From Chondrosia reniformis (taxonomy: Eukaryota > Porifera > Demospongiae > Chondrillida > Chondrillidae): a DNA stretch of 64,000 nucleotides. The translations under genes and the position numbers were made by a program. Shown piece by piece: positions 1 to 64,000 of this stretch. The DNA is taken from contig OX359192.1 of assembly GCA_947172415.1 (NCBI GenBank), forward strand, positions 1,180,501 to 1,244,500, written 5' to 3'. Within the stretch, counting starts at the first letter, position 1. The number at the start of each line of letters is the position of its first letter. The notes under the pieces were generated by a model. It made no database searches, was not told the origin of the DNA, and saw only the letters and a list, made by a program, of their open reading frames with translations.

Positions 1-26
1 AGTAATATTTCTAACAGGACCTGGAA
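1..26 (-). CDS. Start of a further split FN3 domain (cut by window edge)
   Basis: After a TTACAG acceptor, VPGPVRNIT reads in phase 1 and resembles the VPGAITNV start of the two other split FN3 domains. Suggests a third FN3 pair to the left. Confidence 0.55.
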
Positions 27-3000
27 CTGTAAATTTATAATATCTCATGAAAACTGTAGTTTATATAATATATAGCTACACATGAATATGAACTTACATA
101 ATAATACACTATATATATATATATATATACGTACAACATGATTGTGACACCATACATAGAGATTTTAATTACCATCAGCCAATGTTGTCACATTTCTTGG
201 CTCACTCCATTCAACTTTACCATGTGGAAAGTACCTCTTAACTGTCACACTATAGTTGGTGCTTGGGTGGAGATTGGTGAGGGTGAAATGTCCTATACTA
301 GATGAGTTCACCATTACCTGCTGAGAATCACTCCACTGTATCTCGTAATGACTTATTCTTCTGTCATGATTCCAAATAATTTTTACACTTTTGGATTGAA
401 TTTTCTTTATCTCCACTGTCAGAAATAAAAATAGACACTAAAGTTAGTAAAATCACACATTATTTTCATCTGAAAATTAGACACAAATATACATATGTTC
501 TCCAATATACTTCCTCATCTGTCTCTCCTATGGCTCCATGCTCCATGATAAGTTGCTAGTATTTGTACTGTAAATACCCATCAAAATAGTAACCTTATAA
601 GGAATATTTTGTCCTTGCACGTATGTACTGTAGATATACCGTGAATTAGATCAAGAAATGCATGTTGTATTAAAGTCATGCATATGCAGTTTTAGTTTAA
701 AGATGATTTCTAAAAAAACATAATTCATGCAAATTTTGCAATACTATACGTATGTTACAGTAATTACGTGTAGGGAAATTCCGTTTGATGTAATTTGTGT
801 GCACTGAGACACCTCACACGAATATGCACAAACTACGTAGATGCACACATGAATTTCTTGATTTACGGTATACCATTTACTGGCAATATAACAGTAAAGC
901 GCGTTTGCAATTTATAGACAGTAATCTGTGAGTATATATACAGTATAATAGCATACTTACCATAAAGTGTTGGGTAAGTTGTAGTACTTGTAAATACTTC
1001 AGGTCCATAGCCGGCATCAGTAGCCATTGAGATGGTAATGCTATAGCTTGTGGCTGGACTGAGTCCATATAGAGTATACTCAGTAGCATTTCCATGAAGA
1101 TGGATGGTTGTACCAGGTTCCCAAGTAACCTAATAAATGAAGTGAATTGATTAATTGGGACTCGATTAATAGAGGACATATTGATGGAATGGATTTTTAT
1201 TTTTGAAAACTTACCATAATATAGTCAGTAAATTGGAAAAGGTAATATGGAACAAAGTGGCTCTTTGTACCACTCATTGTAATTGACTAGAGTGAGTGTA
1301 AAGCTTGTACTGTAATAATTATCCCATTGAGTTTGTAGCTAACAGGTAATATGGCAAAAAGTGTCGATTTGGTGCAGTCAGAAAAGGTTAAACTAGTGCA
1401 GGAGTTCTATGTTTAATGTTAATATGTAAAAGTACACTGTATCAACCTATACTACAAAGCTTCCCCACTATATGTACAATGGCATAGGACAAGTTTTTCT
1501 AATAAGCTCATTACTCTATAAAAGAAGTGATTATAATTTAACTGATAATATTATCGTATATCCACTAACCTTAACACTTCTTATTGGTCCATAAGTGCTA
1601 TAAGGTTGTCTCCAATTAACCTTTACAGAAGAACTAGTTTCATTTGATATTTCAACATTAGTAATTGCTCCAGGAACTGAATGCAATATAATATATACAT
1701 AGACACATAATATAATTCACACACCAAAGGAACTATATATAGGCATATATTTTCATGAATTTCATATAATTAAAGTATATTACTAATGCATATATATGTA
1801 TAAACATGTTTTATTGCTATCAGATAAATTGATTACTTGTTCCTTGGAATTTACTATATATATGTATTGTTCTTTATAACATACGTACGTATAACAAAAA
1901 AGAACAAATTGCATGAAACTGAATTAATTTATAATTACCATCAGCCAATGTTGTCACATTTCTTGGCTCACTCCATTCAACTTTACCATGTGGAAAGTAC
2001 CTCTTAACTGTCACACTATAATTGGTGCTTGGAAGGAGATTGGTGAGGGTGAAATGTGCTACACTAGATGAGTTCACCATTTCTTGCCGAGAATCACTCC
2101 ACTGTATCTCATAATGACTTATTCTTCTGACATGATTCCAAATAATTTTTACACTTCTGGATTGAATTATCTCCACATCCACTATTTCATATAAAATGTA
2201 AATACAAACGTATAGTGACTCCTAGCTAAGATAACCACAGGCATGTCTATATATAGATTATATAGATTAGTAATCTGTGAGTATACTGTATAATTAATAT
2301 GACTGACCGTATAGTGTTGGGTAAGTTGTAGTACTTGTATATACTTTAGGTCCATAGCCGGCATCAGTAGCCATTGAGATGGTAATGCTATAGCTTGTGG
2401 CTGGACTAAGTCCATATAGAGTATAATCAGTAGCATTTCCATGGAGATGGATGGTTGTACCAGGCTCCCAAGTAATCTATTAAAAATAATACTGGTAGCA
2501 ATATTTTACATACGTAATTTTCAAATCATTTTGTCATATATTTTGCAAGATTTTAATTGTTGATTTGAAGAGGCAGCTTTTAAATAAATGGATATATATA
2601 TATACAGTCAGGCATTCTTTTACATGTAGTTAAAAAGAAGCATACATATACATGTACAATAATAGTACGTTGGCTACATGAAAATCTAATACATGTACAC
2701 TTTAAAAGCATTCTAACCTTAACACTTCTTATTGGTCCATAAGTGCTATAAGGTTGTCTCCAATTAACCTTCACAGAAGAACTAGTTTTGTGTGATATTC
2801 CAACATTAGTGATTGCTCCAGGAACTGAATGGAATTATTATAAATTCAACATGCATATGTTTTAAATAGTAATGGGTGTGTATTATATTATGTGTCTAGG
2901 TAATATCTACGTATATAATGTATATAAAATGTATGTCATATTATTTTATGGTATAGCTAGTGGATACTTGAGCATCAGATATTTGGACATTAGAATCCAT

Positions 3001-6000
3001 TAGCTATATGAGGACCTTTGGGTGTAAAAGTACATGACATATACATAATACAAACCCAATTTTCTAATTCCAATGCTTTATTGTATTGTATTGTATTGTA
3101 TTGTATTGTATTGTATTGTATTGTATTGTATTGTATTGTATTGTATTGTATTGTATTGTATTGTATTGTATTGTATTACATCTATGTAACAACCCCAATT
3201 AGTAATCTCTTAGTAATATAAGCTTCTACGTACGTATGTACATTATCCCTGAGCTTTTCTAACATGTTCCATATACGTAGCAAATTATTTATTATTGCCT
3301 AGGCTAACCATCTGCAAATGTTCTAAAGTCAAGTTCATCACTCCAATCACTCCATCTTGATTCAATGAAGCTTCTCACTTGCACACCATATTGAGTATAT
3401 GGTAAAAGTGCTGATAGTGTATAATTCTGATTGGTAGTCGAATAAGTCCATATCCTTCCAAGAGATGCTAATCTCAACTCATATTTTACTTCATCAATTC
3501 CATGTGTGTTTGGTAGCTTCCAAGAAATTACAGTTTCATTTGAACTCACTACTTGCACTTCAACATTCAACTCTATATACAGATGAATGAAAGAATAAGG
3601 AGTGCTTGCTGCAATCGTCATGAGAATAAAGCCTTATTGAGCATCAGCAACATGGATATACTATATAATTTATAGGATTTTTTGATCTGGAGGTCTTCAT
3701 CAGCATAATGAGGAAGAGGGGATTACAAGTCCTTTAAATAGAAAAATTGAGACATGAGTTGAGTGATGATGTAATGTAAAAAAAGGTGGTGAATAATTAA
3801 TGAGGATTAAAATAAATTTAATTAACATGTTTAATGGGTTGAATAAATGTCCTCCCAAATAGGGTTCAGAGTCATCCCTGGATCCATGGTGATGCAGGGA
3901 GTAGTATGTACGTACATTTATAGACGCATATGAATGTATACAAACCTTGTAATTATGTATATAATGAGTTTTATACCCTAATCTTTTTATAATACTATGC
4001 CCATTCTGTTGTTAGGTCCTTTCTTGGAGCCATATGAATTATTTATATTATTTATATTATATATATCATATTAGATTACCTTAGTATATTGTAACTTGTA
4101 ATGTATATATAGTACAAGTTACAAATTTAAATATACTAGTAGTGAAAGTTACCGCCAAATATATGAAATTACAATCAAGTACTACACAGTACAAGTTACA
4201 AATTTATGAGGTTCAAGTGACTATATATATAATATTAAAATTAGATTCAGGTACTAGCTACACATGCAGTGCAAGTTATATACAAATTTAAAGAGATCAA
4301 AGTGACCCATAGATATATTATACGTATATCCTAAGCCTCGTATACGTATATGCTTGATAACCATGGAAAATATTAAAATTTCAATATTCCATTCTGTACA
4401 ATGCATTGAAAGTTACTTCTTACCAATTGATTTAAAGCAGACAGCTCCTGCGTCTTCTCTATGGCTGCATCCATGAACTCCCTCTCCTCTATGGCTACAG
4501 TCAAGGAGTGTCTCTTCGTTTCCTTTACATCCTAAGTCATCCAGCAAGATTCCTCCCGATCCTTGGCCAAAGTGAGAATATCTTGGAGCACTTATTGCAT
4601 AGTTGTACCCTAATTGTCTGCACACAACTCTTGCATCGTTAGTGTCCCAATAGTCATCACATACAGTGTACCAGGAATTATTTCTGAATATTTCAACTCT
4701 TCCAGAGATCTGGGTAGCTGTCTCCACACCACCTACCAACCTCACCGAGCCTATATAACAGCAGGCACATGTGTGGGTTAATATATGTACTATATATGTA
4801 TATATCTATAGAATACATTACATAATGCACCATAGAATAAATATTTATTCTATAAGTAAATTTAAAATATAGAAACATATAGTAAACAAGCAAATGTCAG
4901 CTTACGAAAATCAGTTGTTTTTGCTAGAGTTTTCAGTCCTCTCAAAATGATTTGCTTATTAATGTAAACATCAGCTTCTATACTGTAAACTGCATCCTTC
5001 TCCAGTCCAGATATTGTAACTTCTGAAGACTTAGTCAATCCCCAATAGGTTTCATTTAAGTATATAGCAAATGAGGTTTCCATAGAAGAAAGATAGCTAC
5101 CTTTTGAAAGGAAGAGGTGAATGGAATGATCACCATTCATATTGCTAGAAGCTCTTGCATCATAATTTTTGCCTACATAGATACCATAATACATACATAT
5201 ACATATGCTGGATAATGAGATTACTAATAAAAACCTAAAGCCAGCTGTAAAATCAATTACTAACTTCCTTGACATTCTACAGCAACATCTTTTCCATGGT
5301 TACATAGAGTAGGAGATTGTTCTGCCTTAACTACATTGCAATAATGTAATGCAGTCTCTTGTCCACTACACTCAACCTGCTGTAGCTGTATTCTTCCATC
5401 TCCAGGTAGATAATAAGCTGAGATAGCTCCATCAGAGTACCCAAGCTGTTGACAGGCTACATCAGCATCATCCAAGGTCCATGAATCATCACAGATAGTC
5501 CCCCAAGTATCATTTATCTGTGCCCAAAGACTACCATCTGGGTTCAACTGAATAGTCCAAAAATCTGTAGCAATCAGCATATACTGAAATTACGCCTTTT
5601 TAAGGTGCCAAAATAGTTTTTTTATAATTTTAAAAGTAATGAGCCAATTCATTAAATAGGCAGGACATGTATCTGCTGGTACATGTAAGTTTGAATATAG
5701 GATGCAAGCTTAAGTTTAAAGAAACTACCATATTCAATGTCATGTAGTAACTATGTACAACTAAAAATGAAGTAGGAATCGATGGCAATGCTTACAACAG
5801 TATAACTACGTAGTAAGAGTAACCAAACAATTAAGATGTAGTCCCCCTGTAATTGTTAATTTTGACTCGATATATAGGAAAGATTTAAAAGCTGGTTAAA
5901 GGTTTAAATATGTGTATATATTTTGCTTTAAAAGCCTATATGCAACTGCAAGGTAAAGATCGACGTCACTACAGATTCCAGAAATTTGTGAAATAAGATT

Positions 6001-9000
6001 GACACTATGGTGGCTTGGGAATTAGGAATAATATATATATGTATGCGTAAATGGGGAAAATTGACTATGTTAAAGTTATAGTTATAGTAAAGTTATATAT
6101 TATTATATGTATTTAGTGATGACTGAAGTATATATAAAAATATCATGGTAGTATATTCTACTACGTACAATAGGAACATGTAACTCCAGCATCTTCACTG
6201 TGGCTATCTTCAGATGTATACCTATCATAGGAGCAGCTGAAGAGACTATTCTCCAATCCAGTGCATGCTACATTGTCCATCCAGATTGGTCCAGTTCCTT
6301 GACCATAATAAGCTGAAGTTCTTGCATATAGAGCATTTGCATACCCCAACATTCTACAAGCTACGTGAGCATCATTAATGTCCCAGTAATCATCACTAAT
6401 AGTACCCCACTGATTATTAAGGTACACCTCAACTCGACCGGAATGAGATGGAATGTAACTAGTACTGCTACTTCCTGTTATACGAATGGCTTCCGAAAAT
6501 TCTATGTATGTATATGAAAAGAGATTTTTTGAAGGATTTTTCTTATCTACGCATATTTATATGCATCTGTCTTATAAACATCTATGTACATTTGGTAATA
6601 ATTACCATTATAGCAGACAACACTGGCATCTTCACTGTGAGAACAATGGTGAATACCAATACCAGAGTGACTACAGTCCAGTAATGATCTCTCATATCCT
6701 CCACATCTAAGATTACTCAACCAGATAGGTCCAGTACCAGCTCCAAAGGCAGCCCTTGAGTAGTAATAGAGCACATTTTGATATCCAAGTTGTCTACACA
6801 CCACCTGAGCATCACTGTAACTCCACGAGTCATCACACACAGTTCCCCATTGTCCATTGATGTATATCTCCACTCTACCAGCATGAAAGGATTTGGACTT
6901 TGGACCACCCACCAAACGAACTGGTACTAAAGTGTGTGTTAATTATAAAGTAAAATTATGTAACTACGTATATAATGAAGATCATTTCCTATATATATAT
7001 AGGCATATACAGTATTTACCATCATGACATATATATTTTACTGACTGCAAAATGTATCTGTATGTATTAAATTTATGGCAGAGTAATTGAAGTAGAAAAC
7101 TTAAGAGCAATTCTGTCAGCTAATGGGGTACTATGGCATTGCAGGTGAGGAATCATGTGGATGCATGAACAGGACAATGAATGATGTTGTCACTCGGTTC
7201 ATACCTTCTGTGTTCTCCTACAGAAGATTTGTGGTTCTCTAGGGTTAGATATGTGTCTGCATTTAAAACGAAGATGAAGAGAGCTAAGAAGGCATCTTCC
7301 TGCATGGTGAATGGGATAATGGAATGCCAAGTCTCTGTTGGATAGTGAAGGTCCAGATGAGACAGCAAGACAGGGCAGGGACACAGCTCAAGGGGAAGAT
7401 TATAAGATTGATCAAGTTGTGATAGAGGTGAACAAGTATAATGTTAAGATAACGGCACTTCAGGGGCAATGCCATATATATATCAGGTAGGGGAGAGTAT
7501 TGCAATGGCAGCAGGTCGCTCAGTTCCAAAGCCTGGAGCAATTAATAGAGAGGACAGCAGTGGGAGCAACACATCTCCTCAGCAACAACACAAGATCTTT
7601 GAGGTGACTGTGAGACAGTGACAACAAACATCAACAAGCAGAGGCTGGAGTGGCTTGGCCATGTTGCTCTCATGCCTAACTATTGCATACCAAAGATAAA
7701 TACCCATCCACCAAGAGACCGGAAGGATCTAAAGTCTCTATGTGTCTCAGAAGAAAAGTGGTATGATGAAGCAACTCATTCAAGGGATGAATGGCATGCC
7801 ATTTACTGCAAAGAACTACAGACAAGTCTAAACCATCATCAATGCCAGTATGGGAACAACAAGGTGCTGTGTAGTGCATGACATGCCAGCAGTGGTTCCT
7901 TTGAAACGGACTAACTGATCACAGATGCTGTGGCTGAAACACTTGTGACACCCACACTTTACCTCCGTCTCCCCATATGGGGGTAGCGTGGCTTTTTTAG
8001 GCAGTGAAATAACAGGACAGGACATGCAGGATACATTCTATAACCCAGAGATAACCATCCTTATATTTCCAGCCCAAAGAGGGGCCAAAGTTTACACTAT
8101 TACAAAATTTGCTTGAAAATTAATTTAACAAAGTAACACGTGACCAATCACTAATTCACAGTCAGTGTTCATCTGATAATATAAATTAGAATACCTGTTT
8201 AAGAAACACACCATCTTGGTGTCTACATTAAAATGAAACTTATATGAAGTTAAAAATCCTGCAGGAATAGGGACTAACTTAGATCGACATTGTATTATTT
8301 TCATATAATATGATTTTAGGATGTTGCATGAACAACACTAAATTCACTTGTACCCCATTACCATGGCAACAGACAGCATCTGTGGGGGTAATAAATGCAA
8401 GGAGAGTAATATCAACAGGAATTTGTGGTTATCAATTAACTGTGGATCGTCTTTGGCTAAGAAGTTGGGAGGGTTCTCCAGAGGCAGAGATCGAATGAAG
8501 CGCAGCAACCCCAACAGAATATTGTCCAGTGTCTTTGGGGGTAAGGGTGGCCGTCCGCTCTCCTGATCTCCACAATGAATGTCGCCCATTTTGTGTTCTG
8601 ATCGGAATTCTTCGGGTTCTCCTTTGCAGATAGGTACGATAAATCTTCCACTGATGCGTGCCCGAAATGTTTGCTAGGGGATACGACCGCAGTCGCTGAT
8701 GATAAGTAATGGCCTTGTTGTTAACAAATCTTCAAATGTTTCATTTTTGGTTCGCTGTTCTCCTTGTCAATTTTCCTGCTAAATAAACTTTTAATGCAAG
8801 GTTTGTCCTGCTGCCATGGCAAAGGAGTACAGATTAGTTAAACTCACCCACTTCCTCGAACTTACGGCAAAATACAATTACTCAGCCTCATATTGTATTT
8901 CGCCTGCAGTCCTCAAAAGTGGGTTATAACTACTACTTACTGTACCTGTTTGCAAGTCAGTAGAGCACACTGCACTTGCATCCTCTCCATGATCACAATA

Positions 9001-12000
9001 ATGTCTTCCTTCTCCTAAATGTGGACATTCAAGCAAAGTTCTCTCATGTCCGGTGCAGTGTAGGTTATTCAATAGTATACCACCCGACCCAGGACCATAA
9101 GCAGCTGAGTGTGGTGCACTAATAGCATATTGATATCCCAACTGTTTACAAACGACAGTAGCATCAGCTATATCCCAATAATCATCACAAACTGTATGCC
9201 AAGAACCATTTCTCAATATCTCAACTCTTCCTGAAAGTGCAGAAGAGGTCTCTTCACCATTCACCAATCTGACTTCAGCTAAACATACATAACATATATA
9301 TGTATACCACATAAATTAAAAGAGTGAAGTATGGTGTATATATGTACACTATCCTACTACTTACAATAGGAACATGTAACTCCAGCATCTTCACTGTGGC
9401 TATCTTCAGATGTATACCTATCATAATAGCAGCTGAAGAGACTATTCTCTGATCCAGTGCATGCTACATTGTCCATCCAGATTGGTCCCGTTCCTTGACC
9501 ATAATAAGCTGAAGTTCTTGCATATAAAGCATTTGCATATCCCAACATTCTACAAGCTACGTGAGCATCATTAATGTCCCATAGATCATCACTAATAGTA
9601 CCCCACTGATTGTCAAGGTACACCTCAACTCGACCGGAATGAGATGGAATGTAACTACTGCTACTTCCTGTTATACGAATGGCTTCCGAAAATTCTATGT
9701 ATGTATAATAAAAGAGATTTTTGAAGGATATTCTTATCTATGCATCTATCAGGCTATATATCTCTACATACATACATATAGTTATGATTACCATTATAGC
9801 AGACAACACTGGCATCTTCACTGTGATAACAGTGGTGAATACCAATACCAGAGTGACTACAGTCCAGTAATGATCTCTCATATCCTCCACATCCAAGATT
9901 ACTCAACCAGATAGGTCCAGTACCAGCTCCAAAGGCAGCCCTTGAGTAGTAATAGAGCACATTTTGATATCCAAGTTGTCTACAAACCACCTGTGCATCA
10001 CTGTAACTCCACGAGTCATCACACACAGTTCCCCATTGTCCATTGATGTATATTTCCACTCTACCAGCATGAAAGGATTTGGACTTTGGACCACCAACCA
10101 AACGAACTGAATCTATATGTTTTTAAAATTGAGACAGAATATAAATATTTGCATTTTTATTTACATAAATATATTAATGATAGGTATACAGTACATCCAT
10201 ATTGACATCTGACATATGTATGTTATAATTATGGCATTAGTATGTTATAGGTATGTCATACAGATATATATGTGTTGCAATATGCATGGGATACGTACAT
10301 ATTAACATTAATATTATATAAATAATATAATTCTTTTGCTTACTATTAGAACATATCAAACCAACATCTTCATTATGTCCACAGCCATAAGTATCACCAA
10401 GTGGTCTGTGAGTGCAGTTAAATACTGATTGCTCATATCCTGTACATCCTAATCCATTCAACCAAATTCTTCCTCTTCCTTGTCCATAGGCAGCACTTGT
10501 ATTTATAGCTTCCACATCATTATATCCCAGCTGTCCACAAACTACTTGTGCATCTCGAGTGTCAAAGTTATCATCGCAGACTGTTCCCCATTCATTGTTT
10601 GTAAAGACTTCAACTCGTCCAGACCAATAGTCAGTAAACTTGACTCCTTGTACAAGACGTATGATTTCTATTGTGAAAAGAATATTTATAACATAACATG
10701 ATATTATGTATAGGGAATATACAAGATAAGTCTGATAATGAATATAGAATAGATAAATATACGTATAACGCAGGCATTAATTTTATATTATATATATATA
10801 CAAACAAATTATGCTTACTCTTGGAGCATTGTATGAGTTCCCTGTAACAATAACTGTACCCTGTACTAGTCTGATACTGACAATCCAAAAGTGCTGTCTC
10901 ATTTCCATAGCAATTCAAGTTAGTAATTTTATAATAGTTATAATAATAATTATAATTATTTGTCAATGAACCAGTCTCATATCCAAGTTCACTGCACATC
11001 ACTTTGGCACTCTGAACACGTGAATGTAGTAAGTTTGCTCTACAGACAATGTATTGTGTGCCACTAAGAAGCACTTGTGGATAGCCAGTTATAGTTATAG
11101 TGTCTCCACTTGAGGTTGTTGTGTTGCTAGAGAGGGTAATCATACCTGTATATAATAGATATATGAAACCATATTTTCACTTATTTAGGCTGTACACACA
11201 TACATATATAAACAAACAAGATGGTAAATATGATATATTTATATATATAGGAATGAATGTGTGCATATGCAAAGGAAAAGCATGAGCATTTTCACAATGC
11301 ACTTGTATATAAGTTGAATGCACCTTATACTAAATGTATGTAGTCTATGTATAATATAACCTCATGTAAACATCATAGCTACATACAACTCTGGCTGGAT
11401 GTGCAGTATTTTATGCTTGCATGGAATATCTGAATATTTGTATATTAACAAAATGGATATACATTTTATGAATATAATTATGGAATTTAGTTCCATAATA
11501 ATATGTATAAAATCTATAAAACACCATTTCCTATATTATTATACGTAAAAGCCTATAGAGAATTAACTTAACCTAATAAATGTTTAGATGAGGAGCTGTG
11601 GATGAAGATACAGGAGTCAACTCTTTCTTTTTCTGCTCCACTGGGCCGGACAGCTGCTCCTGGGAATACCACTCATGTGCATTGTTAATACAATAGACAT
11701 TTCATGTAAAACAGCCCTTTCTCTTGAAGCATCCAAACATTTGGGTTATAAGGAACTTGCATGAAGAATTCAACTTAATACTTGGACACTCATTATTCTA
11801 AGAGTACTTTCAATTATGATGTAGTATGTAGCAAATCCCAACTTAAAGTTATATGTAATAATTCAGGAAAAAAACCTTTTAGGCAAGAAGCCCCAACATC
11901 TTGAAAATGTGTACAAGTATGGCTTAATTGACTGCAGCTAGACAGTGTTGACTCTGTTCCACTACAAGATACCCCTCTCATCCATAATCTCCCAGTTCCA

Positions 12001-12898
12001 GGTCCATAGTAGCCACTCTGATCAGCTGATCTGGCGGAGGGATAGCCAAGTTGTCTGCAGACTACAGAGGCTTCCACCATGGTCCAGTTATCTGAGCAGA
12101 CTGTGCCCCATTCACCATCCTGATACACCTCCACACGACCAGAGTAGAAGTTACCAGTCTGTTGACCATTCTCTAGTCTGATGTTATTTCCTATGGATTA
12201 ACAAAAGCAACTCATCTATTAACATAAAATTGTAGAGCCTTAAATTAAGGACTTTCAATTTCAGTCAGTAAAATTATATTCCTTAACTCAAGTGCAGTCA
12301 TAAAGGGTTTTAGAATGCCTGTTTGGATTCAAGTTGACAACATCAGTTCAGATTAGTAAGCTAAGCTAAGGTTATCTCATTGCACTCTAGTTCTGTCTCT
12401 CAAATCTATTCATTATATCATGTACATGCAATATTTCTTTTCTTATACAAATGTACATTAGGTAGAAAAGTATATATACATATGTATGTGCATAGACAGG
12501 ATGAAGATGGTATATATATATAGGAAACTAATCTTATATAGTTGGAAGAGAAGAGGTTGTTATAGGCCAGGTGGGGAGGGGGAGTAAATAGGCCAGGTGG
12601 GGAGGGGGAGTAAATAGGTCAGGTGGGGAGGGGGAGTAAATAGGTCAGGTGGGGAGGGGGAGTAAATAGGTCAGGTGGGGAGGGGGAGTAAATAGGTCAG
12701 GTGGGGGAGAGGGTATATAACATTAAGGCAGAGATGGTGCGTGCATGTGTGAATACTTTGAACTGAAAACATAAGATAGCCTTTCAGCATATATAGGACC
12801 ACATACAATATATTTGTTAGTATATAGTGTAACTAACCAAGACTGTGTTCAACAGACAAAATTGCAAGGAAAATCGCGATACTCCGTGGTCCGATCAT
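1..12898 (-). CDS. Secreted/surface receptor with SRCR and fibronectin type III domains (3' end beyond window)
   Basis: Multi-exon gene predicted to encode a large extracellular or membrane-anchored scavenger-receptor-like protein. Exons in order: 12838-12898 (signal peptide), 11876-12190, 10819-11145, 10344-10667, 9792-10112, 9365-9694, 8946-9278, 6606-6926, 6169-6501, 5265-5564, 4906-5172, 4424-4750, 3309-3572, 2718-2824, 2308-2476, 1939-2181, 1570-1676, 961-1129, 173-415, 1-26 (partial). Every single-exon domain starts and ends in phase 1 and has a length divisible by 3; the two split FN3 domains sum to 276 nt each. About 1,629 codons are visible: ten SRCR domains, one FN3-like domain, five FN3 domains and the start of another. 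No transmembrane segment is seen, so the C-terminus must lie to the left. SRCR proteins typically act in ligand recognition, immunity or adhesion; the ligand here is unknown. The jump over the 2 kb intron 6927-8945 is the weakest link; two adjacent genes are possible. Confidence 0.8.
173..415 (-). CDS. FN3 domain exon
   Basis: SKSVKIIWNHDRRISHYEIQ, LTNLHPSTNYSVTVKRYF, VEWSEPRNVTTLADG. Phase 1-1, GTAATT donor at 172. Duplicate of 1939-2181, so the split FN3 plus single-exon FN3 pair is a tandem unit. Confidence 0.82.
961..1676 (-). CDS. FN3 domain split over two exons (1570-1676 and 961-1129)
   Basis: Second copy of the split FN3 domain: NVEISNETSSSVKVNWRQPY then VTWEPGTTIHLHGNATEYTL and YGLSPATSYSITISMATDAG. 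Exon phases 1-0 and 0-1, total 276 nt. The intron between them contains a potential in-frame 72-nt cassette (see 1215-1286). Confidence 0.78.
1215..1286 (-). other. Candidate 72-nt cassette exon inside an FN3 intron
   Basis: Flanked by a CTCTAG acceptor and an ATG/GTAAGT donor, open in phase 0-0 for 24 codons, and located in a phase 0 intron, so inclusion would keep the frame. It is not needed for a complete FN3 domain and the sister intron (2477-2717) has no obvious counterpart. May be chance. Confidence 0.3.
1939..2181 (-). CDS. FN3 domain exon
   Basis: SRSVKIIWNHVRRISHYEIQ, LTNLLPSTNYSVTVKRYF and VEWSEPRNVTTLADG: a compact FN3 domain in one phase 1-1 exon, near-identical to the exon at 173-415. 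Confidence 0.82.
2308..2824 (-). CDS. FN3 domain split over two exons (2718-2824 and 2308-2476)
   Basis: The first exon gives VKVNWRQPYSTYGPIRSVK and ends in phase 0. The second begins ITWEPGTTIHLHGNATDYTL and continues YGLSPATSYSITISMATDAG. Joined they form one FN3 domain of 92 codons (276 nt). The second half has no in-frame Met near its start and is masked by a longer ORF in another frame. Confidence 0.78.
3079..3177. repeat. Pentanucleotide microsatellite (TATTG)n
   Basis: About 20 uninterrupted copies of TATTG in an intron of the SRCR/FN3 gene. Confidence 0.97.
3309..3572 (-). CDS. FN3 domain exon
   Basis: Complete FN3 domain: VISWKLPNTHGIDEVKYELR, then YTLSALLPYTQYGVQVRSF and WSDWSDELDFRTFADG. 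It carries the Trp of strand B and the L-P-x-T-x-Y strand F signature. Its WSDWS sequence matches the WSxWS box typical of cytokine-receptor FN3 domains. Phase 1-1. Confidence 0.8.
4424..4750 (-). CDS. SRCR domain exon 10
   Basis: [52 protein letters not shown], HGC and EDAGAVC. All six cysteines are present. Sister of the exon at 8946-9278. GTAAGA donor, phase 1. Confidence 0.85.
4906..5172 (-). CDS. FN3-like domain exon between two SRCR exons
   Basis: An 89-codon phase 1-1 exon without cysteines. Beta-strand-like pattern ending in SGLEKDAVYSIEADVYI and LKTLAKTT resembles the L-P-x-x-x-Y-x-V strand F and the G strand of FN3 domains, but the N-terminal Trp is missing. FN3-like fold is an inference. 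Confidence 0.6.
5265..5564 (-). CDS. Divergent SRCR domain exon 9
   Basis: Reads DTWGTICDDSWTLDDADVAC, QQLGY, VECSGQETALHYC, LCNHGKDVAVEC: SRCR layout with six cysteines. The acceptor at 5565 and the GTTAGT donor at 5264 were chosen because they give phase 1-1; a longer exon starting near 5583 is possible. Confidence 0.7.
6169..6501 (-). CDS. SRCR domain exon 8 lacking the C2-C7 cysteine pair
   Basis: Same build as the exon at 9365-9694: GTISDDYW instead of GTVCDD, and Asp for Cys before HSEDAGVTC. The remaining cysteines are VAC, VAC, FSC and VTC plus a terminal SYC. Phase 1-1, donor GTACGT. Confidence 0.83.
6606..6926 (-). CDS. SRCR domain exon 7
   Basis: PVRLVGGP start, [38 protein letters not shown], HHC and EDASVVC. 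It differs from the exon at 9792-10112 at only a few residues. Confidence 0.85.
7555..7935 (+). pseudogene. Decayed C-terminal fragment of a non-LTR retrotransposon reverse transcriptase
   Basis: The + strand reads QQWEQHISSATTQDL, a stop where Trp would be expected, GDCETVTTNINKQRLEWLGH, then VALMP, a shortened linker, RDRKDLKSLCVSEEKWYDEA and WHAIYCKELQTSLNHHQ. RLEWLGHV..MP and KDLK.LGVSE..WYD are characteristic of the C-terminal tail of LINE-type polymerases in marine invertebrates. After a frame change, CQQWFL then a stop and NGLTDHRC resembles the usual terminal C2H2-like knuckle. Stops, frameshift and missing upstream domains show it is dead. It lies in the large intron of the SRCR/FN3 gene in antisense orientation. 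Confidence 0.75.
8030..8900. other. Intronic sequence, less AT-rich, origin not recognised
   Basis: 8310-8830 is visibly less AT-rich than its surroundings and open for 60-80 codons on both strands, without recognisable motifs. It is probably further transposon-derived sequence next to the LINE remnant. At 8874-8912 a short imperfect inverted repeat (GGCAAAATACAA against TTGTATTTCGCC) is seen. No splice-phased SRCR exon was found here. Confidence 0.4.
8946..9278 (-). CDS. SRCR domain exon 6
   Basis: AEVRLVNGEETSSALSGRVE, then [31 protein letters not shown], HYC and EDASAVC. Closest to the exon at 4424-4750. Two donors are possible: GTACAG at 8945, which keeps phase 1, or GTAAGT a few bases later, which would not; the first is chosen on phase. 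Confidence 0.8.
9365..9694 (-). CDS. SRCR domain exon 5 lacking the C2-C7 cysteine pair
   Basis: FSEAIRITGSSSSYIPSHSG leads into GRVEVYLDNQWGTISDDLW, then VACRMLGY, NVACTG, FSC and HSEDAGVTC. The Cys of the usual GTVCDD is Ser, and the Cys before the H-S-E-D motif is Asp. A further Cys follows near the exon end. Near-duplicate of the exon at 6169-6501. Phase 1-1. Confidence 0.83.
9792..10112 (-). CDS. SRCR domain exon 4 (near-duplicate of exon 7)
   Basis: SVRLVGGP start, [38 protein letters not shown], HHC and EDASVVC. Almost identical to the exon at 6606-6926, including flanking intron sequence, so it belongs to a recent block duplication inside the gene. Confidence 0.85.
10344..10667 (-). 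CDS. SRCR domain exon 3
   Basis: Starts IIRLVQGVKFTDYWSGRVEV, then WGTVCDDNFDTRDAQVVCGQLGY, a GLGC strand, VFNC, YGC and EDVGLIC. Six cysteines are present. Phase 1-1; the 5' third lies in a frame not opened by an in-frame Met, as expected of an internal exon. Confidence 0.82.
10819..11145 (-). CDS. Divergent SRCR domain exon 2 with Asn/Tyr insert
   Basis: Six cysteines in SRCR spacing (IVC, VMC, LNC, LDC, SYC, IQC) and SELGYETG where RQLGY is usual, but the WGTVCDD motif is replaced. An insert of mostly Asn and Tyr (NNYNYYYNYY) follows the ELGYETG segment. Phase 1-1 with CAG acceptor and GTAAGC donor. Called SRCR by cysteine pattern and context. Confidence 0.7.
11587..11674 (+). repeat. Fragment of an interspersed repeat shared with 17.4, 33.6, 42.7 and 51.3 kb
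   Basis: Matches in inverted orientation the intronic repeat at 17419-17612 and its copies in the TYW4 introns (TTGGATGAAGATACAGG, TCTGCTCC, CTGGGAAT). Confidence 0.7.
11876..12190 (-). CDS. SRCR domain exon 1
   Basis: Group A type SRCR domain: starts with an IRLENG-like strand, then [30 protein letters not shown], SSC and CTHFQDVGASC, giving all six expected cysteines. Acceptor at 12191-12192, donor GT at 11875-11874, phase 1-1. Confidence 0.8.
12563..12714. repeat. G-rich 26-bp minisatellite
   Basis: Six tandem units starting at 12563, 12589, 12615, 12641, 12667 and 12693, each built as TAGGYCAGGTGGGGAGGGGG plus AGTAAA; the last is partial. It lies in the first intron of the SRCR/FN3 gene, between the signal-peptide exon and the first SRCR exon. 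The + strand is strongly G-rich. Confidence 0.95.
12838..12898 (-). CDS. First exon: signal peptide of the SRCR/FN3 gene
   Basis: The ATG at 12898 opens 20 codons that read as a signal peptide (MIGPRSIAIFLAILSVEHSL), then a GTTAGT donor in phase 1. This phase matches the acceptor of the first SRCR exon at 12190. It is too short to stand out as an ORF; it was found by searching upstream for a hydrophobic start exon in the right phase. Fairly sure. Confidence 0.7.
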
Positions 12899-14162
12899 GT
12901 TGGAAAATGAAGGAATTTGTATACTCGACGGAAACCTGGTGTCTAGATAGACAGTACCAAAATATTCTTTATCTTTCAGCTACGATGTTATCAAGTCGAG
13001 TCTTGCAGCCAGTGCAATATAGTACATTTCCTTATTTCGGATAAATGAGCACGTTACGGTAGAATAATAATTATAATTATACGTATACTTACCGTATTTA
13101 ACGGTCCGTCGATCAGTATAATAGTTCCGCCATTTTTGGAGTAGATAAGCTAGCTTTTAGTAACCAAAGCAGCCTTTAGTGTACTTGAGCAATAGGCTGT
13201 CACTGTCTATATATTCCCTTGTTTGTAACAGTAGACATACTACAATGTGGGCAGGCTATCATATCAACACACAAAACTAAAGGGTAAAATGGCTTAAACT
13301 TAACAAGTGAATGATCATAATTATAAAAACTTAGAGTATGTACTTTATGCTATAATAGCTAGTCACTCTTCTTTGCTGACTTTGGAATATATGCTGAAGT
13401 CACACTTCATTTTCAGCTTTCCAGACTTCCACTCAACATATTTTTTATTTGGAGTATTTGTATATATATAGTCCAAGATCGTAGGGAAAGTGTATATATA
13501 TATAAAACATAACACTCTGAGATAAAAGTTTGAAACAATTTTACTTACTGTAAATCAAGGTCTATTGCTTACACAAAGTAATCTTGGACATTATCACTTT
13601 GTACACACATGGGATGAACAGACACCAGCCAAAGAGAATCATAGCAACGTAGTTTACTAAGCTTCTGAGGTTTCTTCGCTATCACAAGTTTATTTCATTC
13701 CTTTCCATTAAATGGCCCAACAAACAGTACAGTTTTATTCTTATACAGTAAACCATGGATAATCAAAGCTGCATATGTGTATAATCACTAACACTTTTTC
13801 AGGAAAAAAAGAAAGTAGTTGTTTGGAATCTAACCCCAGATTCACATTTATGTAAGTTCTTGCTAATTAAATATTGGACTTTGTCAGTCGGTATATAGTG
13901 TCTCACTTCTGATGCGTATCAGCCAGTGAAGAGCCATATAGGCTATCATATATTTATAGTTAACTTGAATATATAGCTCATGATCAATGGTGCAGGCCTC
14001 TGTTTCTCCATAAAACAGGTCAAATTCAAGTATATAATAACATTCCATACAATTTACATTGAGAATATGTGTAACATGAATACAAAAGAAGAAATTGTTA
14101 TAGAAACATATGGCAAGTTCAACAGACCTAATTAATACAATAGGATACCAGTTATTACAGGG
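12899..14162. other. Spacer between the SRCR/FN3 gene start and the channel-like gene stop
   Basis: AT-rich, no coding exon in a consistent phase. Must contain the 5' UTR and promoter of the SRCR/FN3 gene and the 3' UTR of the next gene, but no clear TATA box or poly(A) signal could be assigned. Confidence 0.5.
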
Positions 14163-17100
14163 TTACTGTTGTTTATTAGAGTAAACTTTTATGACAAATT
14201 TACAATAAAGTGGACCACATTTCACTTTAATTGGCTTCTTTTCATCATTAGGTGTCCATTGCCTCTCAATGTACTGATTAATAACTTTTAGATCTGGGAA
14301 TCGATCTTCAGCCTTTCCATCTCTCTTATCATGTACAAAGACAACATCTTTCAGATTCCATGGGCTGAATATGTAAACACAAGAAGAAGGGATTATGTGC
14401 TGCTGAAACGTATAAGAATGCATTTTTTAATAATTGCACATATACGTACGTATACGTACATCTAATTAAGAAGCAATATAAATTTGCTATATATGCGTAT
14501 ATATGTACAGCTGTATACTATATGTCCCCATGGAATCCATATGAGTTTACCAGACATACATATTGCAAATAGAGACTGGGTCAAAATTCTTTGAAAGGAA
14601 TAGTCAGTACTAAGTACAGTAAGGTATCGTCATATTTATATACGTACACAAGCATTTATTCCATTTACCGTGATTACCTCAAAGGATGGTACTCAATGAA
14701 TTTCTCTTTCACAGATTCTCCATCTATTTCTACTGGTAGTATAGTAATTACAGTGGACCATTCCGGCTCTTTGGTTCTTTTTGTGTTATGTTGACCTGTA
14801 AATATGTAGTTCCTCTGTTGAAATATGTGGAGCAGTTGACTGACAGACTCTGTTCCACTTTCATACTTTTTAAGAATAGGTCCAACTACAATAGTAGTTG
14901 AGCAGTTATCATAACTAGGAGTTGGATTGTTGGCTTCTCGCTGACTTGAGTGCTGAGCTTCTGAGTCCTCCCCTTCGTCATAATATATATCATTTAGGAT
15001 ATCTAGCAGCTGTAAAGAGAAACAATAAAATTGAATATTCAAGTGACCCATGGTAAAAATAATGAAGCCAAAAGAACAACAATTTAATATACCTTTAACT
15101 ACATTTCTGTCTATCTATTGCCTTATGTACAATGTGAATGGACTTTCAGTTTTTGTAATACAAAGTGCTGTTACCGTATATTAGGAATTGAATATGAGGG
15201 TAACATTATTAGATGTGATACAATTTCATTTTTTGTAATTTGAAAGGAATCCTCGAAAGAGTGAATTTATTCCAATTCCTGCTATACAGTACGTATGTAT
15301 CGATTATATTTGTACATGGCAGTTGTTTATTATATACGTATGTAGCTTGTCAATGAGGACGTATTATAGACCAAATTAAATATGTACCAACCTTTTGCCT
15401 GTGGTGATCCTTGCTGGCAAATATGTTAGTGCTCATTTGTAAAGAATTGATGTAAACCTTAGCTTCCGGCTGAAATGCAAATGTTTCCTTCTTCACAGGT
15501 TCTTGATTGTTGTCATAATGAGGATTAAAATTAATTGACAAAACCTACATCAACAAAGCAAATTGGATAGGGCAGTAGGTGGATAGGGCAGTAGAACACA
15601 CACACCTTACCTTGGTAAGACACAATAAATTTAAAATTTACGTATGTTGAAAACTAAATATACGTAAAACATTTAGTCCTACTCTATATTAAAGCATACA
15701 AGTACGCATAAGTAAAGTAGAGCCTCACTTCCAAGACCATTTGGACTGGATGAGGCCGTTTTATTGAGGTGGTCAATATAATATATTTAGTTTCACTGCC
15801 ACTGCATGCTTGTGCATGTACAGGCTTGGAAAGTATTTTATACCTTAGTAGATCTTTCAGCTTTGAAAGTATTTTATACCTTAGTAGATCTTTCAGCAAG
15901 AATCAGCTGATTACCAAACTTGAATGGACCAAAGGTAATATCGACTGAACTGACATTCAGCTCTTCTCTCTATATGTACACAAATACAAGACAGGTATAT
16001 TATAAATCAAATACTGTATTCTTAAATTATGATTAAGCTAAAGAACTACATTGTGCCATTTCAATGACTTGTACATTTTTGAGATATACGTATACACCAC
16101 ATTTATACACCTACGTACTTACGTACAAGTAACTAATTAAAATGTGAGGTTTATTCATCTAAAGCATTCTATAAATTTAGCACAACTCACCCTTGGAGAT
16201 ATGGGCTCAATCAACATAATGGTAGATAGGACATCTCTAAACCATGTACCAAAATGATCCTATAATGGATAAAAAACTTATACTCACAAAAAGAGTAGCT
16301 ATGTACTGTATGTATATTTCTCATGAATCTTAATAGTATATATACATTAAGTTCATACATTACTAGAACATTCCACTTGCTAATAGTAAAACTACAATTA
16401 CTAATACAGAAGATTAATCTTATGGCAACAAATTACCTTTTTTGGTCTTGGAGCAAATTTATCATTATTGTTACAATACTCTGGAAACATATCTGAAAAC
16501 AGGAATTTGGGAACAGACTGCAAGGGGAACAAAATTTGATTCGATCAATTTTGTTGTTTTTAGATTTAATAATTCACTTACCAAGCTGTAGTAACAGTCC
16601 AGAAATAAGGAATATTGTTGCTTATACTATGAGCAGAATACAGAAAAAGCCATCTGTCCAGACATAATTCAGTGAAAGAGGAACTGATAGCTATATACAG
16701 AGTCCTGGTCTAAAATCGTTTTTCCTCCTTTAATGTATCATAATCATTAATGCTCCAGTAATGATGTGGAAATAACAATAAGCGAGTTGTTATATGTACA
16801 TCCCTACTTAGAGAGTACTGCCGTACTCTCTAATAAGTTTATTTATACTACTGTATATACGTACATATCTGGAATGTTTTCAAAGTATATACAAAGTTTC
16901 CCAATAAACCAACGTAAATCTAACTCAAATCCATAACATTGGACAAAATGCTAATATACAATACATATAAAGATTTGCAATTTAAATTAGAAGAGAAAAC
17001 CTATATATCCATGTAGCTGTCAAAGAACCACTACTAATGTTGCGATAGCTGAAAAGAATATGATTAACTATTAATAAAATTGTATAGTATAATTTCTAAC

Positions 17101-18791
17101 ATATAGAATATAGAGATTTACAGTAACATGTTATTGCAATAACCTACCAGACCATTACTTACATGCATACCACAGTCAACAATACATTGATCATGATGTT
17201 TAGTACTGCTATCCTGAAAGAGATATTTAGCTTTGTAGTGTATACACAGCATGATATGTAAATACATGCACATACATACAGGAACTCCAGGTAGCTTTGC
17301 GGGTTCCTTTTCCCATCCATAAAGTTGGCGAACTGTATTCATATACACAAAATAACTAATCTGAGAATACACATAATACTTTGTATTGAATTAGATATAC
17401 GTACATACGTACATACAGGACTCACATAAGATCAAGAAGAAGACAAAGATTCTTATAGGGTTCCCCGATGAAGGGTGGAATTCCCAGAAACAGCTGTCTG
17501 TCCCAGTGGAGAAGAAGAAAAGTAAAGAGAAGCCTCTTATAGTATATCCTATATCCTCATCCAAAGCTCTCACCAGGTTTAGTTCCCTATATAGGCTTTT
17601 TACTCTCACTATAACATTTATATAACAGGTCATACAGTATGAAAAAAGGCCTAACTTACCTCCTTGCTGCCTTTTTGTATCTAAAAATTTTCTGACCAAG
17701 CTTATCTTCTCCATTTCTTTATAGGCCATTTGCTTCATTAAAAAGAAGATTAATACTTCTTTTAAAGTTTGTGCTTGCCCTGAATTTCCTTGAGATACTT
17801 TAAGAAAGAGAAATCGAAAGTCATCATAAATGTTGTATCTAAAATAATTGAAAAATGTCCTCTTCCACCATCTATATCTCAGCATCCTTGGGGTAAACAG
17901 TGATGGATCAATACCAGATCTTACAGCAAATCTGGCAGAGTGTCTCCAGTTCAAGTCACTGCTGTGATTCATGAAACACCAAACTAGACCTACACTGCTG
18001 AGTAGAGCAGCAACCCCAATCAGAACAAAGTCAGTCATCCAGATAGCTTTTAGAAGTTTGACACCTGGTAAGGCACATACCACTGGACTACTTTCCAATG
18101 GTAATCTAAATTCTTCCTTTTCAGAAACTAAAACTAATTTGGTACTATCTGTTTCATTCTGGATTCGAGAACAATAAAAGAACGGCTTGTACTCATAGAA
18201 GACAAAGTTATTCACCAGAATGGCTCCAACTGTAATAAGAATCTGAATGATTAGTTTTAAACAGTAACACACAAACATAGTATGGCTTCTTGTGTATTTT
18301 TTATGCAGAGAGTTAACAACGACATAATTCTTTAAAGGGAAATCTCCTGTGGTCCCCAATCTCTGACGGCTCAATAACTTTATAGATCCTTTAAAGTAGG
18401 TAAGTTTCGATTGAAAGAAAGCAATCCACAGGTAATGTGGGATTATTAGTACAGTAGCTTGACCAGCCAAATAGAGTCCTAGAAAGTCGGTAGGCGGCTT
18501 GAAGATATTGCATAAACTGCTAATGTAGTCGCTTTGAGTAATGGTAAGCTCCTTTGGAGTTAAACACTGAACGGAATCTTGCCTCGCAAAACTAAAAACA
18601 ACCTCCAGAATGGTTAAGGATAGTATAGAAGAGGCGACGTACTTTAGAGCTTGATCCCAGAAGAGTTCTAGATCCTTAGTGTCAGTTGATTGGATTAACT
18701 TGTTACTCAGTGAAATCGGTATGGTACGTGGTCTAGACACTTCTCTTTCTTCACTTGAGAGGTCTTGGGATTCCCTTCGCTTAGTTGCCAT
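14163..18791 (-). CDS. Pannexin/LRRC8-like four-membrane-segment protein with long C-terminal region
   Basis: Exons: 17660-18791, 17280-17332, 17163-17213, 16582-16626, 16437-16517, 16191-16259, 15880-15969, 15392-15544, 14678-15009, 14163-14364; all junctions keep frame and total 2,208 nt (735 aa, TAA stop). The start ATG at 18791 has A at -3 and G at +4. Predicted membrane segments at about residues 50-69, 105-126, 173-196 and 249-273. The first extracellular loop has Cys76 and Cys94 and the second Cys207 and Cys239, with a glycosylation sequon at Asn212. VVCALPGVKLLKAIW before TM4 and IYDDFRFLFL after it match the layout of the pannexin-like domain of LRRC8 and innexin/pannexin channels. 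No leucine-rich repeats follow; residues 378-735 match nothing recognised. Superfamily placement is by topology and motif, so moderate; channel activity is an inference. Confidence 0.72.
15838..15900 (-). repeat. Tandem duplication across an exon/intron boundary
   Basis: A roughly 32-35-bp segment carrying the end of the exon (GCTGAAAGATCTACTAAG) and its GTATAA donor is present twice in tandem, once ending the exon at 15880 and again just inside the intron. Confidence 0.85.
17419..17612 (-). repeat. Interspersed repeat in intron 1 of the channel-like gene
   Basis: Continues the reading frame of exon 1 past its donor (17659) and gives a misleading C-terminus (YRELNLVRALDED...). The same segment occurs at 33538-33722, 42697-42890 and 51298-51487 within TYW4 introns and in part at 11587-11674, so it is a repeat, not coding sequence. 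Confidence 0.8.
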
Positions 18792-21700
18792 TTTTATGTA
18801 GGGAATTCCCAAGGGAATTTAAGTTTAGAAGTCAATATTGAAAGCTATGTTATGTGAGTACGTAAGTCCCATTAAAATATAGTGTACGTATCTGCTACAC
18901 TTGAGTAGGAGAATTCTTTACCTAATATGTCACTCTTCATTCCACAGGTGAAGGAGAGATTACAGAAGATGGGAGCTCTGATCCCCTATAAATCTTTTAT
19001 GGTCACTTTCTATATATTATGTCCATCTTATATGCATATATGATGCAGGAAATTTTAATATTTACTCTAATATTCTTGCATGTTGTGAATACTTGGAATT
19101 GCTGAAAATATTATTTCATCATCATATTCCTCTTTCATACTTATAATGAACTAAAGGATGAATAAAATTAATATATACATATATACTTTACAGTATACCA
19201 TAAACCAGCTGGCTAACTACGTACAATCCCCTACTTATACATTACACACATTCAGATGCAGAGAATCTCCAAACTTTACATTGACTAAGTTAGTAGCTAT
19301 ATTAATTATCAGTTTTCGTTCATAAACTATAAAATGCTCTTGTAACCATATAATGATACTTATGTACTTACACTTACAACACTAAAATATATATAAACAA
19401 GGCAGCTACATATTTGATATAAGAAAAAAGGAAGTTTATATTCAAAATTAATATCACAGTGAAAATTGGAAACACAATCCAATAACTTCATCACTCAAAA
19501 CCAGAATCAGTGCATCCAACCATCTAGATGAAAATGTCTCACTTAAACAATGTACAGTATACTACATATATTAGTGATTAGAGAGAACTTGGCTAGACTG
19601 TTCTAGTTAATACTGTCATGGGCCAATAACAAAAAGAACTGTAGAGTGTCAAGCATAAGCAAGCTCAAAAACTACTCGTGCAATACCAATCCTATTACAA
19701 CTAGTATATTTCCATATATGGTAACAGTTCATAGCCACCATTCATATAGAATAAGAATAACAGCTGCACAAGTAATTGAAATTGATATGAAATCATTTGA
19801 AGAGGATATCATTATTAGCCCATTTTACAGAAATACAGAACTAAATGTACACTAAAATATTAATTTAAGGTGAGAGATATACTGTAGGAAGTTAATGTAT
19901 GATGATCATGTGATATAGGACAAATATTTCTCCTAAAATATATCAGTAAGATATACTTTAAGTCTGTAAGTGTAAATACCAAGTGCTAGCTTGATAGCTG
20001 TCCATTTGAAGGAGTTTTAGCACTAAATATAGCATAAGATTATAATGCATATTGAGATATGGGGTCTAATCAGATATACGTACGTATATCCTAAATCTCA
20101 AGGGAGACACTTTACAGAAGTCTGTAAGTGTACAAAGTCTTAGTTTGATAGTTAGTTGCATGCATGCAACTGGGTTAGAGACCATTTGGTAACTTGCATT
20201 GTATGACAGCCTCTACTTTTCTCAACAAAAAGTGTGTAATACATATATAGGTAAGGCTTCTCAATCCAATTCCATGATGTAGTGGTTAGTCTATGGTCCA
20301 TGAGCCACATTTTGAGGTCAAACATGTGAAGTAATGCTGGATGAACCAGCTCTAAGGATTCCTCTCCTGAACTATACAGTTGCTACAGTGAAGTCATAAT
20401 GCCATGGGTATTACATCACCAGGAAGCTGCCTTCTTTTTTTATTATTGTCTAGTTATACCAGTATTCTTTATTGTAAAAACCCTAATAAAACATTTTGCA
20501 ATGCATGAAACTAGTGCAACAGCTATGTGAAGTTTTATAGGTTTTGCCTTGCTTGGCAATGCATAAATATTATATATACTATTATAGTAAAATAAAAAAT
20601 GCCCTCCCTCCCGCATGATTTTTGGCACCTGGAGGGGGGGACGGGAAACTAAAATGTAATTTGGAGTAGCCTAACTGTTACATCAAATGATAGCTGAAAA
20701 AATTAATTAAATAGATGATGAAGGGATTTCTTCTAACTGAACCAAGATGGTTCATCTTTAGTATGGGATTCGCATGGGATATATAGGGTTGGGATATGTA
20801 CGTATGTATTGTATAGGCTGATTCTTTGATAATTGGGATATGAATTCTGTAGGTTCAAATATATATGCAGCTTATCACTTCAGGAATCAACCAGCAAACT
20901 TACCGTGTAAGTTCTGTTTGCCTTCCTCAACTTGTACAGTTACAGCTATTATAAGTGTGACTTTAGTGAAGTGATAGACAACAGAAACTGTAGACATGTA
21001 CACATAAAACATGTGCAAGTTTAATTATTAGATATGATGTCAGTTCCTTATATGTATAGTTCTATATAGTAGATTCCTGCTAAAAGATGGAGAAGAGAAA
21101 TGATCAGCCAATAAACTTTTACAATTAAGAACCTGAGGAAAATGTCAATAACATGTTAAACTTGTATATGAAAATGAAGACACAGGATATAACTTTGACT
21201 ACATGATCTGGGATCCATTTTCCCTGAGACCTATGTTATGTACGTATACCCTCGAAGATTATACTGCACATGTACAGGTAGTCAACTGTACCCCGAATGC
21301 AATCTCCATAGCTTCATGCATGGTAATAAAAAACAGTAAACACATGTACAGGCCTACATATATAGGGATACTCTTGATCACATAAGGGGATGTTGTTGGC
21401 ACATATTATGCACTTTAAGAGGATTTGGTCTCTTATATACATAATTTACATCTTCCACAATTCACGATTAAACCATATTTTAAACATATATAAACATTTG
21501 TATAAATTTTGTACAGTATTCTGTAATTTTTACTACTGTATACATCAGTAAACGTGACTGACATTGAGAGACATTGAGATGATATCACATATGCATATAG
21601 GATACATATACAGTAGCTTATATTATGGTAGGAGGAGGTGGATACTAGTGATAAGTAGATGCTTCCATGATTTTTTGCCAATTGGTCATATTTTAGTAAC

Positions 21701-21914
21701 TTATATACAGCTGAAATCATTATAATATATTAATGCAACATTTCTTATCATATATACGTAGAATGTGCAGTACATTGTGTTATTTGAACTGATTAACTGT
21801 TCAAAGCATATATATGAATAAAGAAATTTAAATTGTATATAAACGTTTCAGTGTTATACATTTATGGTATAAGTTAATTGCTTTTGGTTTATGACAGCTG
21901 CTGCTTTCTTGTCT
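18792..21914. other. Intergenic AT-rich region
   Basis: No exon-like sequence supported. Contains one copy of a roughly 270-bp direct repeat (20853-21121) also found upstream of the first growth-factor-like gene. Confidence 0.5.
20853..21121. repeat. Direct repeat flanking the first growth-factor-like gene, copy 1
   Basis: Shares long blocks (CTTATCACTTCAGGAATCAA, TTCTGTTTGCCTTCCTCAAC, GATAGACAACAGAAACTGTA, AAATGATCAGCCAATAAAC) with 23761-24043 in the same orientation. Confidence 0.85.
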
Positions 21915-22766
21915 CTATTCTCTTACGGGACCAATAGTACCAGGTGGTCCAATGGTATAAATTGGTCTACAGGAACAGGTACCCTCATGCCAGTAGTATC
22001 CTGGACGGCATTTCTGAGGATATCTGCATTGGCACCTACAGGTGGCCTCATTCCAATAGTGTTTGGGACTGCAAGAGAGCACAAATGGGCACTTGCATGC
22101 ACAGTCAATACGGCTGAACACTTTTCCTCTTGGGCAACTCAGTGGTACCTCGCAACAAAAGCACTGACCCTTAGCATAGGGGAATACTGGAATAAGTTCT
22201 AGAGTTGATCTTGGTGCTACATCATATCTAGGTAGTGACTCTCTCCACTGGCAGTAGGTATCCCTCACTTTTACCTCGCTGACATGGTTTGGACAACTGT
22301 CCTTGCAGTTGCACTCATTAAATTCAAAATCCTGACATTGCTTGCATCTGCACTCCAAATGGTCCTCATACCTGATGGTTCTGAAACCCAGGATCTGAAA
22401 GTGTGGATGCAATCTAACGGCAAAGACATATCTACTCTGAGCACTGACTCTAGCAGGTACACATTCCAGTTCTTTGCACCTAAGTCCATTGCATGTGCTT
22501 GTAATAAGCCAGCCATTGCTGGTGGGGTCCCAGTAATAGATGCCACTGTCTTGTTTTAGGAGCTTGTAGGGACCATCTTGACAGGTAGCTGGTATGGCAG
22601 GTCTGACAAAGGACCTTCCATCAAAGATGACAGCAGGTGTTCTGCCTCCATTGACAGCACTTTTAAGTGATTCAATCTCTGCATCACTTGGACCTTGTGG
22701 AGCAGATGGCTGAGAGAGGGCTCCAAGGAAAAGAGCTGAGAGCAGGATTATTGTCTTGAGTTCCAT
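21915..22766 (-). CDS. Secreted PDGF/VEGF-like cystine-knot protein with CXC repeats, paralogue 1
   Basis: Intronless, 283 aa. Signal peptide MELKTIILLSALFLGALS. The core has cysteines at 62, 92, 97, 102, 139 and 141, in the order and near the spacing of the six knot cysteines of PDGF/VEGF factors, with YEDHLECRC at the place of the family's H-x-x-C-x-C end. The two cysteines that join VEGF chains covalently have no counterpart. From about residue 144 on comes a cysteine-rich tail whose repeats (CACKCPFVLSC, CRCQCRYPQKC) resemble the CXCXC repeats following the VEGF-C/D growth-factor domain. Expected extracellular; receptor binding is an inference. TATA-like box 44 bp upstream of the ATG. Another cystine-knot family is possible. 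Confidence 0.72.
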   Translation of the reverse strand: MELKTIILLSALFLGALSQPSAPQGPSDAEIESLKSAVNGGRTPAVIFDGRSFVRPAIPATCQDGPYKLLKQDSGIYYWDPTSNGWLITSTCNGLRCKELECVPARVSAQSRYVFAVRLHPHFQILGFRTIRYEDHLECRCKQCQDFEFNECNCKDSCPNHVSEVKVRDTYCQWRESLPRYDVAPRSTLELIPVFPYAKGQCFCCEVPLSCPRGKVFSRIDCACKCPFVLSCSPKHYWNEATCRCQCRYPQKCRPGYYWHEGTCSCRPIYTIGPPGTIGPVRE

Positions 22767-22809
22767 TTTCTTACGATTGAGTTAGTTGTTTTTTACTTCA
22801 CAAAATCCT

Positions 22810-22818
22810 CTATATATA
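22810..22818 (-). promoter_or_regulatory. TATA-like box of growth-factor-like paralogue 1
   Basis: TATATATAG on the minus strand, 44-52 bp upstream of the ATG, nearly the same distance as in paralogues 2 and 3. Inferred from position only. Confidence 0.45.
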
Positions 22819-23760
22819 CTGTATTAGACAGGAAATGCATGAGTGTTAGTTTGTAATCCTTTGGAAGTTTGTGTGTACTAGTATTGTCTTAGACTTAATG
22901 ATTCAGATTTATACACATATAGAGACACCAAATACATACTGAAATCTATATATATGATCTAGATCATGGCTTGTGATCATTTGGAAGTTTGTGTGATGTA
23001 ATAAGAAGCTGACTGCTGACTCTTGCAATTTATAATTAAGTGTAATAAAATAATAGTTCCACACACAAAGTGGTGTGACTTTGGCTTATCTTTATATTGC
23101 AAGAAACACCTTAAGACAAACACCTTATTCATGCAGTCTATATGTATTATAACGGGAACCTTCTCTTGATGGATCAGGACGTACCCAGAAGTGGTCTGCT
23201 GCCTCTAGCACAGGCAGTATATACACAAAGTAAGCTACACAATCCCATGCAATAGCTGACATGTATATTATATCCATAAAAGGGCATTTTGATATAAGAT
23301 AGTTCCAATTGCATAATACCTATTAATTCACTTATACATAATACATGTGTATAAGTTAATACATAATATGATCATTAAACAGGACAATGCATGTTATGCA
23401 ATGTATACTATGCTTATTATAACTACCTCATTGCCATATATATATGGAAAAGGACATACTTAGATGATTCATTTCATTAATTATATATGTCTTTATCATG
23501 TGACACTGTGTTAATTAAGTGCCTTGCTGTGTTATGGTTTAAGCTGTACAATGTAATAACTCTATACTGATATCTAGATCAATGCATTAAATGTTAATAT
23601 CAATGGCTGTATGCCTGAGCAGTTATACGTATGTCTATATAATACATGTACATCCACCTTGTATATAGAGACTACGTAGTGGACAACTTATCTGTATATA
23701 TGTATGATTTATCTTTTGAAAATCAGCAACAGATTTTGGTAAATCGTAACTGCATGATCA

Positions 23761-24043
23761 AATGTTCAAATATGTAGCTTATCACTTCAGGAATCAACCA
23801 GCAAAAGTGTAAGTTCTGTTTGCCTTCCTCAACTTGTACAGTTAGAGCTATTATAAGTGTGACTTTAGTGAAGTGATAGACAACAGAAACTGTAGACATG
23901 TACATTATCTATTCATTAAAGGATGTGTTAGTATATTACAGCTGAATTATGTGATATCAGTTCCTACGAATACTTACATGTATAGTAGTGAATTCCTGCT
24001 TAAGGATGGAGAGGAGAAATGATCAGCCAATAAACTGTTACAA
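23761..24043. repeat. Direct repeat flanking the first growth-factor-like gene, copy 2
   Basis: Partner of 20853-21121, same orientation, with small indels (for example the ACTTACCGTG stretch is shorter here). Confidence 0.85.
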
Positions 24044-24402
24044 GAGGTTGTTACCACGCCTGATATTTATATTGGTTGGTTCAGAACAAAGAAGGTATTA
24101 ACCATTTAATGTGTTGTGCATTAAATCTATTGTAATTCATTTATCTGTTAATCAGTTTACCTTTCTCAACCTATAGTTCAGTAATAATAATAAAGTGTGG
24201 CAAACATAAAAATGTGATTTTATTTAAGTGATAGACACCAAAGGATGTACCTATAAATATAATGTAAGTTCCTATGAAAATTTACGTATATAGTATATAT
24301 GTACTGTATAATATATATACCTATAGTGCTAATTATCTCGTTACCAGGAAGATGTGGGTTTCTGACTTCAGTCACTTATTTTATTGTGGGTTTACCTATA
24401 TA

Positions 24403-24498
24403 GCTAACCCATGCTAACTAACCTGCTAACCTGCTAAACCTGCTAAACCTACTAAACCTGCTAAACCTGCTAAACTAACCTGCTAGCTAACCCATGCC
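24403..24498. repeat. Short-unit minisatellite (CTAAACCTG)n
   Basis: Tandem CTAACCTG/CTAAACCTG units, about nine to ten, bounded by the same TAGCTAACCCATGC-like flank on both sides. Confidence 0.85.
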
Positions 24499-24619
24499 AG
24501 CTGCCATCTATGCTGCCATTGATTAAGTGGCTCATATTTGGACTTTTAAAATTAGCTTCTCAATTTTAAACTCCAAGGCAAGTATATACAGTACAAGTTA
24601 CAATATACTAAGGTAATCA

Positions 24620-24683
24620 TATACATATACATACACATGTATACATACATACATACACATACATACACATACATATACATATA
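24620..24683. repeat. CATA/CACATA microsatellite
   Basis: Interrupted run of CATA and CACATA units. Confidence 0.85.
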
Positions 24684-26010
24684 TAGCAAGCTGCATTGAC
24701 CAATTAAATCACTTGAAAATGCACCATATATGCGTAATACCCAGTTATGAAATATTTTGCAACTAATTCAAAATAAAATTTCAATGAAAAATTCATCTAC
24801 GTATATACGTATATATACGTATACATATTACCATTCACATTTTTGATCAGAGCTATATACAAACTTAAAATGATGCAGTTTGATTATGAATTAGAAAATT
24901 GTTGCAGCTGATTTTCAATTGAATGTAAATAGAGCAAATGTAAATGTTTGAAAACTTAAAGGCAATAATTTATCTTGACATATTTTCTCATAATTTCTAA
25001 CTTTTAATCCTTATAAGAAAGTCCAATTTAAAGATATATGTGGTAGTTAATACAGACAATCTTATCTATACAGTACCAATAAAGGAAAGCCATAAACCTA
25101 TAGGTTTTACACTAACAGATAATAAGTAAGATCATTAAGTCCATTTTAAGGTCAAAAGCAGCTATAAGGCTTCCTGTCCCAAAAGTTGTTACAATGATGT
25201 CATAATACCATGGTGTTTAGGTGTTAGTGTACTAAACTTCCTTCCTCCTTTGGTTACTGCCCTGTAACAGAGGAACTGTGAAGTCTTAAGTGGTGTTCAT
25301 GTTGAGTAAATATTGAATATATAGAAATGTGTTTTTATGTTAACTTTGTCCTCTAAGCCTAAAGGTCCTTGCAGAGTATAACAAATAGAGCTATACATAT
25401 ACATATTGTACATTTTTCTCTTTCCACACACCATTTTCATCTCCAACAAAACTGAAAAGTTTCCATAGCAACCAATTCCATGGCAAAAAGTCGAATAAAG
25501 ATCCATAACTCTGGTATAGTTAGGGTAGTGATATAGTTAGCTAGTTAGGGTAGTGGCACATTTCTTGATCATATTCAGAGATATATATCTCTATATAGAT
25601 TGTTTGGACTTACCTTACTTTAACCGTACATCTCAAGTTAAACATTATTATTAAACAATATTTGATTGAATTTAACAATATATATCAATTTGTATATAGA
25701 AGTGTGACATTATGACATTGTGTACTTACTCTTAGCCTAAGATGACTTTATAGCTTATAAAAGTAAAACAATTGAGAATAGTTTGTGGTATATTACTGTC
25801 ATAGTTGCAGCTGTTGGATTTGATTATTACTCAATCTGTGGTGTATTGTGACTTGCCTAGTCAGCGAAATAGCAAAGTGATTAACAGTCATTGAATTGAG
25901 CTTACAGAATTAGCACGATAATACTTTGTGAGTCTAGTAAAGTGGGCATAGTATATAAGTAATGCTATAGCTATATAATGAGATTAATACTCCTGTAATG
26001 ACTGAAATGT

Positions 26011-26937
26011 TCATTTCTCTTCAAATTCTGGTGGCCATGGCCTAGGCCCAATGGTACCTGGTGGCCCAATAGTGATAAGATATGGCTTGCAGCGACAGGT
26101 AGCCTCATGCCAGTAGTATCCTGGACGGCATCTCTGAGGATATCTGCATTGGCACTTGCAGGCTGCCTCATTCCAAAAATGCAAAGAGGAACATTTGTAG
26201 ACTCTCTTGCATTTACATCTACAATCCACTTCACTCCAGTAATGATTGGGACTGCAAGAGAGCACAAATGGGCACTTGCATGCACAGTCAATACGGCTGA
26301 ACACTTTTCCTCTTGGGCAGCTCACTGGTACCTCGCAACAGAAGCACACACCTTTAGCATAGGAGAATTTTGGTAGAAGAATTGGTGGTACTACATCATA
26401 TCTAGGTACTGGCTCTCTCCACTGGCAGTAGGTATCCCTCACTTTTACCTCGCTGACATGGTTTGGACAACTGTCCTTGCAGGTGCAATCATTATAATCA
26501 AGATCCTTACATTGCTGGCATCTGCACTCCAAATGGTCCTCATACCTGATGGTTTTGAAACCCAGGATCTGAAAGTGTGGATACATTCTGACGGCAAACA
26601 CATACATTGTCTGAACACTGACACTGGCGGCTACACATTCTAGTTCTTTGCACCTAAGTCCATTGCATGTGCTTGTAATAAGCCAAGCATTGCTCTTGGG
26701 TTCCCAGTAATAGATGCCACTGTCTTGTTTTAGGAGCTTGTAGGGACCATCTTGACAGGTAGCTGGTATAACAGGACTGACAAAGGACCTTCCATCAAAG
26801 ATGACAGCAGGAGTTCTGCCTCCATTGACAGCACTCTTAAGTGCTTCAATATCTGCATCGCTGGGACCGGGACCTTCAGAAGTAGAAAGAACTCCAAGGA
26901 AGAGAGATGAGATCAGGATTACTGTCCTGAAATCCAT
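26011..26937 (-). CDS. Secreted PDGF/VEGF-like cystine-knot protein with CXC repeats, paralogue 2
   Basis: Intronless, 308 aa, signal peptide MDFRTVILISSLFLGVLS. Same knot cysteines as paralogue 1 (ATCQDGPYKLL, STCNGLRCKELEC, YEDHLECRCQQC). The cysteine-rich tail has one more repeat unit (VDCRCKCKRVYKCSSLHFWN) than paralogue 1. It ends in a short proline-rich tail (GPRPWPPEFEEK). The first 200 bp upstream is nearly the same as that of paralogue 3, which shows recent duplication. Role as a secreted ligand is inferred from the fold pattern. Confidence 0.72.
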   Translation of the reverse strand: MDFRTVILISSLFLGVLSTSEGPGPSDADIEALKSAVNGGRTPAVIFDGRSFVSPVIPATCQDGPYKLLKQDSGIYYWEPKSNAWLITSTCNGLRCKELECVAASVSVQTMYVFAVRMYPHFQILGFKTIRYEDHLECRCQQCKDLDYNDCTCKDSCPNHVSEVKVRDTYCQWREPVPRYDVVPPILLPKFSYAKGVCFCCEVPVSCPRGKVFSRIDCACKCPFVLSCSPNHYWSEVDCRCKCKRVYKCSSLHFWNEAACKCQCRYPQRCRPGYYWHEATCRCKPYLITIGPPGTIGPRPWPPEFEEK

Positions 26938-26981
26938 TTTCTTTCTATTTGGTTAACTGTGTTTTACCTCACACTCTCTCT

Positions 26982-26990
26982 TAAATATAT
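26982..26990 (-). promoter_or_regulatory. TATA-like box of growth-factor-like paralogue 2
   Basis: ATATATTTA on the minus strand, 45-53 bp upstream of the ATG; identical sequence and spacing in paralogue 3. Confidence 0.45.
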
Positions 26991-27893
26991 AGGAGATAGG
27001 AGCTAGGAAATACATGATTACAGAGTGCTATATACATATTATTCTGTAACATCTTTGAAGACTGTTCAAATAGACATATCTTTTGAGGAGTATATATAAT
27101 CTCTATAACTTATTCGGTAAAAGTAGGGTTATAAATTTGGAGTGCCTCCCCTTCAGTAAAAGATGCGGTGTCCCACAAGGACTATCAAGAAGCCGCAAGA
27201 AGTTACAAATGTATCTCGATACCATTTGCTCTATATGTGCATTCAGTTTAACTATTTAAATATAGAAGATGCAGATAATAGAACAGCCAAACATGCGTAT
27301 ATAGCGGCTGACACTATAATATGCTATTTCAATCCATTTACATTCTATAAAGAGATGAAACATGGTATGGGGGAATGTAAAGTCAAAATTTGAAAACAAT
27401 TTAGCATGCTCGTATGTGATTGCAAAGAAGAAATATAAGAATTATGAGTGTACTGCAGCTGGAAGATATATACTAAAATCCAACTAGCCAGCTGCAGGGG
27501 TAATATTATTGAGATTATTATAGTAAAACAATCACTCCATTTTGTTACAATAACTGAATTCATTTAAGATAGTGTACATGTACGTACGTATAATAGCTGA
27601 CCCTGCCACTGCTTATGTCTGTGAGATAAGGTTTCTTGTACACTAATAAAATAGTTTATCAATTTTGAACACTACATATGTATACACAATATTAACATGA
27701 CATGCTTAAATCACCTTCTGTTAAGATATATGAGGTATATGATCATGATTTAATTAAAATTCATCTGAAAATATAGGTTTTCTCAATGATCATGATGTGT
27801 GGTAATGTACGTACTTACACGTACTTCTATTATTGACAGTTTTTGATTCTATTCAAAGCTTATATACAGATCTTGAAAATATTAATTTTTTAA

Positions 27894-28232
27894 GGCCATG
27901 CAAATTTGATTCACAGTTTATCATCCAGCAGTTTAGAAAATAGCATGAGGGAGGGAGGTCATTTTTCATTATTCATTATTAGAAATGCAATCAGTCATCA
28001 GACATACAAAACTCACTGAGTTGAAATTTTAATAAAGAAACAATAGTAAGGTGTACATATTAAAGTAGAACACACAGTATTAAAGTTGAATATTTATTAT
28101 AAATGAGCACAGAAGCAAGTTGTAACCAGAAATCATTGGCACTTATTTATATAATGAAAAATGAAGTTGGAAGGCGTGCCCAAAAAAGCATGCGGGCGGG
28201 GATGATAAACTGAGAATCGAATTTGCCTGGCC
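27894..28232. mobile_element. MITE with about 33-bp inverted ends and TAA target duplication
   Basis: The left end GGCCATGCAAATTTGATTCA... and the complement of the right end GGCCAGGCAAATTCGATTCT... agree over about 33 bp, both running into CAGTTTATCATCC. TAA lies directly outside both ends. No coding capacity. Length about 340 bp; the 3-bp TWA-type duplication suggests a Harbinger-related element. Confidence 0.8.
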
Positions 28233-28513
28233 TAAGAAAGAGAGTTAATTTTCTCGAATAAATGCATGTAGGAAGTTAATGATATATGCGTATATTTGTT
28301 TCTTGCCTTACTTTTCACATACATCCTAATTCAAACATTGTGAAGCAAAATTGAAGTGAGCAATATATATGTTTTAGAAGTAGTACAATAAAACTGAATG
28401 AGTCTTACACAATAGGACATCTAGTAATAAGTAATTGCTTATAGCTATATAATGGAATTCAAAGTTAGTACTCCTGTAATGACTGAAATGATTATTTCTC
28501 TGGTGACCATGGC

Positions 28514-29491
28514 CTAGGCAATAGGACCAGTTGGTGGCCATGGCCTAACGGTAATTGGACCAGTTGGTGGCCATGGCTTGATAGTAATAGGATATTTGGT
28601 GCCTGGTGGCCCAATGGTGATAAGATACGGCTTGCAGCGACAGGTAGCCTCATGCCAGTAGTATCCAGGACGGCATTTCTGAGGATATTTGCATTCACAC
28701 TGACAGGTTGCCTCATTCCAACGTTGCAAAAAGGAACATTTGTAGACACTCTTGCATTTACATCTACAATCCACTTCACTCCAGTAATGATTGGGACTGC
28801 AAGAGAGCACAAATGGGCACTTGCACTCACAGTTGATACGGCTGAACACTTTTCCTCTTGGGCAACTCAGTGGTACCTCGCAACAGAAGCACTGACCCTT
28901 AGCATAGGGGAACACTGGAATAAGTTCTAGAGTTGATCTTGGTGCTACAACATATCTAGGTAGTGACTCGTTCCACTGGCAGTAGGTATCCTTCACTTTT
29001 ACCTCGCTGACATGGTTTGGACAACTGTCCTTGCAGTTGCACTCATTAAATTTAAAATCCTTACATTGCTTGCATCTGCACTCCAAATGGTCCTCATACT
29101 TGATGGTTCTGAAACCCAGGATCTGAAAGTGTGGATACATTCTGACGGCAAACACATACATTGTCTGAACACTGACACTGGCGGCTACACATTCCAGTTC
29201 TTTGCACCTAAGTCCATTGCATGTGCTTGTAATAAGCCAAGCATTGCTCTTGGGTTCCCAGTAATAGATGCCACTGTCTTGTTTTAGGAGCTTGTAGGGA
29301 CCATCTTGACAGGTAGCTGGTATGGCAGGTCTGACAAAGGACCTTCCATCAAAGGCTACAGCAGGAGTTCTGCCTCCATCAATAGCATTTCTAAGTGCTT
29401 CAATGTCTGCATCGCTGGGACCGGGACCTTCAGAAGTAGAAAGAACTCCAAGGAAGAGAGATGAGATCAGGATTACTGTCCTGAAATCCAT
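28514..29491 (-). CDS. Secreted PDGF/VEGF-like cystine-knot protein with CXC repeats, paralogue 3
   Basis: Intronless, 325 aa, same signal peptide as paralogue 2. Knot cysteines conserved (ATCQDGPYKLL, STCNGLRCKELEC, YEDHLECRCKQC). The middle part (PRSTLELIPVFPYAKGQCFC) follows paralogue 1, while both ends follow paralogue 2. It has the extra CXC unit and a C-terminal tail in which PWPPTGPI occurs twice through a 33-bp tandem duplication. Secreted; ligand role inferred. Confidence 0.72.
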   Translation of the reverse strand: MDFRTVILISSLFLGVLSTSEGPGPSDADIEALRNAIDGGRTPAVAFDGRSFVRPAIPATCQDGPYKLLKQDSGIYYWEPKSNAWLITSTCNGLRCKELECVAASVSVQTMYVFAVRMYPHFQILGFRTIKYEDHLECRCKQCKDFKFNECNCKDSCPNHVSEVKVKDTYCQWNESLPRYVVAPRSTLELIPVFPYAKGQCFCCEVPLSCPRGKVFSRINCECKCPFVLSCSPNHYWSEVDCRCKCKSVYKCSFLQRWNEATCQCECKYPQKCRPGYYWHEATCRCKPYLITIGPPGTKYPITIKPWPPTGPITVRPWPPTGPIA

Positions 29492-31361
29492 TTTCTTTCT
29501 ATTTGGTTAGCTGTGTTTTGCCTCACTCTCTCTCTTAAATATATAGGAGATAGGAGATAGGAAATACATGATTACAAATTGCTATATATATACGTACATA
29601 CTACATAATATTATTACTTTGCCTCATCTTTTAAGGCTATTCAAATAGATATATCTTTCGAGGAGTGCAAATGGTCTCTATATTGTGCATTCAGTTCAAT
29701 TAATGTTAATCTGTATCTCTCCCTTGCCACAGATCAAGCATTAGACAGCTATTTTGTCTTCTTCAGTATTATATATGGTATTTGATGGATAACATGAGTG
29801 ACCCATCTTTCAATTAGTATACTCTTGAGCTAGGAAAACTTGTGGTTTTCCTTAACAGTAGATAAGGGAACAGCCAGCATATATAGCGGCTGACACTAAA
29901 ATGTGCTATTACAATCCATTTGCATTCTTTAAAGAGATGGAGTATTTCATGGTACGGGGAAAATGCAGAGTCGAATTTGAAAATACTTAGTTTGTTGCAA
30001 GAAAAAATGCAAACTTTTAGGCTTACTGGGATATTTATAAACTCCAACAAACCAGAAAATGTTACTACTGAGTTTGATGAAAAAGTCACTCCTTTTTGTT
30101 ATATGCTATATGTAAATTCATTAAGGAAGTGTACATGTACGTATATAATATCACAGTAAACTACATACATAGTATGATACAATGAAGGACAATTCAGTAC
30201 CAATAAAGCCCTATATACATATATACAACACATTTTCAAGAGCGCTTATTCTCCAATCCCCTGTATATAATATATTGCTCCTATACGTATGTAAGTATAT
30301 AGTTTATTCTACGTACCTACGTATGTATACGTACATGTTGTATATATATGGTAGCATCATAGAAATAGATAGGTATGAATTTAGATAAGCTTTAATGAGT
30401 CTATAACTTCTACATGCTAACAACCTGTTACCATTCCACATTTGTACAAGTACAGTTACTTCCACCCTCTCAGTGTAGGAAGGGTCAGATTACAACTTCT
30501 CACATGTACAGTGTCCATTGACCTATAAACTTCGAGGTCAGACATGTAATAACACACTGGATAGACCAGAGATAGGGCTTCTTTACTTGACTTCCATGTA
30601 GGTAGCACCTAATCACAACTATTATAACACTTAAATTTGAGGTATATAATTTGCACTATATATATATATTGTGACTTGCACTGTATATACAAATGTTGTG
30701 GTAAACAAGTGAATAGCTACATAATGGATTATGGCTAAACATGAATTTGGTCCCCAGCTAGGATGACAGTTTGATCACATGCAATTGGGTATATTCTGTG
30801 AGTGATCACTCCCTTTTCATTTCCTATTATGTATACAAATGTGTAGGTCTTTTCCTCCACATGATTTTATAGACAGCTTAGGAACTTTAAAACCACATGC
30901 ACAGTTGTATAATAGACATAGTATTCTGGAACATAAGCAACATATATGTACATATGTAATAAACAGGTTTTGATATTTTCACATGGAGATCTTTATTAAC
31001 ATGACTACTCCCATAATATATGTACCTATTAAATTCTAAAACTAAAATTACATAATTGGAAATGGGTATATAATAGGTATCTGTGAATGCATGATGTGAC
31101 AGCAAGTTTTAGCTTTGTTCATTTGCTTTAAATAGATCTCTTGGGTGACCAAACTCACACTACATGGGCATATGCAGATTGAACTATGGATTTTTCAAAG
31201 GTTAACTAATGAGTATAATATTCCATATACATCCCCAGGTAGTTTTTGAATTTATCAGTTCAATATTGATTCTGTGCAGTCTGAGATGCTTATTAAAAGT
31301 ACAATATGGTCTCATGCCTTGTATTATTGATTGTTTGCATTAGTAACATATATACTATAGA
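29492..31361. other. Intergenic region between paralogue 3 and the TYW4 array
   Basis: 29870-29990 repeats the segment at 27300-27400 (TATAGCGGCTGACACTA...), i.e. the duplicated 5' flank of paralogues 2 and 3. Remainder AT-rich, nothing recognised. Confidence 0.5.
29536..29544 (-). promoter_or_regulatory. TATA-like box of growth-factor-like paralogue 3
   Basis: ATATATTTA, 45-53 bp upstream of the ATG, as in paralogue 2. Confidence 0.45.
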
Positions 31362-34300
31362 CTAATCAAGTGCAAGTTTAACGATAGTTGGAGGTGTAAA
31401 GAAAGCTTCATCCTCATTAAAACATTTGCAATTGCATCCACCAGCTACACTGACTATGTTGACATGGTCTTCCTTTGACTTCTCATCATTAGTGAGCAAA
31501 CCACAAGTCCAACCAAGAGTCCAAATTGGCTCTTCAGGTAGCTACAAAATAAGACAACCCTGTTAATTGTTAATCCTATTTCATAGTACATATAATAGCA
31601 TTAATTTTTCATTAATAAACAAATATTTTTATTATGCAGTTTACACATGCATCTAGCTGCAATATAGTCCTATTTACAAAGGAAAAGGGGGAAAATATGT
31701 ATCAGCTAATTTTAGTGACGTACTACGTATGTATACACAATGCAGCCATCACTAAATGTAAAATATTCATACATGTATCTGTATGCCATTAACTATATAC
31801 TATATATGTATACGTATTTATCAATGTATGTATATACGTAGCACTGTGCATGTATATAAAGTGTATGCACATACGTACTTGCAGTTGTACAAATGAAGCT
31901 GTAAGGTTTATCAGGTTCACAATGACCACTTCAGGTACACCTGGATACCAGTCTGCACCTCCAAGAAGAATAAGACTGTCTCCATGGACTACAGAGGAGG
32001 AACTACACCTTGCTGGCAAGGAGGGAATGGTCTCCAACTCTTTGAAATAAACAGTTGAATCCTAAAAGGCAATAAAATTTAGTATAGAGTTATGATATTA
32101 AAAATTATATATTAATTCTGTAATAAAACACACTTCTATAGAATGATCAACATGAATTATGAGTGTGACAGAAAAGAGATTACGTAAAATATGCAAAACT
32201 TTTTAATAAGTATTATACGTACATAACATGCAGATGAACATGTAAATTTTGAATGACAACAATATATGTACATTTAAATTCACCATCATTGTTGCATGGT
32301 ACAGTTTATTACAGAGTCTTTCATCTGAAAGCACACCGCCATACATTAAGATACTCTCTTTCCATACGACAGTAGAATGACTGTGACGAGGCTTTGGGGA
32401 GTCTCCAGTCACATATTGCTGCAAAAGAAAAATATAAAACTATAAAAACGTGATCAAGGAGGTTACTCATGATAGTGTTTTTACCTCACTCCATATCATA
32501 CTGTTCAGTTCCAATCTATGACAGTCACCCAGAGGTTGTCCTTTACAGTTTCTACCTCCAAACACAATCATCACTGTGCTTCCTATATGTATATATATAT
32601 ATATGTACGTATGTTGACTATGATATCTTCCTTACATAATCAGTAACAAAAATATATAATTATAATTATGATTGTGACATGCTATATAAACTGAAATCTG
32701 TAAAGACAGCCCTACCACAAGTGTTTATAAGTCATAAAAAGAGTATAGCAATTGGATAATTTGATGTCTCATCATTTTGATCTGGGTTTTACCCCACCCA
32801 CTCATGTCTCCTGAGGAGCGAAATGAGTTAAAGGGTTGAATTGAAGTTAACTTATGGAAACCAGAGTCTCCCCTTAGCCACTCAAAGAGATGGTTGCTCT
32901 GGATCCATAGATAGCTGCTTCGTCATTCATCCTTATTTTATAGTACTCATCAGTATGGCATATGAGTGGCTATCTGCTGATATACTGTAAGTACTCTAAG
33001 AGCTAAAAAGATTGTAATTTCCTAACCAGCAGATAGAAATACAGCTATTGCACTCCTCAGGAGACATGAGTGGGTGGGGTAAAATCCAGAGTCAAATGAC
33101 AAGACACCATAGCTTATAAGATCGACTTCAGATCTTAAATTCCCCTATTTTTTCATGATGAACCTTTACATATGTAGATAATCGATCAATAGAGAATACC
33201 TTCTCCCTTTTGCAGCTTATCAGCAGAGTGCCTCCATCTTGGTGGAGGAAGAGACCCCCGGGTATTCTGTAGTGTCCAATTGTATACTAAACCTTTTTCT
33301 AAAATTCAAATCAGTAATGAGAAAAGTGTATAATAGTATTTTTACCAACTATACATATAATAGACCTAAGGGTAGACCTATGTATATAAGCCAGATTACC
33401 CCAAATATAAAATTCAGTTTGACCTACATCCCTTTCATAAAATTAGATTTCATCATGTGTCTTAATTAACACCTTATTCAACCTCTAGGCACCAAAAGTG
33501 TGTATATATATACGTAAGACATAGAGAGCCAAGGATTCACAAAAGATCTAGAATAAGATCAAGAAAAAATAAAGATTCCAAGGGTCACTGATGAAGGTTA
33601 GAATTCCCAGAAACAGCTGCCTGGCCCAATGGAGCAGAAGAAAGAAAAGAAAGACTCCAGGACCTGTATCTTCATCCAAAGCTCTCTCCAGGTTTAGTTC
33701 CCTATAGGCTTTCTTACAGAGTAGGTATAGCATGTAGGAAAATGGTGTATATATATTAGATTTTTCATTGATGGAGATACATAGCAAGGGTTATATGTAC
33801 CTAGTATATTCAGTAACATATTTCAGCTCTGATGAATGCAGTTAGTCATGAAATAGGTAATTGTTTTTTCTATGCACTATAATTATAGAACCTCTTAAAA
33901 GGTATGTATCATTCTTAGTTCGATCACAAGTGTCCAGTCCACCAAACAGAATATAATCATTGTCAACGAGCTTCACAAGAGAACCATGCTTTAATGGACC
34001 TATGCAAATCAAAATGACCAGGTTTAAGGCTTATGTTCATGTTCATACGTACATAGTTACATGCAAAGCATACTAACTCACACAGGATCAAATTTCAGGT
34101 TTCATATGGCATGAAATCTATTTGAAACGTCTTGAACAATCAAGTTTCAAAGGGTGCTCAAGAATTAATGTGCTAACAGATTAATTCCCCCTGTCCAAGT
34201 TGTGCTAACAGATTAATTCCCCCTGTCCAAGTTTTATACATACTTTCATACGTACCTTTGGAAATCTGGCAGTTCATAGAGTTTATGCCTTCTGAAACCT

Positions 34301-37300
34301 GAATATTAATTCTACTACATATAACTATGTACGTACATTTTAAAGTACTATACAGTCCATGTGTAAGTTACGAAATGTTATCACTTTTTGGATAATTACA
34401 ATCAATTTTAAAATATTTACTGAAAGTTTTAGTATATATATATATACGTATGTAACTACACCACCCTAGGAATAATATAGCTTAACTAGGCTACAATGCA
34501 TATTAATAACATTTTCAAACCTAGTAGGTCCTATATGTGTTGTTGAGCCCTTTTCATTGGGATATTGGTTAACAACCACTGCAGATCTGTTGTATATATA
34601 TGTATATAACTTAAGAGGGAGCTGAGGACAATGAATGTGACTATATATACATTCACACACTTATATGGCTATGTATATATAGAGCTTTAAACTATGTTGT
34701 AATTTGTACACAGGAGCATTTTGTGGTTTAAACAGCATTAGCATTCCACGTGTTGTATGTGCAAGTTTCAAAACCCATATATAGCCATGTAAGTGTGTGA
34801 ATGTCATGTTTTAGCTCATCCCTATCAAATATGCTGTGTTTGTGAATTTAAAAGCTTGCTGTACATAGGAATGGTTTTATGGTACCTACATATACACTAT
34901 AGAGTACAGTGACTAAAACATGCACATTTTTATATATTAAAACTTGACGTACGTAGCTATCATGGAGTCAATGTATTTTATAACTGACAGTACTTGATGT
35001 AGTATTAATATAAATACGGAGGTACATGCTTACATACAGAAGACATACAGATTTAACGTATGCACCCCAACACCTATATATCGATGTATTCAGACTCACC
35101 AGGATTATCACCGTCAGTTGAGCATTCCTGCACCTGAAGTGAAATCCCAGATTTCTCTAATTATATATAGGAACATGAAATGATTTGCAATTGCATCTAT
35201 AATAAAATGTGACCACCAAATACGTACGTACGTATATATACAGTTTGCATGGAGTCACTTGCATGGCTACATTTACAGCTAGTTTACCTTCCTGATTCAC
35301 ATGACAACACACTAAAGTGTCAGCAAGTGATGAAGTCAAGTTATATCCACCATACAACAGAAAGGTGGCATCATCTTTGCAGAATATACCTGTCTGAGCA
35401 TATCTATATGTATATATATAACAGTGAGTGCGCAGTTATCAACCAACACTCTGAATTGGTACTTCATTTCACTAATCAATCCTCATACGTACATTTCTAC
35501 TAACCTCTTTGTCAGCTTCTCACTCTCTCCTTGTGGAAGCCTAAACAAGGTGGAACATTTGGCAACATGTGTTGAACATTCCATTTCATTGTGATCAAAT
35601 TTTAACTCCTTCAGCAATCCAACTAGATTTCCTTTTAAGCCACATGAAAAAGCAAGATGAGACGCATGATTATAAAAGGCCTGTAAAGGAATAGGAATAT
35701 AAGTCTGTATATAACTCTGGGCTGGGAAAACAAGTATAATACATATACCCCATATCTCTACTAATTGGTTAAGATGGCCCCTCCCACTGGAAATGGGCCG
35801 ATTCTCTGATTATAAGCTTGTTCTGATAAATGAAATCACCACTAATCAGTGTGAATGGCAAGAGGGAATGCCAATATATACGTACATAAATTGTAGATAT
35901 AAATGACTGTACCAAATCTCTCATTCTAAAAATACATAATATAGCAAGACATTCTCACCTAGGTATTTTTATATAATAGTAGTGGAAATATTTCACCACT
36001 ATTGCCCATAGCTATGTGGTTAGCTATAGACCTATAAGTTTCCAAGGAGAACATCACAGTTCAAGTTTCATGGAACCTACGTATATTACGGTATTCAAAA
36101 CGTTTGAACTACAGGGTTTCATAGGGTGCTAAAGTATAGATACATTTCACAGGCTTCAAGATTTTTGTCTGCCCCTTATCCAAGTATATCTATAGATTCT
36201 AGCATATACCTTCTGAAACCAGGCAGTTCTCTAGACAGTCTAGCTATAGAGAACCTGAGAATTTATCATTATATATGTGAGTGGCTTGAGCACTCCTATG
36301 AGTCCTAAATCTAATCAAATGTTAATTCATATGCCTTGAATGGGTGGAAAATAAATCAAAGACTTTTTATCAGTCAAAAGAAACTTGAAATATTGCAGTT
36401 ACTCAAAATTGGATTAATAGTTGTTAATTCCCAGCAATTATTTCTTCCTACTTTTCCCTTATTGATAGTTGCATGAGAATGATTACTTGTGGTTTGATTA
36501 TATATATACGTATATATGTCTTTGATTATTACCAATGTGTGTAGTGCATAGTTGACAAAATTACTTGATCACACAAATATTAATTTACCTCATACATGTC
36601 TGAAAAGACTAGGTTGATCATTCTCATTACTTCATTCTTAGTGGCTGTGTTATAGTATATGGATAGCATTTCACCAGCAGTTGCTTTTGTCCAACCCTTC
36701 ATACATGTACATGCAAGGAAAGAAAATTAAATAAAAAATACATGGTCTAACCTATCCTCAAAAGGTGGCGTATATACAAAGGCATCTTTTAAATCCTTTT
36801 AATAAAAACATATACCACAACTATAGTCATTAAATGCAATTTATTTTCTCCAAAATCATGTATAACAGAAAACCTAGCTTGTTATATATTTACACATTAA
36901 CTTATGAACATGCATATATCTATATACCATATATATTAGTACTTATATACACATAAGTGTTAGTGTATATATCCATATGGTTAGCTTTACCAAATTTATA
37001 TATCTTTGAATGTGTGCTTCTGGAGTGGGACAGTAATAACAACCCTTCCAAGGAGACCCTCGCTGCTCAAAATATTTAGCACTATTTTATAGAGAAGGAA
37101 TTAATGAAAAATTAGGAGAGCAAGAACACTGATAAAAAGTCAATAAAATTTTTAGCATTGTTCCCTAACAAGTATTTTGAGTTTAAAAATCTCCTCCCTC
37201 CCTCATGGGGTGCCTGGCACTCAAACTATTTGCTGGCTTTTAGATGTCCAGTTCACCAATTCTGGTTGTCATTTGAATGGCGTCAATTCCAAGGCCATAT

Positions 37301-39781
37301 CTCGTAGACAACCTTTTTGCGTTGCATAGTATTAGTAGAGATGGTTTCTAAATCCTTTTCATTGGTTCAATGCTTGACAAAAAGGAAGCTAGAGAAGCTA
37401 AATTTAAGCCAGTGAGCGTCCACCAATTTGTTGACAGATATACATGCAAGGTTATGAAGCCATATTATATCCAAGGAACAAAACCTAACTTCTGAAAACA
37501 ATATAGGGACGCTGGTAGCAGTAATAAAATATAGTTATACACATGGAACAGTTAAGATGAAAGATTGGTATATACATGATTAATAATACATTTGCAACCT
37601 GTTAAACATACTTTACTTTCATGTAACTGCTTGTTGGATAAACCTACAAAATATTCAAGGAATATAGGATACCAAAGGCCATTTTCAGATGAGGCAGACT
37701 GAACTAGTTGAGATCAGACATGGAGAAAATGGGAATGAGTTTGAGACATGCAAGTGGATTGGAGGAGCATACAGCATGTCCATGCCATTGACAGAGACAA
37801 CAAATGTATCAAACATGTGGTTTTCTGTTAGATATTTAATAATAGAAAAAATAGGCCCTGCTGGGGAACTGTAAGATCTATAAAGCCAATCTTAAAGTAT
37901 TGATATCATCATCATGACATATATTAAATTCAAATAACAATAACACATTTTGTGATAACGAAATCAATTTATCAAGGTAGAGATATAGTCTATCATGCAA
38001 TTCATGATTATTCATACAATTGTATAAATTAGTATATTTAATCCAGAGGTATTATTGGGCAACAGCAACATATATAAATTATTGATAATAGGACGTTTCA
38101 ACCCGTAGGTCTTCATCAGCAAACATGATAAATGAATAAATAGGATGTCCGTTAATGTTCCACTGAACTACTTTGAAGTGATAAGGGTTGTTTGTTGCGA
38201 TCATGATTTAGTCCGTAAAACGGACAATAAAATACTCCCCGTTTGACTGACACAATACAAAAGAACCTCTGATAACGGACACTGCAGATGCTTGCATTAT
38301 TTTCTTGGACACGTGATTAGCCCCAGTTTATTAAGAAAAAAATGCTATTCTATTTCTACGGCATGATAAGTTCTCGGAGTCTATCAATGTAGTCTTGTGT
38401 GCCATAAAATCTATATTTGCAAGGGATTTCCATGCCATATCCTGCGCCACAATTAACAGCAGCTCCAATAACTTCAACTGCGGCTTTATTAGTGCTTCTT
38501 TTCAGAAAGTGAGATACAGCCGGTGCGATTGTGCGCAGTATGTCTCTATCTATAAACTTAAACTTAAAACAAAAACCTCTGACACCCTCCATATAATGGA
38601 CACATGGCTCTGTCCCGATGGCGTCTGTCTTAGAGAGGTTCCACTGTATATATACATACGTATACATATGTGTACTTCCATCTCACAACTGGTATATATA
38701 AAGGTTATTGTATATACTCTTTGTGGTTAATTTCATTACATCATACAACAAACCTTAAACTAAAACTTTAAATGCCAAAATTTCAATAAAGATATAACAT
38801 GTATATGTAGATCCTGGTCCTATATATATATACAATGTTATATATATATGAATTGGTGTAAATACTTACTGGATCATGCGAAATAAATATTGCATTTTCA
38901 AATAACTTGGAAGCCCACTGAATAATTTGAATTGAACTATATAATATTAAATATCTATAATTTTATTATATTATGTACTATATACGTATATACACCTCCT
39001 TTCTTCCAAATATGGAAGTACACCTTCAGTAAGTATAGCTGTTGATTTGTTCAGACTCAATCCACACTCCACTAGTAGAGAAGTCAATTGTGATATATTC
39101 TCCAAGTTAAGACCAATCAAAATGTAGTTTTTTGATTTTAAGAGAGGTCCTATATATGTGAGAGAAAGCATGTGTCACAAACATTGATGATAAACCAGTA
39201 CATCATTAGATGGATTATTACGGTCATTACGTTGATGGTCTTTAGTGATTACTGAGTCTTTCAAAATTGATTTTAGAATATCATTTCCTTCAATTAGAGC
39301 CATTTTCTTCATCACCACTTCAGGGAAATCAACCTAAAGCAATAATCAAGCAGTTATAATCAGCAGGGTAAATTTATTTAACTCCTTACTTCGACATAAA
39401 GGCCATTAAAGGTGTTAGCAGATTTCAATCGAAAGAATCGCGTGTCATAGCCTGCACCCAATGATATTATTTGACCTCGAGCGCCAGTCTCCTCAATGAA
39501 TTTCCCAACAATGTAATCAATTATGAAGACACGAAAATAGATAGTCCTATATAATAGATAATGTATATAGCCAGACCATATATTAATGTATAAAGTGAGC
39601 ACCTCAATAGAGCAATAGAGGGCTCAGTTACGTTTTTCTGCGTCTCCAGGTTCTGTTTCCCAGTTATTTTGATTACAAATTCATCTTTAAAAAACCCACG
39701 TTCAGCTAAATAAGCTTTACAGAGCGATATAAGATCGTTTGTTCCTTGAACAGCCTCTTTGTGACTCTCAGATGCCTCCAT
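31362..39781 (-). CDS. TYW4: tRNA wybutosine-synthesising protein 4 (LCM methyltransferase plus kelch), array copy 1
   Basis: Seventeen exons: 39603-39781, 39390-39546, 39231-39333, 38996-39149, 38870-38936, 37612-37643, 36991-37081, 36589-36696, 35505-35680, 35288-35403, 35100-35156, 33892-33999, 33200-33298, 32485-32582, 32284-32418, 31879-32061, 31362-31541. All junctions keep frame; 680 aa, close to the usual length of about 690. The N-terminal LCM domain shows VQGTNDL, the SAM motif IISLGAGYDTRFFRLKS, VDFPEVV and ILTEGVLPYLEERR; a GW motif follows (GWTKATAG). The C-terminal half has kelch blades (LLYGGYN, ILFGGLD, PPPRWRHSA, VFGGRN, PRHSHSTVVW, SLILLGGADW). The family uses SAM to methylate and methoxycarbonylate the wybutosine precursor at position 37 of tRNA-Phe. 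Introns 5 and 13 hold repeats. Family assignment is firm; activity of each copy is inferred. Confidence 0.9.
32763..33110. mobile_element. MITE in intron 13 of TYW4 copy 1
   Basis: About 350 bp with inverted ends of some 50 bp; the inner part GTTTTACCCCACCCACTCAT and GTCTCCTGAGGAG is matched by CTCCTCAGGAGAC and ATGAGTGGGTGGGGTAAAA on the other side. Confidence 0.85.
33538..33722 (-). repeat. Interspersed repeat in intron 12 of TYW4 copy 1
   Basis: Same family as 17419-17612; reads YRELNLERALDEDTGPG on the minus strand. Not coding in the gene model. Confidence 0.8.
34081..34303. mobile_element. GGATCAAATTTCAGGTTTC-type MITE, TYW4 copy 1 intron 11, right tip lost
   Basis: Left end complete, right end stops at GAAACCTGAA. 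Internally a 26-28-bp segment (GTGCTAACAGATTAATTCCC...) is tandemly doubled. Confidence 0.75.
38205..38653. mobile_element. Non-autonomous DNA transposon fragment, TYW4 copy 1 intron 5
   Basis: Contains several ACGGACA-type short motifs and ends, on the minus strand, with ATACAGTGGAACCTCTCTAA, a terminal sequence shared with 60370-60830. No intact gene. Confidence 0.6.
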
Positions 39782-39871
39782 ATGTTCAGTATTTTTGGTC
39801 TTGCACCTACCATAGATCTTATTACGTAAGTATATAAGATCTATAGACTAACCATAGACTAACCATTGCAC

Positions 39872-40290
39872 CTATTGACGGAAATCTTTATACCGTTTCC
39901 GTTTTTGTTCTGAGCCACCGGAACTTGGTGGCTCATTAATACCTTTTAACGCTTTGTAACTGAGAAAGGCTGCGCGAATTGGAACGTAGAGAGCAGCGCG
40001 ATGGAGCTTTGTTACTTCGAAATTGTTGTCAGAATTTAGATGAGTTAGGTAATCGATCAACCTGCAAAGTGCCTAGTCTCACGTAGCCAGACCGCTATCT
40101 CGCCTCCCAGACCCTAAGCCGACCGTGTGACGTCACCATATAAATATGGAGGCGAGATAGCGGTCTGGCTACGCGAGACTACAAAAAAGATTAAAAGAAA
40201 AGCTTGTAATGCGCTGCAATTACCTCTTCTTTAGCTCCAATCATAAATAATTGACGAATCCGAAGCGCTTCAATTCGGTAAACTTGAAGG
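39872..40290 (-). pseudogene. Broken copy of the small unrecognised gene, upstream of TYW4 copy 1
   Basis: The upstream exon piece is present (VYRIEALRIRQLFMIGAKEE, donor at 40223), but the terminal exon has a 10-bp deletion, an insertion of about 20 bp and has lost its start to a hairpin element at 40076-40179. Only PIRAAFLSYKALKGINEPPS and the end remain in frame. Confidence 0.55.
40074..40181. mobile_element. TA-flanked hairpin element (MITE)
   Basis: 32-bp inverted ends (40076-40107 and 40148-40179, starting GTCTCRCGTAGCCAGACCGC) with one mismatch, around a 40-bp centre with GTGTGACGTCACC, and TA on both sides, as for Tc1/mariner-derived MITEs. The same positions near 48.8 and 57.8 kb hold older, decayed versions. 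Confidence 0.8.
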
Positions 40291-40323
40291 CCACAACGAG
40301 TGGATCATCGACTCGTTGTGGCC
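40289..40323. repeat. 13-bp perfect stem, 9-base loop hairpin (copy 1 unit)
   Basis: GGCCACAACGAGT, nine bases, ACTCGTTGTGGCC, just upstream of the first exon piece of the small gene. The same hairpin is at 57991-58025. Confidence 0.85.
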
Positions 40324-40505
40324 AGCATTTTTATACAATTAAAAGTCATGTTGTCATGTTCAAACGCTGCAAACAACGGCGATATTTTGATAAGTAAATG
40401 GCCATGGCCTGACCAACTCTTAAGAGCTTCCTACAGCCCTGCTAAGTCAATGGTCTCATGCCTTGTATTATTGATTGTTTGCATTAGTAACATATATACT
40501 ATAGA

Positions 40506-43500
40506 CTAATCAAGTGCAAGTTTAATGATAGTTGGAGGTGTAAAGAAAGCTTCATCCTCATTAAAATATTTGCAATCGCATCCACCAGCTACACTGACTA
40601 TGTTGACATGGTCTTCCTTTGACTTCCCATCATTAGTGAGCAAACCACAAGTCCAACCAAGAGTCCAAATTGGCTCTTCAGGTAGCTACAAAATAAGACA
40701 ACCCTGTTAATTGTTAATCCTACGTATTTCATAGTACATATAATAGCATTAATTTTTCATTAATAAACAAATATTTTTATTATGCAGTTTACACATGCAT
40801 CTAGCTGCAATATAGTCCTATTTACAAAGGAAAAGGGGGAAAAATATGTATCAGCTAATTTTAGTGACGTACTATGTATGTATACACAATGCAGCCATCA
40901 CTAAATGTAAAATATTCATACATGTATCTGTATGCCATTAACTATATACTATATACGTATACGTATTTATCAATGTATGTATATACGTAGCACTGTGCAT
41001 GTATATAAAGTGTATGCACATACGTACTTGCAGTTGTACAAATGAAGCTGTAAGGTTTATCAGGTTCACAATGACCACTTCAGGTATACCTGGATACCAG
41101 TCTGCACCTCCAAGAAGAATAAGACTGTCTCCATGGACTACAGAGGAGGAACTACACCTTGCTGGCAAGGAGGGAATGGTCTCCAACTCTTTGAAATAAA
41201 CAGTTGAATCCTAAAAGGCAATAAAATTTAGTATAGAGTTATGGTATTAAAAATTATATATTAATTCTTTAATAAAACACACTTCTATAGAATGATCAAC
41301 ATGAATTATGAGTGTGACAGAAAAGCCATTACGTAAAATATGCAAAACTTTTTAATAAGTATTATACGTACATAACATGCAGATGAACATGTAAACTTTG
41401 AATGACAACAATATATGTACATTTAAATTCACCATCATTGTTGCATGGTACAGTTTATTACAGAGTCTTTCATCTGAAAGCACACCGCCATACATTAAGA
41501 TACTCTCTTTCCATACGACAGTAGAATGACTGTGACAAGGCTTTGGGGAGTCACCCGTCACATATTGCTGCAAAGGAAAAATATAAAACTATAAAAACGT
41601 GATCAAGGAGGTTACTCATGATTGTGTTTTTACCTCACTCCATATCATACTGTTCAGTTCCAATCTATGACAGTCACCCAGAGGTTGTCCTTTAGAGTTT
41701 CTACCTCCAAACACAATCATCACTGTGCTTCCTATATGTATATATATATACATGTACGTATGTTGACTTTGATATCTTCCTTACATAATCAGTAACAAAA
41801 ATATATAATTATAATGATTGTGACATGCTATACAAACTGAAATCTGTAAAGACAGCCCAACCACAAGTGTCTACAAGTCATAAAAAGAGTATAGCAACTG
41901 GATAATTTGATGTCTCATCATTTGGATTTGGGTTTTACCCCACCCACTCATGTCTCCTGAGGAGCGAAATGAGTAAAAGGGTTGAACTGAAGTTAACTTA
42001 TGGGAACCAGAGTCTCCCCTTAGCCACTCAAAGAGATGGTTGCTCTGGATCCATAGATATATAGCTGCTTCGTCATTCATCCTTATTTTATAGTACTCAT
42101 CAGTATGGCATATGAGTGGCTATCTGCTGATATACTGTAAGTACTCTAAGAGCTAAAAAGATTGTAATTTACTAACCAGCAGATAGAAATACAGCTATTG
42201 CACTCCTCAGGGGACATGAGTGGGTGGGGTAAAATCCAGAGTCAAATGACAACACACCATAGCTTATAAGATCGACTTCAGATCTTAAATTCCCCTATTT
42301 TTTCATGATGAACCTTTACATATGTAGATAATCGATCAATAGAATACCTTCTCCCTTTTGCAGTTTATCAGCAGAGTGCCTCCATCTTGGTGGAGGTAGA
42401 GACCCCTGAGTCTTCTGTAGTGTCCAATTGTATACTAAACCTTTTTCTAAAATGCAAATCAGTAATTAGAAAAGTGTAAAATAGTATTTTTACCAACTAT
42501 ACATATAATAGACCTAAGGGTAGACCTATGTATATGAGCCAGATTACCCCAAACATAATATTCAATTTGACCTACATCCTTTTCATAAAATTAGATTTCA
42601 TCATGTGTCTTAATTAACACCTTATTCAACCTCTAGGCACCAAAAGTGTGTATATATATACGTAAGACCCCTAGATTTAGCATAGAGAGTCAAGGATTCA
42701 CAAAAGATCTAGAGTAAGATCAAGAAAAAATAAAGATTCCAAGGGTCACTGATGAAGGTTAGAATTCCCAGAAACAGCTGCCTGGCCCAGTGGAGCAGAA
42801 GAGAGAAAAGAAAGACTCCAGGACCTGTATCTTCATCCAAAGCTCTCTCCAGGTTTAGTTCCCTATAGGCTTTCTTACAGAGTAGGTATAGCATGTAGGA
42901 AAATGGTGTATATATATATTAGATTTTTCATTGATGGAGATACATAACAAGGGTTATATGTACCTAGTATATTTAGTAACATATTTCAGCTCCGATGAAT
43001 GCAGTTAGTCATGAAATAGGTAATTGTTTTTTCTATGCACTATAATTACAGAACCTCTTAAAAGGTATGTATCATTCTTAGTTTGATCACAAGTGTCCAG
43101 TCCACCAAACAGAATATAATTATTGTCAACGAGCTTCACAAGAGAACCATGCTTTAATGGACCTATGCAAATCAAAATGACTAGGTTTAAAACTTATATT
43201 ATGTTCATGTTCATACGTACATAGTTACATGCAAAGCATACTAACTCACACAGGATCAAATTTCAGGTTTCATATGGCATGAAATCTATTTGAAACTTCT
43301 TGAACAGTCAAGTTTCAAAGGGTGCTCAAGAATTAATGTGCTAACAGATTAAGTCTTTAACAGCCCCCTGTCCAAGTTTTATACATACTTTCATACGTAC
43401 CTTTTGAAACCTGGCAGTTCATAGAGTTTATGCCTTCTGAAACCTGAATATTTGAATATTAATTCTACTACATATAACTATGTACGTACATTTTAAAGTA

Positions 43501-46500
43501 CTATACAGTCCATGTGTAAGTTACGAAATGTTATCACTTTTTGGATAATTACAATCAATTTTAAAATATTTACTGAAAGTTTTAGTATATATATATACGT
43601 ATGTAACTACACCACCCTAGGAATAATATAGCTTAACTAGGCTACAATGCATATTAATAACATTTTCAAACCTAGTAGGTCCTATATGTGTTGTTGAGCC
43701 CTTTTCATTGGGATATTGGTTAACAACCACAGCAGATCTGATGTATATATATGTATATAACTTAAGAGGGAGCTAAGGACAACGAATGTGACTATATATA
43801 CATTCACACACTTACATGGCTATGTATATATAGTGCTTTAAACTATGTTGTAATTTGTACACAGGAGCATTTTGTGGTTTAAACAGCATTAGCATTCCAC
43901 GTGTTGTATGTGCAAGTTTCAAAACCCATATATAGCCATGTAAGTATGTGAATGTCATGTTTTAGCTCATTCCTATCAAATATGCTGTGTTTGTGAATTT
44001 AGAAGCTTGCTGTATATAGGAATGGTTTTATGGTACCTACATATACACTATAGAGTACAGTGACTAAAACATGCACATTTTTATATATTAAAACTTGACT
44101 GTATACGTAGCTATCATGGAGTCAAAGTATTTTATAACTGACAGTACTTGATGTAGTATTAATATAAATACGTACGTACATGCTTACATACAGAAGACAT
44201 ACAGATTTAACGTATGCACCCCAACACCTATATATCGATGTATTCAGACTCACCAGGATTATCACCGTCAGTTGAGCATTCCTGCACCTGAAGTGAAATC
44301 CCAGATTTCTCTAATTATATATAGGAACATGAAATGATTTGCAATTGCATCTATAATAAAATGTGACCACCAAATATGTACGTACGTATATATACAGTTT
44401 GCATGGAGTCACTTTCATGGCTATAGATTTGCAGCTTGTTTACCTTCCTGATTCACATGACAACACACTAAAGTGTCAGCAAGTGATGAAGTCAAGTTAT
44501 ATCCACCATACAACAGAAAGGTGGCATCATCTTCGCAGAATATACCTGTCTGAGCATATCTATATGTATATATATAACAGTGAGTGCACAGTTATCAACC
44601 AACACTCTGAATTGGTACTTCATTTCACTAATCACTCCTCATACGTACATTTCTACTAACCTCTTTGTCAGCTTCTCACTCTCTCCCTGTGGCAGCCTAC
44701 ACAAGGTGGAACATTTGGCAACATGTGTTGAACATTCCATTTCATTGTGATCAAATTTCAACTCCTTCAGCAATCCAACTAGATTTCCTTTTAAGCCACA
44801 TGAAAAAGCAAGATGAGACGCATGATTATAAAAGGCCTGTAAAGGAATGAGAATAAGTCTGTATATGTCTGGGCTGAGAAAACTAGTATAATACATATAT
44901 ACTGCTTTATGGTTGCCAGTTACTAATTGGTTAAGATGGCCCCTCCCACTGGAAATGGGCTGGTTTCATGATTATCAGCTTGTCCTGATAAATAAATAAT
45001 TAGTGTGAATGGCAACTAATTAACTACTTTGTATAGTTAGTATAAGAGGGAATGCTACTACAGCCTGACACACATGCACAGGACCAAATCTCACACTTTA
45101 AAAAATACATATAGCAAGAAATTCTCACCTAGGTGCTATTATATATAGCTAGGGGTAATATTTAACCATTTTTTGCCCTTAGTTAATATGTAGCTAGACC
45201 TGTAAGTTTGAAAATGTCTCACTACATTTTGAACAGTTCAGGTTTCATGAAATTTCAATTTCTCAACTAGGTGCTATCAAAAATAGTGAAGATATAGGGA
45301 TGGCACAAAACAGACAGATCTAGACAGTACAGAAACAAGAAATGATGTTACACAGTGAAGCATTAGCTGTGCATGAATCATTCAACCAAGGGTAGTTGAG
45401 AATGATTGCTTGTGGTTTGTTTACATGCATGTCTTTGATTATATATCAATGTGTGCAGTGTATAAATATTGTCGTATATATATATATATATAACATGATC
45501 ACACGAATATTAATTTATATACCTCATGCATGTCAGAAAAGACTAGATTGATCATTCTCATTACTTCATTCTTAGTGGCTGTGTTATAGTATATGGAGAT
45601 ATTTTCACCAGCAGTTGCCTTTGTCCATCCCTTTAATTCAAGCACATGCAAGGAAAGGAAATAAGTTAAAGGTTTAACACTATATATAAAACTTAGTGCC
45701 TTCATGGTAATTTACCTAATCAAAATGAACATTTAGTCATTAAATGCATATTTTATGCTCAATATTTATTTTCTTCAAAATCATGCACCTTCTGCAAAGT
45801 CACTCATGAGTAAACTCTTATAAAATGTATATACATGAATATATATATATATATATTTAGGAACGTATATACACCAGGATCAAATTTCAGGTTTCAGAAG
45901 GCATGAAACCTATTTGAAACTCTATGAACAGCCAGGTTTCAATCGGTATGAAAGTATGTATAAAACTCGGAAAGGGGCTGTTAGAATTTGAAACCAGTGA
46001 AATTAATCTGTTAGCATATTCTTGAACACCCTTTGAAACCTGGCTGTTCAAGAAGTTTCAAATAGATTTCATGCCATATGAAACCTGAAATTTGATCCTG
46101 TGATATATATACATTATACTTATAACATAATATTAGTATGTATACATACATATACAAGTGTCTGTGTACATAGTTAGCTTTACCAAGTTTATATATCTTT
46201 GAATGTGTGCTTCAGGAGTGGGACAGTAATAACAACCCTTCCATGGAGACCCTCGCTGCTCAAAATGTTTAGTACTAGGGAAGGAATTAATTAATAAGAG
46301 AGCATGGATTTGCGAAGCTAAGTAGAGAGTGTTAAAGTCGAGTATGGAGTGTGAGTGTACCATTTAAAGCTCTAGAATTTCCGTGAGTTCATTGCATATA
46401 CCCGTGAGAACGTGAGAATGCTGTCAATATAGTAAGACTCATGGAAAATACGTGAGAGTTTTTTTCGGGCTATCCCTACTTATAGAGTACTACCGTACAT

Positions 46501-48450
46501 ACTCTCTGATATATATTTATATATTAGCTACAGTTGTGTTCATATACACACATGGAACAGGTAAGATTAAGTTTGATATATATATATATATATAACATCA
46601 CAACAATTTCATGTTAAGCAAATAAATTTGCAACCTATTAAACATACGTTATTTTCATGTAACTGCTTGTTGGATAAACCTACATGTCAAGCAAATTAGC
46701 AAAATATAATATCCTGTATTCACTGAATAGGATGCCAAAGGCCAGTCAGACCCATGCAGTGAGCTTAGATTAGACTTGGAGAAAATGGGAATGAATTTGA
46801 GACATGCAGCATGTCCATGCCATTGACAGAGACAAATGGGAATGGGAAAAGTCAATGCAGGATCAAATCTCAGGTTATTATATGGCATGAAACCTATTTG
46901 AAACTTGTTTTTCTAAGTTTCAAAGTATGTGATTGATTTCACGGGTTTCTTGCAGCCCCTTTTCAAACCTGAAATTTGATCCTGTGAATCTAGCTTACAT
47001 GTTACATTTGTTATATTACAACATGTGTTAATATAATGTAAATAATTACCTACATTGTTATCATTTTGTTGTTCAGTGAACTTAATATTACAGTACACTA
47101 TTAAATATCTAACAGAAAACCACATGCAATTCATGATCATGATTATACAATTGTACAAAGTATTATACTTTGGTACATATACATACTAGTATATACTTCC
47201 ATTTCATAACTGTTATATATATATATGTTATAGTTACTCTTGTCAAAATGCCTAAATTTCTATTATATATATACCATGTATGTCGATCCTGTCCTATCAA
47301 TATGTATATACATACTTACTGGATCATGTGAAACAAAAATTGCATTTTCAAATGAACTGGCAGCCCATTGAATAATTTGAGTTGAGCTATATATAAACAG
47401 AAAAGGTTATATATATATTAACTATCATTAATTTATAATTAATTATACCTCCTTTCTTCCAAATATGGAAGTACAAATTCAGTAAGTATAGCTGTTGATC
47501 GGTTCAGACTCAATCCAAACTCCACTAGTAGAGAAGTTAATTGTGAGATATTATCCAAGTTAAGACCAATCAAAATGTAGTTTTTTGATCGCAAGAGAGG
47601 TCCTAAGTGATAGAAAGCACAATATTTGTATCATTGATGCATATGGTAACACAGGATAAAATCTCAGGTTTCAGAGGGCATGATACCTATGTTAAACTCT
47701 TTGAACTGCCAGGTTTCAAAAGGTAAGGGGGCTGTTAAAATTTGAAACATGTGAAATTAATCTATTAGTGCATACTTGAGCACCCTTTGAAACTTGGCTG
47801 TTCAAGAAGTTTCAAATATAGGTTTCATGCCATATTAAACCTCAAATTTAATCCTGCAAGCCATGTAGTAGATCATTAGATTGTTACGTGTCATTACGTT
47901 GATGGTCTTTAGTGATTACAGAGTCTTTCAAAATTGATTTTAGAATACCATTTCCTTCAATTAGAACCATTTTCTTCATCACCACTTCAGGAAGATCAAC
48001 CTATAATAATAATCAGTCAGTTATAATCAGAAGGGTATTTAATTCTCCTTACTTCAACATAAAGGCCATTAAAGGTGTTAGCAGATTTCAATCGAAAGAA
48101 TCGCGTGTCATAGCCTGCACCCAATGATATTATTTGACCTCGAGCGCCAGTCTCCTCATTGAATTTCCCAACAATGTAATCCATTATGAAGACGCGAAAA
48201 TAGATAGCCCTATATAATTATAGCCAGACCATATATGTGTAAAGCATGTATTATTAAAAAGCGAGCACCTCAACAGAGCAATAGGGGGCTCATGATATAC
48301 ATTTTTCTGCGTCTCCAGGTTCTGTTTCCCAGTTATTTTGATAACAAATTCATCTTTAAAAAATCCACGTTCAGCTAAATAGGCTTTAAAAAGCGTTACA
48401 CGATCGTTTGTTCGTTGAACAGCCTCTTTATGACTCTCAGATGCCTCCAT
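40506..48450 (-). CDS. TYW4: tRNA wybutosine-synthesising protein 4, array copy 2
   Basis: Exons: 48269-48450, 48053-48209, 47898-48000, 47449-47602, 47320-47386, 46648-46679, 46184-46274, 45523-45630, 44661-44836, 44444-44559, 44254-44310, 43055-43162, 42348-42446, 41634-41731, 41433-41567, 41028-41210, 40685-40506 (last, with stop). 681 aa; one codon is gained in exon 1 (NVYHEPP against NVTEPS). The 5' half is the most distinct of the array: VDLPEVV, TEFVLPYL instead of TEGVLPYL, exon 5 AASSFENAIF. The SAM motif LGAGYDTRFFRL is unchanged and no stop or frameshift is seen. Its introns carry three MITE copies not found in copies 1 and 3. The donor of exon 4 is GTATAA rather than GTGTAT. Confidence 0.88.
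41909..42260. mobile_element. MITE in intron 13 of TYW4 copy 2
   Basis: Same element and same site as 32763-33110, with small changes (GGGGACATGAG on the right arm). Confidence 0.85.
42697..42890 (-). repeat. Interspersed repeat in intron 12 of TYW4 copy 2
   Basis: Family of 17419-17612, same site as in copies 1 and 3. Confidence 0.8.
43248..43450. mobile_element. GGATCAAATTTCAGGTTTC-type MITE, TYW4 copy 2 intron 11
   Basis: Same site as 34081-34303, without the internal doubling. Confidence 0.75.
45872..46102. mobile_element. GGATCAAATTTCAGGTTTC-type MITE in intron 7 of TYW4 copy 2
   Basis: About 230 bp with inverted ends (CAGGATCAAATTTCAGGTTT and its complement, continuing imperfectly over GGCATGAAA...CTATTTGAAA). 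No coding capacity. Best-preserved member with 63607-63834. Confidence 0.85.
46858..46985. mobile_element. Shortened GGATCAAATTTCAGGTTTC-type MITE, TYW4 copy 2 intron 6
   Basis: Both ends present (CAGGATCAAATCTCAGG; CCTGAAATTTGATCCTG), centre deleted. Confidence 0.75.
47650..47856. mobile_element. GGATCAAATTTCAGGTTTC-type MITE, TYW4 copy 2 intron 3
   Basis: CAGGATAAAATCTCAGGTTT at the left and its degenerate complement at the right, same centre as the other copies. Confidence 0.78.
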
Positions 48451-48560
48451 GCGTTCAGTATTTTTGGTCTTGCACCTGCCATAGACTAACCATAGATCTT
48501 ATTACGTAAGTATATAAGATCCATCGATAAACCACTACATGTAGTGGTTAGTCTATGTAC

Positions 48561-48761
48561 CTACTGACGGAAATCTTTATACCGTTTCCGTTTTTGTTCT
48601 GAGCCACCGGAACTTGGTGGCTCATTAATACCTTTTAACGCTTTGTAACTGAGAAAGGCTGCGCGAATTGGAACGTTGCCGGCTGTAGAGAGCAGCGCGA
48701 TGGAGCTTTGTTGCTTCGAAATTGTTGCTAATCGATCAACCTGCAAAGCGCCGACTTTCCA
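48561..48761 (-). pseudogene. Last exon of the small unrecognised gene, upstream of TYW4 copy 2
   Basis: The 67-codon terminal exon is intact and near-identical to the one at 57517-57717, but the upstream exon (VYRIEALRIRQ...) is missing: a deletion joins the flanking sequences around 48930. Likely non-functional on its own. Confidence 0.5.
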
Positions 48762-49110
48762 CTGTTTGCGAATTTCGTTTCTAACCGTTTTGTTAACGGA
48801 AGTAACTAATTAGTTACGCCCCCAGAACAAAAACGGTATTTCGCTGTCCGTGTGATGTCATGAAGAAAATATGGAGGCGATATAGCGGTATGGGCTACGA
48901 GACCACTAGACCGTTATTTCCAAATTACGAAAATTTTTTATACAATTAAAATCATGTTGTCATATTCAAACGCTGCAAACAACGGCGATATTTTATAAGC
49001 AAATGGCCATGGCCTGACCAACTCTTAAGAGCTTCCTACAGCCCTGCTAAGTCAATGGTCTCATGCCTTGTATTATTGATTGTTTGCATTAGTAACATAT
49101 ATACTATAGA

Positions 49111-52100
49111 CTAATCAAGTGCAAGTTTAATGATAGTTGGAGGTGTAAAGAAAGCTTCATCCTCCCTAAAAAATTTGCAATCGCATCCACCAGCAACACT
49201 GACTATGTTGACATGGTCTTCCTTTGACTTCCCATCATTAGTGAGCAAACCACAAGTCCAACCCAGAGTCCAAATTGGCTCTTCAGGTAGCTACAAAATA
49301 AGACAACCCTGTTAATTGTTAATCCTATTTCATAGTACATATATCTAATAGCATTAATTTTTCATTAATAAACAAATATTTTTATTATGCAGTTTACACA
49401 TGCATCTAGCTGCAATATAGTCCTATTTACAAAGGAAAAGGGGGAAAAATATGTATCAGCTAATTTTAGTAACGTACTACGTATGTATACACAATGCAGC
49501 CATCACTAAATGTAAAATATTCATACATGTATCTGTATGCCATTAACTATATACTATATATGTATACGTATTTATCAATGTATGTATATACGTAGCACTG
49601 TGCATGTATATAAAGTGTATGCACATACGTACTTGCAGTTGTACAAATGAAGCTGTAAGGTTTATCAGGTTCACAATAACCACTTCAGGTACACCTGGAT
49701 ACCAGTCTGCTCCTCCAAGAAGAATAAGACTGTCTCCATGGACTACAGAAGAGGAACTACACCTTGCTGGCAAGGAGGGAATGGTCTCCAACTCTTTGAA
49801 ATAAACCGTTGAATCCTAAAAGGCAATAATTTAAAAATTTAGTATAGAGTTATGGTATTAAAAATTATATATTAATTCTTTAATAAAACACATTTCTATA
49901 GAATGATCAATATGATTTATGAGTGTGACAGAAAAGCGATTACAATATTCAAAACATTTTAATAAGTATTATACGTACATAACATGCAGATGAACATGTA
50001 AACTTTGAATGACAACAATATATGTACATTTAAATTCACCATCATTGTTGCATGGTACAGTTTATTACAGAGTCTTTCATCTGAAAGCACACCGCCATAC
50101 ATTAAGATACTCTCTTTCCATACGACAGTAGAATGACTGTGACAAGGCTTTGGGGAGTCACCCGTCACATATTGCTGCAAAGGAAAAATATAAAACTATA
50201 AAAACGTGATCAAGGAGGTTACTCATGATAGTGTTTTTACCTCACTCCACATCATACTGTTCAGTTCCAATCTATGACAGTCACCCAGAGGTTGTCCTTT
50301 ACAGTTTCTACCTCCAAACACAATCATCACTGTGCTTCCTATATGTATATATATATACATGTACGTATGTTGACTATGATATCTTCCTTACATAATCAGT
50401 AACAAAAATATATAATTATAATGATTGTGACATGCTATACAAACTGAAATCTGTAAAGACAGCCCAACCACAAGTGTTTACAAGTCATAAAAAGAGTATA
50501 GCAATTGGATAATTTGATGTCTTTGGATCTGGGTTTTACCCCACCCACTCATGTCTCCTGAGGAGCGAAATGAGTAAAAGGGTTGAACTGAAGTTAACTT
50601 ATGGGAACCAGAGTCTCCCCTTAGCCACTCAAAGAGATGGTTGCTCCAGATCCATAGATAGCTGCTTCGTCATTCGTCCTTATTTTATAGTACTCATCAG
50701 TATGGCATATGAGTGGCTATCTGCTGATATACTGTAAGTACTCTAAAAGCTAAAAAGATTGTAATTTACTAACCAGCAGATAGAAATACAGCTATTGCAC
50801 TCCTCAGGAGACATGAGTGGGTGGGGTAAAATCCAGAGTCAAATGACAAGACACCATAGCTTATAAGATCGACTTCAGATCTTAAATTCCCCTATTTTTT
50901 CATGATGAACCTTTACATATGTAGACAATCGATCAATAGAGAATACCTTCTCCCTTTTGCAGCTTATCAGCAGAGTGCCTCCATCTTGGTGGAGGAAGAG
51001 ACCCCCGGGTCTTCTGTAGTGTCCAATTGTATACTAAACCTTTTTCTAAAATTCAAATCAGTAATTAGAAAAGTGTACAATAGTATTTTTACCAACTATA
51101 CATATAATAGACCTAAGGGTAGACCTATGTATATAAGCCAGATTACCCCAAATATAAAATTCAGTTTGACCTACATCCCTTTCATAAAATTAGATTTCAT
51201 CATGTGTCTTAATTAACACCTTATTCAACCTCTAGGCACCAAAAGTGTGTATATATATACGTAAGACCCCTAGATTTAGCATAGAGAGTCAAGGATTCAC
51301 AAAAGATCTAGAGTAAGATCAAGAAAAAATAAAGATTCCAAGGGTCACTGATGAAGGTTAGAATTCCCAGAAACAGCTGCCTGGCCCAGTGGAGCAGAAG
51401 AGAGAAAAGAAAGACTCCAGGACCTGTATCTTCATCCAAAGCTCTCTCCAGGTTTAGTTCCCTATAGGCTTTCTTACAGAGTAGGTATAGCATGTAGGAA
51501 AATGGTGTATATATATATTAGATTGATGGAGATACATAGCAAGGGTTATATGTACCTAGTATATTCAGTAACATATTTCAGCTCTGATGAATGCAGTTAG
51601 TCATGAAATAGGTAATTGTTTTTTCTATGCACTATAATTATAGAACCTCTTAAAAGGTATGTATCATTCTTAGTTCGATCACAAGTGTCCAGTCCACCAA
51701 ACAGAATATAATCATTGTCAACGAGCTTCACAAGAGAACCATGCTTTAATGGACCTATGCAAATCAAAATGACCAGGTTTAAGGCTTATGTTCATGTTCA
51801 TATGTATGTAGTTACATGCAAAGCATATATACTAACTTTGTTTCAAAGGGTGCTCAAGAATTAATGTGCTAACAGATTACTTTAACAGCCCCCTGTCCAA
51901 GTTTTATACATACTTTCATACGTACCTTTTGAAACCTGGCAGTTCAGAGAGTTTATGCCTTCTGAAACCTGAATATTAATTCTACTACATATAACTATGT
52001 ACGTACATTTTAAAGTACTATACAGTCCATGTGTAAGTTACGAAATGTTATCACTTTTTGGATAATTACAATCAATTTTAAAATATTTACTGAAAGTTTT

Positions 52101-55100
52101 AGTATATATATATACGTATGTAACTACACTACCCTAGGAATAATATAGCTTAACTAGGCTACAATGCATATTAATAACATTTTCAAACCTAGTAGGTTCT
52201 ATATGTGTTGTTGAGCCCATTTCATTGGGATATTGGTTAACAACCACTGCAGATCTGATGTATATATACGTATGTATATAACTTAAGAGGGAGCTGAGGA
52301 CAATGAATGTGACTATATATACATTCACACACTTACATGGCTATATATATATAGTGCTTTAAACTATGTTGTAATTTGTACACAGGAGCATTTTGTGGTT
52401 TAAACAGCATTAGCATTCCACGTGTTGTATGTGCAAGTTTCAAAACCCATATATAGCCATGTAAGTGTGTGAATGTCTCATCCCTATCAAATATGCTGTG
52501 TTTGTGAATTTAGAAGCTTGCTGTATATAGGAATGGTTTTATGGTACCTACATATACATTATAGAGTACAGTGACTAAAACATGCACATTTTTATATATT
52601 AAAACTTGACTGTATACGTAGCTATCATGGAGTCAAAGTATTTTATAACTGACAGTACTTGATGTAGTATTAATATAAATACGTACGTACATGCTTACAT
52701 ACAGAAGACATACAGATTTAACGTATGCACCCCAACACCTATATATCGATGTATTCAGACTCACCAGGATTATCACCGTCAGTTGAGCATTCCTGCACCT
52801 GAAGTGAAATCCCAGATTTCTCTAATTATATATAGGAACATGAAATGATTTGCAATTGCATCTATAATAAAATGTGACCACCAAATATGTACGTACGTAT
52901 ATATACAGTTTGCATGGAGTCACTTTCATGGCTATAGATTTGCAGCTTGTTTACCTTCCTGATTCACATGACAACACACTAAAGTGTCAGCAAGTGATGA
53001 AGTCAAGTTATATCCACCATACAACAGAAAGGTGGCATCATCTTCGCAGAATATACCTGTCTGAGCATATCTATATGTATATATATAACAGTGAGTGCGC
53101 AGTTATCAACCAACACTCTGAATTGGTACTTCATTTCACTAATCACTCCTCATACGTACATTTCTACTAACCTCTTTGTCAGCTTCTCACTCTCTCCTTG
53201 TGGCAGCATACACAAGGTGGAACATTTGGCAACATGTGTTGAACATTCCATTTCATTGTGATCAAATTTCAACTCCTTCAGCAATCCAACTAGATTTCCT
53301 TTTAAGCCACATGAAAAAGCAACATGAGACGCATGGTTATAAAAGGCCTGTAAAGGAATAGGAATATAAGTCTGTATATAACTCTGGGCTGGGAAAACAA
53401 GTATAATACATATACCCCATATCTCTACTAATTGGTTAAGATGGCCCCTCCCACTGGAAATGGGCCGATTCTCTGATAAATGAAATCACCACTAATCAGT
53501 GTGAATGGCAAGAGGGAATGCCAATATATACGTATATAAATTGTAGATATAAATGACTGTACCAAATCTCTCATTCTAAAAATACATAATATAGCAAGAC
53601 ATTCTCACCTAGGTATTTTTATATATAGTAGTGGAAATATTTCACCACTATTGCCCATAGCTATGTGGTTAGCTATAGACCTATAAGTTTCCAAGGAGAA
53701 CATCACAGTTCAAGTTTCATGGAACCTATGTATATTATGGTATTCAAAACGTTTGAACTACAGGGTTTCATAGGGTGCTAAAGTATAGATACGTACATTT
53801 CACAGGCTTCAAGATTTTTGTCTGCTCCTTATCCAAGTATATCTATAGATTCTAGCATATACCTTCTGAAACCAGGCAGTTCTCTAGACAGTCTAGCTAT
53901 AGAGAACCTGAGAATTTATCATTATATATGTGAGTGGCTTGAGCACTCCTATGAGTCCTAAATCTAATCAAATGTTAATTCATATGCCTTGAATGGGTGG
54001 AAAATAAATCAAAGACTTTTTATCAGTCAAAAGAAACTTGAAATATTGCAGTTACTCAAAATTGGATTAATAGTTGTTAATTCCCAGCAATTATTTCTTC
54101 CTACTTTTCCCTTATTGATAGTTGCATGAGAATGATTACTTGTGGTTTGATTATATATATACGTATATATGTCTTTGATTATTACCAATGTGTGTAGTGC
54201 ATAGTTGACAAAATTATTTGATCACACAAATATTAATTTACCTCATACATGTCTGAAAAGACTAGGTTGATCATTCTCATTACTTCATTCTTAGTGGCCA
54301 TGTTATAGTATATGGATAGCATTTCACCAGCAGTTGCTTTTGTCCAACCCTTCATACATGTACATGCAAGGAAAGAAAATTAAATAAAAAATACATGGTC
54401 TAACCTATCCTCAAAAGGTGGCGTACGTATATACAAATGCATCTTTTAAATCCTTTTATTAAAAACATATACCACAACTATAGTCATTAAATGCAATTTA
54501 TTTTCTCCAAAATCATGTATAACAGAAAACCTAGCTTGTTATATATTTACACATTAACTTACGAACATGCATATATCTATATACCATATATATTAGTACT
54601 TATATACACATAAGTGTTAGTGTATATATCCATATGGTTAGCTTTACCAAATTTATATATCTTTGAATATGTGCTTCAGGAGTGGGACAGTTATAGCAAC
54701 CCTTCCAAGGAGATCCTCGCTGCTCAAAATGTTTAGCACTATATAAGAGGGAAGAAATTAATGAAAAATTAGGAGAGCAAGAACACTGATAAAAAGTCAA
54801 TAAAATTTTTAGCATTGTTCCCTAACAAGTATTTTGAGTTTAAAAAACTCCTGGGGTGCCTGGCACTTAAACTATTTGCTGGCTCTTAGATGTCCGGTTC
54901 ACCAATTCTGGTCATCATTTGAATGGCGTCAATTCCAAGGCCATATCTCGTAGACAACCTTTTTGCGTTGCATAGTATTAGTAGAGATGGTTTCTAAATC
55001 CTTTTCATTGGTTCAATGCTTGACAAAAAGGAAGCTAGAGAAGCTAATTTTAAGCCAGTGAGCATCCACCAATTTGTTGACAGATATACATGCAAGGTTA

Positions 55101-57405
55101 TGAAGCCATATTATATCCAAGGAACAAAACCTAACTTCTGAAAACAATATAGGGACGCTGGTAGCAGTAATAAAATATAGTTATACACATGGAACAGTTA
55201 AGATGAAAGATTGGTATATACATGATTAATAATACATTTGCAACCTGTTAAACATACTTTACTTTCATGTAACTGCTTGTTGGATAAACCTACAAAATAT
55301 TAAAGGAATATAGGATACCAAAGGCCATTTTCAGATGAGGCAGACTGAACTAGTTGAGATCAGACATGGAGAAAATGGGAATGAGTTTGAGACATGCAAG
55401 TGGACTGGAGGAGCATACAGCATGTCCATGCCATTGACAGAGACAACAAATGTATCAAACATGTGGTTTTCTGTTAGACATTTAATAATAGAAAAAATAG
55501 GCCCTGCTGGGGAACTGTAAGATCTATAAAGCCAATCTTAAAGCATTCATATCATCATAATGACATGTAATATTGAGGATATATTAAATTCAAATAACAA
55601 TAACACATTTTGTGATAACGAAATCAATTTATCAAGGTAGAGATATAGTCTACCATGCAATTCATGATTATTTACACAATTGTATAAAGTAGTATATTTA
55701 ATCCAGAGGTATTATTGGGCAACAGCAACATATATAAATTATTGATAATAGGACGTTTCAACCCGTAGGTCTTCATCAGCAAACATGATAAATGAATAAA
55801 TAGGATGTCCATTAATGTTCCACTGAACTACTTTGAAGTGATAAGGGTTGTTTGTTGCGATCATGATTTAGTCCGTAAAACGGACAATAAAATACTCCCC
55901 GTTTGACAGACACAATACAAAAGAACCTCTGATAACGGACACTGCTTGCACTATTTTCTCGGACACGTGATTAGCGCCAGTTTATTAAGAAAAAATTGCT
56001 ATTCTATTTCTACGGCATGATAAGTTCTCGGAGTCTATCAATGTAGTCTTGTGTGCCATAAAATCTATATTTGCAAGGGATTTCCATGCCATATCCTGCG
56101 CCACGATTAACAGCAGCTCCAATAACTTCAACCGCGGCTTTCTTTTCAGAAAGTGAGATACAGCCGGTGCGATTGTGTGCAGTATGTCTCTATCTATAAA
56201 CTTAAACTTAAAACAAAAACCTCTGACACCCTCCATATAATGGACACATGGCTCTGTCCCGATGGCGTCCGTCTTAGAGAGGTTCCACTGTATATATACA
56301 TACGTATACATATGTACTTCCATCTCACAACTGGTATATATAAAGGTTATTGTGGTTAATTTCATTACATCATACAACAAACCTTAAACTAAAACTTTAA
56401 ATGCCAAAATTTCAATAAATATATACCATGTATATATGTAGATCCTGGTCCTATATATATATACAATGTTATGAATTGGTGTAAATACTTACTGGATCAT
56501 GCGAAATAAATATTGCATTTTCAAATAACTTGGAAGCCCACTGAATAATTTGAATTGAACTATATAATATTAAATATCTATAAATTTATTATATTATGTA
56601 CTATATACGTATATACACCTCCTTTCTTCCAAATATGGAAGTACACCTTCAGTAAGTATAGCTGTTGATTTGTTCAGACTCAATCCACACTCCACTAGTA
56701 GAGAAGTCAATTGTGATATATTCTCCAAGTTAAGACCAATCAAAATGTAGTTTTTTGATTTTAAGAGAGGTCCTATATATGTGAGAGAAAGCATGTGTCA
56801 CAAACATTGATGATAAACCAGTACATCATTAGATGGATTATTACGTATCATTACGTTGATGGTCTTTAGTGATTACAGAGTCTTTCAAAATTGATTTTAG
56901 AATATCATTTCCTTCAATTAGAGCCATTTTCTTCATCACCACTTCAGGGAAATCAACCTAAAGCAATAATCAAGCAGTTATAATCAGCAGGGTAAATTTA
57001 TTTAACTCCTTACTTCAACATAAAGGCCATTAAAGGTGTTAGCAGATTTCAATCGAAAGAATCGCGTGTCATAGCCTGCACCCAATGATATTATTTGACT
57101 TCGAGCGCTAGTCTCCTCAATGAATTTCCCAAAAATGCAATCAATTATGAAGACGCGAAAATAGGTAGTCCTATATAATAGATAATGTATATAGCCAGAC
57201 CATATATTAATGTATAAAGTGAGCACCTCAACAGAGCAATCGAGGGCTCAGTTACGTTTTTCTGCGTCTCCAGGTTCTGTTTCCCAGCTATTTTGATAAC
57301 AAATTCATCTTTAAAAAATCCACGTTCAGCTAAATAAGCTTTACAAAGAGATACAAGATCGTTTGTTCCTTGAACAGCCTCTTTGTGACTCTCAGATGCC
57401 TCCAT
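49111..57405 (-). CDS. TYW4: tRNA wybutosine-synthesising protein 4, array copy 3
   Basis: Exons: 57227-57405, 57014-57170, 56855-56957, 56619-56772, 56493-56559, 55258-55289, 54648-54738, 54242-54349, 53172-53347, 52955-53070, 52765-52821, 51647-51754, 50947-51045, 50241-50338, 50040-50174, 49633-49815, 49111-49290. 680 aa, all frames intact. The 5' half is nearly identical to copy 1 (including the transposon fragment in intron 5), the kelch half is closest to copy 2. Small changes: IIDCIFGKFIEETSARS against IIDYIVGKFIEETGARG in copy 1; CNCPTPEAH region has YNC for YYC. A perfect 32-bp palindrome lies 45-76 bp upstream of the ATG. Confidence 0.9.
50516..50857. mobile_element. MITE in intron 13 of TYW4 copy 3
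   Basis: Same element and site; the left tip lost a few bases (GATGTCTTTGGATC). Absent from copy 4. Confidence 0.85.
51298..51487 (-). repeat. Interspersed repeat in intron 12 of TYW4 copy 3
   Basis: Family of 17419-17612, same site as in copies 1 and 2; absent from copy 4. Confidence 0.8.
51838..51971. mobile_element. GGATCAAATTTCAGGTTTC-type MITE, TYW4 copy 3 intron 11, left half lost
   Basis: Starts at TTTCAAAGGGTGCTC in the middle of the element; same site as in copies 1 and 2. Confidence 0.7.
55865..56293. mobile_element. Non-autonomous DNA transposon fragment, TYW4 copy 3 intron 5
   Basis: Same element and site as 38205-38653, with small internal deletions. Absent from copy 2. Confidence 0.6.
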
Positions 57406-57449
57406 GTGTTCAGTATTTTTGGTCTTGCACCTACCATAGACTAACCATA

Positions 57450-57481
57450 GATCTTATATACTTACGTAAGTATATAAGATC
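57450..57481. promoter_or_regulatory. Perfect 32-bp palindrome upstream of TYW4 copy 3
   Basis: GATCTTATATACTTAC followed by its exact reverse complement. It lies in the 111-bp gap between the small gene and the TYW4 ATG. Copies 1 and 2 carry a shortened, imperfect version (AGATCTTATTACGTAAGTAT...). A regulatory role is speculative; a palindromic insertion remnant is equally possible. Confidence 0.5.
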
Positions 57482-57516
57482 CATGGACTATAGTCCATAG
57501 TCCATAGTCTATGCAC

Positions 57517-58013
57517 CTACTGACGGAAATCTTTATACCGTTTCCGTTTTTGTTCTGAGCCACCGGAACTTGGTGGCTCATTAATACCTTTTAACGCTTT
57601 GTAACTGAGAAAGGCTGCGCGAATTGGAATGCTGCCGGCTGTAGAGAGCAGCGCGATGGAGCTTTGTTGCTTCGAAATTGTTGCTAATCGATCAACCTGC
57701 AAAGCGCCGACTTTCCACTGTTTGCGAATTTCGTTTCTAACCGTTTTGTTAACGGAAGTAACTAATTAGTTACGCCCCCAGAACAAAAACGGTATTTCGC
57801 TGATCGTGTGACGTCATGAAGAAAATATGGAGGCGATATAGCGGTCTGGGCTATGAGACCACTAGACCGTTAGTTCCAAATTACGAAAAAGATTAAAAGA
57901 AAAGCTTGTAATGCGCTGCAATTACCTCTTCTTCAACTCCAAGCATAAATAATTGACGAATTCGAAGCGCTTCAATTCGGTAAACTTGAAGGCCACAACG
58001 AGTGGATCATCGA
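57517..58013 (-). CDS. Small unrecognised gene upstream of TYW4 copy 3 (3' part)
   Basis: Two exon-like pieces. The upstream one ends at 57926 with VYRIEALRIRQLFMLGVEEE before a GTAATT donor. The downstream one, 57517-57717, reads WKVGALQVDRLATISKQQSS, PIRAAFLSYKALKGINEPPS and ends KRKRYKDFRQ, stop; it starts after CAG in the matching phase 0. The start codon and any further 5' exon were not found. It ends 111 bp before the TYW4 ATG on the same strand. I do not recognise the family; the codon pattern and the preserved frame in two array units argue that it was once a real gene. Confidence 0.45.
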
Positions 58014-58025
58014 CTCGTTGTGGCC
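57991..58025. repeat. 13-bp perfect stem, 9-base loop hairpin (copy 3 unit)
   Basis: Identical to 40289-40323; absent from the copy 2 unit because of the deletion there. Confidence 0.85.
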
Positions 58026-58206
58026 AGCATTTTTTTACAATTAAAATCATGTTGTCATGTTCAAACGCTGCAAACAACGGCGATATTTTGATAAGTAAAT
58101 GGCCATGGCCTGACCAACTCTTAAGAGCTTCCTACAGCCCTGCTAAATCAATGGTCTCATGCCTTGTATTATTGATTGTTTGCATTATTAACATATATGC
58201 TATAGA

Positions 58207-61200
58207 CTAATCAAGTGCAAGTTTAATGATAGTTGGAGGTGTAAAGAAAGCTTCATCCTCATTAAAATATTTGCAATTGCATCCACCAGCTACACTGACT
58301 ATGTTGACATGGTCTTCCTTTGATTTCTCATCATTAGTGAGCAAACCACAAGTCCAACCCAGAGTCCAAATTGGCTCTTCAGGTAGCTACAAAATAAGAC
58401 AACCCTATTTCCTTGGTACATATAATAGCATACATACATTTTTTAATTATTTTAACTAAAATTTTTTATACAGTTTATACATGCATCTATGTAGCTGCGA
58501 TAACAAAGGAAAAGGGTTAAATGTAAAATATTCATACATATGATTAATTATATGTACATTTATCAGCATTTTTAATGTATATAGCACTCTGCAGCTGCAT
58601 ATATATATAAAGTGTATATATGCACATACTTGTAGTTGTACAAATGAAGCTGTAAGGTTTATCAGGTTCACAATGACCACTTCAGGTACACCTGGATACC
58701 AGTCTGCACCTCCAAGAAGAATAAGACTGTCTCCATGGACTACAGAGGAGGAACTACACCTTGCTGGCAAGGAGGGAATGGTCTCCAACTCTTTGAAATA
58801 TACAGTTAAATCCTAAAAAGGCAAAAAAATTAGTATATGTTATGGTATTAAATAAAACACATTTCTATAGAATGATCAACTTGAATTATGAGTGTGACAG
58901 AAAAGCGATTAAAATGTTTAAAACATTTTAATAAGTATTATGCATATAACAGATGAACATGTAAACTTTGAATGACAACAATATACACATGGACATATAA
59001 ATTCACCATCATTGTTGCATGGTACAGTTTATTACAGAGTCTTTCATCTGAAAGCACACCTCCATACATCAAGATACTGTCTTTCCATACGACAGTAGAA
59101 TGACTGTGACGAGGCTTTGGGGAGTCACCAGTCACATATTGCTGCAAAGGAAAAAAATAAAACTATATATAAAAAAGTGATTATGGAGGTTACTCATTAT
59201 TGTGTGTTTTACCTCACTCCATATCATACTGTTCAGTTCCAATCTATGACAGTCACCTAGAGGTTGGCCTTTAGAGTTTCTACCTCCATACACAATCATC
59301 ACTGTGCTTCCTACGTATATACGTACGTTGACTATGATGATCCTTACATAATCATTAATTTAAATGATGGTTTATTATTGTTACATGCTATACATACTAA
59401 ACTGAAATCAGTAAAGACAGCCCAACCACAAGGGTTTATACGTAAGTCACACTAAAAGGAATTCATAGCAATTGATTGGAATGAGGGGGAAAGTGAATTG
59501 CATGCATTTATAAAACTACATGGATATATAAACTAAGTGACTGATTTGTGGTATATATAAGTACATGAGATAAATACAATTGGTGATTTGTCTATTAGGG
59601 TAGGAGAGGACATAGATCTAGAGGCAGACAGAGAGGCACTTCTATAAATTGGTTAGAGGATAAAAATAAATATACAGGTCATCTTTCAAGCATCTAAAGA
59701 TGAATTTTTCAGTCACTATATAACACATGTACGTAGATTCAAATCTCAGGAGTTTTTTTACCTATATTTGAAACTCTTTGAACTACCAGGTTTCAAAGGA
59801 TGCTCAGTTATGCACTAATAGATAAATTTCACTGGTTTCAAGTTTTTAACAGCTCCCTTTCCAAGTTTATACATACTTTGAAACCTAGCAGTTTAAGGAG
59901 CTTCAAATAGATTTCATGCATGCCATCTGATATGTGAAATGAGTCCAAGGGTCAATAGGAAGTTTCAACCAAAATACTGCATCTAAAGATGCTCAAAATA
60001 CTGCTCAAAAGGGATCAAAGATGAAAACTTTAGAAAAAATATAGATAATCAATCAATAGAATACCTTCTCCCTTTTGCAGCTTATCAGCAGAGTGCCTCC
60101 ATCTTGGTGGAGGTAGAGACCCCCGGGTCTTCTGTAGTGTCCAATTGTATACTAAACCTTTTTCTAAAATTCAAATCAGTAATGAGAAATGTGTAAAATA
60201 GTATTTTACCAACTCCTATATGGCTATAACATTCACTCTACTAAACATAATTTTGTACATTGATGAAGATACATACATAGCAAAGGCTATATACCTAGCT
60301 ATTAATTTTCAGTAACATCTTTCAGCTATGATGAATGCAATTAGTCAATGAATTCAAAATAGGTAAAAAAAAATTTTTCAATTGCGGACAGTCTCCGTAT
60401 AACGGACAGCATGCAATGTACCAACTTTTTTGTATACGATTAGTACATTAGCAACTCCCGAATAGCGAATAACCTCCAATTCCGGATAACGGACACTCTG
60501 CCCGATCCCAAGGACTTTTTGCATTACAAAAAAACCCTTTTAACGAACAAAGAGGGCCTTATCTAGCTACGGTTGCAGTCAGACGTAACGAGGGACGCCT
60601 AGCTCTCACCGAGTATTGATGGAGCTGTTAACGAATTAAAAGCGTCCGATCGACTAATCTTGAATGTAGTAACAAAGTAACGTATACGTACGGCTGAACC
60701 CGTTTCAGATAGCATTGTATACAGATATAAAGTTTTATTATGAAAACCTCCCAGTAAAGGACAACCTCCGAATAGTGGACAAGTCCCTTTGCACCAACTT
60801 GTCCGTTATTGAGAGGTTTCACTGTATATATATATGCACTATAATTAATACACAACCTCTTAAAAGGTATGTATCATTCTTAGTTCGATCACAAGTGTCC
60901 AGTCCACCAAACAGAATATAATCATTGTCAACGATCTTCACAAGAGAACCATGCTTTAATGGACCTATTCAAATCAAAATGACCAGGTTTAAGGCTTATA
61001 TGTTCATATCCATACACATATGTATGTAATAGTTAAAAGCAAACTAACTCATGATCATATATAAATGGAGTCATGTGTGAATATATTACTACTATAACTA
61101 CGAATATACAATAAAGTACTACACAGTGCAAGTTACAAAATATCCTGACTTTGGGATAACTACAATCAAGTTTAAAAATTTAATAGTGCAAGTTTTAGTA

Positions 61201-63192
61201 TAATAACTATATACAATGCCCTAGTGCATATAGAGCAATAACTTACGTGTTAATTAACTAGGCTACATGCCATATTCATAACAGTTTTTTAAAACCTATA
61301 TACATAGTAGGTCCTGTGTGTTGTGTTGCCCTAGAAAGAACCAGTCTTAACATAATAACCACAGCTGATTTGAGAGAGAGCTAATTCAATGAATGTGACT
61401 ATATATACAGTGCAAGTTACAATATGCTAAGGTAATCTAAATAATATAATTAATTAATTAATTAATTAATATAAATATATATATATATATACATATGTAT
61501 ATATACATTCACACACTTACATGGCTTAGTATATATATATATAAACTATGTTATAATTTGTACACAGGAGCATTTTGTGGTTTTAATATTTTAAAAACTC
61601 TTTAGCCTTCCATGCATGGTGTGCAATTGCAAGTTATACAAAATCCATGTATATATAGCCATGCTCATCCCTTAAATATATATAATGTGTTTGTACATGT
61701 GAACTTAAAAGCTTGCTGTATAACGGAGTGGTACCAATATACACTGTACAGTACAGTGACTAAAACATGCACATTTTTTATTAAAACTTGATGTAGCTAC
61801 GTATATCATAGGAGTCAGAGTATTTTGTAACTAAAACTGTGTATTTAGTACTTGATTGGAGCTGTATATATGTAGTATAAATACTCGCACACATACAGAA
61901 GATATAATGTATGCACCATCCTACTAGTACTATTCAGACTCACCAGGACTATCACCATCAGTGAAACATTCCTGAACTTGAAGGAAAATCCCAGATTTCT
62001 CTAAATGTATGCATACAGTTCATGTACGTAGGGACATGAACTGAAAATTGCATATATATATATGCTATGATATGTTACAGTTATTATATATATAATTAAG
62101 TGAAACTATACAATGTGACAACCAAATATACGTATATACGTATATATACAGTTTACATGGAGTCACTTGCATGGCTATAGATTTACAGCTAGTTTACCTT
62201 CCTGATTCACATGACAACACACTAAAGTGTCAGCAAGTGATGAAGTCAAGTTATATCCACCATACAACAGAAAGATGGCATCATCTTCACAGAATACAGC
62301 TGTCTGAGCATATCTATATGTATATAATAGTGAGTGCACAGTTATCAACTGACACTCTGAATTCGTACTTCATTTCTATACTCACCTCTTTATCAGTTTT
62401 TCACTATCTCCTTGTGGCAGCCTACACAAGGTGGAACATTTAGCAACATGTGTTGAACATTCCATTTCATTGTGATCAAATTTCAACTCCTTCAGTAATC
62501 CAACTAGATTTCCTTTTAAGCCACATGAAAAAGCAAGATGAGACGCATGGTTATAGAAGGCCTGTAAAGGAATAGGAATATAAGTCTGTATATAACTCTG
62601 GGCTGGGAAAACAAGTATAATACATATACCCCATATCTCTACTAATTGGTTAAGATGGCCCCTCCCACTGGAAATGGGCCGATTCTCTGATTATAAGCTT
62701 GTCCTGATAAATAAATAATTAGTGTGAATGGCAACTAATTAACTACTTTGTATAGTTAGTATAAGAGGGAATGCTACTACAGCCTGACACACATGCACAG
62801 GACCAAATCTCACACTTTAAAAAATACATATAGCAAGAAATTCTCACCTAGGTGCTATTATATATAGCTAGGGGTAATATTTAACCATTTTTTGCCCTTA
62901 GTTAATATGTAGCTAGACCTGTAAGTTTGAAAATGTCTCACTACATTTTGAACAGTTCAGGTTTCATGAAATTTCAAATTCTCAACTAGGTGCTATCAAA
63001 AATAGTGAAGATATAGGGATGGCACAAAACAGACAGATCTAGACAGTACAGAAACAAGAAATGATGTTACACAGTGAAGCATTAGCTGTGCATGAATCAT
63101 ACAACCAAGGGTAGTTGAGAATGATTGCTTGTGGTTTGTTTACATGCATGTCTTTGATTATATATCAATGTGTGCAGTGTATAAATATTGTC

Positions 63193-63228
<36 letters not shown>

Positions 63229-64000
63229 CATGATCACACGAATATTAATTTATATACCTCATGCATGTCTGAAAAGACTAGGTTGATCATTCTCATTACT
63301 TCATTCTTAGTGGCTGTGTTATAGTATATGGAGAGATTTTCACCAGCAATTGCCTTTGTCCATCCCTTTAATTCAAGCACATGCAAGGAAAGGAAATAAG
63401 TTAAAGGTTTAACACTATATATAAAACTTAGTGCCTTCATGGTAATTTACTTAATCAAAATGAACATTTAGTCATCAAATGCATATTTTATGCTCAATAT
63501 CTATTTTCTTCAAAATCATGCACCTTCTGCAAAGTCACTCGACTCTTATAAAATGTATATACATGAATATATATATATATATATTTAGGAACGTATATAC
63601 ACCATGCAGGATCAAATTTCAGGTTTCAGAAGGCATGAAACCTATTTGAAACTCTATGAACAGCCAGGTTTCAATCGGTATGAAAGTATGTATAAATCTT
63701 GGAAAGGGGGCTGTTAGAATTTGAAACCAGTGAAATTAATCTGTTAGCATATTCTTGAGCACCCTTTGAAACCTGGCTGTTCAAGAAGTTTCAAATAGAT
63801 TTCATGCCATATGAAACCTGAAATTTGATCCTGTGATATATATACATTATACTTATAACATAATATTAGTATGTATACATACATATACAAGTGTCTGTGT
63901 ACATAGTTAGCTTTACCAAGTTTATATATCTTTGAATGTGTGCTTCAGGAGTGGGACAGTAATAACAACCCTTCCAAGGAGACCCTCGCTGCTCAAAGTA
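58207..64000 (-). CDS. TYW4: tRNA wybutosine-synthesising protein 4, array copy 4 (5' part beyond window)
   Basis: Visible exons, 5' to 3': 63917-64000 (partial exon 7), 63258-63365, 62386-62561, 62198-62313, 61944-62000, 60857-60964, 60065-60163, 59213-59310, 59007-59141, 58630-58812, 58207-58386. All match the sizes and phases of copies 1-3 and are open. The kelch exons and their introns are the most diverged of the array (for example AQTAVFCEDDAIF against AQTGIFCKDDATF), while sequence from about 62.7 kb on is near-identical to copy 2. The MITE in intron 13 of the other copies is absent here; another transposon fragment sits in intron 12. The N-terminal methyltransferase exons lie to the right of the window. 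Confidence 0.87.
59733..59950. mobile_element. Diverged GGATCAAATTTCAGGTTTC-type MITE, TYW4 copy 4 intron 13
   Basis: GATTCAAATCTCAGG start and the internal AACTACCAGGTTTCAAAGGA and CACTGGTTTCAAG blocks are recognisable. Confidence 0.65.
60370..60830. mobile_element. Non-autonomous DNA transposon fragment, TYW4 copy 4 intron 12
   Basis: Repeated CGGATAACGGACA / GTATAACGGACA motifs and terminal TACAGTGAAACCTCTCAATA on the minus strand. It sits in the same intron where copies 1-3 have the 17.4-kb-type repeat. Less AT-rich than its surroundings. Confidence 0.6.
61439..61505. repeat. AATT and AT microsatellite
   Basis: (AATT)n followed by (AT)n in intron 11 of TYW4 copy 4. Confidence 0.9.
63192..63228. 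repeat. (TA)n microsatellite in intron 8 of TYW4 copy 4
   Basis: About 18 TA units; the matching site in copy 2 (45475-45491) has about 8. Confidence 0.9.
63607..63834. mobile_element. GGATCAAATTTCAGGTTTC-type MITE in intron 7 of TYW4 copy 4
   Basis: Same element at the same site as 45872-46102, near-identical. Confidence 0.85.

Follow-up and report, generated by a model that had tools for sequence, protein, structure and literature searches.

Four intronless genes of the demosponge Chondrosia reniformis probably encode secreted, divergent PDGF/VEGF-like cystine-knot proteins with a VEGF-C-type architecture

When did ligands of the PDGF/VEGF family arise, and can a gene cluster in a sponge bear on the answer? 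Rauniyar et al. (2023) name Cnidaria as the least complex animals in which PDGF/VEGF has been identified (PMC10328876), and Roch and Sherwood (2014) trace PDGF to the common ancestor of cnidarians and bilaterians (PMC4079206), each according to the accessible part of the paper. Because both surveys put the origin of the family after sponges, a PDGF/VEGF reading of sponge genes is worth testing. Among the literature matches listed, from a scope outside which most subscription journals fall, no title or abstract opening reports a sponge PDGF/VEGF ligand. Here we analyse a stretch of 64,000 nucleotides (the window) from a genome that is, as the preliminary description had supposed, that of a sponge, the demosponge Chondrosia reniformis. 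Our reading, to which we give a probability of nearly four in five, is that the locus encodes a secreted, divergent PDGF/VEGF-like cystine-knot protein of VEGF-C-type architecture, expanded by tandem duplication.

Gene cluster, fourth copy and cysteine pattern

At 21915-29491 the window carries three complete open reading frames (ORFs), all on the minus strand, intact and without introns. Their features are given below; signal-peptide-like and TATA-like elements are readings of the sequence only, the former by eye and the latter putative.

21915..22766, minus strand: copy 1, intronless ORF of 283 aa
22713..22766, minus strand: copy 1, signal-peptide-like residues 1-18 (charged start and hydrophobic core)
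22344..22583, minus strand: copy 1, six-cysteine PDGF/VEGF-like domain, residues 62-141 (C62 to C141)
22344-22361, minus strand: copy 1, HLECRC, within the six-cysteine domain
21969..22163, minus strand: copy 1, BR3P/CXCXC repeat tail, residues 202-266
22811..22818, minus strand: putative TATA-like TATATATA, beginning 52 bases 5' of the copy 1 ATG
26011..26937, minus strand: copy 2, intronless ORF of 308 aa, layout as copy 1 with one more tail repeat
26518..26757, minus strand: copy 2, six-cysteine PDGF/VEGF-like domain, residues 61-140
26089..26346, minus strand: copy 2, BR3P repeat tail, residues 198-283
26981..26991, minus strand: putative TATA-like TATATATTTAA, beginning 54 bases 5' of the copy 2 ATG
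28514..29491, minus strand: copy 3, intronless ORF of 325 aa, layout as copy 1
29072..29311, minus strand: copy 3, six-cysteine PDGF/VEGF-like domain, residues 61-140
28634..28891, minus strand: copy 3, BR3P repeat tail, residues 201-286
29535..29545, minus strand: putative TATA-like TATATATTTAA, beginning 54 bases 5' of the copy 3 ATG

Copy 1 runs from a signal-peptide-like start through a propeptide, the PDGF/VEGF-like domain and a spacer to the BR3P tail; copies 2 and 3 share 81% and 82% identity with it. A genome search revealed a fourth intact copy on another chromosome (contig C8; copy 4), bringing the total to four genes; the cluster of three intronless genes first described is thus confirmed for the window but is not the full complement of the genome. 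The signal peptide attributed to all three window copies corresponds to a signal-peptide-like start, which the fourth protein has as well.

Six knot cysteines occur in order, ending in C5-x-C6, in all four copies, and those of copy 1 (62, 92, 97, 102, 139, 141) lie exactly where the preliminary description placed them. The gaps from C1 to C6 in copy 1 are 29, 4, 4, 36 and 1, compared with 30, 3, 6, 33 and 1 in human VEGF-A and 32, 3, 6, 36 and 1 in PDGF-A/B. Against a spacing reference of seven human PDGF/VEGF members and no invertebrate ones (30-32, 3, 6, 32-36, 1), the C4-C5 and C5-C6 gaps fall within the human range and the other three lie outside it by 1, 1 and 2; spacing described earlier as near-canonical is so from C4 to C6, but not from C1 to C4. 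The E-D-H-L-E-C-R-C end, also described earlier, was found in all three window copies, with D-D-H-L-E-C-R-C in copy 4. The copies were judged against P-x-C-V-x(3)-R-C-x-G-C-C, which we take to be the PROSITE-type PDGF/VEGF signature; its C-x-G-C-C core is present in none of the four, T-C-N-G-L-R-C standing there instead.

The two inter-chain cysteines of PDGF/VEGF appear to be absent from the sponge copies: in the knot register there is no equivalent of VEGF-A C51 or C60, and under the hhalign alignment C92 is matched with VEGF C51 while C60 still has no partner. The alignment of C3 is inconsistent, since hhalign pairs C92/C97 with VEGF C51/C57 and leaves VEGF C60 and C61 unmatched. Inter-chain cysteines are often missing in cnidarian, fly and worm members, according to the available text of PMC10328876. 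The cysteine motif is not a product of chance, because the window holds three H-(L/F)-E-C-x-C matches where 0.01 would be expected, and because comparison of copy 4 with each window copy in turn gives dN/dS values of 0.11, 0.19 and 0.19 over the domain region. The six-cysteine domain is under purifying selection.

Tail repeats, domain similarity and competing explanations

In all four copies the tail consists of two to three full C-X10-C-X-C-X-C repeats plus one ending at C-X-C; the CXC-rich tail "as in VEGF-C/D" of the preliminary description is therefore present, as BR3P repeats C-terminal to the domain. The tail of copy 1 scores 14.6 bits against PF03128 (cut-off 15). When compared with the human VEGF-C tail, copies 2 and 3 beat 2,000/2,000 cysteine-fixed shuffles, copy 1 beats 1,985/2,000 and copy 4 1,982/2,000.

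The repeat is, however, common to the sponge genes and to BR3P/CXCXC repeat proteins (PF03128). An unlikely competing explanation is that the genes encode silk-like matrix proteins of this kind, disulfide-rich and with a structural or matrix-binding role, whose N-terminal six-cysteine domain came to resemble PDGF/VEGF by convergence. The genome does hold other BR3P arrays (a 662-aa frame on contig C1, PF03128 E 2.6e-17; a 363-aa frame on contig C2, 1e-13), the tails of the four genes match such proteins, and the accessible portion of PMC10328876 dismisses all 11 sponge BLAST matches as false positives, BR3P or BR3P-like sequences accounting for five. Against convergence, the BR3P/CXCXC proteins are long repeat arrays with no PDGF/VEGF-like domain in the frames fetched from the genome, and the PDGF/VEGF HMM gives negative scores to all 18 other ORFs of the fetched DNA that carry at least three BR3P-like motifs. 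Over 928 ORFs of C. reniformis DNA, the same HMM gives the four genes E-values of 1e-5 to 4.7e-5, the next best being 0.36; the three window copies are closely related, and their matches are not independent.

The tail-free domain also argues against a matrix protein. As an isolated 100-aa sequence it matches one Pfam family only, PF00341 (PDGF), in three of four copies (E 0.0014, 19.3 bits, for copy 3; 0.0019, 18.9 bits, for copy 2; and 0.0064), a match that depends on the choice of the isolated domain, made after the full-length scan had matched none of the four proteins. The profile search proposed in the preliminary description thus finds the expected family, but at 17.2-19.3 bits, below the curated cut-off of 27, and leaves the copy 1 domain unmatched; NCBIfam matches none of the four proteins. 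In a sequence search of the PDB with copy 1 (E<=10), all five distinct sequences returned are PDGF-A or PDGF-B. With a four-copy profile, PDGF-B or PDGF-A chains rank first to fifth (E 0.016-0.054), ahead of MASP-1 in sixth place (E 1.2), these five top matches being constructs of two proteins only.

Profile comparison by hhalign with seven human PDGF/VEGFs gave a score of 47.6 (E 2.3e-8, for a single comparison), which was reached by 0/1,000 cysteine-fixed column shuffles (best 24.5) and 0/500 full shuffles (best 26.2). The 40-residue C4-C6 block aligns without gaps with PDGF-A/B, copy 1 having 15 identities to PDGF-A, cysteines included. Against PDGF-A, copies 1 and 4 score 28 and 25 and copies 2 and 3 lower, 17 and 13; in a shuffle test covering copies 1 and 4, the real scores were reached by 4-16 of 200,000 cysteine-fixed shuffles. 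It is the C-terminal half that carries most of the similarity (domain residues 51-95 by Pfam, 35-96 by hhalign). At the level of sequence, these comparisons support a resemblance to PDGF/VEGF that extends beyond the cysteines and is family-specific.

It is improbable that the proteins belong instead to another cystine-knot group, whether sponge cystine-knot hormones (glycoprotein hormone, bursicon, BMP antagonist) or the TGF-beta/NGF type, and act through other receptors. Such hormones do exist in sponges, are likewise secreted with a cystine knot, and have traits in common with glycoprotein hormones, bursicon and BMP antagonists, as the accessible part of PMC4079206 has it. In single-sequence hhalign comparisons, which are like for like whereas 47.6 came from a profile, PDGF-A (36.4), PDGF-B (29.9) and VEGF-B (27.2) exceed hCG-alpha (20.4), Norrin (17.9), BMP2 (15.1) and NGF (10.8), the controls being these last four sequences. 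Single human members range from 14.5 to 36.4 overall, and neither PlGF (20.0) nor VEGF-D (14.5) surpasses hCG-alpha, the best control. Structure prediction, from which a confident cystine-knot fold had been sought, returned low-confidence AlphaFold models for three full-length sequences and four domains (mean pLDDT 38.4 and 43.6), and VIA-align of the model gave no match. For this poor model, the Foldseek rows list chains of VEGF, IL-17, activin, NGF and PDGF side by side with unrelated proteins, none below an E of 1, a mixture that another knot group would fit. The Foldseek list headed by VEGF-A was set aside as evidence, its first E-value being 1.0 on a poor model.

Least probable is that the sponge lineage acquired a PDGF/VEGF gene at a later date from another animal through horizontal transfer, which would say nothing on the age of the family: it would suit genes without introns in a genome for which the published annotation gives a mean of 7.20 exons per transcript (PMC12181767, accessible text), but retroposition within the lineage likewise gives intronless genes, similarity to the known members compared is low, and four copies on two chromosomes, with dS of 0.70-0.78 between copy 4 and the cluster, mark the genes as long resident.

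Architecture, proposed mechanism and age of the family

The sponge proteins are probably divergent PDGF/VEGF relatives with VEGF-C architecture, and not certified members. The VEGF-C-type layout is assigned because the domain order and the C-X10-C-X-C-X-C tail are as in VEGF-C/D and in the VEGF-C-like cnidarian VEGFs (the latter likened here by published description), which share the signal peptide, propeptide, six-cysteine domain and BR3P tail. In contrast to these, the sponge genes have no C-x-G-C-C core, no introns and a weak family-profile match; relative to the VEGF-C/D type, their C2-C3 gap is one residue longer and their C3-C4 gap two shorter. PDGF-A and PDGF-B, the best matches among solved structures, have an identical 36-residue C4-C5 spacing and EDHL/EEHL before C5, but mammalian PDGFs are without a BR3P tail, unlike the sponge genes (PMC10328876, available part).

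In the mechanism that we propose, C62-C102, C92-C139 and C97-C141 would pair to form the knot, and two chains would associate without the usual inter-chain disulfides. By analogy with VEGF-C, the BR3P tail might anchor or mask the factor in the mesohyl matrix, and the released domain could then signal via a cell-surface receptor, probably not a standard split-kinase VEGFR/PDGFR.

A larger claim seems to us evenly poised: that sponges have a true PDGF/VEGF ligand of VEGF-C architecture, that the family predates the sponge split, and that the earliest such ligand acted in a vessel-less animal with no recognisable VEGFR/PDGFR, probably as a non-covalent dimer that its BR3P tail kept in the matrix and that another receptor sensed. 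If true, it would move the origin of PDGF/VEGF ligands back before the sponge split, would fit the view of a BR3P-tailed ancestral factor put forward in the accessible text of PMC10328876, and would raise the question of the role that the ligand played in an animal without vessels, and of the receptor through which it acted.

Further copies and receptor candidates

Genome-wide, H-(L/F)-E-C-x-C occurs 42 times (23 for a backwards-pattern control). Four of these sites are the known genes, and none of the 20 examined among the other 38 has a matching domain. A single-domain genome query returned the four genes and one fragment at E 0.39; a whole-genome search with PF00341/PF03128 gave no match, but its controls were silent too, so it shows no absence. 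No relatives were confirmed in bacterial and archaeal contigs (two peptide patterns) or in viral contigs.

The same genome had been proposed as the place to look for VEGFR/PDGFR-type receptor kinases; in a partial search, none was recognised among the candidates scored (134/1,104; 150/821; 113/624). VEGF-R1 has been published in Halichondria panicea on the basis of BLAST and a tree (PMC9798719), and the VEGFR/PDGFR kinase families have been tabulated as having emerged in vertebrates (PMC8662651), in the accessible parts of both sources. With the VEGFR2 kinase as query, 98 matches of 26-56% identity were obtained, nearly all in the kinase C-lobe. One gene, on contig C14, joins Ig-domain exons (three profile-supported, others by eye) to a tyrosine kinase whose C-lobe matches mostly insulin/IGF1-receptor, Trk, ALK, ROR1 and MuSK chains, with a top row labelled EGFR and no VEGFR, PDGFR or FGFR among the best 60 of 848 rows; we take this gene to be PTK7/ROR-like. 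A separate frame combining kringle, transmembrane and kinase segments (L025) looks ROR-like by eye.

Gene copies and host genome

Contig C4, one of 15 in the assembly (117,379,552 bases in total), carries the window. On contig C15 (17,451 bases), the first 9,900 bases read as animal mitochondrial DNA, in which COX1, COX2, ATP6, cytochrome b, and NAD genes are recognisable by eye. The host is a sponge, as the preliminary description had guessed, and the three PDGF/VEGF-like genes observed there are indeed intact:

21915-22766, minus strand: copy 1, complete ORF
26011-26937, minus strand: copy 2, complete ORF
28514-29491, minus strand: copy 3, complete ORF

A whole-genome protein search recovered one further full-length copy (P0004, 284 aa, on contig C8; hereafter the C8 copy), 72% identical to copy 2 across the match. 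All four copies have an unbroken, intronless frame from ATG to stop, whereas the published annotation gives a mean of 7.20 exons per transcript (PMC12181767). A TATA-like stretch begins 52-54 bases 5' of the ATG in each of the three window copies, and CTATAAAAAGG lies upstream of the C8 copy. dN/dS ratios of the C8 copy against the others were 0.19-0.32 for the whole gene and 0.11-0.19 for the domain region; among the cluster copies, where changes are few, they were 0.39-0.75 and 0.47-0.62, respectively. These values mark the copies as selected genes, with copies 2 and 3 as the latest duplicates.

Relationship of the six-cysteine domain to PDGF/VEGF

Each protein opens with a hydrophobic signal-peptide-like start. 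After approximately 40 residues comes a six-cysteine domain, spanning C62-C141 in copy 1, then a spacer carrying extra cysteines, and finally a tail built from C-X10-C-X-C-X-C repeats (BR3P or CXCXC; PF03128). Cysteine gaps of copy 1 in knot order are 29, 4, 4, 36, and 1, compared with 30, 3, 6, 33, and 1 in VEGF-A and 32, 3, 6, 36, and 1 in PDGF-A and PDGF-B. The knot-ring glycine is retained in a C-N-G motif, the C-C pair is split, and neither inter-chain cysteine has a sponge counterpart in the knot register. Near C92/C97, hhalign favours an alternative register in which C92 pairs with the first inter-chain cysteine, and assignment of the second and third knot cysteines is therefore provisional.

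When copy 1 was searched against the PDB using phmmer, all five distinct sequences at E up to 10 were PDGF-A or PDGF-B (E 0.038-0.13). A four-copy domain profile gave six matches, the top five being PDGF-B/PDGF-A (E 0.016-0.054) and the sixth MASP-1 (E 1.2). For the full-length proteins, the sole Pfam match was to the CXCXC repeat, in copy 1 (14.6 bits; cut-off 15), and the C8 copy had none; for the isolated domain, PF00341 (PDGF/VEGF) was the sole family in 3 of 4 copies (E 0.0014-0.0064), under the curated cut-off. Profile-profile comparison with seven human members scored 47.6 (E 2.3e-8), against best values of 24.5 in 1,000 cysteine-fixed column shuffles and 26.2 in 500 full shuffles. Scores were 37.7 against the PDGF pair alone and 33.4 against the VEGF group; given that VEGF and PDGF score 75.6 against each other, the sponge domain lies clearly farther out than these two branches do from one another. 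As single templates, PDGF-A (36.4), PDGF-B (29.9), and VEGF-B (27.2) exceeded all four other cystine-knot controls (10.8-20.4), VEGF-C (22.5) and VEGF-A (21.0) barely did so, and PlGF (20.0) and VEGF-D (14.5) did not.

Among 928 ORFs of fetched genome DNA, a PDGF/VEGF HMM detected the four genes at E 1e-5 to 4.7e-5 (runner-up 0.36). The tail is not the source of this match, since other BR3P-like ORFs (at least three motifs each; n = 18) all scored below zero. The segment from the fourth to the sixth knot cysteine aligns with PDGF-A/B over 40 residues with no gap. We judge homology with PDGF/VEGF to be likely, and it is carried mainly by the domain's C-terminal half. AlphaFold models, built from only 3-4 close sequences, had mean pLDDT values of 38.4 and 43.6; their strands roughly coincide with the two hairpins of PDGF, and Foldseek and VIA-align found no reliable structural match with these low-pLDDT models.

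Repeat tail and overall assignment

Aligned with the human VEGF-C tail, copies 2 and 3 outscored 2,000 of 2,000 cysteine-fixed shuffles, and the scores of copy 1 and the C8 copy were reached by 15 and 18 of 2,000, respectively. Elsewhere in the genome, other proteins carry the tail repeat in long arrays, and the tail by itself is consequently not diagnostic:

L008:154-2142 (stretch of contig C1), minus strand: 662-aa BR3P/CXCXC repeat-array frame
L007:991-2082 (stretch of contig C2), plus strand: 363-aa BR3P/CXCXC repeat-array frame

The repeats in the tails probably derive from these frames or are related to them. Domain and tail together match the layout of VEGF-C/D and, according to PMC10328876, of cnidarian factors. 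The observation in the preliminary description stands, and its PDGF/VEGF interpretation is supported in part: the sponge genes probably encode a divergent relative with VEGF-C architecture. We do not file them as certified members because the C-x-G-C-C core and human-range spacing are absent, the inter-chain cysteines appear to be missing, the Pfam score falls under its cut-off, and the fold has no confident model.

Proposed function, receptor search, and neighbouring frames

The genes are tandemly duplicated, under selection, and carry a VEGF-C-type layout with a secretion-type start. By analogy with the PDGF/VEGF family, the knot-stabilised domain would dimerise without inter-chain disulfides, the tail may keep the factor in the matrix or let the matrix release it, and the signal would pass through a surface receptor. 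Receptor searches, in which part of the candidates were scored, found no clear split-kinase Ig receptor; the kinases recovered include:

L054:1176-8880 (stretch of contig C14), minus strand: probable gene for a receptor tyrosine kinase, comprising about six Ig-like exons (profile support for three), a transmembrane exon, and a kinase
L025 (stretch of contig C12): kringle-like domain, transmembrane stretch, and tyrosine kinase within one open frame of 566 aa

The HRD motif of the C14 kinase reads H-G-D. Among the best 60 of 848 PDB matches, most were insulin-receptor-, Trk-, ALK-, and ROR-type, with the top one labelled EGFR; by eye, the gene resembles PTK7/ROR-type receptors, and the contig C12 frame has a ROR/MuSK-like layout.

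Elsewhere in the window, an open frame of 475 aa (17391-18818, minus strand) contains several hydrophobic stretches and matches Innexin weakly (PF00876, E 0.0018, 18 bits; cut-off 25). Innexins are not known from sponges, and the frame would merit attention if it were a divergent large-pore-channel relative. A further open frame (10237-10776, minus strand) contains a scavenger receptor cysteine-rich domain (PF00530, E 1e-27).
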